A program made the position numbers and the translations under genes. Of a DNA stretch of 59,710 nucleotides, positions 1 to 59,710 are shown in pieces. This stretch comes from Thalassotalea sp. 42_200_T64. Its GTDB lineage: Bacteria; Pseudomonadota; Gammaproteobacteria; Enterobacterales; Alteromonadaceae. The notes below the pieces were generated by a model. That model saw only the letters and a program-made list of their open reading frames with translations. It ran no database searches and had not been told where the DNA came from. Position 1 is the first letter of the stretch. The number at the start of each line of letters is the position of its first letter. The stretch spans positions 1 through 59,710 of the forward strand of contig MABC01000026.1 of assembly GCA_002162925.1 (NCBI GenBank), in the 5' to 3' direction.

Positions 1-39
1 GGGTCTTATACAAAAGATACCCAGAACAGCACGAAGCAT
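1..39 (-). CDS. Possible start of a gene running off the left edge (partial)
   Basis: A strong Shine-Dalgarno GGAGGT (minus strand, 57-52) lies downstream of the small membrane protein gene. An ATG at 39-37 then stays open to the window edge (MLRAVLGIFC...). A GTG at 44-42 has better spacing (7 nt) to this site but gives only a 12-residue peptide. No product can be recognised. The ribosome-binding site is clear, but which start it serves is not. Confidence 0.25.
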   Translation of the reverse strand, partial: MLRAVLGIFCIRP

Positions 40-64
40 TTCACTGTTAATACCTCCCGAAAAA

Positions 65-355
65 TTACCTGCTCTTAAGTGAAGTCAATCGATCATCTTC
101 ACTGTGTTTAGGTACTAGTGCTCCAGCAGCGGCTCTCGTTACGAAATTTTTGTTTAACCTGTTATTTTCAGTGCTGTGTTTATTGCCCAGAACAAACACG
201 ATAAAGGGCACACAATAAGTTAATATAGCCGGCACTATTCGAATATTTTCACTGCCAAATAATGAATCAAATTGATTTATCATCAATAGAATAGTGCCTA
301 CCGCTAAAGCTACGATAAGAGCCTTTACATAGATAAAATTACGCCTGTTGATCAT
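65..355 (-). CDS. nrtS: NrtS-like two-helix membrane protein
   Basis: This 96-residue protein has two predicted membrane helices, around residues 9-27 and 38-56. The core pattern ALIVALAVGTILLMINQFD, followed about 15 residues on by LTYCVPFIV, matches what I recall of the NrtS nitrate/nitrite transporter family, whose members are usually 70-95 residues. The charged C-terminal tail (about residues 60-96) would be cytoplasmic or periplasmic. It starts 3 bp after the stop of the broken flavoprotein gene on the same strand, with no strong ribosome-binding site, so it may have been translated by coupling. No nitrate assimilation genes are visible, so transport of nitrate or nitrite here is a family-based inference only. 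Confidence 0.65.
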   Translation of the reverse strand: MINRRNFIYVKALIVALAVGTILLMINQFDSLFGSENIRIVPAILTYCVPFIVFVLGNKHSTENNRLNKNFVTRAAAGALVPKHSEDDRLTSLKSR

Positions 356-358
356 TAA

Positions 359-1553
359 TTAAACCACTAATTTTATGGCATGCTCGTTCACCATAGTAAC
401 TTCGCTAATGTGATTGTTATCTAGGCTTAATTGGTCTCTGGCATCTCTTAACGCGGTACGTAATCCTTCTTCAATCACCGGGTGATAAAACGGCATGGTG
501 AGCATTTTTTGAATACTAAGTTGTTGCTGTTTCGCCCAGGCTAAAAGATGGCCGATATGTTCGGCGGCAGGGCCGAACATTTCAGCACCTAAAAATTCAC
601 CTGAATGCTTATCGGCATAAACCTTTAGTAGACCTTTATTTTTTGCCGATCACACGACTGCGTCCCTGGCCTTCAAAGCTTACCGAGCCAACGACGAACT
701 CAGCACCGTCGCAATTGGCATATAAGGAATTTATTTGCGATAAATTCAAACCCACGCTGGCAACTTGTGGCTCAGTAAATACTACAGATAACGGCGCACG
801 TCTTTGTCCTTCGGCAACTGCCGGATATGTACCGGCGTTGCTGCCGGCAATTTTTCCATCATCGGCAGCTTCGTGTAATAGCGTTAACGTGTTGTTGGCA
901 TCACCAGCGACAAAAATATGATCGACAGACGTTTGTAGCGTTAACTGATCAAACACAGGAGTCTGCTTGTTATCAAGCAATATACCGGTATTTTCCAAAC
1001 CTAAGTTATCAACATTTGCTTTTCGCCCAGTCGCGGCCAGCACATATTGAAACATTTCGCTGGTTGCTTTACCGGCTTTATCCAGATAAATCACTTCTAC
1101 GCCATTATCTTTTTCTATTGTGCTTATCACCCGCGCTTTGGCATTAAAATAAAACTCTTCATTAAAGGTTTTTTCAGTATAGCGGCGCATTTCTTCATCA
1201 AAAAGGTTTGCCACTGAACCACTGCGGCCAAACACTTTAACCTTCACGCCCAAGCGACTTAATGCTTGTCCTAACTCTAAACCAATAACCCCTGGTCCAA
1301 ATACGGCAACAGATTCGGGTAAATCGTTTAGTTCAAATAAGCTATCGTTGGTTAACAAGCGATCACCAGCTGCCGCCAAAAATTCAGGGAGGTCTGGTCG
1401 AGATCCGGTAGCAATCACGATGCGTTTTGCAATGACCTCAGTATGATCATCAATCAGTAATACACTATCACTATATTGACTTGCCGCGCGATAAGCGCCC
1501 ATGCCAGCTGTGCCGCTACCAATAATGGCAACATCTACATTTCTTGTTTGCAT
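359..1553 (-). pseudogene. Dihydrolipoyl dehydrogenase-like flavoprotein, broken by an internal deletion and a frameshift
   Basis: The start ATG at 1553 has AGGACG as ribosome-binding site and begins [17 protein letters not shown], an FAD-binding Rossmann fold of the soluble dihydrolipoyl dehydrogenase/mercuric reductase-like family (usually about 470-480 residues). Two lesions are visible. After residue 34 (SVLLI) the sequence jumps in frame to [19 protein letters not shown], which normally lies about 100 residues later. This removes the CxxxxC redox-active disulfide segment. Near 640-645 a run of six A (minus strand) where five would keep the frame shifts the reading frame after SRVIGK. The C-terminal dimerisation part ([28 protein letters not shown]) follows in another frame and ends at 359. 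The NAD-binding part ([11 protein letters not shown]) is intact. Without the disulfide it could not act as a normal oxidoreductase, so I call it a pseudogene. Confidence 0.85.
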
Positions 1554-1666
1554 AATTAACGTCCTAATTAATATAATCAAAAACGCCATAACAAAGGCTA
1601 CTGAACGTCTAAACCTTGCCACCATTTGTCTATTATCGAGTTGTCTGGCGAGTTCGCCTTAAAAAG

Positions 1667-1698
1667 GCGTTGCTACCTAATACATACAGTAGCAACGC
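1667..1698 (-). terminator. Intrinsic terminator of the alpha/beta hydrolase gene
   Basis: A perfect 10-bp stem GCGTTGCTAC/GTAGCAACGC with a 12-nt loop is followed on the minus strand by CTTTTTAAGG. It lies just downstream of the hydrolase stop at 1707 and separates it from the broken flavoprotein gene. Confidence 0.8.
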
Positions 1699-1706
1699 AA
1701 AGGAAG

Positions 1707-2714
1707 TTATTTATTATTTCCCATAAACTTAAGGATATGGCTGGCAATCACATCGCCGTCTTCTTCTAAAGCAAAGTGGCCGGTATCAAGAATATGAAAA
1801 TCTAAATTTTTCAAATCACGTTTGTATGGATGGGCGCCTTCTTCTGGGAAGATGTAGTCACCTTTACCCCACACTAATAACGTTGGTGGTTGGTACTCTC
1901 TAAAATACGCTTGCCATTCTGGGTAAAGCGCCGGGTTGGTGCTGTACGAGTAAAATAATTCTAATTGGATCTCTTTGTTACCGGGACGATCTAACTTCGC
2001 TTGGTCAACAATCCAGTTATCCGGGCTGATCGTTTGTTTATTACGGGTGCCATTAGTATATTGCCACTCAGTCGCACCTATGGTTAACAATGCATCTTGT
2101 AAAGCTTTACCATTTTCAGCGCTTTTGTCTTGCCAATAGGCTTTTATTGGCTGCCAAAAGTCACGTAACCCTTCATCGTAGGCATTACCATTTTGAATGA
2201 TCAAGCCTTCTACTCTTTCCGGATGAGCCGCCGCTATTCTAAAGCCAATTGGCGCGCCGTAATCCATCACATACATGGTGTACTCTGTCGCGCCGACTTT
2301 CGCTAAAAATGCATCGGTGATTTTCGCCAAGTTATCAAAACTGTATTCAAACTCATTCAATGCCGGCATCGAGCTATTACCAAAGCCTGGATAATCGGGT
2401 GCAATGACATGATATTTCTCAGACAATTTAGGAATGAGATCACGATACATATGTGATGAAGTTGGAAAACCATGTAACAGCACAATGGTGCGTTCGTTTT
2501 CAACTCCGGCTTCACGATAAAAAATATCCTGCTCTTGCACCTTGATGGTTTTGTGTAATGTTTGTCCGGCTTGAGCTGCGTTGATACCGCCAAAACCGAA
2601 CATTAATACGCCAGCCGACGCGATTAAATAGCTTTTTACCATGCCGTAATTTGGGCCTTTATTTTGGCCTTTATTTTGGCCGATATTTTTTACTGTATTT
2701 AAAAGAGTGTTCAT
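1707..2714 (-). CDS. Secreted alpha/beta hydrolase with an aspartate nucleophile (epoxide hydrolase / haloalkane dehalogenase-like)
   Basis: This is a 335-residue alpha/beta hydrolase. The N-terminus is unusual: about 24 residues with an NKGQNKGPN repeat precede Met25, which starts a clear signal peptide (25-49, ending NAAQA). Translation could begin at Met25, although the upstream ATG has AGGACA as ribosome-binding site. The oxyanion-hole motif HGFP lies at 81-84. The nucleophile elbow reads VMDYGAP with Asp151 where esterases carry Ser, which groups it with epoxide hydrolases and dehalogenases. The catalytic His is likely His313 (DTGHFALEE). The substrate is unknown. It sits 25 bp downstream of the glutaredoxin gene on the same strand, probably in one transcript controlled by the divergent LysR regulator. 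Confidence 0.8.
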
Positions 2715-2739
2715 TTTAATTGTCCTATTCAGTATAAAT

Positions 2740-2994
2740 TTAAATTTTGCTTGGTGTTGCTAATAAACCGTGTTGCTCTGTTGCCAGTAGTTCAGTAAAA
2801 CCGCCTATCGACTTACCATCGATAAATATTTGTGGATACGTTCTGCCTGAAGTTCTTGCGTGCAATTGTTTAATGTTCTCAGGGTTTTGATAAACATCAT
2901 GTTCAACAAAATCCAGATCGTTATTGGTTAATAACCGCTTTGCATGGGTGCAGTAACCACAGCCTGGTCTGGTATAGATCTCTATGTTTGACAT
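2740..2994 (-). CDS. grxC: Glutaredoxin (GrxC/Grx3 class)
   Basis: This 84-residue single-domain glutaredoxin has the thioredoxin-fold start [12 protein letters not shown] with redox cysteines at 12 and 15 (CGYC), the cis-proline motif TYPQIFIDG and the glutathione-binding GGFTEL. The length is typical of GrxC. It would reduce disulfides and glutathione mixed disulfides in the cytoplasm. It is the first gene of a likely grxC-hydrolase operon divergent from a LysR-type gene. The start has a purine-rich ribosome-binding site (GAGAGGCAGAG). This may be an accessory copy, because the main grxC of gammaproteobacteria usually sits near secB. Confidence 0.9.
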
Positions 2995-3100
2995 TGCTCT
3001 GCCTCTCCCTCGTGATTGCCGTTGTTAAAGGCTGTTTGTGTTTCGATGGTGTTATTATCCACATCAATGGAGTATTGATAAATAGGGTTGATATTAAATG

Positions 3101-3123
3101 ATTGTCAACATAGTATTGACAAT
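3101..3123. promoter_or_regulatory. Palindromic operator, probable LysR binding site
   Basis: A perfect inverted repeat ATTGTCAA-N7-TTGACAAT contains the T-N11-A pattern of LysR-type regulators. It sits 20 bp before the lysR-type start codon and about 105 bp from the divergent glutaredoxin start, the usual place for an autoregulatory and divergent-control site. The motif is seen directly; binding is inferred. Confidence 0.65.
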
Positions 3124-3143
3124 GGGTTGGTTGGAGAATATTA

Positions 3144-4037
3144 ATGGATACCTTAGACGGATTAAAAACAGTGATTGCAGTGGTGGAAACCAACTCATTT
3201 ACGGCGGCGAGTGACAGGCTTGGCATATCAAAAGCCTTAGTCAGTAAATATGTGGGTGAAGTCGAGAGTAAGCTGGGGATCCGGTTATTTAATCGTACTA
3301 CCAGACAGTTGGCGTTAACCGATGCTGGTCGACGTTATTACCAACAATCGGTGGTATTACTCGACCAGTTTAGCGCCATGGTCGATAATGTCACCGGTGA
3401 GCAAACGAACCCTAGAGGTTTATTAAGAGTGAGTGCCCCGGTGACTTTTGGTGAGATGCAGTTAGCGCCGTTATTGCCAAAGTTTTTAGCCTTATACCCA
3501 GACTTACAGATAGAGCTAATTCTCACCAATGGCGCCATAGATATGCTGGAAGAAGGCATCGATGTTCGTTTGCGCATTGGCGGCGTTGATGATTCCAACA
3601 TGATAGCCCGGCACCTAAAAACCTTCCCGTTGATATTATCAGCATCGCCTGATTATATTAAACAACATGGTTTAGCGACAACACCCGAGCAAGTGGCGAC
3701 GCATCGCTGCATCATTGATAGCAATTTTCGCATTGGCAAGCAATGGCCAATTATTTCACCTACGGGCACTAGCGATACCATCAATGTCAGCTCGGCAATT
3801 GCCGCGAATAGTCCACAAGCGGTACGGGAAATTGCCATTGCCGGTGGTGGTATTGCGATGACCCCGGCATTCATTGTGGAGGACGCCATCAGTGATGGTC
3901 GATTAGTGCCGATACTGCCGGAATATACGACGTTAGAGTTCGGTCTTTTTGCCATTTACCCGCATCGAAAATACGTTGCCAAAAAGGTGCGGTGTTTTAT
4001 TGATTTTACCTTGCAGCATTTTCAAAAAATAGCTTAA
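3144..4037 (+). CDS. LysR-family transcriptional regulator
   Basis: This 297-residue LysR-type regulator has an N-terminal winged helix-turn-helix at about 1-60 (DTLDGLKTVIAVVETNSFTA, SDRLGISKALVSKYVGEVE, LGIRLFNRTTRQLALT) and a periplasmic-binding-protein-like effector domain from about 90 to 290. Length and layout are ordinary for the CrgA-like group. GGAG lies 8 nt before the ATG. It is divergent from glutaredoxin and the alpha/beta hydrolase, which are its most likely targets through the palindrome in the shared intergenic region. The inducer cannot be read from the sequence. An electrophile or oxidant would fit the target genes, but that is only a guess. Confidence 0.92.
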   Translation: MDTLDGLKTVIAVVETNSFTAASDRLGISKALVSKYVGEVESKLGIRLFNRTTRQLALTDAGRRYYQQSVVLLDQFSAMVDNVTGEQTNPRGLLRVSAPVTFGEMQLAPLLPKFLALYPDLQIELILTNGAIDMLEEGIDVRLRIGGVDDSNMIARHLKTFPLILSASPDYIKQHGLATTPEQVATHRCIIDSNFRIGKQWPIISPTGTSDTINVSSAIAANSPQAVREIAIAGGGIAMTPAFIVEDAISDGRLVPILPEYTTLEFGLFAIYPHRKYVAKKVRCFIDFTLQHFQKIA

Positions 4038-4052
4038 ACAGTTAAGTCATAG

Positions 4053-4097
4053 CAATTTGATTAACCATAAAAAATGAGCAAATATTTAATCAACTTG
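4053..4097. repeat. REP-like inverted repeat (TTGATTAA family), copy 1
   Basis: The arms CAATTTGATTAA (4053-4064) and TTAATCAACTTG (4086-4097) flank a 21-nt centre. The same arms recur at 14487-14530. Both copies sit between convergent genes, where they may act as bidirectional terminators. Confidence 0.6.
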
Positions 4098-4109
4098 GGA
4101 TCAGTACTA

Positions 4110-4290
4110 TTACACTAACGGCAAGTGTAATGTTACTTGTAGGCCACCTTCAGGGTGATTGCTTAAGTTAATTTTGCCATTGTGTGCATCAATAATTTCC
4201 CGGCAAATACTTAATCCTATGCCGCTTGCTGGTGTACCGATAGCGAGTGTGAAACTCAGATGATCAATAACCCAAAGATAATATCGAAAC
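4110..4290 (-). pseudogene. 3' remnant of a sensor histidine kinase gene
   Basis: Read on the minus strand, this stretch encodes GIGLSICREIIDAHNG followed by KINLSNHPEGGLQVTLHLPLV and a stop at 4112-4110. That is the G2 box and C-terminal end of a HATPase_c domain. Upstream the similarity fades within about 60 bp (LSFTLAIGTPAS is not convincing) and no start, dimerisation domain or N/G1 boxes are present. It is therefore a truncated relic, probably left by a deletion that joined it to the phosphatase region. The translation is seen directly; loss of the rest is inferred. Confidence 0.7.
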
Positions 4291-4329
4291 TTCCTTGGGC
4301 ATAACCATCAGTTAATTGCATACAAAGCG

Positions 4330-5397
4330 TTAATCATGCTCATCATGATGATACGGACTAATAGAGGATAAACGCATTTCTTGCTGAGTAAATATCTTGC
4401 CATCAATATCTTTTAGACTGAGTTTGATTGTTGGGTCCTTTTGCTGCCAGTCAATCAATAGCTCGCCATAATTCACCTTGCTGGTAAAATTTCCTACGCG
4501 GTGTTTGTTAGGACTTACGTCTTTCCACTCTTCTGTTAAACCTGAGCTAGTGATTTCCCATAATGGATAGTCGAGATTTTTTGAAACCATAGACATTTCT
4601 CCCCAATGGGTATCGCCACTAATAATCACCACACCGTTAACTTGATGTTTCTTGATTAAGGCGAAAAGACGTTCTCTATCGTAGGGAAAATTTGCCCACG
4701 ACTCCCAGCCAGTAAATTCCGCTAATAATTGTAAGCTTGAGCCGATGATTTTAATGGCCGAAGGTTTTTGTAGTTCATTTTCTAACCAACGCCATTGTGT
4801 TTCACCCAGCATCGACGCACCTTTTGATCTATTAGGTGCATATGGCCCCATGTTTTTGGGCTTACGTATTGTTTGATATTCGGTCATGCCAACATTGACT
4901 AATGGGTCTCTATTCCAGCGTAAATCAGGTAAAATGACATGAACTTTATGATGATTTTCACCGTACATATAAGCGGTATAAATGCCATCTTTTTGGGCAT
5001 AACGTGCTGAATTTTTGGGTTCTTGCCAAAAGTCCAGCATGAGTTTTCTCGCGTTTTCTTTTTGTGGGTACTCAGCACCTGCATCATTCTCACCAAAATC
5101 GTGATCATCCCAAATGGCGATAGTGGCGGTGGTTGAACGTAATGTTTTAATGCCGGGGTTTTTACCTAAGCGTTGATATTTATCGGCCATATCTTGCATG
5201 TTTGTAGTATCACCATAGATATTATCGCCAAGGAAAATAAACAGGTCTGCATTTTCGTCATTAATCGCATTTAAGATCGGCATGGCCTTATCTTGGTGTG
5301 AACATGAACCAAAGAGGATTTTTTGTGCTGTCGCTTGAGCCGGAGCGAATAGGCTTAAGCTAGCGGTTACTATTAGGGTAAATAGTAAAGGTTTCAT
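4330..5397 (-). CDS. phoD: PhoD-like alkaline phosphatase (secreted metallophosphatase)
   Basis: This 355-residue protein has a cleavable signal peptide (MKPLLFTLIVTASLSLFAPAQATA). The PhoD-type metal-binding motifs follow in order: GSCSHQ near the mature N-terminus, FLGDNIYGD, WDDHDFGEND and SGDTHWGEM. Family members hydrolyse phosphomonoesters or diesters outside the cytoplasm. It is shorter than Bacillus-type PhoD and lacks the N-terminal Ig-like domain, like the small PhoD forms common in marine proteobacteria. Its ATG overlaps the stop of the upstream phosphodiesterase-like gene by 1 bp (TAATG), so the two are translationally coupled. Expected to be phosphate-starvation induced through the receptor promoter upstream. 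Confidence 0.85.
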   Translation of the reverse strand: MKPLLFTLIVTASLSLFAPAQATAQKILFGSCSHQDKAMPILNAINDENADLFIFLGDNIYGDTTNMQDMADKYQRLGKNPGIKTLRSTTATIAIWDDHDFGENDAGAEYPQKENARKLMLDFWQEPKNSARYAQKDGIYTAYMYGENHHKVHVILPDLRWNRDPLVNVGMTEYQTIRKPKNMGPYAPNRSKGASMLGETQWRWLENELQKPSAIKIIGSSLQLLAEFTGWESWANFPYDRERLFALIKKHQVNGVVIISGDTHWGEMSMVSKNLDYPLWEITSSGLTEEWKDVSPNKHRVGNFTSKVNYGELLIDWQQKDPTIKLSLKDIDGKIFTQQEMRLSSISPYHHDEHD

Positions 5398-6533
5398 TAA
5401 AATACTTCCTTAATGATAGAGCCTGCTTGCGGATTGAAGGCTTGCGGATCTTCATTTAAAAGCGTTAAAGCGGTGGTCGCTATTTGATTTTGTTTAACTT
5501 CTTGCGTTGTTTTGACTTGTCCTCGTGCATTGACGCCGGGGCCCATCGCAGCAAACCAAATGTGCTCTGAGCCAATAATGCCGTTCGGAAATTGGGTAAG
5601 GTCTTTTAAGTAATTTTGTACGGCCAATTTTGAAGCATGGTGCTGCCAGTCTTCAGCATTACTTCCTCGGCCATGATCTGTGGTGATCATCAATATGGTG
5701 TTATCTTTATAACCCGGTGTGGTTTGTAAGGTGTGCCATAAATCGGCGATATATTTATCCGTTTGGTGCGCTGAGGTTAAATAGCTATCATAATGGCCAT
5801 CATGAGCAAAATCATCGGTTTCTCCTAAAGAAATTATCATCACTTTAGGTTTTTCAGTTAACAAATAATCTTTGGCGTAACGATAAGTAAAACTATCCAA
5901 TCTCACATTATGCCAAGGGCTAGGGATCTCCTGTTGTAATTGGTTTAGCAATGTAGCTTCAGCAGATAACGCATAACCCTGTGCTGGCATAAAGCCTGCG
6001 TTGACATGAAGCTTGCTGCGTTTGGCATTTAAGATAAAGGGGAAAACATCCCAACTACCAAACGCGGCAAGTTTATGATCATAGCTTGCTTTTTCATTTA
6101 ACCATTCTATAAATGATATTTGTGGGTTTGCTTTTTTTCCATTGCTATCTATCGAAGGATCAACAACACCGGTAAAAATTTCACTATAGCCGGGGTATGA
6201 AAAATGTAACTGGTTGGCAATAGACATGTTTGAGCCTATATTACGATTACCTATAACCATGCCCTCTTTGGCAACCGTCTGCCAAAAAAAAGGCATTAAT
6301 AATTGCCGACGTTTTTCTTCACTATCATGCCAAAATTTTTCTTTTAGCTGATGCCCTTCGCGAACAAACTTTTCATTGTCGATCAGAGCGGGATCCGCGC
6401 CAGAAAATAGCTCTTGCCAGCGAAGGCCGTCAATAGTCACTAAAATAAGGTTTTTATCGGCGGTTGCGTTTGCGCTGACATTAAATAAAGTCAGGGTGAG
6501 TAAAGTTAGTGTTAAGGAGCATAATTTTAACAT
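5397..6533 (-). CDS. Secreted alkaline phosphatase-superfamily phosphodiesterase/phosphatase
   Basis: The start is set at the ATG at 6533 (MLKLCSLTLTLLTLTLFNVSA), which opens a signal peptide. The frame stays open to a TTG at 6578, but that lies inside a terminator hairpin. An ATG at 6545 is the alternative. From 6533 the protein has about 378 residues. The alkaline phosphatase-superfamily core is visible: LVTIDGLRWQELFSGAD (first metal site), HFSYPGYSEIFTG (probable nucleophile Ser or Thr), GETDDFAHDGHYDSY and ITTDHGRG (metal ligands). This matches type I phosphodiesterase/nucleotide pyrophosphatase relatives rather than classical PhoA. Substrate not assignable. It lies between the TonB-dependent receptor and phoD on the same strand and is coupled to phoD by a 1-bp overlap. 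Confidence 0.8.
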   Translation of the reverse strand: MLKLCSLTLTLLTLTLFNVSANATADKNLILVTIDGLRWQELFSGADPALIDNEKFVREGHQLKEKFWHDSEEKRRQLLMPFFWQTVAKEGMVIGNRNIGSNMSIANQLHFSYPGYSEIFTGVVDPSIDSNGKKANPQISFIEWLNEKASYDHKLAAFGSWDVFPFILNAKRSKLHVNAGFMPAQGYALSAEATLLNQLQQEIPSPWHNVRLDSFTYRYAKDYLLTEKPKVMIISLGETDDFAHDGHYDSYLTSAHQTDKYIADLWHTLQTTPGYKDNTILMITTDHGRGSNAEDWQHHASKLAVQNYLKDLTQFPNGIIGSEHIWFAAMGPGVNARGQVKTTQEVKQNQIATTALTLLNEDPQAFNPQAGSIIKEVF

Positions 6534-6572
6534 GTGTTGATCCATTATTTGCAGATGAAAATGAAAATGAAA

Positions 6573-6597
6573 AGCCAAGCATTATTTATGCTTGGCT
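6573..6597 (-). terminator. Stem-loop terminator after the TonB-dependent receptor gene
   Basis: A perfect 10-bp stem AGCCAAGCAT/ATGCTTGGCT with a 5-nt loop is followed on the minus strand by a T-rich stretch (TTTCATTTTCATTTTC). It lies between the receptor stop (6628) and the next gene (6533) and may cause partial termination, giving more receptor than phosphatase transcript. Confidence 0.7.
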
Positions 6598-6627
6598 AAA
6601 AGTACATTGAGTCGATGGTGCTAACCT

Positions 6628-8904
6628 TTAAAAATTAGCGGTAAAGGTCATCGATGCCGTACGAGGTGAACCAATAAAGAAACTTGTGCCATTACCTGTA
6701 CCGGTTGATAAATATTTTTCATCGGTAATATTGGTAATAACGAAAGCGATATCAATTGAGTTGATCGCAGCACTGTCAAAGGCGACAGAGTAACCTGCGT
6801 TGATGTCGAAAACTGTGTAAGATGGTGCATCACCACGTTCACCGGTATATTTGCCCGATGCGCCGACACGGAAATCACCTTTACTATAATCGGTAGATAA
6901 GACAAACATATCATCAACTGAGTCAGTAACTTTATCGCCTGCCGCAAAACCAGGGGCATCGCCAACATAACGAGAATCGTTATTAGTATAAGAAGAATAA
7001 ATGTTCCACTGCTCATTCAAACGGTAATTTAAACTTAATTCAAATCCGTCTGATTCAATCCCACCAACATTAAGGTAAGAGCCATTGGTACCAATACTGT
7101 AATCAATGCCGTCGGCTTCACTACCAGGGGCAATGAAAGTGATTCTGTTTTCAAAGTCAATGGTGTAGTAAGTGGCGGAAAAGTCAATATTACTGTTGCT
7201 ATAGCGTAAACCTAAATCAATATTTTCCGCAGTTTCAGGTTCGATCTGTTCAAGGGCAGAAGCATCACGTTCTAAAACGCCATCTTTTATTGCGGCGAAA
7301 TTTTCACTGTAACCGGCAAATAATTCTATATTCGCATTTAACTGATAAATGCCGCCTATGCTAAAGAGTAGATCAGAATCACTGTTTACCTTGCCCATTT
7401 TCTGGCCTGAGAAGACATCCGTTTTTTCAATGTCAACGAGATACTTTTGCGCGCCAGCATTAATCGATAGGTCACCAAAATCAACAGTATCTTGTACATA
7501 AAGTTTTAAGGTGTCAGTTTGAAATTCATTACTGTATTGGGTCCAATAAGGCGTTGAATCAAAATGATGGTAAACACGGGCATCAACGACTTTATGCCAA
7601 TCTCTAGACTCTTTTCGCTCATTAGATTCGGCCCATAAGCCAAATTGAATGTCGTTCATTGCGATAGTCCATTGAGCATCTACGGTCAGACCTAAACGAT
7701 TTTTTTCATAATGAGTATGGCGGTAAGACATTACGGGTACAGCACTATCGCTATAACATGCAGGGTGTAATCCCGGACCTGAATTCCATGGCCAGGTAAA
7801 GCTTTGGTTACAATTTTCTTGTGGCGCTAATGGTGTGCCATTTTGATCGGTAAATCCATACTTAGAATCAATCGAACCACCTTCATTAACGGGATTCCCT
7901 TCAGCATCAACCGCAGCCACCAAATATGGTGGGATCCAATCGCCGCGGCCTTTGTTTTTGTGGTAATAAGGGGTCACTTGAAAAGATGAATTGCTAGATA
8001 ATTGATAATCAAATTTTAAGTAGCCTAAAGTATTTTCACGTAAGGTTGACCAACCCTCAGCAAACATTTGATCAAAATGTGGAGTGCCGGTCCAGTTCCA
8101 GGTAAGTTGGTCCCAATCCGGGGTTTGATTAAATTGCTCAATGCTGACCGAGTTGTAATTATCTTCATCGGCATCATCATAAGATAAACGACCGGTAATG
8201 CTTAAATTGCCTAATTCAGAAATAAATTTAAGCTCAGCATGTTCTCTTTGCATGCCACCGTTTGAACCTTTTCCCACCCAACGGCTAGTCGACGTTGATG
8301 AATAGCTCATGTAGGCATAAGTATTTTCAAAAATACGCCCGGTATCGTGGCGAATAAAATAACGAGATGCGTCATGATCACCATTGGTATAGGCGATTTT
8401 TGTTGTCTCTTCAAATGCCGGGTCAGCGCTGACAAAATTAAATGTGCCACCAAGTGCCTCAAGAGAAGCCGATGAAATATCAGATGTACCCTGTGACACT
8501 TCAATGGTGCCCATGTTTTCACTGTCTAAATAGCGGTTCGCTTTAGCACCGCCACCATAGTTAGAACCACCGTTTGGAATACCATCAATCGTCATTCCCA
8601 GTTGTTGCTGGTTACCGTCAATGGTGAAGCCGCGCATGGTAATTGACGTAGACCAGTCATCACCACCAAAGGCATCACCTTCATTGATACTAATGCCAGG
8701 TAAATTGTCCATTATCGCGAGTACACTGCTGACAGAAGATTGTTGTTTGACCATGGATGGTGCAATGACATGATTGGCATGTGATAACTTTTTCGCTACC
8801 ACCGTCACTTCTTCTATCACATTCTCGCTATCATCAGCAAAAGCCGATACCGGTAATGAAAGCGCCGAGGATATCGCTAATGCAATGAGGGTTTTTGTAG
8901 ACAT
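6628..8904 (-). CDS. TonB-dependent outer-membrane receptor of a Pho-controlled cluster
   Basis: This 758-residue protein has a signal peptide (about 1-23, ending VSAFA), a TonB box-like segment IEEVTVVAKK at about 29-38, a plug domain to roughly residue 160 (DNLPGISINEGDAFGG, MRGFTIDGNQQQLGMTIDG) and a 22-strand-type barrel ending in a C-terminal Phe. The ribosome-binding site is AGGAAAG. It would import a substrate across the outer membrane using TonB energy. The clustering with phosphatases and a Pho box array at its promoter suggest a phosphorus-containing ligand, an organophosphate, nucleotide or phosphate complex. This is inferred from context, not from the receptor sequence. Confidence 0.88.
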   Translation of the reverse strand: MSTKTLIALAISSALSLPVSAFADDSENVIEEVTVVAKKLSHANHVIAPSMVKQQSSVSSVLAIMDNLPGISINEGDAFGGDDWSTSITMRGFTIDGNQQQLGMTIDGIPNGGSNYGGGAKANRYLDSENMGTIEVSQGTSDISSASLEALGGTFNFVSADPAFEETTKIAYTNGDHDASRYFIRHDTGRIFENTYAYMSYSSTSTSRWVGKGSNGGMQREHAELKFISELGNLSITGRLSYDDADEDNYNSVSIEQFNQTPDWDQLTWNWTGTPHFDQMFAEGWSTLRENTLGYLKFDYQLSSNSSFQVTPYYHKNKGRGDWIPPYLVAAVDAEGNPVNEGGSIDSKYGFTDQNGTPLAPQENCNQSFTWPWNSGPGLHPACYSDSAVPVMSYRHTHYEKNRLGLTVDAQWTIAMNDIQFGLWAESNERKESRDWHKVVDARVYHHFDSTPYWTQYSNEFQTDTLKLYVQDTVDFGDLSINAGAQKYLVDIEKTDVFSGQKMGKVNSDSDLLFSIGGIYQLNANIELFAGYSENFAAIKDGVLERDASALEQIEPETAENIDLGLRYSNSNIDFSATYYTIDFENRITFIAPGSEADGIDYSIGTNGSYLNVGGIESDGFELSLNYRLNEQWNIYSSYTNNDSRYVGDAPGFAAGDKVTDSVDDMFVLSTDYSKGDFRVGASGKYTGERGDAPSYTVFDINAGYSVAFDSAAINSIDIAFVITNITDEKYLSTGTGNGTSFFIGSPRTASMTFTANF

Positions 8905-8943
8905 ATACTTTCCTAAAATGATTTAAGGTTTCAATTGGCGGAG

Positions 8944-8949
8944 AGTATG
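8944..8949 (-). promoter_or_regulatory. Putative -10 element of the receptor operon
   Basis: CATACT on the minus strand lies exactly 10 nt downstream of the last Pho half-site, the same spacing as at the divergent phoA-like promoter. No good -35 is present, as expected for a PhoB-activated promoter. Confidence 0.5.
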
Positions 8950-8959
8950 CTTAACGTTT

Positions 8960-9021
8960 ATGACAAATTACTGACTTAACTGTGACGGTTTAATGATAAA
9001 ACCGTTACATATTTTTTACAG
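8960..9021 (-). promoter_or_regulatory. Pho box array: six half-sites phased at 11 bp
   Basis: Minus-strand heptamers at exact 11-bp steps: CTGTAAA (9021-9015), ATGTAAC (9010-9004), TTATCAT (8999-8993), CCGTCAC (8988-8982), AAGTCAG (8977-8971), TTGTCAT (8966-8960). The PhoB consensus is direct repeats of CTGTCAT or CTGTAAC separated by 4 bp, which is an 11-bp period. Six in a row would hold three PhoB dimers upstream of the receptor operon. Confidence 0.85.
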
Positions 9022-9097
9022 GAACAGGTTAACCAGTTGTATCGTAAGCTTCAGTTTTGAAACTATGTTAATGGGTGAAGTGTATTTTGAGGGGGGG

Positions 9098-9139
9098 ATT
9101 TTGCATGACGACAACTTTTAAGGTGTCGTCATGCAAAAT
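9098..9139. repeat. Perfect 16-bp inverted repeat between the two Pho promoters
   Basis: ATTTTGCATGACGACA and its exact complement flank a 10-nt loop, right after a run of seven G (9091-9097). It lies between the receptor-side Pho array and the phoA-side Pho box. It could act as an insulator or terminator between divergent units, or bind another protein. Confidence 0.75.
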
Positions 9140-9149
9140 TTCATTACTT

Positions 9150-9183
9150 TTGTCTTATTTCTGTAAAGTCGTTCGGTTATTCT
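9150..9183 (+). promoter_or_regulatory. Pho box and -10 of the phoA-like gene
   Basis: TTGTCTT (9150-9156) and CTGTAAA (9161-9167) are separated by 4 bp, matching an 18-bp Pho box. The -10 candidate TATTCT (9178-9183) follows 10 nt later, as at classical PhoB-activated promoters. Transcription should begin near 9190 and read into the phosphatase gene at 9229. Confidence 0.75.
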
Positions 9184-9228
9184 AGTGGCAATTCAATTGA
9201 TTAATGGTTCATTCTAAAGGATAGCTTT

Positions 9229-10875
9229 ATGACTAACAGGCAGGCAATTCCTATAACAATCTTAGCGTTATGTCTAGCGGGTTGTCATTCCGCAGTAAAA
9301 GAGGTTAACGTTACACCACAAGCTATTTCTAATGTTAAAAACGTTATCTTAATGATCGGTGATGGAATGGGAGCTCAGCAGCTTGGTCTTTTGGAAGAAT
9401 ATGCCCGTCGCGCTCCTCAATCTATTTATAACGAAACTGGCAATAAGACGGCGCTTACTAAGCTCGCCGAAGCAGGCCAGGTTGGTTTGTCATTAACCGC
9501 GCCTTTTGGGCCAAATGGTAGCCTAGTGGTAGATTCTGCCTGCTCTGCTACCCAGTTAGCAACAGGCTTAGCTGCCGGCTCTGAAATGATTGGTTTAGAT
9601 CATAACGGCAATATTACTGAGACGATTTTAGAAAAGGCAAAAGCGCAAGGCAAAGCAACGGGGTTGGTTTCTGATACTCGCATTACCCATGCTACCCCAG
9701 CAGCCTTTGCGGCTCATCAGCCACACCGTTCATTTGAAGACAAGATTGCAGAACAGTTAATTGAATCGGGCAATGTTGATGTGTTGTTTTCCGGTGGCGC
9801 GAGAATGTTCTTACCCTCAGATATCAAAACTGATGCCAAAGATCGCCAAGCTATGGTCGAATTAGGCGCGCCGAGTGATATTTATAAAATGTCCAAGCGT
9901 AAAGATAATCGTAACCTTATTGTTGAAGCGAAAAATCAACATGGCTATAGCATCGCGTTTGAACGTGAACAATTAAACAAGATTACAGGTAATAAAGTGC
10001 TAGGTTTATTTGCCAACTCTGGTATGGATGATGGCATCGCTTACAGTGCCTGTAAAAAGACCGGAAATTGCTCACAGCCCTCGTTACGTGAAATGACATT
10101 AGCGGCACTAGAGATCTTATCAAAAGATCCCGATGGTTTCTTCTTGATGATTGAAGGCGGTCAGATTGACTGGGCGGGTCACATCAATGATGCCGGTTGG
10201 ATGTTACATGAAATGTTGAAATTCGATGAAGCCGTAGGGGCGGTCTATGAGTGGATTAAAGACCGAAATGATACGTTATTAGTTGTGACTGCTGATCATG
10301 AAACCGGTGGCTTTGGTTTCAGTTACTCACGTAATAACTTGCCAAAAGAGCAGCTACTAAAGGGGAATGGCATGGTTGGTAACAAGTACAAGCCAAACTT
10401 CAACTTTGGGCAAGTAGAGAATTTAGATCGTCTTTATAAACAAACGGGAACTTTCTACGACATGATGAAGCAAGTTAATGGCGAACGAAATTTCACTGAT
10501 ACCCAAGGACAGCAGTGGGCCGATGCAATTAACCAGTACAGTGATTTTAAAGTGACTGTTGAGCAAGCGTTGCCAATTGTTGAACGAGAACCCAATGAAT
10601 ACCAAGCGGATGATCATTCATATTTATCAGCTCAACAATTCCCGAAAGTACATGACTTTAAAGAATTTTACGTTTATGGAGATGAAATACACGGTAATTT
10701 GATTGGTCGAGCCTTATCTGCAGAGCAAAATGTGGTTTGGAGTACCGGCACGCACACTGCCGCTCCAGTGCCGGTGTATGCCTTGGGTCCAAAAGACGTT
10801 ATCAAACAGTTCTCAACGATGCAGCACCATGTTGAATTAGCACAAAAAATGATGACAGCCTTATTCGCAGAATAA
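9229..10875 (+). CDS. phoA: PhoA-family alkaline phosphatase, probable lipoprotein
   Basis: This 548-residue protein has the lipobox LAGC with lipid-modified Cys19, so it should be membrane-anchored facing the periplasm or the surface. PhoA-family features in order: MIGDGMG at 43-49 (metal Asp), VDSACSAT with nucleophile Ser103, RITHATPAAF, EGGQIDWAGHIND, TADHETGG and the late metal His in GTHTAAPVP. It releases phosphate from phosphomonoesters. AAAGGA lies 8 nt before the ATG. A Pho box lies upstream, and the receptor-phosphatase operon diverges from the same intergenic region. Its stop codon directly abuts the stop of the convergent gene with no bases between them. Confidence 0.93.
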   Translation: MTNRQAIPITILALCLAGCHSAVKEVNVTPQAISNVKNVILMIGDGMGAQQLGLLEEYARRAPQSIYNETGNKTALTKLAEAGQVGLSLTAPFGPNGSLVVDSACSATQLATGLAAGSEMIGLDHNGNITETILEKAKAQGKATGLVSDTRITHATPAAFAAHQPHRSFEDKIAEQLIESGNVDVLFSGGARMFLPSDIKTDAKDRQAMVELGAPSDIYKMSKRKDNRNLIVEAKNQHGYSIAFEREQLNKITGNKVLGLFANSGMDDGIAYSACKKTGNCSQPSLREMTLAALEILSKDPDGFFLMIEGGQIDWAGHINDAGWMLHEMLKFDEAVGAVYEWIKDRNDTLLVVTADHETGGFGFSYSRNNLPKEQLLKGNGMVGNKYKPNFNFGQVENLDRLYKQTGTFYDMMKQVNGERNFTDTQGQQWADAINQYSDFKVTVEQALPIVEREPNEYQADDHSYLSAQQFPKVHDFKEFYVYGDEIHGNLIGRALSAEQNVVWSTGTHTAAPVPVYALGPKDVIKQFSTMQHHVELAQKMMTALFAE

Positions 10876-13104
10876 TTAAAGGATTGCTCTCTGTGCTGCG
10901 ATATTGACATGCACTTCAAGGAGATTAAATCCTTTAACAATGTTTTCGGGCCGGCCCATATCACCCTGTTGATAATCGCAAACTCCGCTTGGAAAGATGT
11001 TAGCAAGTTGCTGAAGATGCTTGTTGATATCAATAGTGCCATAAAAACCACGGTCAATGGCTTGCTCAAGCGGAATTAATTTGCATTTGAAAATGTCACC
11101 GGCCCAATTGCCACCGGCCTGTATGCGGCTGGTGGAAAACATTGGATACGTTTGTTGGCATGTACCCTGCGCTTTGTCGTTCCAATCTCCGTCCCAGGTA
11201 TGTTCACCCTGATCAATTATCTGGCCATCGGCGGCAAAACAAGTGTCGATTAAGCTGCTTGGTTTGGCACTGAGCACATCAGTTCCGAAATCGTTAATCG
11301 TTAACAGCCAATCATCCATTTGCGCAAAAGCTGAAGCGATGGGGGAATAGTCCTTATTGGCAATCCAAATTACATGGTTTTGCGCATGGCCGTTGGCTTT
11401 GATGATCCTCAACCGGGAAAAAAAGGATGCCGACACATGATGCATGTCTAAATCGTCTTCTAAATAATGACGTACATCGATAATGGGTAGATCAATTTTG
11501 CCAATAAACACTTGTCCGGATAAGTAGGCGGCATTCATCGCGGCAAGAGAACCTTGGTGCCTGGCTGCGACTTTATTCGATACCTTAGTGATGTTTTGCT
11601 TACTCCACAATGATAACCATAACGGGATTTTACGGCCCAACGGCGTCATTAACGTTTCTTTTTTCATTTTTTTCTGCACTTTCCAGCCGCCAATTTTTCG
11701 ATTCACATCGAGGAATTCTTTGACCGAAATATCACCACTTTTCAATGCTGACAAACCATATTGCACCCCAACATTATCCCAGGTGGATAACGCATCACCA
11801 TTACTATCGGTACCCAATAGAGACGATAGGTCCTGCCAATAACTCCAGGCGACATCATCCACTACTCTAGGGTGGAAGAAATCTCTGACAAAGCCTTGCT
11901 TCGGGTTATTAATAAAACTGGATAAACCAAAATAACCATTGATGCACTCATTATTACCTTTTGGTAAAGACGGCATAAATCCGGCGGCCACTTGATTTAA
12001 TGGTTGTAAATACGCCGCTCGTTGCGGAAAATTATTGATAGAATTCATCCCTTCAATCAGTTGTCTACGCCGCCAATCTTGCCAAGAGCGCTTCTTGCGG
12101 GCGCGAAACGTAAAGTAGTTATTTAATAAATCGCAGTCTAATGCATAGGTGGTTTGGGTGATCATATCGGGATAAGAATAAAGGGGAATAATACCATCGA
12201 GAATGCCGCTGCTGTTTTGGGCAATTAAGTATTGGGCCAGACCACCTCCTGAGCCGCCGATGCCGACGGTATAAAGTGGTGGGCCATACAAACTGACAAA
12301 CTGTCGTTTTACTCTTCTGGCGGTATCTTCGGCGAGTAGCATATTATAGGTGTAACTGGTTCTATTACCGCTCGAACTGATCACCGCATAGCCATCTATT
12401 AGTTGTTGTAGCTGCCTTTCAATGACGCTTTTGGGTTTTTGTCTGCCTTGGCGATAACCGATACCCGAGCCGCCATTAAATTGATAGATCAGTCGCTTAT
12501 TCCACTGGGTTTGCGCTAATCTGTTGTCAACTTCGGTAATACTTATCGGCATAATCATGGTGTAAATAAAACGGTTGATGCTCCCTTGCTCCACCCTTAA
12601 TAATTGCTTAGTGTTACTGCTGAAATCGGTTTGAGTGGTTAACTGGTTATGTTCGAGTGCTTCAATTTTGCCATCACTATTTATCCGGTAATAACTTAAG
12701 CGCGATGTCACTGAGCAGTCTTTTGAATAGCCAATGATGTGTTTTCTAGAGTCAATATCTTCATAAACTGGCACGCCATAGCCTTGTTGATTGTCAACTA
12801 AGGGTTGGCCCAGAGGGGAATCTAAGGTCATACAATAAAATGGGTATTGTGATGGACCCGAATATAAAGACTCCACCGGGCCCGTTTGGCCAAGGGCTAT
12901 CGGAAAATTAAAATGCTCTGGCGGACGTTGAGTTTTACTGATGTGCTGGTCTATGCTAAGCAACTGATTGCTGGTTTTCGGGGCGATTTTTTTAACTTGC
13001 CGATAATCGTAAGATGTCTGTGGATACATGACATTAATGATTATAAAAATGCTGGCAATGGTACTCAAGATGACAACTGTAAACAGCAATGCTTTTTTAG
13101 CCAT
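10876..13104 (-). CDS. Large membrane-anchored or secreted hydrolase-like protein (possibly DUF6351 family)
   Basis: The start is set at Met 13104 (MAKKALLF), which has GAGGGA about 10 nt upstream. An in-frame ATG at 13122 has no ribosome-binding site. The protein has about 742 residues with one N-terminal signal anchor (ALLFTVVILSTIASIFIIINV) and the rest extracytoplasmic. Visible motifs are IYQFNGGSGIGYRQG, which resembles an oxyanion-hole loop, and TVGIGGSGGGLAQY, a GxSxG-type nucleophile elbow. An alpha/beta-hydrolase core is therefore likely. DVRHYLEDDLDMHH and GHAQNHVIW could supply the acid and His. Length and pattern remind me of DUF6351, but I cannot verify this. It is convergent with phoA with zero spacing and shares the phosphate island. 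No Pho box was found at its start, so co-regulation is unsupported. Confidence 0.6.
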   Translation of the reverse strand: MAKKALLFTVVILSTIASIFIIINVMYPQTSYDYRQVKKIAPKTSNQLLSIDQHISKTQRPPEHFNFPIALGQTGPVESLYSGPSQYPFYCMTLDSPLGQPLVDNQQGYGVPVYEDIDSRKHIIGYSKDCSVTSRLSYYRINSDGKIEALEHNQLTTQTDFSSNTKQLLRVEQGSINRFIYTMIMPISITEVDNRLAQTQWNKRLIYQFNGGSGIGYRQGRQKPKSVIERQLQQLIDGYAVISSSGNRTSYTYNMLLAEDTARRVKRQFVSLYGPPLYTVGIGGSGGGLAQYLIAQNSSGILDGIIPLYSYPDMITQTTYALDCDLLNNYFTFRARKKRSWQDWRRRQLIEGMNSINNFPQRAAYLQPLNQVAAGFMPSLPKGNNECINGYFGLSSFINNPKQGFVRDFFHPRVVDDVAWSYWQDLSSLLGTDSNGDALSTWDNVGVQYGLSALKSGDISVKEFLDVNRKIGGWKVQKKMKKETLMTPLGRKIPLWLSLWSKQNITKVSNKVAARHQGSLAAMNAAYLSGQVFIGKIDLPIIDVRHYLEDDLDMHHVSASFFSRLRIIKANGHAQNHVIWIANKDYSPIASAFAQMDDWLLTINDFGTDVLSAKPSSLIDTCFAADGQIIDQGEHTWDGDWNDKAQGTCQQTYPMFSTSRIQAGGNWAGDIFKCKLIPLEQAIDRGFYGTIDINKHLQQLANIFPSGVCDYQQGDMGRPENIVKGFNLLEVHVNIAAQRAIL

Positions 13105-13432
13105 AACTTGTTCCCTCATCAATTAATACTTCGGAGACTTAGTATAAATTCAGCGAAAAATTATGCTCGACAGGCACAGCCAATAACAACAAAAAACAAA
13201 GACAGGGACGAAAACTTTGAACCGCAAAATTAATATCGCTATTAGATCAATACTAGTACAAATTTTGTGGGTTTTTATCTTCTCCTTCAGTTTTTATCAA
13301 TAAAAAAATCGATGTTCTATCTAACACTTTGATTCACGGTGAGTTTATTAAAACGGGCTATCCTCATCTTGACTTGAGGCGATCTCTATCTAGTATTTAA
13401 GATAACCTGATTGTACTTATTGGCAATGGCTT
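13105..13432. other. Divergent intergenic region with a sigma-70-like promoter for the cysteine synthase-like gene
   Basis: On the plus strand TTGACT (13369-13374) and TAGTAT (13391-13396), 16 bp apart, form a plausible promoter about 35 bp before the start at 13433. On the minus strand TATACT (13146-13141) may be the -10 of the hydrolase-like gene, with no clear -35. I see no gene or Pho box in this stretch. Confidence 0.45.
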
Positions 13433-14497
13433 ATGATAATTGCTCCTACCTTAAACAATGTTACGGAACTGATCGGCAATACCGATTTATTACGAATTAA
13501 CAGCCTGTCTAATTTAACTGGCTGTGACATATTATTAAAATGTGAACAGCAAAACCCCGGTGGCTCGATTAAAGACAGGGCTGCATTGCAACTGGTGCTG
13601 GATGGCATTGCCTCAGGCAATTTGAAACCGGGAATGACGATAGTAGAAGGCACCGCGGGCAATACCGGAATAGGCTTGGCACTGGTGGCTAACTCTTTGG
13701 GTTTTAAGATGCTGGTGGTGATGCCAAAAGGACAAGCTCGCGAAAAAGAGCAGATGATCAGTCTTTATGGCGCGCAATTAAAGTTGGTAGATGCCTACCC
13801 ATTTTCCAACCCCGATCATTTCTATCATACCGCCAAGCGCTTAGGCGAAGAGCATGACGATTATTGGTGGGCCGACCAATTTGAAAATACCAGTAATAAT
13901 AAAGCCCATTATGAAAACACCGGACCGGAAATTTGGCAACAAACAGGGGGTAAAATTGATGCCTTGGTCTCTGTGGTAGGTACTGCAGGGACCATTGCCG
14001 GAAACTCGCGATATTTATCAGAACAGAATCCGCAATTACAAACCTGGCTGGTTGATCCCTCTGGCTCTGGTATTTATGCTTATCTTAAAACTGGCAGCTA
14101 TACCAGTCATGGCAATTCGTTCACCGAGGGGATTGGCATTATGCGCAGTGTGGCTAATTTTCGCCAGGCAAAAATCGATAAGGCAATTACTTTACCCGAT
14201 CAGGATCTGGTCGCCATTTCCCGACATGTTCGTGATTTAGATGGCATCACTTTGGGAAGTAGCTCTGCCCTGAATGTCGCCGGCGCTTTATATGCGGCGG
14301 CAAAAATGGGCAAGGGTAAAACTATAGTGACTTTCAATTGTGATTTGGCCGAACGCTCTTACTCAAAACTCTATAATGAAACGTTTTTAGCCGAAAAAAA
14401 CATCGTCAATAATTATGAAACTCTGCCTGATATGTTCGCCCGATATCAAGCAGAGCCAATTGCTAATGTGGTGCAAGTAAACTCGATACCAATTTGA
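13433..14497 (+). CDS. Cysteine synthase-like PLP enzyme (beta-replacement family)
   Basis: This 354-residue fold-type II PLP enzyme has the Schiff-base lysine Lys47 in NPGGSIKDRAA, the substrate loop EGTAGNTGIGLAL and the phosphate-binding loop GTAGTIAG (canonical GTGGT with one change). The C-terminal extension of about 30 residues is longer than in O-acetylserine sulfhydrylase A (about 320 residues), matching the longer cysteine synthase-like group of marine gammaproteobacteria. The likely reaction is O-acetylserine (or phosphoserine) plus sulfide to cysteine, but a specialised PLP lyase cannot be excluded. The last codons and the stop (IPI-stop) lie inside a REP-like inverted repeat, so the C-terminus may have been altered by repeat insertion. 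Confidence 0.82.
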   Translation: MIIAPTLNNVTELIGNTDLLRINSLSNLTGCDILLKCEQQNPGGSIKDRAALQLVLDGIASGNLKPGMTIVEGTAGNTGIGLALVANSLGFKMLVVMPKGQAREKEQMISLYGAQLKLVDAYPFSNPDHFYHTAKRLGEEHDDYWWADQFENTSNNKAHYENTGPEIWQQTGGKIDALVSVVGTAGTIAGNSRYLSEQNPQLQTWLVDPSGSGIYAYLKTGSYTSHGNSFTEGIGIMRSVANFRQAKIDKAITLPDQDLVAISRHVRDLDGITLGSSSALNVAGALYAAAKMGKGKTIVTFNCDLAERSYSKLYNETFLAEKNIVNNYETLPDMFARYQAEPIANVVQVNSIPI

Positions 14498-14530
14498 TTA
14501 AGTATGACTAGATATTTAATCAACTTGGTA
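14487..14530. repeat. REP-like inverted repeat (TTGATTAA family), copy 2
   Basis: The arms TACCAATTTGATTAA (14487-14501) and TTAATCAACTTGGTA (14516-14530) pair at 14 of 15 positions around a 14-nt centre. It spans the end of the cysteine synthase-like gene and reaches to 3 bp from the end of the convergent malic enzyme gene, so it is a likely bidirectional terminator. Confidence 0.75.
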
Positions 14531-14532
14531 TA

Positions 14533-15846
14533 CTATAAATACTCGTTTTTTTGTTTTATTGCCGCCTCATATACGGCTTCGGCCACTTTTTTATGTGCTT
14601 CTTTATTTAATGATGCCGGTACTAGTGCCCCATCTTTGGCCAGAGATGACAGAGTTTCAGAAACGGCTATTTTCATTGGATGGGTGATTTTCGTCACATC
14701 GGCATCTAATGTTCCCTTGAATAAACCCGGGAAGGCGAGCATGTTGTTTACTACTTTACCGCAAGTGGCAAATAGGGCACCATGTTCTAAAGCGACACTG
14801 GGTTCTATTTCAGGGTCGGGGTTGGTTAGTGCCATGATAATTTGCCCTTCACGGACCATTTCTGGTTTGATTAAGCCTTTTACTCCGGTAGTGGCTACGA
14901 CTACGTCGGCCGTTGCCATCACTTCTTCCAGGCTTAATGGTTTTCCCCCTAAACTGCGCAGCTTCTTTTGTGCCTCGATACTTAAATCACAACCAACAAC
15001 GTCTTGTACACCGTATTCAAGCAGCAAATTACAAATACCCATGCCTGCTGCCCCGAGACCAATTTGGCCAAATACGCGGTCTTTTAAATCGACATTACTT
15101 TGCTTTGTTGCCGACAATAATGCCGCTAACACCACCATGGCTGTGCCATGTTGATCATCATGGAAAACTGGCTTGTTGACGCGCTCAATTAACTCCTCTT
15201 CAATGGTAAAACACTCCGGAGCCTTAATATCTTCTAATAAAATGGCGCCAAAGGAAGGCGAAATGGCCTCGACAATTTCAATAATTTTTAACGGATCTTT
15301 TTCTTTTAATAAAATAGGTACGCCAGACAAACCGACAATTTCCGCTAAAATGGCGGCCTTACCTTCCATCACCGGCAAGCCAGCCTCTGGGCCAATATCC
15401 CCCAGGCCTAAAATTGCGGTGCCATTGGTGACAATTGCCACGGTATTTTGAATATTGGTAAAGTCTTTAATTTTGCTCGGAGTTTGCTCTATCGCCTGAC
15501 ACACTCTGGCAACACCTGGCGTATACACATCCCGTAAAATTTCCAGAGAGTCGATGCTAATGGTGGAAACCGTTTTAATTTTACCTTGTTTATGGCGATT
15601 AAACACTCGGTCGGATTTACCGGTGATGAAGGTGTCTGGTAACAAATTTATTTGTTCAAATAATTGCTCAATACTTAACACATCATCGTATTCTAGGGTG
15701 ACTTCCCAAATGGTGTCTGTATCTAAGCGGCGCACCGCATTCAAGCCTTCAACGGTTGCGCCAAACTCACCAATGACTCCCAGCACTTTTGCCATATAGC
15801 CTGGCTTATGTGGAGCTTCAACTAATAAAATTTCTACTATGCGCAT
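14533..15846 (-). CDS. Malic enzyme with N-terminal ACT domain
   Basis: This 437-residue protein starts with an ACT-type regulatory domain at about 1-80 (VEILLVEAPHKPGYMAKVLG). The malic enzyme catalytic half follows (YTPGVARVC with catalytic Tyr, GKAAILAEIVG with catalytic Lys, EDIKAPECFTIEEE and FHDDQHGTA for the metal site). The NAD(P)-binding half begins near GLGAAGMGICNLLLE. It converts malate to pyruvate and CO2 with reduction of NAD(P)+. The coenzyme cannot be settled by eye. The ACT domain suggests allosteric control by an amino acid or similar ligand. It is monocistronic and convergent with the cysteine synthase-like gene. Confidence 0.9.
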   Translation of the reverse strand: MRIVEILLVEAPHKPGYMAKVLGVIGEFGATVEGLNAVRRLDTDTIWEVTLEYDDVLSIEQLFEQINLLPDTFITGKSDRVFNRHKQGKIKTVSTISIDSLEILRDVYTPGVARVCQAIEQTPSKIKDFTNIQNTVAIVTNGTAILGLGDIGPEAGLPVMEGKAAILAEIVGLSGVPILLKEKDPLKIIEIVEAISPSFGAILLEDIKAPECFTIEEELIERVNKPVFHDDQHGTAMVVLAALLSATKQSNVDLKDRVFGQIGLGAAGMGICNLLLEYGVQDVVGCDLSIEAQKKLRSLGGKPLSLEEVMATADVVVATTGVKGLIKPEMVREGQIIMALTNPDPEIEPSVALEHGALFATCGKVVNNMLAFPGLFKGTLDADVTKITHPMKIAVSETLSSLAKDGALVPASLNKEAHKKVAEAVYEAAIKQKNEYL

Positions 15847-16011
15847 ACGTACCTCGATAACCAGTGTTATGATCTTTTAAATATGTGGGGTGATAATTAT
15901 AACGTTAACAGCTCTGACCACTGTTGACGAGTAAACTCTCAAAAAAACACGAATTAGAATGAACCTATAAATTATATCTTTAACCGATATTATGGCTATA
16001 GAACTTTGGTC

Positions 16012-19000
16012 CTATAGTTTTTCTTTTACTAAGGTCTTGGCTTTATCATAATCATAACCATCAATGGCAAGCTGCACTTGTTTTAACCAGCCATTACTGT
16101 CGATGCTTGTTAGAGCACCCCGTTGTTGCTCAAGATAATCACTAGTCTCGGTATTATAATCTTCGAGCATGTTGAGTAATTCAACCAATATCGGCTTGAT
16201 TTCAACGGTATCCAGTGTGACTTGCTTATCCTGAAAATTCTGGCTGGCAGTGTTTACCGCCAATATTTCATTTATGTCGCTGAGAACCTGCATTAAATGT
16301 CGGTCTACTTCTTCTAAGCTGTCGCTGTTGACGTGCTGGTTCTGCGCCTGTGTTTCTAACCGTTGTGCCGCCTCATATAAATCATTAGCACCTATGTTTC
16401 CGGCCAAGCCCTTTAAGCTGTGGGCCAAGCGGGTGCTTAACTCATTATCGTTACTGTTTAGTGCTTCCTTAAATGACTGGTAAAAATTCAGTTGGCCTTC
16501 ACTAAATTTTGCCAGTAACCTTAAATACAGCTTTTTATCATCCATGGTCCGGGCTAAACCTTCGCCAATATTAATATGTTCAGTTGCGCTGGGCAGTAAA
16601 ATCTCAGGTGCGGCTATAGATTCGTCTGCTGTTTCTACAACACTGTTTGATGATGCTAGTTCGTTTTCACTTTCACCCTTGTTGTTTGAAGGCTCAGCTT
16701 CGCTGGCACTTTCTTTCTTGCTATTTAATGGTTTTATCCATTTCGCCATTGTTTGAAACATCGCGGCAACATTAATGGGTTTGGGAATATGATCATTCAT
16801 GCCGGCGTCCAGAGCTTTTTCTCTGTCGCCTGCCATGGCATTGGCAGTCATCGCCAGGATCGGCAGTTTCGCAAATTCAGGGTTTTCTCTGAGTTTTTTA
16901 CTCGCCGTATAACCATCCATAATCGGCATTTGACAATCCATTAATACGCCATCAAAAAATTCGTTTTCAATCATTTCTATGGCTTCTTTACCATTGTTGG
17001 CAATGCTGCAACTGATGCCATTGTTGGTTAATAAGCCGATGATTAATTCCTGATTCACCTCATTGTCTTCTACCGCTAATATATGTGCTCCCTGCAGTTC
17101 GTTAATGGCATCTTTAGATTTATCTTTTCGAGAGTAATTATCCAATTTACTGGTACGATTATTTCCCATGGCATCCATAATGGCATCATTCAATGTCGAT
17201 GCGGTCACCGGTTTGGTTAACACTGCACTGATATTCAGTTTGTTAATTTGCAGATTGAGTTCTTCTTTGCCATAGGCGGTAACCATGAATATGGTAGGTT
17301 TGTTTTTTAACTTGAGTGTAGTTTCAATAATTTTTATCGCCTCGATGCCGTCCATGTTGGGCATTTGCCAGTCCATCAGGATTAATTGGAATGGCTGGTG
17401 TTTGTCTGCTTTGCTTAATAGTTCAATGCCTTTCGCTGCACTTTTGGCAACTTCAACCTGATAACCCAGGCTGGAAATCATTCTCGAAAAAATCTCTCTG
17501 GCATGGCTATTATCATCGACCACTAAGACATTTTTCACTTGTCGAGTTGGCGTCATTTTTCTAATTTCAGTATGCGTTTGACGGCTAAGCGTGACCGAGA
17601 ATGAGAAGGTACTGCCTTGGCCCAGCTCACTTTCCAGTTGTATCTCGCCCCCCATTAAATTTACCAGCTTTTTGGAAATTGCCAGCCCTAATCCGGTGCC
17701 GCCATGTTTGCGTGTGGTCGATGCATCGGCCTGAGTAAAAGGCTGAAACAACTTAGCTTGCTGCTCTGTGGTCATACCGATACCAGTATCTTCAATGGTA
17801 AATTTTAATTCCACGTAATCTTCGCTAATGAACTGCTGGCTGATATTCAATACCACTTCGCCATCGTCAGTGAATTTGACTGCATTGTTGGCGAGATTAA
17901 TTAATACCTGAGTCAAACGTAATGGATCACCAATTAGCGCCATAGGCAAATCTGGCTCGATATCAAACAATAATTCCAGCTGTTTTTCTTCGGCTTTAAT
18001 GCTGACAAAATTGACTAGATTTTCCAATACATCCCCAAGATTAAACTCGATAGTTTCAATATCCAGTTTTCCGGCTTCAATTTTAGAAAAATCTAAAATA
18101 TCATTAATGATGCCGAGCAAAGATTCGGCACTGCGATGCACCTTATCGATATAATTACGTTGTTTTTTATTCAGCTCGGTTGCTAATGCCAGATGCGACA
18201 TGCCAATAATGGCATTCATTGGGGTGCGAATTTCATGAGACATATTGGCGAGAAAGTCTGATTTTGCGCGGTTAGCATCTTCGGCGGTAAACTTGGCTTT
18301 CTCATAATTAAGCTCAAGTTGTTTGCGCTCGGTGATATCAATATGCACCCCAGAAATACGAGTCGGTACACCCTGTTCATCCTGTTCGGTAGTGCGACCA
18401 ATATCGAGAATCCATTTATATTGGCCATTTTTACATTTTATGCGAAATTCGTGTCTAAACTCCAGGTCGTTACCTTGAAGGTAATTCTGCATATATTGCT
18501 CAGCTTTGACGAGGTCATCAGGATGAAGCAGCTTACGCCAAGTATCTATTCCGCCTTTGACAAATGACCATTTTTCATCCTTTTCCATGATTTCGCTTGG
18601 CGCATAACCTAACATGGTTGCCCACATGGTATTAACTCGGGTATTGACCTTTTCCGGGAAAAACTCCCATAAGCCGATGCGCGCACCAAAGGTTGCCGCA
18701 TCTAATCGTTCTTCACTTTCCTTGAGTAACTTCTCTTGTTGATGACGGTCGCTGACATCACGGATAACGCCGATAAACATTTTTTGGTTATCCAGCACAG
18801 TTTCCCTGACCGACAAATCGATGGGAATGATCCGGCCATTTTTATGCTGGCCTTGTAATTCGCTGACATTCCCTACCACAGACGAAGATTTTTCGCCTTT
18901 ATAGTTTTGTAAAAATTGATCATGCTGTTGGGCAATTTCATCAGGTTGGATACGATTAATGTTGTGGCCAATCATTTCGCTAGCGCGATAACCAAACATT

Positions 19001-21159
19001 TGCTCTGCAGCAGGGCTAAATTCTTGCACTATGCCTTTGCTGTCGATAACCACAACACCGTCACCGATACTTTTCAAAATGGTTTTAGAGCGATTTTCAC
19101 TTTCGCGTAAATCCGCTTTTAATTGTACTTGCTCGGTAATATCTACCAACACGCCGTCAAAATATTGACGTTTACTTTGTTGATCAACCAAAGCCAAAGC
19201 CTTTAATACGATGACTCGGCATTCGCCATTTTTGTTGTTTAAGCGAAATCTAATGTCAACCGGCTTGTTTTCAGCGATAGCATTGTCCACTCGTTTTTCA
19301 ACTTCTGACCAGTCATCTTTATAGGCAATTGATTTAAGGGTTCGCCGCGGTTTTTTCCCTAAATAATCAGCAGCATCATAGCCGGTGATATTTTTCATTT
19401 TTTCGGTGATGAAAATAAGCGGACTCTGTTCACGCCAATTATCAAATAATTCATAACGGAATATGGTACCAGGTAAGTTGGTAATGATTGAGCGAAATTG
19501 TTGTTCGTTTGCTGACAGCTTGGCCAGTGCTTCTTCGCGCTGGCTGATATCTACTAAAGATAAACGGATCTCATCACTATTGCTTGCCGGTATTGCTGAT
19601 GCCGCGATTTGCAGTGGCTCGCCTTTGGTATTAAGAATGGTAATGTTAATATCTTTTTGATTAAGTCCTTCCACGGCTGACTGGAACAGCTGTAAGCCTG
19701 GTTTCGCACTTTCGTCCCCTGGCAGCAAATCTTGCCAGTGCAGCGATTCAAAATCTGTGCGACTATGGCCGGTGAGTTCGGCGAAAACGCTATTATGTTT
19801 ACTGAACTTGCCTGAGGTCAATATGGTGGCATTGGCCACCGGAGAATTTTCGTAAAGATCCCAAAGTTTACTTTCCCGGTCTGATAATTCCTTGGTTCTT
19901 TCCGTTACCCGAGATTCTAAATCGGTATTGGCTTTTACCAGGCGCACATTCATCCGCTTAACTATGCTCATGGCGATATTAGCCAATAACGCGGTTAACA
20001 CGATGATACTGATCAACACCGACACTATGGTAAATCTTAATTTGGTATAGCCTTGTTGTACCTCTACAAGGTCGATTTCGGTGATGATGCCAAAGCCAAT
20101 ATTGTCATTCCAACGCCAGGCGCCAAGCACCTTTTGGCCGCGATAATCGCGATAGCCATCCACACTGGCACCATCTTGATTTTGACTCACTTGTGCGGCA
20201 CTTAATATCAGTGGCAATTCGCTACTGGATGCGACATAGGGTTTTTGTGGAGTTAATAAATAGCCTGGATCACGCAGACTGACATTTAAAATACTCGACT
20301 GACCTCCTGTTAACAGACCAACAGCGGCAAGATCTTTTTCAAAACGGCTGCTGGAGATTAATAAGCCATTTTCGTCGGTAAAGTAGGTCTCTCCACTTAA
20401 GCCAACACGACCGGCCTTGGCAATATTAAATAATTCCTTAAATGGGTCGATACGTATGGTGATGGTGGCAAAGATTTCGCCGTTACTGTTTTTCATCGGG
20501 GCGGCAATAAACATGGTGGTATTATGCGCGCCTAAACCTTTTTGTAGCTGATGTAGGGGGACGTCACTTCTGATCGGCGGTATCAGCACGGTTTCACCGG
20601 CAAACACCCGGTCTAATAATTTCGGACGCTGCTGTTGAATAATGTTTATCTGCCCCAAATTAGAGTCGCGAAATGACGCATAGTTGTATCTGTCTTTGGA
20701 GATAATGAAAAAACCAAGATTGCGATATTCATCGGGCAAGTCGTTAAAGTAATCACGCAATCTGATCAGGTAAGGGTTGGCTTTTATCCGCTCCTTCGGC
20801 AGTTGTACCAATTGCTCGGCTTGAGCAATGTTTTCATCATCTTCTGACAACAAATGAATAGAGGCCACCCGCGCCTCATACCAGGTATTCAATGACGATT
20901 CTGCCGCTTCTACGACGGTAATTAAGGATTCTTTCGCCTGGGCGTTTATTTGTTGTTTTATCTGGGTTAAGCCATAGTATATGATCACCGAAATGATGAT
21001 CAAAAATAAGCCGATGGCGCCCACAACGAGTCGTTTCGATTCTGAGTTTTGTAAGATGTCGGTTAGGCTTTTTTGCGTCTGAGTACGAATTTTTTTAAGC
21101 ACAACAGCCAATAAGGCAACAAGTAAAACAACGATGGCAATGACATATTCGTTATACAT
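16012..21159 (-). CDS. Large hybrid sensor histidine kinase (Cache, PAS array, HisKA-HATPase, two REC, Hpt)
   Basis: This 1715-residue protein has a membrane segment at about 5-22, another at 43-63, a dCache-like periplasmic sensor at about 70-370 and a third helix at 374-400. Four PAS-type modules follow (about 430-545, 550-680, 690-805 and 815-945), with joining ends such as GVIRDVSDR and GVHIDITER. The HisKA domain carries the phospho-accepting His975 (SHEIRTP), and the HATPase has DTGIGM and GGTGLGLAIS. Receiver 1 has Asp1263, receiver 2 has Asp1408, and a C-terminal Hpt has His1580 (RLAHSLKGLAGN). All phosphorelay residues are present. A separate response regulator must exist elsewhere, because none is adjacent. 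Ligand unknown; Cache domains usually bind small metabolites. The gene stands alone with no operon partners. Confidence 0.92.
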   Translation of the reverse strand: MYNEYVIAIVVLLVALLAVVLKKIRTQTQKSLTDILQNSESKRLVVGAIGLFLIIISVIIYYGLTQIKQQINAQAKESLITVVEAAESSLNTWYEARVASIHLLSEDDENIAQAEQLVQLPKERIKANPYLIRLRDYFNDLPDEYRNLGFFIISKDRYNYASFRDSNLGQINIIQQQRPKLLDRVFAGETVLIPPIRSDVPLHQLQKGLGAHNTTMFIAAPMKNSNGEIFATITIRIDPFKELFNIAKAGRVGLSGETYFTDENGLLISSSRFEKDLAAVGLLTGGQSSILNVSLRDPGYLLTPQKPYVASSSELPLILSAAQVSQNQDGASVDGYRDYRGQKVLGAWRWNDNIGFGIITEIDLVEVQQGYTKLRFTIVSVLISIIVLTALLANIAMSIVKRMNVRLVKANTDLESRVTERTKELSDRESKLWDLYENSPVANATILTSGKFSKHNSVFAELTGHSRTDFESLHWQDLLPGDESAKPGLQLFQSAVEGLNQKDINITILNTKGEPLQIAASAIPASNSDEIRLSLVDISQREEALAKLSANEQQFRSIITNLPGTIFRYELFDNWREQSPLIFITEKMKNITGYDAADYLGKKPRRTLKSIAYKDDWSEVEKRVDNAIAENKPVDIRFRLNNKNGECRVIVLKALALVDQQSKRQYFDGVLVDITEQVQLKADLRESENRSKTILKSIGDGVVVIDSKGIVQEFSPAAEQMFGYRASEMIGHNINRIQPDEIAQQHDQFLQNYKGEKSSSVVGNVSELQGQHKNGRIIPIDLSVRETVLDNQKMFIGVIRDVSDRHQQEKLLKESEERLDAATFGARIGLWEFFPEKVNTRVNTMWATMLGYAPSEIMEKDEKWSFVKGGIDTWRKLLHPDDLVKAEQYMQNYLQGNDLEFRHEFRIKCKNGQYKWILDIGRTTEQDEQGVPTRISGVHIDITERKQLELNYEKAKFTAEDANRAKSDFLANMSHEIRTPMNAIIGMSHLALATELNKKQRNYIDKVHRSAESLLGIINDILDFSKIEAGKLDIETIEFNLGDVLENLVNFVSIKAEEKQLELLFDIEPDLPMALIGDPLRLTQVLINLANNAVKFTDDGEVVLNISQQFISEDYVELKFTIEDTGIGMTTEQQAKLFQPFTQADASTTRKHGGTGLGLAISKKLVNLMGGEIQLESELGQGSTFSFSVTLSRQTHTEIRKMTPTRQVKNVLVVDDNSHAREIFSRMISSLGYQVEVAKSAAKGIELLSKADKHQPFQLILMDWQMPNMDGIEAIKIIETTLKLKNKPTIFMVTAYGKEELNLQINKLNISAVLTKPVTASTLNDAIMDAMGNNRTSKLDNYSRKDKSKDAINELQGAHILAVEDNEVNQELIIGLLTNNGISCSIANNGKEAIEMIENEFFDGVLMDCQMPIMDGYTASKKLRENPEFAKLPILAMTANAMAGDREKALDAGMNDHIPKPINVAAMFQTMAKWIKPLNSKKESASEAEPSNNKGESENELASSNSVVETADESIAAPEILLPSATEHINIGEGLARTMDDKKLYLRLLAKFSEGQLNFYQSFKEALNSNDNELSTRLAHSLKGLAGNIGANDLYEAAQRLETQAQNQHVNSDSLEEVDRHLMQVLSDINEILAVNTASQNFQDKQVTLDTVEIKPILVELLNMLEDYNTETSDYLEQQRGALTSIDSNGWLKQVQLAIDGYDYDKAKTLVKEKL

Positions 21160-21379
21160 AATGTTTACTTTAGAAATCTTTAACTAATTTTCAATTAATT
21201 TAATCATAGCAGTAAGATATATAATACCAAGTCTAATAAAATTTTTCTCATTCTGCGAAATTTAAAGGCTTATAGACAAGGTAGGGTAGCCGGCAAAAAT
21301 TTAGCAAAACAGTGGCTATGCTAATATTTTTCCCCGGCTCCAACGGGATTTTTTTTTCAGATAAGTTACTAAGGATTGG
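21160..21379. other. Intergenic region with an imperfect palindrome
   Basis: Between pgi (upstream, minus strand) and the kinase start lies an imperfect hairpin: AGCCGGCAAAAATTTAGCA paired with TGCTAATATTTTTCCCCGGCT (about 21289-21339). A half-element ATACCAAGTCTAATAAA (near 21224) resembles one arm of the TTGATTAA repeat family. No gene is seen here. The hairpin may terminate pgi. Confidence 0.45.
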
Positions 21380-23029
21380 TTATTTTTTTTCTTTTACCGC
21401 CTTGTAATATTTAATCAATTCAGTGGTCGAGTTGTCATGGATTTGAGCTGATTCTGCGCCACTAAGCTCTTGTTGAATTTTATTGGCCAGGCCTTTGCCT
21501 AGTTCCACGCCCCACTGATCAAACGAACAAATCTGCAGCAAAATGCCCTGACTGAAAATTTTATGTTCATATAAAGCAATTAAACTGCCCAAAGACTTCG
21601 GCGATATTTGATCGAGTAATATGGTATTGGTGGGGCGGTTACCCTTGTGCACTTTATGTGGCGCGACTTTATCAATATATTCAGCGGTGCGACCTTTCGC
21701 TTTTAAATCTTCTCGTACTTGCTGCTCATCAACCCCGCCCATTAACGCCTCTGTTTGGGCAAAAAAGTTCGCCATTAAGGTATCGTGATGGCCTTGCACT
21801 GGCGTAACCGATTGGACCGAACCAATAAAATCGGCAGGCACTACATTGTTGCTTTGGTGCAGATACTGATAAAAAGCGTGTTGGCCATTAATGCCAATTT
21901 CACCCCAAATAGAAGGCACTGTCGGATAATCCACGTCTTCACCTTGCCAGTTCACCGATTTGCCATTACTTTCCATTTCGGCTTGTTGTAAATAGGCGGT
22001 AAGTTTATGTAGAGGCTGGTCATAGGGCAGTATGGCTTGTGATTGTGAGCCTAAAAAGGTGCAATTCCACAGACTTAATAACGCCATAATGACCGGAGCA
22101 TTTTGCTCTAATGGCGCATTTTTAAAATGCTGATCCGTTTCGTGTGCGCCTTCGAGTAATTCAATAAACTTATCAAAGCCCAAATCAATCGCTATCGGTA
22201 AGCCAATCGCCGACCACAGTGAAAAACGACCACCGACCCAATCCCACATATCAAAGATATTTTGCGGCTCGATGCCAAATTCACAGGCGTTTTTCTTATT
22301 TGCTGACACCGCGACAAAATGTTTGGCGACAGCGGTTTGATCAAAGGCAGAAGTGACTAACCATTTCATTGCGGTTTGCGCATTGGTCATGGTTTCTGTG
22401 GTAGTGAAGGTTTTACTGGAAATAATAAATAACGTTTTTTCGGGATCTAGCGGGCGTAATACATTGGCAATTTGGGTACCATCAACGTTGGATACATAAT
22501 GGACATTGACGCTTTGATCACTGTAGTGTTTCAGCGCTTCGGTGACCATTTGCGGGCCAAGGTTTGAACCACCAACACCAATATTGACCACATCGGTGAT
22601 GCGTTTGCCCGAATACCCTTTCCATTGACCCGTTCGAACTTTGTCGGTAAATGATTTAATTTGATCGAGTGCCTGATTCACTTTGTCGCTAAGGTTTTCA
22701 CCATCGAGGGTCAGCTCGGTAGTGGAGCGGTCGCGTAAAGTAACATGGAGCACACTCCTGTCTTCGGTGGTATTTATTCGTTCCCCGGCAAACATTTTTT
22801 CGCGCCACTGTTCTAATTCGCAATCGCGCGCTAAGTCAAATAACCCTTGCATGGTGTCTGCGGTGATCAGGTTTTTTGAGTAGTCAAATAAAAACGCCGG
22901 CAGTTTTAATGAAAACTCGTTAAAACGGTTATCATTGTCGCTAAACAGCGTTTTCATGTGCTGTTGCTTCATTTGTTTGGCATGAGTTTGTAAATATTTC
23001 CAACTTGCCAGAGACGTTCTTGCCGACAT
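21380..23029 (-). CDS. pgi: Glucose-6-phosphate isomerase
   Basis: This 549-residue protein matches the usual proteobacterial length. Motifs seen: NIGVGGSNLGPQM (phosphate-binding loop), ISSKTFTTTETM, the family signature region GGRFSLWSAIGLPIAI, the GINGQHAFYQYLHQ active-site segment and KAVKEKK at the C-terminus. It interconverts glucose 6-phosphate and fructose 6-phosphate in the cytoplasm. AAGGA precedes the ATG. It is divergent from the dcw cluster across a 476-bp gap, and no metabolic partner genes are adjacent. Confidence 0.96.
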   Translation of the reverse strand: MSARTSLASWKYLQTHAKQMKQQHMKTLFSDNDNRFNEFSLKLPAFLFDYSKNLITADTMQGLFDLARDCELEQWREKMFAGERINTTEDRSVLHVTLRDRSTTELTLDGENLSDKVNQALDQIKSFTDKVRTGQWKGYSGKRITDVVNIGVGGSNLGPQMVTEALKHYSDQSVNVHYVSNVDGTQIANVLRPLDPEKTLFIISSKTFTTTETMTNAQTAMKWLVTSAFDQTAVAKHFVAVSANKKNACEFGIEPQNIFDMWDWVGGRFSLWSAIGLPIAIDLGFDKFIELLEGAHETDQHFKNAPLEQNAPVIMALLSLWNCTFLGSQSQAILPYDQPLHKLTAYLQQAEMESNGKSVNWQGEDVDYPTVPSIWGEIGINGQHAFYQYLHQSNNVVPADFIGSVQSVTPVQGHHDTLMANFFAQTEALMGGVDEQQVREDLKAKGRTAEYIDKVAPHKVHKGNRPTNTILLDQISPKSLGSLIALYEHKIFSQGILLQICSFDQWGVELGKGLANKIQQELSGAESAQIHDNSTTELIKYYKAVKEKK

Positions 23030-23380
23030 TGTTAAAATCCTTGCGTGGTTGTTTGTAGGTTTGTTTTATTATTATTTGAATTTTGCTGACTTACAACATG
23101 AGTTTTAACTGAATTTAGAGTATATTCTTCTATATAGAATCAATTTATAGTAGCGTCAATATAGTTTTGCACCAATACATACCCCATAGAACACCGAATT
23201 ACCGCTATTATACCAATCCGTATAATGATCTACCCACTTAGATATTAATTTTCGCCACATAAAAATAAATTTTGGGATGACATAGTCTGCAAACTCCACA
23301 AAGTTCCACATTATAAATAACTTACAGCGAAGCCTTATTTTTTAAGGGCAGAACCAGTAGTTTTATTCATTTTTCTTTAC

Positions 23381-23410
23381 TTGACAAGGGTTGACTATTA
23401 TCACTAAACT
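23381..23410 (+). promoter_or_regulatory. Promoter of the dcw operon
   Basis: TTGACA (23381-23386) and TAAACT (23405-23410) with an 18-bp spacer lie just upstream of the MraZ boxes. A second -35-like TTGACT at 23391 could instead pair with TACATA or CATAAG. The exact pairing is uncertain. Confidence 0.5.
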
Positions 23411-23418
23411 GTACATAA

Positions 23419-23444
23419 GTGGGAAAAAGTGGGAAAAAGTGGAT
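23419..23444 (+). promoter_or_regulatory. MraZ boxes (three TGGGA-type repeats at 10-bp spacing)
   Basis: TGGGA at 23420 and 23430 and a weaker TGGAT at 23440, each followed by AAAAG-like spacers, match the known MraZ operator of TGGGN direct repeats with 5-bp spacers. Position just after the promoter fits autorepression of the dcw operon. Confidence 0.85.
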
Positions 23445-23505
23445 CTTTTGACTGTCGTATAAAAATTGAACAGTTTAAATCGAGCCACAAAAAATAACAA
23501 AAACT

Positions 23506-23964
23506 ATGTTTAGAGGCGCAAACAACCTTACCTTAGACAGCAAGAATCGGATCACGATACCAACCAGGTACCGTGAGACTTTGTTTGCCGATTTCGATGG
23601 TAAAATGGTTTGCACCTTGCACACGGAAAGTCGTTGTTTACTCCTTTACCCGTTACCCGAATGGGAAGAATTAGAACTAAAGTTGAGTCGTTTGTCTGAT
23701 ATGAACCCAAGCGAGCGGATGATCAAACGTATCTTGCTGGGTAATGCCACCGAATGTGAACTCGACAAAAATGGCCGTTTGTTATTAAACGGTGTTCTTC
23801 GTCAGCACGCCAACCTGGATAAAAATATCATGCTGGTTGGATTATTTAATAAGTTTGAAATTTGGAACGAGGCCGATTGGCAGGCACAGATGCAACAAGG
23901 CATCAGTGATAACCAAAATGGCAAAATTGAACCAACCGAACGTTTACTCGATTTATCACTGTAA
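23506..23964 (+). CDS. mraZ: Transcriptional regulator MraZ
   Basis: This 152-residue protein has two AbrB/SpoVT-like swapped-hairpin halves: one near residues 4-30 ([19 protein letters not shown]) and one near 80-105 ([19 protein letters not shown]). It is the first gene of the dcw cluster and binds the TGGG repeats upstream, repressing its own operon. The start codon follows the boxes by about 60 bp. It is followed after 4 bp by rsmH, the universal order. Confidence 0.96.
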
Positions 23965-23968
23965 CATT

Positions 23969-24913
23969 ATGACGACAGAATTTTCACACATATCGGTACT
24001 TCTGCAAGAAGCCGTAGACGGGTTAGAGATTAAGGCCGATGGCACTTATATCGACTGTACTTTTGGCCGCGGCGGCCATTCTAACTTAATTTTGAACACG
24101 CTAGGCGACAACGGTCGCTTAATCGCCATTGATAGGGATCCGTCAGCAATAGCGTCTGCGCTAAGATTTGCTGACGACCCTCGCTTCTCTATCGTCCACA
24201 ATGGTTTCGCCAATCTCGCCGAAATAGCCAGCGAGCTGGATGTCAACGATAAGGTGGATGGCATCTTACTCGATCTTGGGGTTTCATCGCCGCAACTGGA
24301 CGACGCCAGCCGTGGTTTCAGCTTTATGAAAGATGGCCCGCTGGATATGCGCATGGATACCAGCAAAGGGCAAACGGCGGCTCAATGGTTAATGACTGCC
24401 GATGTAGAAGACATTACCTGGGTGTTGAGAACTTTCGGTGAAGAAAAGCACGCCTGGCGTATCGCTAATGCCATTGTTGATGCTCGCACAGAAGAAGAGT
24501 TAACCAGCACAGGTCAGTTAGCGAAAATTATTAAAATTGCCGCACCACAACGCGAAATTAAAAAACATCCGGCTACGCGCAGCTTTCAAGCCATTCGCAT
24601 GTACATTAATTCTGAGCTTGAACAAATTGAAAAGGTGTTAGTGGCAGCCTTAGACGTACTAAAAGAAGATGGTCGTTTAGTGGTGATCAGTTTTCATTCA
24701 TTAGAAGATAGATTAGTAAAACAGTTTATGAAAAAGCATAGCCAGGGCAAAAAAGTTCCGCGTGGCATGCCAATTCTCGAAGTCGAAATTCAAAAGGGTA
24801 AGAAGCTTGCTCTGATAGGTAAAAAGCTAAAACCGAGTACAACAGAAGTGACTGAAAATGTACGTTCACGTAGTTCAGTATTACGGGTAGCGTTGCGTTT
24901 AGCCAAGGATTAG
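23969..24913 (+). CDS. rsmH: 16S rRNA (cytosine-1402-N4)-methyltransferase RsmH
   Basis: The start is set at the ATG 4 bp after mraZ, giving 314 residues beginning [19 protein letters not shown], the usual N-terminus of the family. The reading frame is open upstream, but that is mraZ coding sequence. The SAM-binding motif is [10 protein letters not shown], and [18 protein letters not shown] and [16 protein letters not shown] are family hallmarks. It methylates C1402 N4 in the ribosomal P site. Second gene of the dcw operon. Confidence 0.95.
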
Positions 24914-24941
24914 CCATGTTAGAGCTTGACAGGAATTAACA

Positions 24942-25256
24942 GTGGCGTTGGGTAAATTTGTATTAACCCAAGAGATTTGGCAAGACATACGTCGATTTAG
25001 CGGTACCTATATATTAGTCATATTGGTGCTGCTTTCGGCGTTTTCGGTGATTTTTATGACTCACCTTAATCGGCAAACGACGATAGCAGTTGAGCGTCTT
25101 TATAGTAAAAAAGATCGATTGGATATTGAATGGCGTAATTTACAGTTAGAACAAAACTCTTTAGCCGAACACAGTGAAATAGAAAACAAGGCCGATAAAA
25201 TGCTGCATATGCACAGGCCGAAACCAATAAAGGAAATAATAATAAAGATACCATGA
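24942..25256 (+). CDS. ftsL: Cell division protein FtsL
   Basis: This 104-residue protein has a GTG start with AGGA upstream. It is a bitopic membrane protein with a short cytoplasmic N-terminus, one helix at about 20-41 (TYILVILVLLSAFSVIFMTH) and a periplasmic leucine-zipper-like coiled coil (about 45-95), the standard FtsL plan. It forms the FtsQLB complex that activates FtsWI. Its stop overlaps the ftsI start (ATGA). Identity rests on topology and position, since FtsL sequences diverge widely. Confidence 0.92.
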   Translation: MALGKFVLTQEIWQDIRRFSGTYILVILVLLSAFSVIFMTHLNRQTTIAVERLYSKKDRLDIEWRNLQLEQNSLAEHSEIENKADKMLHMHRPKPIKEIIIKIP

Positions 25257-27016
25257 CGGTGAAAAAAGCTAAGCGCAATCAAGACAACTTCAAACCGGCC
25301 ACCATCACCTGGCGGTTTTATGTTGTCTTGGGTTTGATCTGCTTGGTCTATTCCGGATTGGTTGCCCGCGCCGCTTATATCCAGGTATTTGAACCTGAGT
25401 TGCTTATTACCCGGGGTGAAAACCGCACCATTCGCAATACTCTGAACGATTCTCATCGCGGCGCTATCGTCGACAGAAATGGCATTGAACTTGCCATTTC
25501 TGTACCTGTACATGCCATTTTTGCTGATCCTAAGATTGTTATCGAACGAAACGGTTTGCAAATGCAGCGTCGCTGGAAAGCCCTGGCGCAAGTGTTGGGC
25601 AAAGATGCTGAAAAATTGAAAGCCCGTATTGGCACCGACCCAAAAAAACGCTTTGTTTATCTTGCCCGACAAGTATCACCGACGATCACCGACTTTATTA
25701 AAGAATTGAAAATTCCAGGGATCTCGCTACGCAAAGAATCAAAACGTTTTTATCCGGCAGGTGAAATCAGCTCGCACCTCATTGGTTTTACCAACGTTGA
25801 CGATCAAGGCATTGAAGGCTTAGAGCGCTTATACAATGATCAGTTAACCGGCACCGATGGCACGAAAAAATATGTGAAAGATGCCAAAGGCAACAAGATT
25901 GAAATTTTAGAAAATAAAGACGCTACCTTGCCACAAGATATTGTGCTTTCTATTGATCAACGCATTCAGGCGCTGGCCTATGGTGAATTGAAAGCGGCAT
26001 TAAAATCGTTTAAAGCCAGCTCAGGCTCTGTGGTGGTGGTGGATGTGAAAACCGGTGAAATATTGGCGATGGTGAATGGCCCGTCATATAACCCAAATAA
26101 TCGCAAAGGTGTTGCGACTCATCGATTTCGTAATCGGGCGATAACGGATATCTTTGAACCCGGTTCGACGATGAAGCCATTGACTGTGCTTACCGCCCTT
26201 GAATTTGGCACCGCTAATGTTGACACTATCATTAATACCTCTCCAGGCTCCATGCGCATCGGTGGTCGTAGGGTCTCTGACCCGCACAACTATGGCAAAT
26301 TGTCCTTATCTGAAATTCTGATAAAGTCTTCGAACATGGGCACCACAAAATTGGCCCAGCAAGTACCGAAAGATTTTCTGTTGGGTAAATTCTTCGAAAT
26401 GGGCTTCTCAGAAGATACCGGTACCGGATTGATTGGTGAAAGTTCGGGTATGTTATCGGACAGAAGTCGTTGGTCAAAATTTGAATTGGCAACCTTGTCT
26501 TGGGGCTATGGCTTGGCAATAAGCCCGCTGCAACTGGCACGATTTTATGCTGCTATTGGTAATGGTGGCATTAAATTGCCATTATCGGTGATTAAAGACC
26601 CGGTGTTTAACGAGGGCGAGCGAGTACTCGATAGAGAAAACACAGAAGCCGTATTGGCGATGCTAGAACAAGTGGTCGGCGGTAAACATAAAGCGCAAAT
26701 TGCCGGCTATCGAGTTGCCGGTAAGACCGGAACGATATTAAAAACCGCGGCGGGTGGTGGCTATGGCAATGAGTACACCGGAATTTTTGCCGGTGTTGCA
26801 CCTGTGTCAGATCCTCGCCTTGCCATTGTCGTGGTCATTGATGAACCCGGCGGCGATTTATATCATGGTGGTGAAGTTGCAGCCCCGGTATTTTCTCGGG
26901 TGATGGCTGGTGCTTTACAATATTTAAATATTGCCCCTGATGAAGACAGTAAAATTAGTCGCTGGACTAAAGGTTTTACTAACGGCAGTTTAATAAAAGG
27001 AGCGAATGATGCCTAA
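25253..27016 (+). CDS. ftsI: Peptidoglycan transpeptidase FtsI (PBP3)
   Basis: This 587-residue class B penicillin-binding protein has a signal-anchor helix at about 21-41, an N-terminal dimerisation/pedestal domain from about 60 and a transpeptidase domain from about 255. Catalytic motifs: STMK with nucleophile Ser305, SSN at 359-361 and KTGT at 491-494. It cross-links septal peptidoglycan with FtsW. It overlaps ftsL by 4 bp and murE by 11 bp, so translation is coupled throughout. Confidence 0.97.
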   Translation: MTVKKAKRNQDNFKPATITWRFYVVLGLICLVYSGLVARAAYIQVFEPELLITRGENRTIRNTLNDSHRGAIVDRNGIELAISVPVHAIFADPKIVIERNGLQMQRRWKALAQVLGKDAEKLKARIGTDPKKRFVYLARQVSPTITDFIKELKIPGISLRKESKRFYPAGEISSHLIGFTNVDDQGIEGLERLYNDQLTGTDGTKKYVKDAKGNKIEILENKDATLPQDIVLSIDQRIQALAYGELKAALKSFKASSGSVVVVDVKTGEILAMVNGPSYNPNNRKGVATHRFRNRAITDIFEPGSTMKPLTVLTALEFGTANVDTIINTSPGSMRIGGRRVSDPHNYGKLSLSEILIKSSNMGTTKLAQQVPKDFLLGKFFEMGFSEDTGTGLIGESSGMLSDRSRWSKFELATLSWGYGLAISPLQLARFYAAIGNGGIKLPLSVIKDPVFNEGERVLDRENTEAVLAMLEQVVGGKHKAQIAGYRVAGKTGTILKTAAGGGYGNEYTGIFAGVAPVSDPRLAIVVVIDEPGGDLYHGGEVAAPVFSRVMAGALQYLNIAPDEDSKISRWTKGFTNGSLIKGANDA

Positions 27017-28556
27017 TTCAGACGCGACTTTTTCAACCAAAGAATTTTCAATCGCCAAAGCGCTGGCACATTTTTCGATAGAAACCAGTGAGATTGAACA
27101 TAGCCAATACATAATTAATGATTCACGCCTAATTGCAGAAAACGATATTTTTGCCGCGGTCATTGGCACCCAGCAAGACGGCAGCGCTTATATTAACAAT
27201 GCAGTAGCACAAGGGGCTTGTTTAGTGATTGCCCAATGTGCGACGAAAGCGCAGCATGGCAGTACCTACACCGTTAGTCAGCAGGGTAATGAAGTACTTG
27301 TAATAAACTTTTATCAGTTGGATAAGCACTTGCTAAATGTTAGTGCTTACTATTACAACAAGCCACATCAAGGGCTAGAATTAATTGGTGTTACCGGTAC
27401 GAATGGCAAAACCAGTTGTTGTCAGTTAATCGCACAATTATTAACAGAAAATAATACTAAAACCGCTATTATAGGCACCTTGGGAGCCGGTACCCTCGAT
27501 AATCTTGAAAATATCAACAATACCACCCCAGGCCCAACAAAATTGTTGCAATTGTTGGCGCAATTTAAACATCAACATGTTACGCAAGTGGCAATGGAAG
27601 TATCGTCGCATGCGCTGAGCCAGAATCGGGTTGATGCTAACATGATCGATATCGCGGTGTTTACCAATTTATCACGTGATCATCTCGATTATCATGGCGA
27701 TATGAACAGCTATGCCAATGCCAAAAAACAACTTTTTTTAGGCAATCCGGAACAAACCTGGGTGTTAAATGCCGATGATCAGATTTGCCAATCCTGGTTA
27801 CAGCAATTACCGGCTAGCAATGAACGGGTGCTGTATAGCGTCGATAGCAATAATGCGGAGTTACTGAAAAATCAGCAATATTTGCTTGCCGAAAATATTG
27901 TCTGTCACAACCGTGGGGTGAGCTTCGAGTTACGTTCTAGTTGGGGTAATTGCCAAATACATAGCTCGCTATTAGGAGAGTTTAACGTTGCCAATTTATT
28001 GGCGGCGATGGCGGTATTACTAATGCAAGGTGTGCAATTAGAAAATATTGCCAGGGTAACTCAGCAATTGCTGCCAGTGACGGGTCGCATGGAAACATTT
28101 ACGGCAACGGATAAACCTACTGCTGTGGTTGATTATGCTCATACCCCCGACGGTTTAGAACAGGCATTGCTCTCATCAAGAGCGCATTGTCCGGGTGAGT
28201 TGTGGGTAGTATTTGGTTGTGGCGGTGACAGAGATAAGGGCAAACGCGCGATAATGGGCAGTATTGCTCAGCGCTATGCCGATCACATTGTGCTGACTAA
28301 TGATAACCCTCGCAGTGAAGAACCTGAACATATTACCAATGATATCCAGCAAGGTATCAGCGCTAAAGAAAAAGTAGAAGTGATCATCGACAGAGAGCAA
28401 GCGGTAATTTCTGCATTAAGCCGGGCAAAAGCAAACGATATGGTTCTTTGCGCAGGCAAAGGCCATGAAGATTATTTAATTATTGGCGAACAAACCATTG
28501 CTTATCATGAGCGCGAAGTGGTACGTCAATTTTATCAAGGAGGGGCAAAACAATGA
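27006..28556 (+). CDS. murE: UDP-MurNAc-tripeptide synthetase MurE (meso-diaminopimelate-adding)
   Basis: This 516-residue protein has the ATP-binding loop GTNGKTS (131-137), the KDHLDYH-like segment SRDHLDYH and the substrate-selecting motif DNPR (433-436), which predicts meso-diaminopimelate rather than lysine. The frame opens with two ATGs in tandem (27006 and 27009); GGAGCG precedes both and either may be used. It adds mDAP to UDP-MurNAc-L-Ala-D-Glu in the cytoplasm. It starts inside the ftsI 3' end and ends overlapping the murF start (ATGA). Confidence 0.97.
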   Translation: MMPNSDATFSTKEFSIAKALAHFSIETSEIEHSQYIINDSRLIAENDIFAAVIGTQQDGSAYINNAVAQGACLVIAQCATKAQHGSTYTVSQQGNEVLVINFYQLDKHLLNVSAYYYNKPHQGLELIGVTGTNGKTSCCQLIAQLLTENNTKTAIIGTLGAGTLDNLENINNTTPGPTKLLQLLAQFKHQHVTQVAMEVSSHALSQNRVDANMIDIAVFTNLSRDHLDYHGDMNSYANAKKQLFLGNPEQTWVLNADDQICQSWLQQLPASNERVLYSVDSNNAELLKNQQYLLAENIVCHNRGVSFELRSSWGNCQIHSSLLGEFNVANLLAAMAVLLMQGVQLENIARVTQQLLPVTGRMETFTATDKPTAVVDYAHTPDGLEQALLSSRAHCPGELWVVFGCGGDRDKGKRAIMGSIAQRYADHIVLTNDNPRSEEPEHITNDIQQGISAKEKVEVIIDREQAVISALSRAKANDMVLCAGKGHEDYLIIGEQTIAYHEREVVRQFYQGGAKQ

Positions 28557-29989
28557 TCCCATTATCCTTAACGGAACTGGCAAAAATTGTCGATGGACAA
28601 GTGCGTGACTGCGTGCCAACAGAACCCGCCGATACTCTTATGATTACCAGTGTTTGCACGGATTCCAGGCAATTGACAAAAGACGATTTATTTATCGCCT
28701 TAAAAGGCCCCAATTTCGATGGTCATCGCTTTGTTGAACAGGCGGCAAGCATTGGCTGTACTGCCGCTTTAGTCGAAAGTGAACAGCAGCTTAGCGGCCA
28801 GCGATTCCCGCAAGTTGTGGTCAATGATTGCTACCAGGCCATGGGCGAGTTGGCCGCATACGTGAAAGCGCGAATAAATCCAAAAACGGTCGCCATTACC
28901 GGCAGTAGTGGTAAAACAACGGTCAAAGAAATGGTCGCGGCTATTTTATCCCGTTTAGGAACCGTACTGGCGACAAAAGGCAATTTTAATAATGAAATTG
29001 GTGTACCGTTAACATTATTGCGGTTAGAACCCCAGCACGAATATGCCGTCATTGAACTTGGCGCTAATCATATCGGTGAAATTGCCTACACCACAGGGTT
29101 GACCAAGCCTGATGTTGCGGTGATTAATAACATTGCCGCCGCGCATTTGGAAGGGTTTGGCGATATGTGTGGTGTTGCCCGGGCGAAAGGCGAAATTTTT
29201 GAAGGACTGGGTCCAAATGGCGTGGCTTTGTATAACCAGGATACGCCATATGCCCATAAGTGGCAGTGGCGTATAGAAAACAAAACGGTGCGCAAGTTTT
29301 CTTGTGAAAGTACGGCAGATGTCTATTGCACCAATATACGGATGAATGGCAAAGGTTGCAGTAGTTTTACCTTAAATACGGATATCGGTAACATTGATAT
29401 TGATGTGCCGGTACCGGGTAAGCACAACGTGTGTAATGCGGTCGCGGCGGCAACGGTTGCTTTAGAATTTGGCGCCAGCTTAATCGATATTCAAACCGGG
29501 CTTAGAGGTATGTCTCCGGTAAAAGGCCGGTTGAATCTGATTAATTTAGTCAATGATTTGACCTTAATTGATGATACTTATAATGCCAATGTTGAATCAA
29601 CCAAGGCGGCAGTGGAGCTATTAGCAAGTTATCCTGGGCGTAGCATTCTGGTATTAGGTGATATGGCTGAGCTCGGTGAAGAGGCCAGAGCGTATCATCA
29701 GGAAGTTGGTGAACATGCGCTGCAGCAGCAAGTTGATAATTTATTAACGCTAGGGGTGTTAAGTCAAAGTACCTCGGCAGTGTTTGAACAAGATGGTCGT
29801 CATTTTTCGTCGCGGGACTTATTAGTCGAGCATTTAGCAAATTTGTTAAAGGATGAACAGCAACCCATTACCGTGCTAGTGAAAGGTTCGCGTAGTGCCC
29901 GTATGGAATTAGTGGTTAAAGACATCAAAGATTGGCGTGAAAATGCTGATCAACAAACTAATAACAATAAAGAGGCTTCGAAATGCTAG
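28553..29989 (+). CDS. murF: UDP-MurNAc-tripeptide D-alanyl-D-alanine ligase MurF
   Basis: This 478-residue Mur ligase has the three-domain plan: N-terminal UDP-binding domain, central ATPase with GSSGKTT (117-123) and C-terminal domain containing [12 protein letters not shown]. It attaches the D-Ala-D-Ala made by the Ddl ligase encoded downstream. It overlaps murE by 4 bp and mraY by 7 bp. A C-terminal run rich in Gln, Asn and Lys ([11 protein letters not shown]) is not conserved in typical MurF. Confidence 0.97.
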
Positions 29990-31062
29990 TTTGGCTCGGC
30001 CAATATCTTACAGAGTACTATTCCGGGTTTAATGTATTTCAATACGTAACCTTTAGGGCCATTGTCGCGACGTTAACGGCGCTTGTTGCGTCATTATATT
30101 TGGGTCCTAAACTAATCCTTTATTTGCAGAATATGCAAATTGGCCAAACCGTTCGTGATGATGGACCAGAGAGCCACTTATCGAAATCGGGCACGCCAAC
30201 GATGGGCGGGATTTTGATTTTGGGCACCATTTTATTGAGCATTTTATTATGGACAGATTTAACCAACCGTTATGTCCAAATCGTGATTTTTGTCACCGTA
30301 AGCTTTGGTTTAATCGGTTTCGTTGATGATTACCGCAAAGTCATTCGTAAAGATGCCAAGGGGTTGATCGCCCGCTGGAAATACTTTTGGCAAACCGTTG
30401 CCGGATTAGGTACGGCGATTTACCTGTATTGGATTTCCGTACCGGCAGATACCACGCTGTTGATCCCATTTATTAAAGAAGTGATGCCACAACTGGGCTT
30501 ATTTTATATCGTGGTGACCTATTTCGTTATTGTCGGCACGTCTAATGCGGTAAACCTGACTGACGGCTTAGACGGCTTAGCCATAGTGCCAACCATATTA
30601 GTGGCTGGCGCCTTTGCCATATTTGCTTATGTTACCGGTCATAGCAATTTCTCTGCCTATTTGAATTTACCTCATATTCGCGAGGTGAGCGAATTGGTGG
30701 TGGTCTGTACCGCCATTGTCGGTGCCGGGCTTGGCTTTTTATGGTTTAACACCTATCCGGCGCAATTGTTTATGGGCGATGTTGGTTCGCTAGCATTAGG
30801 CGCCTTATTAGGGGTTATTGCGGTGCTGGTAAAACAAGAATTAGTGCTATTTATTATGGGCGGGATCTTTGTCGTAGAAACCCTGTCGGTAATATTACAG
30901 GTTGGCTCCTATAAATTACGGGCAAAACGAGTATTCAGAATGGCACCGATACATCACCACTACGAATTAAAGGGTTGGCCAGAGCCAAGAGTTATCGTGC
31001 GCTTCTGGATAATTTCTGTGGTGCTGGTATTAGTTGGCTTGGCCACGCTGAAACTACGTTAA
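29983..31062 (+). CDS. mraY: Phospho-MurNAc-pentapeptide transferase MraY
   Basis: This 359-residue polytopic membrane enzyme has about ten helices. Diagnostic segments: [38 protein letters not shown] with the catalytic aspartates, [19 protein letters not shown], and [16 protein letters not shown] with the HHH motif. It moves phospho-MurNAc-pentapeptide onto undecaprenyl phosphate to make lipid I. It overlaps murF and is followed by a 74-bp gap before murD. Confidence 0.98.
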
Positions 31063-31136
31063 CACTAGATTAAAACTACGTTAGCAATTATAGCGGCGAA
31101 TTTATTCGTCAACAGGATTAGGAATAGAAACGAGCA

Positions 31137-32471
31137 ATGAAGACATTGGAATTGCTACAGAATAAGCAAATATTAGTGCTGGGATTAGGCGCCACAGGGT
31201 TATCTTGTGCGCGTTTTTTAACGTCGCAAAATTTTGACTTTATCGTTAATGATTCCCGAGTGAGTCCTCCAGGCGCGCAGCGTTTAAGCGAACTTAATCC
31301 TCAGATACAATTAATCACCGGTCGCTGGGATATTCAAGCAATTTCCGCTGCCGATGTTATTATTGCCAGCCCAGGTGTCGATATCAATATTAGCGATATC
31401 AGTGACAACCGAAAAGTGGGCAGCGAGTTAATTGGTGATGTCGAACTGTTTTGCCAGATATCCAACAGTAAAATAATTGCCGTTACCGGCTCTAATGGGA
31501 AATCTACGGTGGTCAGCCTATTGGCCCACATTGCCCTGTATTGCCAGATAGATGCGGCGCTTGCCGGTAACATTGGGGTGCCAGCACTAGACATTGTTGG
31601 TGAAGATAAAGACTATGTGATCCTTGAGCTATCGAGTTTCCAACTAGAAACTATGGCGTCAATGCAGGCCGTTACCGGTACCGTGTTAAACATCAGTGAT
31701 GATCATTTAGACCGACATCAAACCATGGATAATTACCGCGAGATAAAGCACAAGATATTCAGCATGAGCAAACGTCGAGTCGTTAATCGTGAAGAAGCGA
31801 TATCGCAACCCAAGGATTTTTCATCAGCAGATATCAGCTTTGGCCTTAGTGTTCCTGCGGCTGGAGAGTTTGGCATCCGCGACACTAAGGGTCTTCGTTA
31901 TTTAGCCTATGGCGATAGCAACTTAATTGCCTGTGATCATCTGCCCATTGTTGGTCAACACAATGAACTCAATTGTTTAGCCGCACTGGCCTTGGGTCAT
32001 TGTGCTCACTGGCCATTGAATAACATGGTACAAAGCCTGGTATCTTTTGAAGGACTCGATCATCGTTGTAAACAAGTAGACAGTTTTGATGGCATCACCT
32101 GGGTAAATGACTCGAAAGCCACCAATATCGGTGCCACGCTAGCGGCAATTGCCGGTTTGGCCAATGACCAGCATAAATTAATTTTAATCGCTGGCGGCGA
32201 CGGTAAAGGTGCAGATTTCAATGAATTAAAGCCGGCGCTGCGCCAGGTTGATCAGTTGATCACTCTCGGTAAAGACGGGCATCAAATCGCGGCACTAAAG
32301 GCAAACGCCATTGAAGTTGAAACTCTGGAGCAAGCCGTACAGGAAAGTCGAAAATTAGCTCAGCCTGGCGATATGGTTTTATTATCGCCGGCATGTGCCA
32401 GCATAGATATGTTCAATAACTACATGCAGCGTGGCGATATGTTTATTGCCGCGGTAAGGGAGGTAAGTTAA
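31137..32471 (+). CDS. murD: UDP-MurNAc-L-alanine:D-glutamate ligase MurD
   Basis: This 444-residue Mur ligase has an N-terminal nucleotide-like fold (VLGLGATGLSCARFL), the ATPase loop GSNGKST (118-124), the DDHLDRH segment and ending motifs LSPACASIDMFNNY. It adds D-Glu to UDP-MurNAc-L-Ala. The ribosome-binding site is AGGAATAG. Its stop overlaps the ftsW start by 1 bp (TAATG). Confidence 0.97.
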   Translation: MKTLELLQNKQILVLGLGATGLSCARFLTSQNFDFIVNDSRVSPPGAQRLSELNPQIQLITGRWDIQAISAADVIIASPGVDINISDISDNRKVGSELIGDVELFCQISNSKIIAVTGSNGKSTVVSLLAHIALYCQIDAALAGNIGVPALDIVGEDKDYVILELSSFQLETMASMQAVTGTVLNISDDHLDRHQTMDNYREIKHKIFSMSKRRVVNREEAISQPKDFSSADISFGLSVPAAGEFGIRDTKGLRYLAYGDSNLIACDHLPIVGQHNELNCLAALALGHCAHWPLNNMVQSLVSFEGLDHRCKQVDSFDGITWVNDSKATNIGATLAAIAGLANDQHKLILIAGGDGKGADFNELKPALRQVDQLITLGKDGHQIAALKANAIEVETLEQAVQESRKLAQPGDMVLLSPACASIDMFNNYMQRGDMFIAAVREVS

Positions 32472-33673
32472 TGGCGATGTCGATGCCAGCAATCAGACTG
32501 CCTGAACTACCTGCTTGGTTAAGCAATAGCACCAGCAATAATGCGCCGGTCACTTTCGATAGAGGCTTTATCATCATTGCCCTGACGTTGTATTTAGTCG
32601 GCTTGATTATGGTGGCCAGTTCGTCGATGCCCATTGGTGAAAAGCTATTTAATAACCCGTTCCACTTCGTGATTCGGCATGCCATTTATATCGGGTTAAG
32701 CTTGTTTGTCGCCGCCATAGCCTTGCGGATAGAGATGCAAATGTGGCACAAATCCAGCTGGGTGTTATTGTTGTTGGCAATGTTTTTGTTAGTGGCGGTA
32801 TTGCTCATTGGCCGCACTGTTAATGGTTCGACGCGCTGGATCATGGTGGGACCAATCAATATTCAGGCCGCAGAACCGGCAAAGTTATTTTTCTTCTGCT
32901 ATTTATCGGCTTACCTGGTGCGCCGTCGTGATGAAGTAATGGACAACTTTAAAGGCTTTTTCAAACCATTATTAGTGTTATTTTTACTGGCAGTTTTGTT
33001 ATTATTAGAGCCAGATTTAGGCACGGTAATTGTGATGGGGGCAACAGCCCTTGGACTACTGTTTTTGGCCGGCGCAAAACTGTGGCAGTTTATGGCCATT
33101 GTTGGTGTGGTGTTAAGTGCTTTTGTGATGTTGGTGATCTTCGAACCTTACCGTTTACGCCGGGTCACGTCTTTTTTAGATCCCTGGCAAGACCAGTTTG
33201 GTAGTGGTTATCAGTTAACGCAATCGTTAATGGCCTATGGTCGTGGTCAGTTTTTTGGCCAGGGTTTGGGCAATAGCATCCAAAAGCTTGATTATTTACC
33301 GGAAGCTCATACTGACTTTGTCATGGCTGTGGTCGGCGAAGAGTTCGGCTTTTTAGGCATTTTTTGTATATTGGCATTGTGCTTAACCTTGGTCATTAAA
33401 GCCTTGTTGTTGGGCCGTCGGGCGTTAGAAAAAGAGAAATACTTTGAAGGTTTCTTCGCCTATGCCATCGGCATTTGGCTGAGTTTTCAAACCGCGGTAA
33501 ATGTTGGCGCCAGTGCAGGAGTGTTTCCGACCAAAGGCTTAACCATGCCGTTGATTAGTTATGGCGGAAGTTCAATGATAGTCATGACCTTAGCGATAGT
33601 CATATTAATTCGTATTGATCATGAATTACGGTTACAGTCAATTCAGGCAACCGCAACAGGAGGGCGTAAGTAG
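32471..33673 (+). CDS. ftsW: Septal peptidoglycan glycosyltransferase FtsW
   Basis: This 400-residue SEDS-family protein has about ten membrane helices. Conserved segments are NGSTRWIMVGPINIQAAEPAK, LEPDLGTVIVM, YQLTQSLMAYGRGQFFGQGLGNS (in part), LPEAHTDFVMAVVGEEFGF and the late LTMPLISYGGSSMIV. The GEEFGF and ISYGGSS motifs identify FtsW/RodA, and location in the dcw cluster makes FtsW certain. It polymerises lipid II at the septum with FtsI. It overlaps both murD and murG by 1 bp. Confidence 0.97.
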   Translation: MAMSMPAIRLPELPAWLSNSTSNNAPVTFDRGFIIIALTLYLVGLIMVASSSMPIGEKLFNNPFHFVIRHAIYIGLSLFVAAIALRIEMQMWHKSSWVLLLLAMFLLVAVLLIGRTVNGSTRWIMVGPINIQAAEPAKLFFFCYLSAYLVRRRDEVMDNFKGFFKPLLVLFLLAVLLLLEPDLGTVIVMGATALGLLFLAGAKLWQFMAIVGVVLSAFVMLVIFEPYRLRRVTSFLDPWQDQFGSGYQLTQSLMAYGRGQFFGQGLGNSIQKLDYLPEAHTDFVMAVVGEEFGFLGIFCILALCLTLVIKALLLGRRALEKEKYFEGFFAYAIGIWLSFQTAVNVGASAGVFPTKGLTMPLISYGGSSMIVMTLAIVILIRIDHELRLQSIQATATGGRK

Positions 33674-34749
33674 TGTCGAAACGTCCTACGATATTAGTGA
33701 TGGCCGGTGGTACTGGTGGACATATTTTTCCAGGACTTGCCGTTGCCGAAAATTTAAAAGCACAAGGCTGGCATGTGCATTGGTTGGGCACGAGTGACCG
33801 AATGGAAGCTACCGTTGTCCCGGCGCACGATATTGATATTTCATTTATCAATATTTCCGGGTTGCGCGGCAAAGGCATTCAATCATGGTTAAGTATGCCA
33901 TTTAAAGTGGTGCATTCGATTTGGCAATCATTACAGGTGCTCAACCAAGTGCAACCTGACGTTGTCTTAGGTATGGGTGGATATGCCAGTGCTCCAGGTG
34001 GTTTGGCTGCCTGGTGTAAACGAATTCCCTTGGTGTTGCATGAACAAAATGCCGTTGCCGGTATGTCGAATCGTTATTTGGCGAAAATTGCCAGCCGGGT
34101 ATTATGCGCATTTCCGCAAGCCTTTAGCGATGACATTCATAGTGACGTGGTTGGCAATCCGATACGCAGTGAGATCAGTAAATTAAATGTTAGTGCACAG
34201 CGTACGATTAGCAAAAAGGTCTTGGTGGTTGGTGGCAGTCTGGGTGCCAGAGTACTCAATGAAGTAGTACCGCAAGCGATTAGTCAGATTAAATTGCAAG
34301 AGTTAGACATATGGCATCAAACCGGCAAAGGTAATGCCGATAATGTTCAGGCGCTTTATGACCAGTATGGAGTGAATCCAGAAAAGGTAAAAGTGACTGA
34401 CTTTATCGATGATATGGCCAGTGCTTATGATTGGGCCGACTTGGTTATTTGTCGAGCTGGCGCATTAACCGTTTCGGAGCTGGCGATGGCGGGTAAACCC
34501 GCTATATTCGTGCCTTTACCGCACGCGGTTGATGATCACCAAACTAAAAATGCTGAGTTTTTAGTGAGCCAGGGTGGCGCGCAATTATTGCCGCAACCGC
34601 AGTTAAATGCAACATCATTAGCGCAAAAACTGAACATGCTGTTTAGCTCTGAGTCGGCGTTACGAAATATGGCGAAAGCTTGTAAATTGGCCGCAACACC
34701 TAATGCGACCGAAACAGTTGCCAATATATGCAAAGGATTGTTGAAATAA
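33673..34749 (+). CDS. murG: Lipid II synthase MurG (GlcNAc transferase)
   Basis: This 358-residue GT28 glycosyltransferase starts with GTG (overlapping the ftsW TAG), preceded by GGAGGGCG. Motifs: [17 protein letters not shown] near the N-terminus, [27 protein letters not shown] and [18 protein letters not shown] in the UDP-GlcNAc-binding half. It is a peripheral inner-membrane enzyme that adds GlcNAc to lipid I. Confidence 0.97.
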
Positions 34750-36191
34750 TGAAAGATATGAAAATGAATATTCCAGAAATGCGCCGGGTAAAAGTTATCC
34801 ATTTTGTTGGCATCGGTGGTGCCGGCATGGGCGGGATCGCCGAAGTCTTACTAAATGAAGGCTATGAAGTGACTGGCTCAGATATCAGCGTTAACCCTGT
34901 GGTGAATCGCTTGACCAAGTTGGGCGCAAAAATCACCATCGGCCATAAAGCTGAAAATGTGCAGAATGCCAGCGTTATCGTGGTATCTACAGCGATCAAT
35001 AAGAAAAATGTTGAGTTATTAACCGCTCAGCAACAGCGTATTCCCGTGGTGCGTCGAGCAGAAATGCTGGCCGAATTGATGCGATTTCGCCATGGCATCG
35101 CCATTGCCGGTACTCATGGTAAAACCACCACCACCAGTTTGATCGCCAGCATAATGGCGGAAGGTGAGCTCGACCCTACTTTTGTCATTGGCGGGTTGCT
35201 CAATAGTGCGGGTACCAATGCTCGATTGGGCAAAAGCCGCTATTTGGTTGCCGAAGCCGATGAAAGCGATGCTTCATTTTTGCACTTACAACCTATGGTG
35301 TCGGTGATCACCAATATTGCTGCCGATCATATGGAAACTTATGACGGTGATTTTGAAAAATTAAAAGACACCTATATCGAATTTTTACATAATCTGCCAT
35401 TTTATGGTTTAGCGGTGATGTGTATCGATAATGATGTAGTACGTGAACTGCTGCCGCGAGTGGGTCGGCAAACCATCACTTACGGCTTTAGCTGCGATGC
35501 CGATGTTCGTGCCACGGATTACCAGCAAAACGGCCAGGTGAGCACGTTCAAAGTACATCGCGTAGGAAAAGACGATTTGCACATTAGTTTAAACCTGCCG
35601 GGTTTACATAATGTGTTGAATTCTCTGGCGGCAATTGCTGTTGCCACCGATGAAGGGGTAAGCGATAAGGCAATTGTTGCATCCTTAAGTCAATTTGAAG
35701 GCATCGGCCGTCGCTTTGAGCACCTCACCACGCTAACGCCGCAACAAGGTGATATTACTGTGATTGATGATTATGGTCATCATCCTTCAGAAGTTGCCGC
35801 GACGATAAAAGCGATGCGCAACGGCTGGCCTGGACGCCGGTTGGTGATGATGTTTCAACCACACCGATATTCTCGTACCCGTGATTTGTTCGAAGACTTT
35901 GTTGAAGTGTTAAGCGAAGTGGATTCTTTGGTGTTACTCGACGTTTATGCTGCCGGTGAAGATCCTATCCCCAATGCCGATTCAAAAGCACTGGCACGCA
36001 GCATACGTTTGCGCGGCTCGGTAGAGCCGATTTATGTGAGCACAACAGCGCAGTTACCCGACATTATGGCCTCCATTTTAAACGATGGTGATATGTTGAT
36101 CACCCAAGGCGCCGGCAATATCGGTGCGATTGCCCGCGAAATGGTGAGTGCCAAAAAACTAAACCTACGCCAAGGCGATGGTAATGCATAA
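34749..36191 (+). CDS. murC: UDP-N-acetylmuramate:L-alanine ligase MurC
   Basis: The start is placed at the ATG overlapping the murG stop (TAATG), with AGGA 11 nt upstream, giving 480 residues. An in-frame ATG at 34728 lies inside murG and lacks a ribosome-binding site. [16 protein letters not shown] is the Rossmann-like N-terminal motif, GTHGKTT (121-127) the ATP loop, and [12 protein letters not shown] and FQPHRYSRT lie in the C-terminal domain. It adds the first L-Ala to UDP-MurNAc. Confidence 0.96.
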
Positions 36192-37140
36192 TTCATTATT
36201 AGACCTTGATAGCTTGCAACAAGAAAACATTGCGGTGTTATTTGGTGGTGACAGTGCCGAGCGAGAAGTCTCACTAAAATCGGGTGCGGCGATAACCGAA
36301 GGACTAATAAATGCTGGCTTTAAGGTAACGGCGATTGATACCCAGGGCTTTGATTTAGCCAAGTTGAAAACGCAAAAAATTGATCGGGTGTATATCGCCT
36401 TGCATGGTCGCGGTGGTGAAGATGGCTGTATTCAAGGAGCACTCGAGTATTTGAGTATTCCTTATACTGGCTCGGGTGTGTTGGGCTCGGCGTTATCTAT
36501 GGATAAAGTCAGAAGCAAGCAAATATTTAAAGCAACAGGCTTGCCAACGGCCGATTTTGCAGTCGTCAATCAAGATGACTATGAAACGGATACTGCCGAA
36601 AGAGTATTGGCTCAACTTGGCAGCAAAGTGATGGTGAAACCGGCGAAAGAAGGCTCAAGCATCGGCATGGCAATAGCCAGCAGCATTGATGAATTAAATG
36701 CTGCTTTGCAAAATGCGTTTGACTATGATCAACAAATATTGGTGGAAGCCTGGTTAAGTGGCGCAGAGTTTACCGTATCTGTGTTGGGTAATGAAGCGCT
36801 ACCGGTGATCTCTATGGTAACGCCAAATGAGTTTTATGATTATCAGGCAAAATATCAAAGTAACTGTACTCAATATCATTGCCCTTGCGGATTGGATAAA
36901 GCGCATGAAGATGAATTACAAACTATCGCGTTAAAAGCTTTTCACGCCACCGGAGCGCAAGGTTGGGGCCGGGTTGATCTGATGCAAGATAGCAATGGCA
37001 ATTTTCAGTTATTGGAAGTCAATACTGTGCCGGGGATGACAGTAACATCACTGGTACCCAAGGCGGCAAGAGCTGCCGGCATTAGTTTTGAGCAATTAGT
37101 CACGCGAGTGCTGCAATTAAGTGGCGCAAATAAGTTTTAG
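36184..37140 (+). CDS. ddlB: D-alanine:D-alanine ligase
   Basis: This ATP-grasp ligase has about 318 residues. I chose the ATG at 36184 because AAGG lies 8 nt before it; the ATG at 36178 is in frame but too close to that site. Motifs: [46 protein letters not shown], and [11 protein letters not shown] for the Mg-binding end. It makes the D-Ala-D-Ala used by MurF. It overlaps murC by 8 bp. Confidence 0.95.
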
Positions 37141-37183
37141 AAACTTTAAAAATTTTAACAAACGTTGAAGGTAAACATAAGCG

Positions 37184-38008
37184 GTGAGTAAAAAACAACA
37201 GCTTGAGTTGAATCGCATAATGGCATTAAAAGATGCTCCCTTGACCTTTTGGTCAGGGTTTGGATTTTTCATCCTGGTGGTTTTATTGCTGATCATTGCC
37301 AGTTGGTATTTAGCCAGCAAGATGATGGAGGATGAAGCGTCACCCGTTTCAGCCTTAGTGATTAAAGGCAATATTGTGTTTACCAGAAATGACGAGATTG
37401 TAAACACGTTAAAGCAGGGCGAGCTGGATAATTTTTTTCAGTTGGATGTGGATCAGGTGCAAGCTGATTTAGAAAAGTTGCCTTGGGTATATTCGGCATC
37501 AGTGCGGAAACAATGGCCAAATGAAGTGCGAGTTTATGTGAATGATCAAGTTCCGGTAGCGCAATGGAATGAGGATTTTTTTATCAACGAACATGGGGTG
37601 ATTTTTCAGGCGGACAAAACCCGGGTGATTAGCAAGTTACCGCAACTTTTTGGCCCGGAAGGCAGCGAAGTGTTGGCACTGCAAAATTATCGTAATTTGA
37701 ATAACCTATTAACGTTTATTCAAATAAGTATTGACGAGCTGGTACTGACCGAGCGTCACGCTTGGCAGTTAACCTTAGCCGATGGGGTGTTGATAGATCT
37801 GGGTCGAGAAGACCGGGTAACAAGAGTACAGCGCTTTATGGATGCCTACGCGCAAATTAAAGCGTATGCAAAAAAAAACATGCAAGTTGACTATGTTGAT
37901 TTGCGCTATGATACCGGCATGGCCGTTGGCTGGAAGCCGGTGTTAACAGATATGATAAATCATAAACAAGAGCAACAAGAACAAAAAGAGCAAAGAGATA
38001 ATGCCTAA
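37184..38008 (+). CDS. ftsQ: Cell division protein FtsQ
   Basis: This 274-residue bitopic protein has a GTG start. A cytoplasmic N-terminus of about 23 residues is followed by one helix at about 25-46 (FWSGFGFFILVVLLLIIASW), a POTRA domain (SALVIKGNIVFTRNDEIVNT) and a beta domain with LPWVYSASVRKQWPNEVRV and LPQLFGPEG. It is the scaffold of the FtsQLB complex. The C-terminal tail is rich in Gln, Glu and Lys. It overlaps the ftsA start by 8 bp. Confidence 0.96.
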   Translation: MSKKQQLELNRIMALKDAPLTFWSGFGFFILVVLLLIIASWYLASKMMEDEASPVSALVIKGNIVFTRNDEIVNTLKQGELDNFFQLDVDQVQADLEKLPWVYSASVRKQWPNEVRVYVNDQVPVAQWNEDFFINEHGVIFQADKTRVISKLPQLFGPEGSEVLALQNYRNLNNLLTFIQISIDELVLTERHAWQLTLADGVLIDLGREDRVTRVQRFMDAYAQIKAYAKKNMQVDYVDLRYDTGMAVGWKPVLTDMINHKQEQQEQKEQRDNA

Positions 38009-39236
38009 AGTAGCAGAAAGAAATTTGGTTGTAGGCCTGGATATCGGTACCTCGAAAATTGTCGCGGTAGTCGGTGAGGTGACTCATGATGAGCAGTTAA
38101 GCATCATCGGGGTGGGCCATCATGTTGCGCGAGGCATGGACAAAGGTGGAGTGAATGATCTTAATCTGGTGATCCAATCGATTCAACGCGCCGTTAACGA
38201 AGCCGAATTGATGGCAGATTGTCGCATTGGCTCTGTCTATTTAGGCATCTCAGGCAAACATATCAGTTGTCAAAATGAAAACGGCATGGTGCCAATTAAT
38301 GACGACGAAGTAATGCAGGAAGATGTCGATAATGTTATCCATACCGCACGCTCAGTGCCGATGTCGGCTGAGCGTCGTATGCTGCATGTGTTACCCCAAG
38401 AATACAGTGTAGATGTACAAGAGGGGATCAAAAGCCCTATCGGTATGTCCGGCGTACGTATGGAAGCAAAAGTGCATATTGTCACTTGCGCCAACGACAT
38501 GGCGAAAAATATCGTCAAATGTGTTGAGCGTTGTGAGTTATCGGCTGACCAACTAATTTTTTCTGCCTTAGCATCAAGTTATGCGGTATTAACCGAAGAT
38601 GAAAAAGAGCTGGGTGTTTGTGTGGTGGATATGGGCGCAGGCACCATGGATATCTCCATTTTCACCGGTGGCGCGTTACGGCATAGTTCGGTGATCCCAG
38701 TAGGTGGTAATCAGGTTACCAGTGATATTGCCAAAATATTTAGAACTCCACTTAGCCATGCCGAAGACATTAAAGTGCAATACGCCTGTGCTTTACGTCA
38801 AATGGTGAGCATGGAGGAGAATATTGAAGTACCGAGTGTTGGCGGCCGACCGGCAAGAAGCATGTCACGCCATACGTTAGCGGAAGTGGTTGAACCACGT
38901 TATCACGAACTGTTTGAACTGATCCAGGAAGAGATCAAAGACAGTGGTCTCGAAGATCAAATAGCCGCCGGCATCGTCTTAACCGGGGGGACGGCGAAGA
39001 TGGAAGGGGTGAACGAGTTTGCCGAGGAAGTCTTTCAAATGCCGGTACGCATTGGTAGCCCGTTAAATATACAAGGCCTTAGCGATTACGTTAATGATCC
39101 AAGTTACTGCACGGTGATCGGACTGTTGCATTACGGTTTGCAAGCAAGCAATAAGAGTAATGCCGAGGCAACTTCAGGCGACGGCGTAGTCAGTGTGTTA
39201 TCGCGTCTGAAAAATTGGTTTAAAGGACAGTTTTAA
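38001..39236 (+). CDS. ftsA: Cell division protein FtsA
   Basis: This 411-residue actin-like ATPase has phosphate-1 VGLDIGTSKIVAVVGEV, the SHS2/1C insert (about 85-165), phosphate-2 VVDMGAGTMDISIF, the adenosine motif IVLTGGTAKMEGV and a C-terminal amphipathic membrane-targeting helix (VLSRLKNWFKGQF). It tethers FtsZ to the membrane and recruits later division proteins. Confidence 0.98.
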   Translation: MPKVAERNLVVGLDIGTSKIVAVVGEVTHDEQLSIIGVGHHVARGMDKGGVNDLNLVIQSIQRAVNEAELMADCRIGSVYLGISGKHISCQNENGMVPINDDEVMQEDVDNVIHTARSVPMSAERRMLHVLPQEYSVDVQEGIKSPIGMSGVRMEAKVHIVTCANDMAKNIVKCVERCELSADQLIFSALASSYAVLTEDEKELGVCVVDMGAGTMDISIFTGGALRHSSVIPVGGNQVTSDIAKIFRTPLSHAEDIKVQYACALRQMVSMEENIEVPSVGGRPARSMSRHTLAEVVEPRYHELFELIQEEIKDSGLEDQIAAGIVLTGGTAKMEGVNEFAEEVFQMPVRIGSPLNIQGLSDYVNDPSYCTVIGLLHYGLQASNKSNAEATSGDGVVSVLSRLKNWFKGQF

Positions 39237-39395
39237 TAGATCTGCTGCGCATTTCTATAATAAGCCACTTCCTGGCGTTGCTTGGGGTAATTCCCCGTCG
39301 CTGGCGGCGTAACGTAAGATTTATGGCGAAATTAAGTATTTAGAATATAAACAATTTTTTGGTGGAACAAAAAACAATAGAACGGAGAGAGAAAT

Positions 39396-40547
39396 ATGTT
39401 TGAATTAATGGAAGACCACAACGAAGAAGCGGTGATCAAAGTCATTGGGGTTGGCGGCGGCGGTGGTAACGCCGTTGAGCACATGGTTACACAAACCATT
39501 GAGGGAGTAGAGTTTATTACTGCCAATACCGACTCACAAGCACTGCGCAATTCATCGGCAACGGTGACTTTGCAAATGGGCTGCGACGTGACTAAAGGGC
39601 TTGGTGCTGGCGCCAACCCTGAAATTGGTCGCCGGAGTGCCGAAGAAGATAGAGAAACGATACGTCAAACCCTACAAGGTTCAGACATGATCTTTATCGC
39701 TGCCGGCATGGGTGGTGGTACCGGTACCGGTGCGGCGCCAGTAGTCGCCGAAATAGCCAAAGAAATGGGCATTTTAACGGTAGCTGTAGTCACTAAACCG
39801 TTTCCGTTTGAGGGTAAAAAACGTATGAACTATGCCGAACAGGGCATTGAGTTCTTGTCACAAAGTGTTGACTCGTTAATTACCATTCCGAATGAAAAGT
39901 TATTGAAAGTATTAGGCCCAGGCACGAGTTTGTTGGATGCGTTTAAAGCGGCAAACAATGTATTACTAGGCGCGGTACAAGGTATTGCCGAGCTTATTAC
40001 TCGTCCGGGTTTAATCAACGTCGATTTTGCCGATGTGCGTACCGTAATGTCAGAAATGGGCACGGCAATGATGGGCTCAGGTCAGGCATCTGGTGAAGAC
40101 AGAGCCGAAGAAGCGGCAGAAGCGGCAATTTCTAGCCCGCTGTTAGAAGATGTTGATTTAGCCGGTGCTCGTGGCATCCTGGTGAATATTACCGCGGGTA
40201 TGGACATTTCAATTGATGAGTTTGAAACCGTTGGTAATGCGGTGAAAGCCTTTGCCTCAGAAAATGCCACTGTGGTCGTTGGTGCGGTAATAGACCCTGA
40301 AATGACTGAAGATTTACGGGTAACCGTTGTTGCTACCGGTATTGGCCAACAAAAACCAGAGATTTCAATTGTGCCGCCGATGCAAAAGCCAGAGCCTATG
40401 GTAGTAAATGCCAGCTATGCAGCAAGTGCCGAGCCTGAAGTTGCTAATAATGTGTATGCTGACAGTAATGTGCAAACGCAAACAGCGCCAGCGGTTGAAA
40501 CCGATTATTTAGACATCCCGGCGTTTTTACGAAAGCAGGCTGACTAA
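39396..40547 (+). CDS. ftsZ: Cell division GTPase FtsZ
   Basis: This 383-residue tubulin homologue has the GTP-binding signature GGGTGTG (106-112), the early loop VGGGGGNAVEHM, the T7 loop region INVDFADVRTVMSEMG with the catalytic aspartate, a variable linker from about 320 and the conserved C-terminal peptide DYLDIPAFLRKQAD that binds FtsA and ZipA. GGAGAGAG precedes the start. A 159-bp gap separates it from ftsA and may hold an extra promoter, as in relatives. Confidence 0.98.
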   Translation: MFELMEDHNEEAVIKVIGVGGGGGNAVEHMVTQTIEGVEFITANTDSQALRNSSATVTLQMGCDVTKGLGAGANPEIGRRSAEEDRETIRQTLQGSDMIFIAAGMGGGTGTGAAPVVAEIAKEMGILTVAVVTKPFPFEGKKRMNYAEQGIEFLSQSVDSLITIPNEKLLKVLGPGTSLLDAFKAANNVLLGAVQGIAELITRPGLINVDFADVRTVMSEMGTAMMGSGQASGEDRAEEAAEAAISSPLLEDVDLAGARGILVNITAGMDISIDEFETVGNAVKAFASENATVVVGAVIDPEMTEDLRVTVVATGIGQQKPEISIVPPMQKPEPMVVNASYAASAEPEVANNVYADSNVQTQTAPAVETDYLDIPAFLRKQAD

Positions 40548-40579
40548 TAGCAGGTCTATATAAAAATAGTTACATATAG

Positions 40580-40612
40580 TTACACATAATTACCGCTGGT
40601 AATTATGTGTAA
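40580..40612. repeat. Perfect 15-bp hairpin between ftsZ and lpxC
   Basis: TTACACATAATTACC and its exact complement GGTAATTATGTGTAA surround a 3-nt loop. No U-tract follows on the plus strand, so it is not a textbook terminator. It lies 33 bp after the ftsZ stop and upstream of the lpxC promoter, and may protect or terminate the ftsZ mRNA. Confidence 0.75.
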
Positions 40613-40640
40613 GCAAATATTAGGCCAGTGAGCTTATGTT

Positions 40641-40669
40641 TTGACTGCAAACGGATATTTTGCTATATT
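40641..40669 (+). promoter_or_regulatory. Sigma-70 promoter of lpxC
   Basis: TTGACT (40641-40646), a 17-bp spacer and TATATT (40664-40669) form a near-consensus promoter. Transcription would begin at about 40676, leaving a leader of roughly 58 nt before lpxC. LpxC can therefore be expressed independently of the dcw operon. Confidence 0.8.
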
Positions 40670-40733
40670 GTGCGTCCGCTTTTAGTAAGAGTTTTAAAAG
40701 CGACAGGTATGAACGCAAGTTTTAAAGGCCATT

Positions 40734-41645
40734 ATGATTAGACAACGTACGATCAAACAAAGCATTAATGCTACAGGTGTTGGTTTACACAAAGGTGAGA
40801 AGGTGCAGATAACTCTCCGTCCTGCGCCAACAAACACGGGTGTAATATTCCGTCGTGTAGATTTAAACCCGGTAGTTGATATTCCGGCAACTCCGGAAGC
40901 TGTTGGTGAAACTACGTTGTGTACATGTTTGGTAAACGAGCAAGGTGTTCAAATTTCCACCGTTGAACATTTACTAGCTGCGGTTTCAGGTTTAGGCATA
41001 GACAATATCATTGTTGAGATAGACTCTCCTGAAATCCCGATCATGGATGGCAGTGCGTTACCATTTGTCTACCTGCTCCAGTCGGTTGGCATTGAAGAAC
41101 AACATTGTGCGAAGAAATTTTTGCGCATTACCAAAACCATTCGTGTCGAAGAAGGTGACAAGTGGGCGGAGTTACGTCCACATGAAGGCTTTAAAATAAA
41201 CTTTGCCATCGATTTTGATCACCCGGTAATCGCCAATACCACACAAAGTATGACGCTAGATTTAACCAGCAGTTCATTCATCAAAGAGATCAGTCGTGCT
41301 CGTACGTTTGGTTTCATGAAAGACATCGAGTTTTTACGCTCGCACAACCTGGCCTTAGGCGGCAGTCTGGAAAACGCGATTGTACTTGATGAGTATCGTA
41401 TGCTTAATAGTGATGAACTGCGTTATGATGACGAGTTTGTGAAACACAAAATTCTCGATGCAATCGGTGATTTATACATGGGCAGCGTAAGTATTTTGGG
41501 TGAACTCAATGCTTATAAATCAGGTCACGGTTTAAACAACATGCTGTTACGCGAAGTATTCAAGCAAGTTGAATGCTGGGAATGGGCCACCTATGAAGAC
41601 GAAAGACCATCGCCAATCGCATATCAGAGTCCTGCAGTGGCGTAG
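40734..41645 (+). CDS. lpxC: UDP-3-O-acyl-N-acetylglucosamine deacetylase LpxC
   Basis: This 303-residue zinc enzyme of lipid A synthesis has its metal ligands His79 (STVEHLLAA), His238 and Asp242 (HKILDAIGD) and the catalytic His265 (SGHGLNN) in the same positions as in E. coli. It commits UDP-acyl-GlcNAc to lipid A. It has its own promoter and ends in a strong intrinsic terminator, closing the cluster. The C-terminal tail ends AYQSPAVA. Confidence 0.98.
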
Positions 41646-41663
41646 TAGAAAAGATTCGATATA

Positions 41664-41690
41664 AACCGGAGCCTAAGTTCCGGTTTTTTT
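41664..41690 (+). terminator. Intrinsic terminator of lpxC
   Basis: AACCGGA/TCCGGTT stem with an 8-nt loop, followed directly by a run of seven T, 18 bp after the lpxC stop codon. Confidence 0.92.
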
Positions 41691-41806
41691 ATGTCTTTTT
41701 TTAGGTACAAGGTACAGGCTGTTGAGTTGACGAGATTCAGTACAATTAAATATTTGAACAATGGGAAATTTTAGTGATAGCCACTTTGCGTTGATTGCTG
41801 CAATAG

Positions 41807-41871
41807 TGCGAGGTTGAAACCCCGCCAACCATGGGTTACGTTTCCAAGGTTGGCGGGACTTTAGTCTCGCA
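41807..41871. repeat. GTTGGCGGG palindromic repeat, locus 1
   Basis: TGCGAGGTTGAAACCCCGCC-AACC (41807-41830) and GGTTGGCGGGACTTTAGTCT-CGCA (41848-41871) form a 24-bp imperfect hairpin with a 17-nt centre. The same unit recurs at 46571-46701 and 50839-50922. It sits between convergent lpxC and dciA. Confidence 0.8.
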
Positions 41872-41911
41872 TTTTAGGGTATATTAGGTACCTCGTCTCT
41901 TGTACCCTGTT

Positions 41912-42373
41912 TCACTCATTCACATGCTTGGCCAAACGCCGCAGCACTTCCTTTAACCCCGGCGGCGCATTTTCGGCGACTTCATTAATTTGATCGGCAG
42001 TTTTTTGCGACATATGTTTCTTGGTTTTTACTTCTACTGTCTTTTCCGCTTTACGAATATTGCCGTGCGGATTCACTTTTATTTCAATTTTAGTGAAAAT
42101 CCCCTGGGTTTGCATTGCCAACTGTTGTGCTATATTGTTACGCTCAAACTGTAGACGTTGACCCCATACGGGGGATTTAGCTTCAATTATCACTAAATCT
42201 GCTCTACAATTTGCTATTTGCCAAGCATTTTCTGGAAGATCAGGGCAGGTTTGTCGTACAATATCAGCCAGAATGTTAATGGATTGCGCTTTAGTCGAAA
42301 AATCGGCCATGTTGCCACTTGCTTTTTTAAGCAATGAATTTAAATCTTGTGGGTCTTTAACAATGCGTTTCAT
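41912..42373 (-). CDS. dciA: DUF721/DciA-family protein (replicative helicase loader)
   Basis: This 153-residue protein has the DUF721 core at about 15-100 (LLKKASGNMADFSTKA, NAWQIANCRADLVIIEAKSP, WGQRLQFERNNIAQQL). In bacteria lacking DnaC-type loaders this family, named DciA, assists loading of DnaB at the origin. The gene commonly lies next to secA in gammaproteobacteria, as here. The C-terminal part is basic and probably disordered before an amphipathic end (PPGLKEVLRRLAKHV). It is divergent from the M23 peptidase gene across 63 bp. Confidence 0.82.
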   Translation of the reverse strand: MKRIVKDPQDLNSLLKKASGNMADFSTKAQSINILADIVRQTCPDLPENAWQIANCRADLVIIEAKSPVWGQRLQFERNNIAQQLAMQTQGIFTKIEIKVNPHGNIRKAEKTVEVKTKKHMSQKTADQINEVAENAPPGLKEVLRRLAKHVNE

Positions 42374-42436
42374 CGTATTTGTTCGCCTTGCAGTGAAATT
42401 CGACTAAAGTAATATATTTAAATAAATAAGTATTAG

Positions 42437-43327
42437 ATGAGTTTAACACTATTATATCGCGGACAGAATGTCCGTTTTTCATTAAAATTAAGTAAACCCA
42501 GATGGCTTGCTATCGTCGGCGGCTTTGCCGTGGTCTCTGGTTTAACTATGCATTCGGCGTTAAAGCCCGACGTTGTGCCGGAACACTTGAAAACCGTTGA
42601 GCAAAAACCGCAATCAACTATCGCCAATGATCAACAAGTGATCGCGTTAAGTGTAAAAATTGCGGAAATGCAGTCCCATATTTTACGCTTAAATGCTTTA
42701 GGTGAAAGGCTGGCCGATGAAGCCGACATTCCAATGAATGAATTTAATATGGCGGCATTACCGCCAACCGGTGGGCCAGCACAAACAACAGCTATCAAGA
42801 GTGAATTTTCACTTAGCGAATTAGAAAAACAATTATTGGATTTAAGTATTAACGTTGAGCAAAAAGAAAATCAGCTTAACCTACTTGAATCTTTTGCATT
42901 GGGTCACCATATCGAAAGTACGAGTTATTTATCTGGACGTCCAATTGGCAAAGGCTGGCTGTCGTCATATTACGGAGTTCGTAAAGACCCATTTAATGGC
43001 AAACCTACCATGCATAAAGGGGTAGACTTTGCCGGTAAAGAAAATGACCAGGTATTTTCTACGGGTTCTGGCGTTGTTAGCTATGCTGGCGAGCGTTGGG
43101 GCTATGGTAATTTAGTAGAAATTGATCACGGCACTGGCTATAAAACCCGATATGCGCACAATAAATCGCATCTGGTAAAAATTGGTGACGTAGTTACAAA
43201 AGGGCAAGCAATTGCTTTAATGGGTAGTACCGGCCGTTCAACTGGGCCACACGTGCATTACGAAATCCTGCGTAACGATAAACAAATAAATCCAACTAAA
43301 TACGTTTATCGTAAACCTAAAACTTAG
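42437..43327 (+). CDS. Membrane-anchored M23 peptidoglycan endopeptidase
   Basis: This 296-residue protein has a short cytoplasmic N-terminus, one helix at about 23-41, a coiled-coil region (about 60-155) and a LytM/M23 domain (about 165-285). Zinc ligands are visible: His193 and Asp197 (HKGVDF) and His274, with His272, in PHVHYE. The domain is complete, so activity on peptide cross-links is likely. It sits just upstream of secA on the same strand, its usual place in related genomes. It is not NlpD or EnvC, judging by the lack of LysM or long coiled-coil repeats. Confidence 0.88.
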   Translation: MSLTLLYRGQNVRFSLKLSKPRWLAIVGGFAVVSGLTMHSALKPDVVPEHLKTVEQKPQSTIANDQQVIALSVKIAEMQSHILRLNALGERLADEADIPMNEFNMAALPPTGGPAQTTAIKSEFSLSELEKQLLDLSINVEQKENQLNLLESFALGHHIESTSYLSGRPIGKGWLSSYYGVRKDPFNGKPTMHKGVDFAGKENDQVFSTGSGVVSYAGERWGYGNLVEIDHGTGYKTRYAHNKSHLVKIGDVVTKGQAIALMGSTGRSTGPHVHYEILRNDKQINPTKYVYRKPKT

Positions 43328-43416
43328 GGTTTAATTCCTCGTAAAAATTTTTGAATCAGTCTTTGGCTGATGGTTTTTTATCGCCAGATAATTTTGGCAA
43401 AAATGGTCTAAATAAA

Positions 43417-46098
43417 ATGTTTGTAAAATTAATGACAAAGCTTTTTGGTTCTCGCAACGATCGATTACTAAAACAAATGAATAAAGAAGTACAAAAAATA
43501 AATGCGCTAGAAGAAGTAACCCAAGCGTATAACGATGAAGAATTAAAAGGCAAATCAGTCGAATTCAAAGAGCGAATCGCCAATGGCGAAGCGTTAGAGA
43601 ATATTTTACCAGAAGCATTCGCGGTAGTACGTGAAGCCAGTGTACGAGTATTTGGCATGCGCCATTTTGACGTGCAAATGCTTGGCGGCATGGTGTTACA
43701 TCAAGGCAAAATTTCGGAAATGCGTACCGGTGAAGGTAAAACCCTTACTGCCACTCTACCCGCATATTTAAACGGCTTAACCAATGATGGCGTGCATATC
43801 ATTACCGTCAACGATTATTTGGCCAAACGTGATGCTGACTGGGCACGTCCATTATTTGAGTTTTTAGGGATGACGGTTGGTTGTAATATTGCCAATATCA
43901 GCCAGGAAGAAAAACAAGCGGCCTATGATGCCGATATTACCTATGGTACCAATAACGAGTTTGGTTTTGATTACCTGCGTGACAACATGGCGTTCTCACC
44001 ACAGCAGCGAGTGCAAAAATCGTTAAACTTTGCCATCATCGATGAGGTTGATTCAATTTTAATCGATGAAGCGCGTACACCTTTGGTGATTTCAGGGCAG
44101 GCAGAAGACAGCTCAGAGTTATACCGTCAAATTGATACCTTAGTGCCAACCCTTGTGTTACAAGATGCCGAGGACGAAGAAGGTGTAGAAAGCACCGGTG
44201 ATTACACCTTAGATGAAAAATCGAAACAGGTATATTTAACCGAACGTGGTCAAATACGGGTAGAAGAAATTCTGCAAGAACGTGGCTTACTGGCAGAGCA
44301 AGATTCGTTATACAGCGCAGCCAGCATTGCTTTATTACACCATGTAATGGCGGCACTTAGAGCCCATAAATTATTCCAAAAAGACGTAGATTACATTGTT
44401 AAAGACGATGACATTGTTATCGTTGATGAGCACACCGGTCGTACCATGGAAGGCCGCCGCTGGTCAGAAGGGTTACACCAGGCGATTGAAGCGAAAGAAA
44501 ACGTTAACATTCAAAATGAGAACCAGACATTAGCCTCCATCACCTTTCAAAACTTCTTCCGTTTGTATAACAAACTGTCGGGGATGACAGGTACCGCCGA
44601 TACCGAAGCGTTCGAATTTAACCACATCTATGGTTTAGAAACAGTAATAATACCAACCAACCGTGACATGATCCGTAAAGACATGGCTGATCTGATTTAT
44701 CTTACTGCCGATGAAAAATATGAAGCCATCATTACTGATATTAAAGATTGTGCAGAGCGTGGACAACCAGTATTGGTTGGTACTATAAGCATTGAAACTT
44801 CTGAGTTTTTAGCGAAAATTTTAAAGAAAGCGAAAATTAAGCACAAAGTATTGAATGCGAAATTTCATGCCGAAGAAGCGGAAATTGTTGCCAACGCCGG
44901 TTGTGTTGGCGCGGTAACCATAGCTACTAACATGGCCGGTCGTGGTACCGATATCGTGTTGGGTGGTAATTTGTCAGCGAACATCGGGACTCTGAAAGAT
45001 CAAAGTGAAGAAAGCATTGCTAAAGCCACGACTGCATGGCAAGAAGAGCACAATAAAGTAATAGAGCTAGGTGGCTTGCACATAGTGGCAAGCGAGCGTC
45101 ATGAATCAAGACGTATCGATAATCAATTACGAGGACGAAGTGGTCGTCAGGGCGACCCTGGTTCAACCCGCTTCTATCTTTCGATGGAAGATAGCTTGAT
45201 GCGTATTTTTGCTTCTGAGCGTATCGCCAACATGATGCGTAAATTGGGCATGGAACACGGCGAAGCCATTGAGCATCCATGGGTAACCAAATCCATTGAG
45301 AACGCCCAGCGAAAAGTGGAAGGCCGCAACTTTGATATGCGTAAGCAATTACTCGAATACGATGATGTTGCCAATGATCAACGTAAAGTGATTTACGAAC
45401 AACGTAATGATCTTCTCGATGAAGGTGATATCAGTGAAACGGTAAAAGCCATACGTTTAGACGTGGTCAATGGCATGATTGATGGTCATATACCGCCACA
45501 ATCTTTAGAAGAAATGTGGAATGTACCCGGGCTTGAAGAACAACTTAAAGGTGATTTGACTATCGACTTAGCGTTAACACAATGGTTAGCAGAAGACGAC
45601 AAGTTACACGAAGATTCATTACGTGAACGCATCATCAGTGAAGTTGAACAAGCTTACACCGAAAAAGAAACGCAAGTTGGCCCAGACGTATTGCGCCAAT
45701 TTGAAAAAGCGGTAATGCTACAAACTCTCGATGGCTTATGGAAAGAACACTTAGCGGCAATAGATCATCTTCGTCAGGGCATTCATTTGCGTGGCTACGC
45801 GCAAAAGAACCCGAAACAAGAATACAAAAAAGAGTCGTTTGAATTATTCTCAAACATGCTGGATAACTTAAAATACGACGTGGTTAGCGTCCTGTCTAAA
45901 GTTCGCATTCAGCAAGAGTCAGACGTTGAAGCGGTTGAAGAGCAACATCGAAAAGCCGATGAAGCACCAAAGCAATACACGCATCAAGCAAGTGGCCATG
46001 CCGCTCAGCAAAATGAAGTGCCACGTGTTGGTCGCAACAACCCTTGTCCATGCGGCTCGGGTAAAAAATACAAACAGTGTCATGGGCAGCTGAGCTAA
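43417..46098 (+). CDS. secA: Protein translocase ATPase SecA
   Basis: The start is set at the ATG giving [20 protein letters not shown], the universal SecA N-terminus. The open frame extends back to 43351 but that stretch is not SecA-like. The protein has 893 residues. Walker A is [14 protein letters not shown], followed by the DEAD-type [19 protein letters not shown], the PPXD, the helical scaffold and a C-terminal zinc-binding [13 protein letters not shown] that binds SecB and ribosomes. It drives preproteins through SecYEG. Confidence 0.98.
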
Positions 46099-46114
46099 GC
46101 GAAGCTTAGAGCAC

Positions 46115-46159
46115 AATTATAAAACCCGAAGTTGCTCTGCAACTTTGGGTTTTATAATT
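46115..46159. terminator. Long terminator hairpin after secA
   Basis: AATTATAAAACCCGAAGTTGC pairs with GCAACTTTGGGTTTTATAATT (20 of 21 positions, split here as two arms of 46115-46135 and 46139-46159) around a 3-nt loop. The stem carries A and T tracts on both sides and can terminate in either direction. It ends 10 bp before mutT. Confidence 0.8.
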
Positions 46160-46172
46160 AAACAGGATAATG

Positions 46173-46568
46173 ATGACAACACGAATTCATGTGGCCGTTG
46201 GGGTGATTTACCGACAAGGGCAATTCTTCCTTACCAAGCGGCTTGAGCATAGCCACCAAGGCGGTAAGTGGGAGTTTCCAGGGGGTAAGGTGGAAAACAA
46301 TGAAACTGTGCATGAAGCGCTGCATAGAGAGCTTAACGAAGAAATTGCCATCGATACTCTTGCCATGCAGCCATTAATTACCATCAGCCATGACTATAGT
46401 GACAAACAAGTGTTGCTAGAAGTCTTTCTTGTCGATCAATTTCTCGGTGAGCCAACGGCACAAGAAGGCCAGCAGCAGGGCTGGTTTCACCAGAATGAAT
46501 TAACCAGTATCGATTTCCCCAAGGCCAATACCCCAATCGTCGAAAAAATATTGGCAATGAACCTTTAA
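46173..46568 (+). CDS. mutT: 8-oxo-dGTP diphosphatase MutT
   Basis: I chose the second of two tandem ATGs (46173), because AGGA is then 5 nt upstream. The protein is 131 residues with the Nudix box starting GGKVENNETVHEALHREL and continuing NEEIAI (Ala replaces the usual Gly near the end), plus VAVGVIYRQGQFFLTKR and EFPGGK, typical of MutT. It hydrolyses 8-oxo-dGTP and prevents A-to-C transversions. The position after secA is the conserved one. Confidence 0.95.
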   Translation: MTTRIHVAVGVIYRQGQFFLTKRLEHSHQGGKWEFPGGKVENNETVHEALHRELNEEIAIDTLAMQPLITISHDYSDKQVLLEVFLVDQFLGEPTAQEGQQQGWFHQNELTSIDFPKANTPIVEKILAMNL

Positions 46569-46570
46569 AG

Positions 46571-46701
46571 TGGTTGGCGGGGTTTAAACCTCGCGTAGTT
46601 AGCGGGAATTTTAACCTCGCATTGGTTAGCGGAGTTAAAACCTAGCTTATGGTTGGCGGGGTTTTAACCTCGCATTAGTTAGCGGAATATCAACCTAGCT
46701 T
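46571..46701. repeat. GTTGGCGGG palindromic repeat, locus 2: five tandem units
   Basis: Five degenerate units of about 25-28 bp follow each other, for example GGTTGGCGGGGTTTAAACCT-CGCG then TAGTTAGCGGGAATTTTAAC-CTCGC. Each unit is itself near-palindromic (GCGGGGTTTAAACCTCGC). The array fills the gap between convergent mutT and the DUF3465 gene. It is not CRISPR: there are no spacers. Confidence 0.8.
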
Positions 46702-46703
46702 AA

Positions 46704-47240
46704 TTACTGATACTTAAGCCCGGCATATCTTAAATAACCATTAGGATGAGAGCCATCAGGATCATGGTGAGTCCAATGCACCACACCACCTTTATCATTC
46801 CACTCATACACCCCATAAAACTCAATATCATCACCTTTACGCAACGACTTAATTCTATCGGCAATATTGATATTATGAGCTATCAGCAATGATTGATTAT
46901 TGGCAAGCTTGAGAATAAAGCGCTGATGACGACTGCCGACATTGTCATCAGGTAACATTTTTAAAACTCTACCAGAACCTAAAACCTGAATGTTTGATAA
47001 ACGATTCTGGTAAGCAAAGGCTATTTTCTCTAATCCCGAATAGGTATCAATATCTAGGTTTGGGTTAACTTCATGATCTAGGGAAACAAAGGCTTGCGCT
47101 AACAACTCATCAGAAGAAGTATTTTCAGTAAAAGCGATAACTTCTTCGGGTTCGGCTGACGTGCTATTTTCAATAGCATCTCGTTTTAAATAAACTAGGC
47201 CGGCAAGAAGCACTATTAAAGCAAAAAATATATTTCTCAT
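46704..47240 (-). CDS. DUF3465-family membrane-anchored protein
   Basis: This 178-residue protein has an N-terminal helix (IFFALIVLLAGLVYL), a low-complexity acidic linker (about 25-55) and a C-terminal domain from about 70. The core GSGRVLKMLPDDNVGSRHQ, then LLIAHNINIADRI, DDIEFYGVYEWNDKGGVVHW and THHDPDGSHPNGYLRYAG, matches the DUF3465 pattern known from Vibrio and relatives. The fold resembles an OB-like domain. Function unknown. The conserved His and Asp (SRHQ, HWTHHDPDG) could bind metal, though that is speculative. Confidence 0.75.
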   Translation of the reverse strand: MRNIFFALIVLLAGLVYLKRDAIENSTSAEPEEVIAFTENTSSDELLAQAFVSLDHEVNPNLDIDTYSGLEKIAFAYQNRLSNIQVLGSGRVLKMLPDDNVGSRHQRFILKLANNQSLLIAHNINIADRIKSLRKGDDIEFYGVYEWNDKGGVVHWTHHDPDGSHPNGYLRYAGLKYQ

Positions 47241-47344
47241 AATCCCTGAAATCGGTTAACCAATGGTTAATATCCAGTATGCCTTAACTCATTCTTTTTA
47301 CGCAAGGCTAAAACGGAGTAAAACTTTGTCTATTTTAGAGGTAG

Positions 47345-47581
47345 TTATTCTGATTCGACAAAAAATTTATTGTTTTTCAAAAACTCATCTTCAAGGGCAT
47401 CTAACATTTCTTCCGACAACTCCTGCACACCTTGCGGCCCTTGCGAAATTTTATGATTCTCGTCTGCCCAGTCGCCTAAATCAATTAACTTACAGCGCTC
47501 ACAGCAAAACGGACGAAACTCGTTATCTGTGCTCCAAACAACTTGTTTTTTACAGTTCGGGCAATTTACTTTGGTAACCAT
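47345..47581 (-). CDS. yacG: DNA gyrase inhibitor / zinc-binding protein YacG
   Basis: This 78-residue protein has four zinc cysteines in the order CPNC (7,10) and CCERC (26/30), followed by [11 protein letters not shown], the YacG signature. It binds GyrB and inhibits gyrase. In relatives it follows zapD and coaE directly. Here a broken pglL-like gene on the other strand separates it from zapD. The acidic C-terminus is typical. Confidence 0.95.
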
Positions 47582-47645
47582 TTTTGATATCCAGATTATA
47601 TAGAATGAGTTAGTATATTTGTAATAATTATAACAAGGTTAACTC

Positions 47646-49325
47646 GTGAATATCTCCCCTTATTTATTATTTAAAATGACACTGTTTTTATATATGGCTG
47701 TTGCAATGCATATAGTATTACCTACCCCGGGGGGATCAGGCTTGTATATAGCGCCAAATGTCTTTGGCTGGATTTTCATATTCTCACTTATCGGTTGCTG
47801 CCTATGGGAAATTGTTAAAACAAAAGTGTTGGTAGTTAACAAAGTCGATTATTTCATCCTGATCGGAACCATATTATTTGTAATACCTCTTTGTTATTCA
47901 TCCAGTGATTTTTCAACGACCATTTTTAGGGTGCTAGGGCTATGCTTTGGCGCTCTATTATTGTTTTGCCTATCTCAATTGAAATTAGGTAAAGTGCAGA
48001 AAGGGGAAATCTTAAGCATCCTTCAAATAGGGATCTTCATTGAGTGCCTCATTGGGTTAATCCAGTTTTTTATACTCACCCAATTTGAAATCCAGATCCT
48101 TGGTTATACGCCTATATTCGATAGACCATATGGTTCTTTTACCCAGCCCAATGTGATGGCTAGTTCTATGGCAACAGGCGTAGTTTTAGCGCTCTTCTTA
48201 ATTTTTTATGCGGAAAAGTTTAGCCTTAAAAAGTGGGTGATTAATGTTTCATATTTTAATTTACTCTCTTGTACTTTGCTGTTAATCCCTATGCAGTCTA
48301 AAACCGGGTTTTTAGGCTTGATAATCTCGATGATTTTATTGTTATTTATCTTTAAAAATCATTTTCCTTTATTCAAAAAAGCGATCTCTTTTCTCATTAT
48401 GGGGGGGGGTAATTGGATTGGTGTCTATAAACTTTTTAAATAGTGTTGATAGAGGAGATAAACTATATTCAGATAAAGGTGTTAGAACTGATATTATTTG
48501 GGTTTCTGCTAACTTGTTTAGCCAAAACCCGATTCAAGGGGTTGGTTATGGCAATTTTGAAAAGAAATACAGATTACATCATTTATCACTACTAGACAGT
48601 GACATAGACTGGTTAGATAAACCGCTTGAAAAACTTGATCATCCACATAATGAATTTTTGATCTGGATTGTAGAAGGGGGAGTGGCACCGTTAATTGGTT
48701 TTTAATCATTACCTTGGCGTTCATACTGCAATTGATAAAAATACCATTGGAAAAAAGCGTTTTTATCATAGCTCTGTTAATACCCATTTTGTTGCATACT
48801 CAAACTGAATATCCTTTTTATCATTCAATCGTACATTTTGTATTTTTTATTTTTTATTTTTTTCCTTTGGATTATCAAAGAAGAAAATCAGTCTAACAAA
48901 TATATTGAAATAAGAAATACTGGTTTATTTAAGATAACGGCTTTTTCGCTACCTGCAGTTGGTTTTTTATTTTGTATGACAACCATCCAAACTATGATGG
49001 TGATGGAGAGCTATAAAGTGGGGGGATTTAAAAATCATCGACAACTCGATTCTATTACTAATCCCATAAGTTGGAGTCAATATATTAATGTGACGGTGCA
49101 TACAAGAGCTTTAATGCATGGTTTTGAAAATAAAAATCCAAAAGCTTTGATTTCTTATATCCATTGGGACTAGAGTTCACCGAGCTTAAACCGAGAAAAA
49201 ACATTTACAAAAACATGATTTTGGCAATAGCAACCCTTGAAAAAGTTAATCATAATATTCCGAGTGAGCTCAGTGCTCGCGTATTTGCCAATGCAGCAAC
49301 ATTATATCCAGATGTAGAGTGGTAA
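47646..49325 (+). pseudogene. PglL/O-antigen ligase-like pilin glycosyltransferase with four frameshifts
   Basis: The GTG start at 47646 (AAGG upstream) opens a polytopic protein of about 555 residues if the frame is repaired. Wzy_C/PglL features include RPYGSFTQPNVMASSMATG, the ligase motif HPHNEFLIWIVEGG and YPFYHSIVHF, then a soluble C-terminal part ending FANAATLYPDVEW. Breaks: a run of nine G at 48401-48409 (eight would keep the frame), five T at 48699-48703 (six needed), a T-rich run near 48835-48862, and one base missing near 49168-49175 after ALISYIHW. PglL enzymes transfer lipid-linked sugars to pilins, and the type IV pilin genes lie 6 kb away. As read, the gene cannot make a full protein. 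Confidence 0.82.
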
Positions 49326-49342
49326 GTTGTATAGGAGATTAG

Positions 49343-50089
49343 TTAACATTTGGCTAATTTAAAGGTGATATTTTCATTTATGTATTGCTGGCCCTTTTCA
49401 TTGCACAATGCCATAAAACGAATGGAGTAACGATATCGGTTGCCACTAACTGAGGGGAAGTAATCTATACCTTCGGGTAACTTCATTCTCAACAGCATTA
49501 ACCCTTCACCATTATCCTGATAAAAGCTATTGTCGGCTTGTATTTCTTCAAAGTCAGCTTTTTGACGAATAAATTTCAAAATCAACACCAATGCTTGCTC
49601 TATGTTACTCAGCGAAGATAACCATCTATCGACATCTTGTTGAATAAAAATCGGGGGTTGATTAAGCCAAAACACTAAAGCAGGTAAATCGAAACCACAA
49701 TAGGCACCTTGTAAAGTAAAACGCTTACGCATGCCATCTAAAAATTTATCGTCTTTCAGTTTCGACCAGAGCTGCCGCTTAGAGCGTAACTTGGTCGCTA
49801 AAGATTTGGTTTGCTCAAGATTTAATTGCAGAGCTTTTGAATTAACTTCAGGATATTTCGACCAAAGGATCAAATTTTGCTCAAGCTTTTCAAGATCTTT
49901 AATGGCATCGCCACGTATATCACTTCGTTCCAGCGCATCTAAAATGGCAAACAGTGCATTGAAAAACAAGGTATGACTTGCCGAAAACTCTTGTGCCAGA
50001 CACGATCGCGCTTGAACAAATAATTGTTCAAGTTTCAAATAGTTGCGTATCCGCTCATTAAGTGGATGTTCGTAAAGAATGTCGGCCAT
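49343..50089 (-). CDS. zapD: Cell division protein ZapD
   Basis: This 248-residue protein begins ILYEHPLNERIRNYLKLEQL, the hallmark ZapD (YacF) N-terminus, with mostly alpha-helical content and the conserved QGAYCGFDLPALVFW and RYRYSIRFMALC segments. ZapD binds the FtsZ C-terminal peptide and bundles protofilaments. It is downstream of coaE on the same strand with a gap of 131 bp. Confidence 0.96.
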   Translation of the reverse strand: MADILYEHPLNERIRNYLKLEQLFVQARSCLAQEFSASHTLFFNALFAILDALERSDIRGDAIKDLEKLEQNLILWSKYPEVNSKALQLNLEQTKSLATKLRSKRQLWSKLKDDKFLDGMRKRFTLQGAYCGFDLPALVFWLNQPPIFIQQDVDRWLSSLSNIEQALVLILKFIRQKADFEEIQADNSFYQDNGEGLMLLRMKLPEGIDYFPSVSGNRYRYSIRFMALCNEKGQQYINENITFKLAKC

Positions 50090-50220
50090 GTTTTTATAAT
50101 TATAAGATGTTCTTTTTTATATTAACCATAGATTTAACTAAAGGCGAATATTTTTTTAGTTAACGATATTCGAATCTAACATGAGAAAGCTCAAATGTTA
50201 TGAATATCACCTTAAACAGG

Positions 50221-50829
50221 CTATTTTTCAATAACCAGCTTTAAAAAGTTACGGTGCAATAATTCAACTTGCTGTTTCAACTCGTCAATTGAACAAGCAT
50301 CATTATCGATAACAAAATCCGCATGCGCCAACCTGTCTTCACGGCTTACTTGCGCAGCAAGAATATTTTCTACTTGCTCTTTACTATTGTTATCACGGCT
50401 AATGGTTCTTGTTATCTGTGTCTCAGGCTTTACATCTATCACTAACACTTTTTCGACGCTTTTATTTATGCCATTTTCAATCAATAAGGGCGCCACTAAC
50501 AAACAATACGGGCTTTTTGCTGCTTTACATTGTTCATTCATAGTTTCGCGAATCACAGGATGCAACAGCATATTTAACCAAATTTTGTCTTGCTCATTAG
50601 CAAATACTCGATGGCGCAATTTAGAGCGATCTAACTGACCGTTTTCGAGAATATAATCGCTACCAAAATGCTCGCTAATTCTTGCAAGAGCAGTTGTACC
50701 CGGGGCAACCACTTCACGAGCAACAATATCGGCATCAATAATATCAATGCCGTATTGTGCAAATAAATCGGCAACGGTAGTTTTGCCACTACCAATACCT
50801 CCGGTTAAACCTATGACTAATTTTGACAT
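50221..50829 (-). CDS. coaE: Dephospho-CoA kinase
   Basis: This 202-residue P-loop kinase has GLTGGIGSGKTTVADLF at residues 7-23, IDADIVAREVVAPG (acceptor-substrate Asp) and SREDRLAHADFVIDNDA near the C-terminus. It performs the last step of coenzyme A synthesis. It lies in the conserved pilD-coaE-zapD-yacG order, separated from pilD by two long hairpins. Confidence 0.97.
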   Translation of the reverse strand: MSKLVIGLTGGIGSGKTTVADLFAQYGIDIIDADIVAREVVAPGTTALARISEHFGSDYILENGQLDRSKLRHRVFANEQDKIWLNMLLHPVIRETMNEQCKAAKSPYCLLVAPLLIENGINKSVEKVLVIDVKPETQITRTISRDNNSKEQVENILAAQVSREDRLAHADFVIDNDACSIDELKQQVELLHRNFLKLVIEK

Positions 50830-50838
50830 TCATTACCA

Positions 50839-50922
50839 CGTTGGCGAGGTTTCACCTCGCGTCGTTGGCGGGACTTCAGTCTCGCGTAGATTCCTTAAAT
50901 GCGAGACTGAAGTCCCGCCAAC
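50839..50922. repeat. GTTGGCGGG palindromic repeat, locus 3
   Basis: A small hairpin GCGAGGTTTCACCTCGC is followed by a perfect 22-bp one: GTTGGCGGGACTTCAGTCTC-GC (50864-50885) and its complement (50901-50922) around 15 nt. It lies between pilD and coaE, same repeat family as at 41807 and 46571. Confidence 0.85.
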
Positions 50923-50924
50923 CT

Positions 50925-50976
50925 ATGCTTACCTAGAGAAAAGGGTTCTGCGAACCTCTTTTCTCTAGGTAAGCAT
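50925..50976. repeat. 24-bp hairpin formed with the end of pilD
   Basis: The right arm (50952-50976) contains the last codons and stop of pilD. The left arm (50925-50948) is its inverted copy with one base missing; the loop is 3 nt. It probably ends or stabilises the pilD transcript. No U-tract follows. Confidence 0.75.
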
Positions 50977-51852
50977 CGCCAAATACCACTGCCAGATACC
51001 TTCACCCCAAAGAGCTGTTATCCAACCGGCTACTGCTAAATATGGGCCGAAAGGGATGGGTTTAGAACCTTGATGATTTTTAAACATCATTAAGCTAATA
51101 CCAACAATAGCACCAACCAAAGATGCCATCAAAATTAGCAGTGGCAATAATTCCCAGCCAAACCAGGCACCAAATACGGCAAACAGTTTAAAATCGCCAT
51201 AGCCCATACCATCTTTACCGGTGATTAGTTTAAATAGCCAAAAAATAGACCATAAACTCATGTAACCCACGATGGCGCCTATCACGGCTTGTTCAATTGA
51301 AATAAATACACCATTTAAGCCTAAGATTAAACCAAGCCAAACCAGGGGTAAGGTAATTTGATCGGGTAAAATCATCTTGTCGGCATCAATCATAGTTAGG
51401 GTGATCAGTGACCAGGTAAGCACCAGCATAAACAGTGTTTGCCAGCTAACCCCAAAGTGCATAGCAATGATTAATGACGCTATTCCAGTTAGGGATTCAA
51501 TTATCGGATAACGAACAGATATCGGGTTAGCACAAGCAGAACATTTACCCTTTAACACTAGCCAGGAAATTACCGGGATGTTTTCCCAAACCTTAATCTT
51601 ATGGCCACATTTTGGGCAGGTGGATGCCGGCTTTGACAGAGTTAAAGTCGGCTCTATTTTCTTTTCTTCAACAGGTTTTAGCTCGTCTACGAGCAATTCT
51701 CGACATTCACAAAACCACCCGTTATCGAGCATCTTAGGCAATCGATAAATGACCACATTTAAAAAGCTTCCGATGACTAAACCAAGAATGGTGATGCTTG
51801 TGTAAAAAATGACAGGGGAGTGTTGCAACAGTGCGAATACATCAGAAAACAC
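50965..51852 (-). CDS. pilD: Type IV prepilin peptidase / N-methyltransferase PilD
   Basis: This 295-residue polytopic membrane protein has the zinc-type cysteines CPKC (79,82) and CSAC (104,107) in the cytoplasmic loop, and the aspartyl protease sites IDADKMILPD (Asp156/158) and GYGD (Asp220). It cleaves the G|F site of prepilins and methylates the new N-terminus. It lies downstream of pilC with a heptamer repeat and a terminator between them, so it may also have its own promoter. Confidence 0.97.
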   Translation of the reverse strand: MFSDVFALLQHSPVIFYTSITILGLVIGSFLNVVIYRLPKMLDNGWFCECRELLVDELKPVEEKKIEPTLTLSKPASTCPKCGHKIKVWENIPVISWLVLKGKCSACANPISVRYPIIESLTGIASLIIAMHFGVSWQTLFMLVLTWSLITLTMIDADKMILPDQITLPLVWLGLILGLNGVFISIEQAVIGAIVGYMSLWSIFWLFKLITGKDGMGYGDFKLFAVFGAWFGWELLPLLILMASLVGAIVGISLMMFKNHQGSKPIPFGPYLAVAGWITALWGEGIWQWYLAMLT

Positions 51853-51886
51853 AGAAAAACCTTTTTGTTATTATTATTTATAATAA

Positions 51887-51916
51887 AAGCCGAAGTCCAT
51901 GATAAGACTCCGACTT
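51887..51916 (-). terminator. Probable terminator after pilC
   Basis: Imperfect stem AAGTCGGAGTC/GACTTCGGCTT (9 of 11 paired) with a T-rich stretch TTTTATTAT following on the minus strand, between pilC and pilD. Confidence 0.6.
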
Positions 51917-51924
51917 ATAATTTT

Positions 51925-51999
51925 GCTTACTACTTACTGCTTACTGCTTACTGCTTACTGCTTACCACTTACCACTTACCACTTACCACTTACCACTTA
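51925..51999. repeat. Heptamer tandem repeat (CTTACTG / CTTACCA)
   Basis: About ten head-to-tail 7-bp units: GCTTACTA then four CTTACTG-type units, then about five CTTACCA-type units. It is intergenic, between pilC and pilD. Copy number would be expected to vary between strains by slippage. Confidence 0.9.
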
Positions 52000-52003
52000 G
52001 ACA

Positions 52004-53251
52004 TTAAACAATCATACCAATTTGGAAAATAGGTAAGTACATGGCAATGATTAAACCGCCGATTACCACACCTAAAACCGCCATGATCATCGGCTCTAAT
52101 AATGCGGTTAGACCATCAACGGCATCGTCCACTTCTTGCTCATAAACATTAGCCACTTTCGCCAGCATATCATCTAACGCACCCGACTCTTCGCCTATAG
52201 TGACCATTTGAATAACCATGTCGGGAAATATGCTTGAATTGCGCATTGCCATGTTCATTTGCATGCCAGCTGATACCTCAGCGCGAATTTCATTTATCGC
52301 ATTTCGATAAACCGCATTACCGGAAGCTCCAGCTGCAGAATCAAGCGCGTCAATCAAAGGCACGCCGGCAGCGAAGGTGGTGGAAAGGGTTCTGGCAAAG
52401 CGGGCAACGGCGGCTTTATCAAGGAGCGCTCCGATCACCGGTATTTTTAAAATCGACACATCGACTTTATCCCTAAAATCCTGACTGTTTAAATGGGCTT
52501 TTTTAAATAAGAAACTGGCCCCGAACATAGCGGCTAACGCTATGTACCAATAAGCAACCATAAAATCGGAAATGCCAACCACAAACAGGGTAAAGGCGGG
52601 TAATTCTGCATCAAAGCTGGCAAAAATGTCGACGAAAGTCGGTACCACAAAGATTAAAAGAATCGAGGTAACAATAGCTGCAATCACTAAAACCGCAATT
52701 GGATAGGTCATCGCTTTTTTAATTTTCGATTTAAGTACTTCAGACTTTTCTTTATAGATGGCAATTCGGTCAAAAATTGTTTCTAGAGCGCCCGATTGTT
52801 CACCGGATTTCACTAAATCACAATAAAGATCATCAAAATATTTAGGGTGTTCGCGCAAACAATCTGAAAACGGCAAACCCGCTTGCACCTGATTGCAGAT
52901 TTCGCTTAATAACTTGCGGATATTGCCATTGTTATTGCCTTTACCTATCATTTCAATGGTTTGTACTAAGGGCACGCCGGCATTTAACATAGTGGCGATT
53001 TGCCGGGTGATCACGGCAATATCTTTTGGTTGAATTGCTTTATCGCTACTCATACCAAACATTGGCTTAGGCTTTTTCTTGGTGCGTAACGGAGTAATGC
53101 CTTGCTTTCGTAATTGCGCCTTTAACTCCATGATATTAGCCGCAGAAAGTTCACCTTTTATTTTTTTACCTTTGCGGTTAACACCATGCCAAAGAAAGGC
53201 TTCTAATGGTTTGGGTTTCACCTGTTTGCTTTGGGCATTCGCAATAGCCAT
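52004..53251 (-). CDS. pilC: Type IV pilus platform protein PilC
   Basis: This 415-residue inner-membrane protein has two GspF-type domains (about 80-205 and 285-405) and three helices, with FTRQ-like VITRQIATMLNAGVPLVQ and ARFARTLSTTFAAGVPLIDAL, the repeated platform motifs. The N-terminal cytoplasmic arm is basic (KQVKPKPLEAFLWHGVNRKG). It couples the PilB motor to the growing pilus. It is 45 bp downstream of pilB. Confidence 0.97.
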   Translation of the reverse strand: MAIANAQSKQVKPKPLEAFLWHGVNRKGKKIKGELSAANIMELKAQLRKQGITPLRTKKKPKPMFGMSSDKAIQPKDIAVITRQIATMLNAGVPLVQTIEMIGKGNNNGNIRKLLSEICNQVQAGLPFSDCLREHPKYFDDLYCDLVKSGEQSGALETIFDRIAIYKEKSEVLKSKIKKAMTYPIAVLVIAAIVTSILLIFVVPTFVDIFASFDAELPAFTLFVVGISDFMVAYWYIALAAMFGASFLFKKAHLNSQDFRDKVDVSILKIPVIGALLDKAAVARFARTLSTTFAAGVPLIDALDSAAGASGNAVYRNAINEIRAEVSAGMQMNMAMRNSSIFPDMVIQMVTIGEESGALDDMLAKVANVYEQEVDDAVDGLTALLEPMIMAVLGVVIGGLIIAMYLPIFQIGMIV

Positions 53252-53296
53252 AAACGTCCTACCTATTATTATTCTTCATGTTAACAATATGGCACT

Positions 53297-54994
53297 TTAT
53301 GCGGTAACTCGACTGACTTCCGATAAACTGGTGACCCCAGATTTGGCTTTCAGTAATGCCGATTGTCGCAAATTTTTAAAACCTTCAGTTCGTGCCTGCT
53401 TGGCGATATCTAGTGAGGTGCCACCATCCATTATAATACTAGCAGTATCCTGGCTAATTTTCATTACTTCATAAATACCGACCCGGCCTTTGTAGCCTTT
53501 AGTGCATTCGTCGCAACCTACGGCTTTGTAAATCGTTAAATTGGCAACTTCATTTTCGGCAAAACCGAATTCGAGTAATGCGTGCTCACTGATATCATCT
53601 TCTACTTTGCAGTGATTACATAAACGTCGGGCCAGCCGTTGGGCAATAATTAACGTCACTGAGCTTGCCACATTATAAGAGGGCACTCCCATATTCAGCA
53701 GTCGGGTAAGCGTTTCAGCTGCAGAGTTTGTGTGCAATGTAGATAGCACCAAATGACCCGTTTGCGCGGCTTTAATCGCAATCTCTGCCGTTTCTAAGTC
53801 TCGTATTTCACCAACCATAACAATATCGGGATCTTGCCGTAAAAACGATCTTAATGCACTGGAAAAATCGAGACCAGCCTTATTGTTGATTTGAACCTGG
53901 TTTACCCCTTCAAGGTTGATTTCTACCGGATCTTCGGCGGTGGAAATATTTCGTTCTTCGGTGTTTAAAATATTTAACCCGGTATAAAGAGAAACGGTCT
54001 TACCAGAGCCAGTAGGGCCAGTTACCAAGATCATTCCTTGCGGCTTCGACAAGGCGTCTAAATAAAGCGCTTTTTGCTCATCTTCATAACCAAGTATATC
54101 GATCCCCAGTTTGGCACTGGAAGAATCGAGGATACGCATTACCACTTTCTCGCCCCACATGGTGGGTAGGGTTGATACCCGAAAATCAATCGACTTTTTC
54201 TTAGATATTGCTAATTTTATCCGGCCATCTTGTGGTAGCCTGCGTTCGGCGATGTCCAATTTTGACATCACTTTTAATCGTGCGGTCATACGACTTGAAA
54301 GGTTCACCGGTGGGCTAGCCACTTCCGTTAATATACCATCCACACGAAAACGAATTCTGAATTTATGCTCAAATGGCTCAAAGTGTAAGTCGGAGGCGCC
54401 TTTTTTAATCGCATCGAGCAATATTTTATTGATATAAACCACAATGGGTGCGTCATCAGCACCACTGCTGGCTTCTTCATCTTTTTTATCATCTTCAACA
54501 TCAAGATCGCCCAATTCATCTTGATCCAAGTCGGTGATATCTAAGGCAGAATTTTCATCTTCGAGTATCTTTTCAATAACTTCCCGTAATGAGATTTCAT
54601 CTGCAATTACCACTTCTGTGCTATAGCCGGTGTTAAATTGAAATTCTTCTATGGCATCTATATTTGTGGGATCGGACACTGCCACATGCAAAATCCCCCC
54701 TCGTAAATACAAGGGTAGAGCATTATGTTTACTGATTAATTTTTCGTTTCGCAGACCATCTGGTAAAATGTTCAGATCGATTTGCTTAAGATCAACATAA
54801 GAAAAACCAAAACTTTTCGACAGCGTTTGAGCGATAATATTGGGGGAAGTTTTTTCTATGTTTACCAGATAACTAATGATAGATATTTTTTGACGCTGAC
54901 TCTCGGAAAATATACTGCCAGCCTTCTCTGTCGCGACGATTTCGTTACGCACCAAAGCCGATAGTAAACTTGATTGTCGATGAATTCCTTTCAT
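53297..54994 (-). CDS. pilB: Type IV pilus assembly ATPase PilB
   Basis: This 565-residue protein has an N-terminal MshEN/N1 domain (about 1-145), an acidic linker (about 150-178), N2 and the ATPase with Walker A GPTGSGKT (326-333), the Asp box, Walker [13 protein letters not shown] (388-399) and the His box [13 protein letters not shown]. Four zinc cysteines occur as CNHC (459,462) and CDEC (494,497). It powers pilus extension. No pilT is in the window, so retraction is encoded elsewhere. Confidence 0.97.
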
Positions 54995-55072
54995 TTGTAT
55001 TCTTTTATTTTTAAAAGGTTATTAATAGTTTACCTAAAATAGTCAAAACCTCAATATTATAATGTAAAGTCT

Positions 55073-55486
55073 TTAACAAAGTTTAGATATTTTACAGCCG
55101 CTGGAGTCGTCATTCCAAAGTATAGAATTATTGGAGTCAACTATACCAGTTAAAATATAGGTATCTAAGTTACTTATATTTCCAATATTTTCAGGGGTTG
55201 TTTTGACCACTATCTTAGAACTAGTACCAGAAATAGTTATAGTCGATATAAATTCATTTTGCGCCCATTTAGAATTTACATTTAACTTTGAGCAATCAGG
55301 AAGGGAATTAGCCTGGATACAAATATCTATTGATGTTTTAGCAGGAGCTGCTGCACTAATCACGGTAGCGAACTTAGCCTTGTCACTATAATGTATGTAG
55401 CTAGGTAGTGCTATTGAAGCAAGCACACTCAATATAGCTACTACAAGGAGCAATTCTATTAATGTAAAACCATTTTGATTTTTCAT
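55073..55486 (-). CDS. Second type IV pilin (PilA paralogue)
   Basis: This 137-residue prepilin has a short leader cleaved at Gly6|Phe7, the FTLIELLLVVAILS helix with Glu5 of the mature protein, and four cysteines (56, 65, 131, 137). The last is the terminal residue, as in the upstream pilin. The helix and flanking residues (LPSYIHYSDKAKF) align with pilA but the globular part is divergent. It sits between pilA and pilB and may be a minor or alternative pilin. Codon use looks more AT-rich than its neighbours by eye. Confidence 0.9.
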   Translation of the reverse strand: MKNQNGFTLIELLLVVAILSVLASIALPSYIHYSDKAKFATVISAAAPAKTSIDICIQANSLPDCSKLNVNSKWAQNEFISTITISGTSSKIVVKTTPENIGNISNLDTYILTGIVDSNNSILWNDDSSGCKISKLC

Positions 55487-55502
55487 TCGGCGATTTTTGA
55501 GA

Positions 55503-55527
55503 AAAAGCTCCTTAGAAAGGAGCTTTT
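55503..55527 (-). terminator. Intrinsic terminator after pilA
   Basis: Stem AAAAGCTCCT/AGGAGCTTTT with a 5-nt loop, followed on the minus strand by TTTTTCTC. It sits 12 bp past the pilA stop and would limit read-through into the second pilin gene, keeping the major pilin mRNA abundant. Confidence 0.88.
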
Positions 55528-55538
55528 AGTCTAGCTTA

Positions 55539-55970
55539 TTAACAAAGGCCGGCTACTTTACAGCCACCGCTTGATGCCCATGTAACAGCACTGCCACTAA
55601 CATTACCGGTAAGTACGTATGTTTCAGTAGCAGTGATATCAGGATTAACAAGGGGATCTGGTATTGCAGTAATTGTGATAGCAGTTGCTGTGCCAGCTAT
55701 AGTTACAGAGCCTACTAGTGGAGCTGAAGCCCAGTTAGAATTAGAAGCTAAAGTAGCACATTTTTCACCAGTAGTTACGGCATTAGTTTGCACACATAAT
55801 TCAACCGCAGTTTTTGCTGGAGTGATAGCTAATACAACTTCAGAAAAAGCTGCTCTATCAGAGTATGTTTTGTAAGCAGGTAATGCAACGGCGGCAAGAA
55901 TACCGATGATCGCAACCACGATCATTAGTTCGATTAGGGTAAAACCCTGGTTTGATTTGATGTTTTTCAT
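55539..55970 (-). CDS. pilA: Major type IV pilin PilA
   Basis: This 143-residue prepilin has its leader cleaved at Gly9|Phe10, giving [20 protein letters not shown] with the conserved Glu5 and a mature length of 134. Cysteines at 59, 71, 137 and 143 could form two disulfides; the C-terminal pair closes the D-region loop. A sigma-54 promoter lies upstream and a strong terminator downstream, as expected for the major subunit. Processing needs the PilD encoded nearby. Confidence 0.95.
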
Positions 55971-56296
55971 AGTGGTATATCCATTAAATATTTAATTGTT
56001 ATTATGGGGGCTAACGATAATATGGACCATTTTTTACGATCTGTAAAACTTTTTTAACCATTTGTGCACATTTTTGGCCATATTTTGACTTAGCGCATGA
56101 TTTTTAGACAATGTGTCGTCGAAGTAGGGCTAACTTGCACAGAAGTCAGCATTAAAGGAGATCCCGGATCAAGTCCTGAAGATAATTTAAGAATTCTGAG
56201 GTGATGATAATTTGAATCGAGATCACTGTTTAATAATCTCGCTTTAACTTAGTCTTTTTCTAGGCGCATTGTTGATTTATTATTCTTTACATTGCG
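55971..56296. other. Intergenic region carrying the pilA promoter
   Basis: This region of 326 bp lies between nadC (upstream, same strand) and pilA. It contains the sigma-54 site listed separately and otherwise AT-rich sequence. No ORF, RNA gene or nadC terminator is evident. Confidence 0.5.
56064..56080 (-). promoter_or_regulatory. Sigma-54 promoter of pilA
   Basis: TGGCCAAAAATGTGCAC on the minus strand has the invariant GG and GC separated by exactly 10 nt (TGGC at -24, TGCA at -12). Transcription should begin near 56054, about 84 nt before pilA. The PilS/PilR system of pseudomonads controls pilA in this way. No pilR gene is in the window. Confidence 0.75.
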
Positions 56297-57205
<909 letters not shown>

Positions 57206-57339
57206 TTAATTTATTGTGTTGATAACTTATTTTTTGGTGACAGTGTGCGGTTAAAACCGCCCCTACGCTATAAGGTATTCACTGCTATGGTCAAGCCTTC
57301 TTGGCTTGAATGTATTCGACTTTAGCGCAGCACAGTTAA

Positions 57340-57861
57340 TTAGCGCAGCTCAGTTAAATAAAGGTATTTACCCGTTTGTCGAAAATCTACTTGTTTTAAC
57401 GCACTCATGCCCAACAGGATCTCATTAGTGTCCATGCCAGGGTTGATGCTGGCGTCGACATTATAAAGGATAATATTACCAATACTCAATTGATCTATTG
57501 TAGTTTGGTAAACCTTTACTCGGCCATTTGCGGTTTCGGCATAATGGCTGCCCAAATTTGGCAGGTTGAGATTATCGGCGATTTTTGCCGGGATCGATAC
57601 ATTGGTAGCACCGGTATCGAGTAGAAACACCACACTTTCATTATTAATGGTACCCGCCGAGACATAGTGGCCCCATTTATTACGCTTTAGGGTTACTTGT
57701 GCTAAGCCTTCGCTGTTTAAGGCAATGGTTGGTGTCTGATTCGGATTGCTTTGCCTATCTAATGTGCCCTGAAAGACCCACACTAATAACCCAAAAAAAA
57801 GGATCCAGGCGATCCACATGAAGGTTTTACCTATTTTTTTACTGTCATCTATCGGCTGCAT
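57340..57861 (-). CDS. Membrane-anchored retropepsin-like aspartic protease
   Basis: I start it at the ATG 57861. The frame continues to a TTG at 57876, which has no better ribosome-binding site. About 173 residues: one N-terminal helix (TFMWIAWILFFGLLVWVF) and a periplasmic clan AA domain with the single catalytic motif FLLDTGATNVSIP and GMSALKQVDF near the C-terminus (the TIGR02281-type group). Family members act as dimers. The target is unknown. It is divergent from ampD across 63 bp. Confidence 0.82.
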   Translation of the reverse strand: MQPIDDSKKIGKTFMWIAWILFFGLLVWVFQGTLDRQSNPNQTPTIALNSEGLAQVTLKRNKWGHYVSAGTINNESVVFLLDTGATNVSIPAKIADNLNLPNLGSHYAETANGRVKVYQTTIDQLSIGNIILYNVDASINPGMDTNEILLGMSALKQVDFRQTGKYLYLTELR

Positions 57862-57924
57862 AGTGCTAATCTTCAATTAACTAAGTTTTTAACTTACATT
57901 TTTTAGAGGGCTCATAACATTAGT

Positions 57925-58506
57925 ATGGAGACAAAACTTGCAATCAACAATGGCTGGCTCGAAGTTTCTGCTAAACCCTCAACGCCGCAAATCAGCCATT
58001 TACCTTCGCCACACTGTGATAACAGGGAGTGTGACGACATCAGTTTGTTGGTAATTCATAACATTTCCTTGCCACCGGGCAAATTTGGCTCCAGTCATAT
58101 TTCCGATTTATTCATGGGCTGTTTAGACCCTGATGAAGATGATTACTTTAAAGATATTTATCAACTGCGGGTGTCGGCCCATTGTTTAATTCGCCGAGAC
58201 GGCGCAATCATTCAATATGTGCCTTTTACCAAGCGTGCCTGGCATGCTGGCGTATCTAGCTTTGCCGGACGTGAAAAATGTAATGATTTTTCTATTGGTA
58301 TAGAAATGGAAGGGACCGACGATATTGCCTATTCCGATGCCCAATATCAAACATTGAACTTACTCAGTGCTGCCATTGTTACTACTTACCCCGATATTGA
58401 TGTGGATAACATCACCGGCCATTGTGATATTGCGCCGGGCAGAAAAACCGATCCTGGTGATAGTTTTGATTGGGCCAGGTTTAAAAACGGCTTAACTAAA
58501 TCCTGA
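57925..58506 (+). CDS. ampD: 1,6-anhydro-N-acetylmuramyl-L-alanine amidase AmpD
   Basis: This 193-residue amidase has zinc ligands His45 (LLVIHNISLPPG), His166 (ITGHCDIAPGRKTDPG) and Asp176 in the AmpD spacing, plus VSAHCLIRRDG and SIGIEMEGTD. It removes the stem peptide from anhydro-muropeptides in the cytoplasm during peptidoglycan recycling and so keeps beta-lactamase induction low. It is followed by ampE 130 bp downstream, the usual pair. Confidence 0.96.
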   Translation: METKLAINNGWLEVSAKPSTPQISHLPSPHCDNRECDDISLLVIHNISLPPGKFGSSHISDLFMGCLDPDEDDYFKDIYQLRVSAHCLIRRDGAIIQYVPFTKRAWHAGVSSFAGREKCNDFSIGIEMEGTDDIAYSDAQYQTLNLLSAAIVTTYPDIDVDNITGHCDIAPGRKTDPGDSFDWARFKNGLTKS

Positions 58507-58636
58507 TATAAATCCTGAAATAACAGGCGGATGACGTTGTTATTAATTTTCTGGCATTCTTTACTGGCAAAAACAAGGGGGTAGGAGTAAAATTTTAGTA
58601 TCAAACAAGAATAATTTAAGTAGTACAGGATAATCA

Positions 58637-59482
58637 ATGAGTCTTATTAGTTTGTTAATTGCTTTGGCAGCAGAGCGAGTGTTACGATCTAAGCATTGGC
58701 ATTTTAATTTTTATTATGCCCCCTATCTCAAGTTTGCCCGTGGTTTTGTTTCTAAAGGCGAGATCAGTAAAAGCAGCTTAAATGTCATTGTGTTAGCACT
58801 AATACCCGCCATTTTGGTTTGGGGTCTGATAGCGCTTGCCGATAATATCTTCATCGAATTTGTCATTTCAACCATAGTGCTTATTGTTTGTCTTGGCTGT
58901 TCAGCCGCCAGAGAATCTTATAAAAACTTTTTAAATGCGGCGATGCGTGGTGATGAAGTTGCCGTTTCTCATCATCAAATGGAATTACAACAAAATCAGG
59001 ATTTTGACGGTGAAAGTTTTGGTCAAACGTTAGTCTGGTTAAATTATCAATATTACATGGCATTAATGTTAGTGTTTGTTTTTGCCGGCATTGGTGGTGT
59101 GGTGTTTTACCGGTTGTTGGTAGCAATCGCCAATAATATCAAGAATGAAGAAGATGAAGTTTATTTACCGGAAGCTGCGGTTATTCATGGAAAAAATATT
59201 CTCTTCTATATTGATATCATTCCATCGCGTTTTGCCGCATTTGGTTACATGCTAGTTGGCCATTTTTCCAAAGCGTCAACAATTTGGCTGGAGGGGTTAC
59301 TAAATTTTCAACTTTCCACACGAAAGTACCTTTGTACGGTGGCGAAAACTTCAGAAGAGTATGTCGTTAACGATGACGATCTTACTGCCGAGCCAACTTT
59401 GCTAGTGCGTTTAGCGAAACGTAATGTTTTATTATTGCTCGCCGCAACCGCATTTATGACTATCGCCGGTGTCTTGCACTGA
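58637..59482 (+). CDS. ampE: Inner-membrane protein AmpE
   Basis: This 281-residue membrane protein begins MSLISLLIALAAERVLRS and has about four helices, including LIPAILVWGLIALADNIFIEFV, LMLVFVFAGIGGVVFYRLLV and a C-terminal helix LLLLAATAFMTIAGVL, with a nucleotide-binding-like cytoplasmic part. This is the AmpE (RNA-ligase-unrelated regulatory membrane) family placed after ampD. Its role in beta-lactamase signalling is only partly understood. An intrinsic terminator follows. Confidence 0.92.
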   Translation: MSLISLLIALAAERVLRSKHWHFNFYYAPYLKFARGFVSKGEISKSSLNVIVLALIPAILVWGLIALADNIFIEFVISTIVLIVCLGCSAARESYKNFLNAAMRGDEVAVSHHQMELQQNQDFDGESFGQTLVWLNYQYYMALMLVFVFAGIGGVVFYRLLVAIANNIKNEEDEVYLPEAAVIHGKNILFYIDIIPSRFAAFGYMLVGHFSKASTIWLEGLLNFQLSTRKYLCTVAKTSEEYVVNDDDLTAEPTLLVRLAKRNVLLLLAATAFMTIAGVLH

Positions 59483-59507
59483 TCGCATAAACACAAAAAA
59501 ATCGAAT

Positions 59508-59540
59508 AGCCGCTACAAGTTCATCTGTAGCGGCTTTTTT
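59508..59540 (+). terminator. Intrinsic terminator after ampE
   Basis: Perfect 10-bp stem AGCCGCTACA/TGTAGCGGCT with an 8-nt loop and a T-run. A run of A upstream (59495-59501) would let it work in both directions. Confidence 0.93.
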
Positions 59541-59610
59541 ATTCAGGGAAGAATTATATGCAGAAAATACAGGGATGTTTAATTTTCTGTTTTGTACATG
59601 GATGATGAGA

Positions 59611-59689
59611 TGAACACCTCAAGTTGATTCGGCGTCACAATGCGCCATTATTGAGATTGACCATTCAATAAGCAAACAAGAGGTGTTCA
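59611..59689 (+). ncRNA. Structured leader in front of a probable transposase; stem covers the ribosome-binding site
   Basis: TGAACACCTC (59611-59620) pairs perfectly with GAGGTGTTCA (59680-59689), and the right arm contains the GAGG ribosome-binding site of the next start codon. Two short hairpins sit inside (GGCG-N8-CGCC and ATTGA-N10-TCAAT). It could hide the ribosome-binding site, form part of a bridge-type RNA, or be a subterminal inverted repeat of the element. Which one cannot be settled from the visible part. Confidence 0.4.
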
Positions 59690-59691
59690 CT

Positions 59692-59710
59692 ATGAAAGTT
59701 ACATTAATTG
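59692..59710 (+). CDS. Start of a probable IS110/IS1111-family transposase (partial)
   Basis: Only six codons are visible (MKVTLI), preceded by AGAGG with 8-nt spacing. IS110-family transposases often begin MKVTLIGIDLAKN, so this fits, but six residues cannot prove it. The structured leader and position just after a terminator support an insertion sequence. Confidence 0.4.

Follow-up and report, generated by a model that had tools for sequence, protein, structure and literature searches.

The locus raises the question of what a run of six 11-bp repeats in front of a receptor gene may do, and whether a run of this length stands apart from other phosphate-responsive promoters. The repeats occupy 66 bp of the window, that is, the whole stretch of DNA analyzed (59,710 nucleotides from Thalassotalea sp. 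42_200_T64). We consider it probable, at about 0.8, that PhoB uses these 66 bp as the operator from which it controls a phosphate-starvation operon, which encodes an outer-membrane TonB receptor and two phosphoesterases. This reading was reached by sequence comparison and is favored because of the six in-phase half-sites, the spacing of the -10 element, the presence of a PhoB orthologue and the in-phase excess of half-sites in related promoters.

An earlier note on this DNA had reported six Pho half-sites in a single 11-bp phase on the minus strand, and both the cores and the matrix scores agree with this description. The plus-strand cores at 8961, 8972, 8983, 8994, 9005 and 9016 are TGAC, TGAC, TGAC, TGAT, TTAC and TTAC respectively. 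In the minus-strand direction, 9021 to 8956, the units follow one another as CTGTAAAAAAT ATGTAACGGTT TTATCATTAAA CCGTCACAGTT AAGTCAGTAAT TTGTCATAAAC, then GTTAAG and then CATACT, and the distance from the end of the array to the start codon of the TonB receptor is 51 nt (Table 1). In a PhoB promoter the final half-site replaces the -35 element and the -10 element follows 10 nt after the last heptamer. CATACT at 8949-8944 was confirmed from the sequence to lie at exactly this distance, as had been claimed, and half-site 6 stands where a -35 element would be expected. The same spacing is visible by eye at the E. coli phoA and phoB promoters and was found in 31 out of 31 phoB promoters from the bacterial family of the window organism.

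Table 1. Predicted features of the array of Pho half-sites and of the genes around it (positions in the window).
Feature	Position	Strand	Score or basis
Six Pho (PhoB) half-sites in one 11-bp phase, predicted to be the operator controlling the TonB receptor, phosphodiesterase and PhoD genes	8956..9021	-	matrix, simulation, relatives
Half-site 1, CTGTAAAAAAT, farthest from the promoter	9011..9021	-	5.1 bits
Half-site 2, ATGTAACGGTT	9000..9010	-	7.4 bits
Half-site 3, TTATCATTAAA	8989..8999	-	3.2 bits
Half-site 4, CCGTCACAGTT	8978..8988	-	7.9 bits
Half-site 5, AAGTCAGTAAT, weak	8967..8977	-	0.8 bits
Half-site 6, TTGTCATAAAC, promoter-proximal, at the place of the -35 element	8956..8966	-	9.5 bits
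Candidate -10 element CATACT	8949-8944 (8944..8949)	-	exactly 10 nt past the last heptamer
First operon gene: outer-membrane TonB-dependent receptor with Plug and beta-barrel domains, 758 aa	6628..8904	-	
Type I phosphodiesterase / nucleotide pyrophosphatase family protein, 393 aa	5397..6578	-	Pfam, gene order
PhoD-like phosphatase, 355 aa	4330..5397	-	Pfam; weak match to alkaline phosphatase D 2yeq; gene order
Divergent alkaline phosphatase, 548 aa, PF00245	9229..10875	+	best solved matches alkaline phosphatases, e.g. 6qsq, 3e2d
Putative weak Pho box with two half-sites for the divergent phosphatase, TTGTCTTATTT (2.9 bits) and CTGTAAAGTCG (4.3 bits)	9150..9171	+	matrix

The heptamers were scored with a matrix derived from 59 ChIP-seq sites of E. 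coli PhoB, comprising 118 heptamers (PMC10294691 Table 1). The six units sum to 33.9 bits, and the array was taken to be six units long because the next units outside it score only -4.9 and -4.5 bits. These are tandem CTGTCAT-related heptamers with an 11-bp period, as in a Pho box promoter, five of them scoring between 3.2 and 9.5 bits and one 0.8 bits, and with more than four half-sites in phase, namely six, the array has the make-up of a long Pho operator such as that of ugpB. Among the E. coli PhoB ChIP half-sites, half-site 5 ranks at the 2.5th percentile; the remaining units range from the 12.7th to the 93.2nd. Ordinary scores for four of the six heptamers had been named in the earlier note as evidence against its claim; when the matrix was run, only one heptamer proved poor, which leaves the claim standing. 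Removal of the sites of seven known Pho genes from the matrix changed the scores little (5.0, 7.6, 3.4, 7.8, 1.1 and 9.4 from upstream to the promoter).

A chance origin of the array was ruled out by simulation, by a partial genome scan and by a comparison of related promoters with control pieces. No six-unit sum of 33.9 or more arose in 38.8 million positions of simulated first-order Markov sequence, in which the maximum was 20.3. A ranking of phased sites with a PhoB matrix had been proposed beforehand, and the array ranks first within the 457,484 bases of its own genome that were scanned (about 13%, window included; the sample consists of the window and 20 stretches and is non-random, as some contigs were picked for earlier matches). 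The runner-up arrays in this sample score 29.3, 26.6, 25.6 and 23.1, and 14 arrays reach a score of at least 15 as against 6 in the reversed sequence (reversed maximum 18.5). An exact genome-wide search for three phased GTMA cores returned 9 places, the array included, and the reversed pattern returned 3.

The repeats might also be incidental to an intrinsic terminator or some other hairpin. A scan did find a stem at 8981-9009, with arms that are 86% complementary and with TATTTTTT following on the plus strand, but zero plus-strand ORFs of at least 100 aa end between 4037 and the stem, and the stem itself joins half-sites 2 and 4. In addition, one related locus (L002, read by eye) loses the complementarity yet keeps the 11-bp phase. 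We regard a hairpin as extremely improbable, and the terminator was rejected on the stem analysis, read against this one relative.

The array had been said to precede a TonB receptor and two phosphatases, and the Pfam assignments bear this out with a receptor, a member of the type I phosphodiesterase family and a PhoD-like protein, taken as phosphate-acquisition genes that the array would control. Nineteen of 20 wide regions, hand-chosen among the matches, have the receptor, phosphodiesterase and PhoD genes in this same order. Within 2.5-kb flanks of 75 named relative loci, the phosphodiesterase was found in 46 and PhoD in 53, while none of the searched neighbor genes was found in 19 of the 75; the gene set is therefore not universal. 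PDB sequence searches with the receptor and with the phosphodiesterase gave no match at the thresholds set. The receptor (6628-8904) was not found in 14 genomes of the same genus at E <= 1e-50, whereas its Colwellia counterparts are 71-88% identical to it. This pattern suggests that the receptor operon may have been inherited patchily or transferred horizontally.

On the divergent side, a candidate -10 element (TATTCT, 9178-9183, plus strand) was located by eye 10 nt past the last heptamer of the possible Pho box of the alkaline phosphatase. Between the two divergent promoters there is an inverted repeat at 9098-9139 (20 nt, 95% complementary, 2 nt between the arms), the 14-nt core of which has no other exact copy in the genome assembly, which is 87% complete. 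Two tandem repeats, both essentially between ORFs, were observed elsewhere in the window: 10.6 copies of the 7-bp unit CTTACCA at 51926-51999 and 2.6 copies of a 53-bp unit at 46571-46706.

The genome contains a PhoB orthologue. One protein exceeds the cut-off of the PhoB model TIGR02154 (C40:18258-18935, 359 bits); its identity to E. coli PhoB is 70% across 227 residues, and VYVEDRTVDVHIRRLRK, which we take to be the DNA-contacting stretch, is identical in the two proteins. The same ChIP matrix finds Pho boxes of two units at phoB and pstS of this genome. Besides this PhoB, the genome has nine or more proteins that match the PhoB model at near-full length, and the array might be used by another regulator of the OmpR/PhoB family. 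The motif, however, is that of the E. coli PhoB ChIP sites, the matrix that finds it also matches the organism's own phoB and pstS promoters, the DNA-contacting stretch is kept in its PhoB, and the genes concerned are phosphoesterases and a receptor. Another regulator is judged very unlikely; it was rejected on the PhoB-model matches and on the likeness of the organism's PhoB to that of E. coli.

Conservation was assessed in the 75 receptor loci from named genomes, whose proteins share 32-88% identity; the loci come chiefly from Colwellia, Pseudoalteromonas, Thalassotalea and Rheinheimera, with a few from remoter groups. The threshold was the 99th percentile of scores from 2,214 control pieces; the upstream phased array exceeds it in 65 of the loci and does not in ten. 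When periods of 7 to 16 were compared, 11 alone was raised, with a mean best sum of 17.1 as against 9.0 to 9.8. A promoter was anchored where a half-site reaches 4.5 bits or more and is followed, exactly 10 nt past the heptamer, by xAxxxT; such an anchor is present in 62 of the 75 relatives and missing from 13, and the next best spacer is found in 29 of the 75. CATACT is the commonest -10 candidate, with 32 occurrences among the 62 anchored loci.

Dereplication of the anchored loci (less than 80% identity over 122 bp, window excluded) left 45, in which the fractions of half-sites of at least 2.83 bits are 1.0 (by selection), 0.16, 0.56, 0.44, 0.40 and 0.58 at positions 1 to 6 from the promoter and 0.13, 0.04 and 0 at positions 7 to 9, as against 0.013 off phase. 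The related promoters hold the six positions in phase more often than off phase, which agrees with the elements being Pho half-sites in one phase; the loci share descent, and the position-test (Wilcoxon) values overstate their independence. The second position is weak in most relatives, matching half-site 5 of the window. Taken over all relatives, the pattern fades after six positions. For the length counts, 49 anchored dereplicated receptor promoters including that of the window were used, and the best-prefix length is exactly six in 20 of them and spans 1 to 8 in the other 29. In the close Colwellia loci L029, L030 and L097 (87% protein identity), a score near -5 is found at two of the six positions.

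These figures bear on a shorter operator, in which function would be confined to the two to four half-sites nearest the promoter and the others would be remnants or AT-rich chance matches. The low scores of half-sites 5 and 3, the two half-sites at phoB and four at most pstS promoters of the same family, and the exact count of six in just two-fifths of the receptor promoters are all in keeping with a shorter operator. The two outermost units, on the other hand, have scores that at most 0.5% of window positions reach, and the fifth and sixth positions are held in phase in the relatives far above the off-phase level. A shorter operator is considered rather unlikely.

If the 66 bp are the PhoB operator, PhoB~P would bind head-to-tail along them when phosphate is limiting, and the array would most likely take up to three dimers. 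Loading would begin at the stronger upstream sites and would cooperatively draw PhoB~P onto the promoter-proximal pair, the inner half-site of which is weak; in this way occupancy would pass across the weak fifth unit and reach the sixth, which is strong. PhoB at the sixth unit would then replace the -35 element and recruit RNA polymerase to CATACT. At any one level of PhoB~P, the main effect of the additional sites would be higher occupancy, and having more of them may bring earlier or fuller occupancy rather than steepness; the very sharp phosphate switch suggested in the earlier note is so far a conjecture.

Operator length was compared across promoter classes. The loci for phoB, pstS, DUF3450, lipoprotein and porin genes were the best 30 per search (for phoB plus that of the own genome) and there were 20 PhoX loci in all; dereplication was carried out at 80% identity and unanchored loci were dropped from the length counts. 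In the phoB promoters of the family the fractions are 1.0 and 1.0, followed by 0 and 0, with 30 of 30 dereplicated loci anchored. The pstS promoters give 1.0, 0.37, 0.67 and 0.74, then 0.07 and 0 (27 loci, promoter-proximal anchor), with a weak second position and a length of exactly four in 20 of 29. The promoter-proximal anchor was adopted for pstS after the best-score anchor had misplaced some loci; with the latter, four half-sites are counted in 9 of 29 and two in 17 of 29, the arrays appearing shorter because this anchor can settle on an upstream unit. By the same matrix in E. coli, phoA and phoE have two half-sites, phoB three (the third at 0.2 bits) and phnC four.

Promoters of DUF3450-led TonB energizer operons have four half-sites in 25 of 27 anchored loci, and such an operon looks like a phosphate-controlled energizer for TonB receptors. 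The genome itself holds a DUF3450-type/ExbB/ExbB/ExbD/TonB/TPR-type operon behind four Pho half-sites (C40:31024-36387, equivalent to L063:11024-16387; genes named by eye). The lipoprotein-like gene promoters have six half-sites in 15 of 30 loci and two in 12, and in the own genome a seven-unit phased Pho array precedes genes for a 939-aa lipoprotein-like and a 903-aa receptor-like protein (C40:24780-30569, equivalent to L063:4780-10569; proteins named by eye). Two half-sites were found in 23 of 25 anchored porin promoters, 3 of the 28 dereplicated loci being unanchored. A porin-like gene between pstS and phoB has, at L062:17102-17175, a proximal two-unit Pho box and, further upstream, five phased half-sites that are out of phase with this box and partly overlap it. 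Among the 17 anchored PhoX promoters (L296-L315; 3 of 20 unanchored), there are five half-sites in 8, seven in 2, six in 3, four in 1, eight in 1 and one in 2; the anchor rule missed a four-unit site that was read by eye at the own genome's PhoX.

Even lengths make up 28 of 30 at phoB, 26 of 29 at pstS, 26 of 27 at DUF3450, 27 of 30 at the lipoprotein, 23 of 25 at the porin and 29 of 49 at the receptor. Lengths of 2, 4 and 6 prevail in six of the seven classes, weakly in the receptor class. Once these lengths had been noticed, even numbers only were predicted for two fresh classes before they were scored, and the outcome weakened such a rule, which is not claimed: the porins agreed, and PhoX failed, with 5 even lengths, 10 odd lengths of three or more and 2 of one among its 17 anchored loci. 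With five as the commonest length, PhoX is ill-suited to a strict dimer rule; the number of dimers is for this reason likely but no more, and the filling of six units by three PhoB dimers, as put forward in the earlier note, is plausible. Removal of the known Pho genes from the matrix leaves the length counts standing, and at periods of 10 and 12 the arrays shrink to one or two units, in one case to three.

Judging from these comparisons, Pho operator length tends to be kept promoter by promoter, with six at the long end but not alone. It can tentatively be proposed, with confidence well short of even for the proposal as a whole, that in this marine family each Pho promoter inherits its own operator length, equivalent to between one and three PhoB dimers, with two half-sites at the phoB and porin promoters, four at most pstS promoters and the TonB energizer, and six at the receptor operon and one lipoprotein set. 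Under the same proposal the inherited length would encode the order or strength of induction in phosphate starvation, and the outer sites would load first with the weak second position acting as a relay. One regulator in one bacterial family is found with two half-sites at phoB as against about six at the receptor operon, and a possible effect of added half-site pairs on the phosphate threshold, the maximum or the steepness becomes testable. The natural related promoters with two, four and six sites form a ready series for asking what added PhoB sites do.

Among known long Pho operators, E. coli ugpB resembles the array in having 11-bp half-sites in phase with a matrix sum of 32.3 as against 33.9 in the window, a candidate -10 element (CATGTT, by eye) 10 nt past the last heptamer and a weak second unit from the promoter (-1.9). 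It differs in having seven phased units, two of them negative, and in driving a glycerol-phosphate ABC transporter. The ugpB promoter is bound and activated by PhoB, with a ChIP score of 35, which is among the two highest (pstS, 38), but a wild-type/delta-phoB expression ratio of only about 19 as against about 770 for pstS (PMC10294691 Table 1). The excerpts of PMC4415409 describe 'multiple PHO boxes' at ugp together with a second, CRP-type promoter, by which the comparison of expression between ugpB and pstS is confounded. E. coli pstS shares the phase, with units of 9.5, 9.5, 3.6, 9.0 and 2.8, and also the weak second unit if the 9.0 unit is promoter-proximal (TATTTT 10 nt after it, by eye). 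Unlike the array of six, it has four half-sites up to the 9.0 unit, and the fifth given by the matrix overlaps the spacer.

No published six-site Pho operator before an operon of this kind was found in the open-access literature, searched by listed entries and the opening lines of abstracts. The Streptomyces coelicolor pitH2 promoter is like the array in its six 11-nt repeat units: in the excerpts of PMC7866108, a 64-nt PhoP footprint covers four core and two ancillary direct repeat units, and the core repeats are protected at lower PhoP concentration. It is unlike the array in that PhoP and not PhoB is the regulator, the consensus is another one, the promoter is actinobacterial and a different gene is controlled. 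Head-to-tail binding of PhoB to 11-bp direct repeats is described in the excerpts of PMC4415409, and tandem recognition of the Pho box differs from the array in involving two half-sites only. The view that most known Pho boxes have two to four half-sites holds for most E. coli promoters scored here; six, on the other hand, has precedents in ugpB with seven and pitH2 with six. Six-unit Pho operators are already a known kind, and the array in the window is longer than usual.
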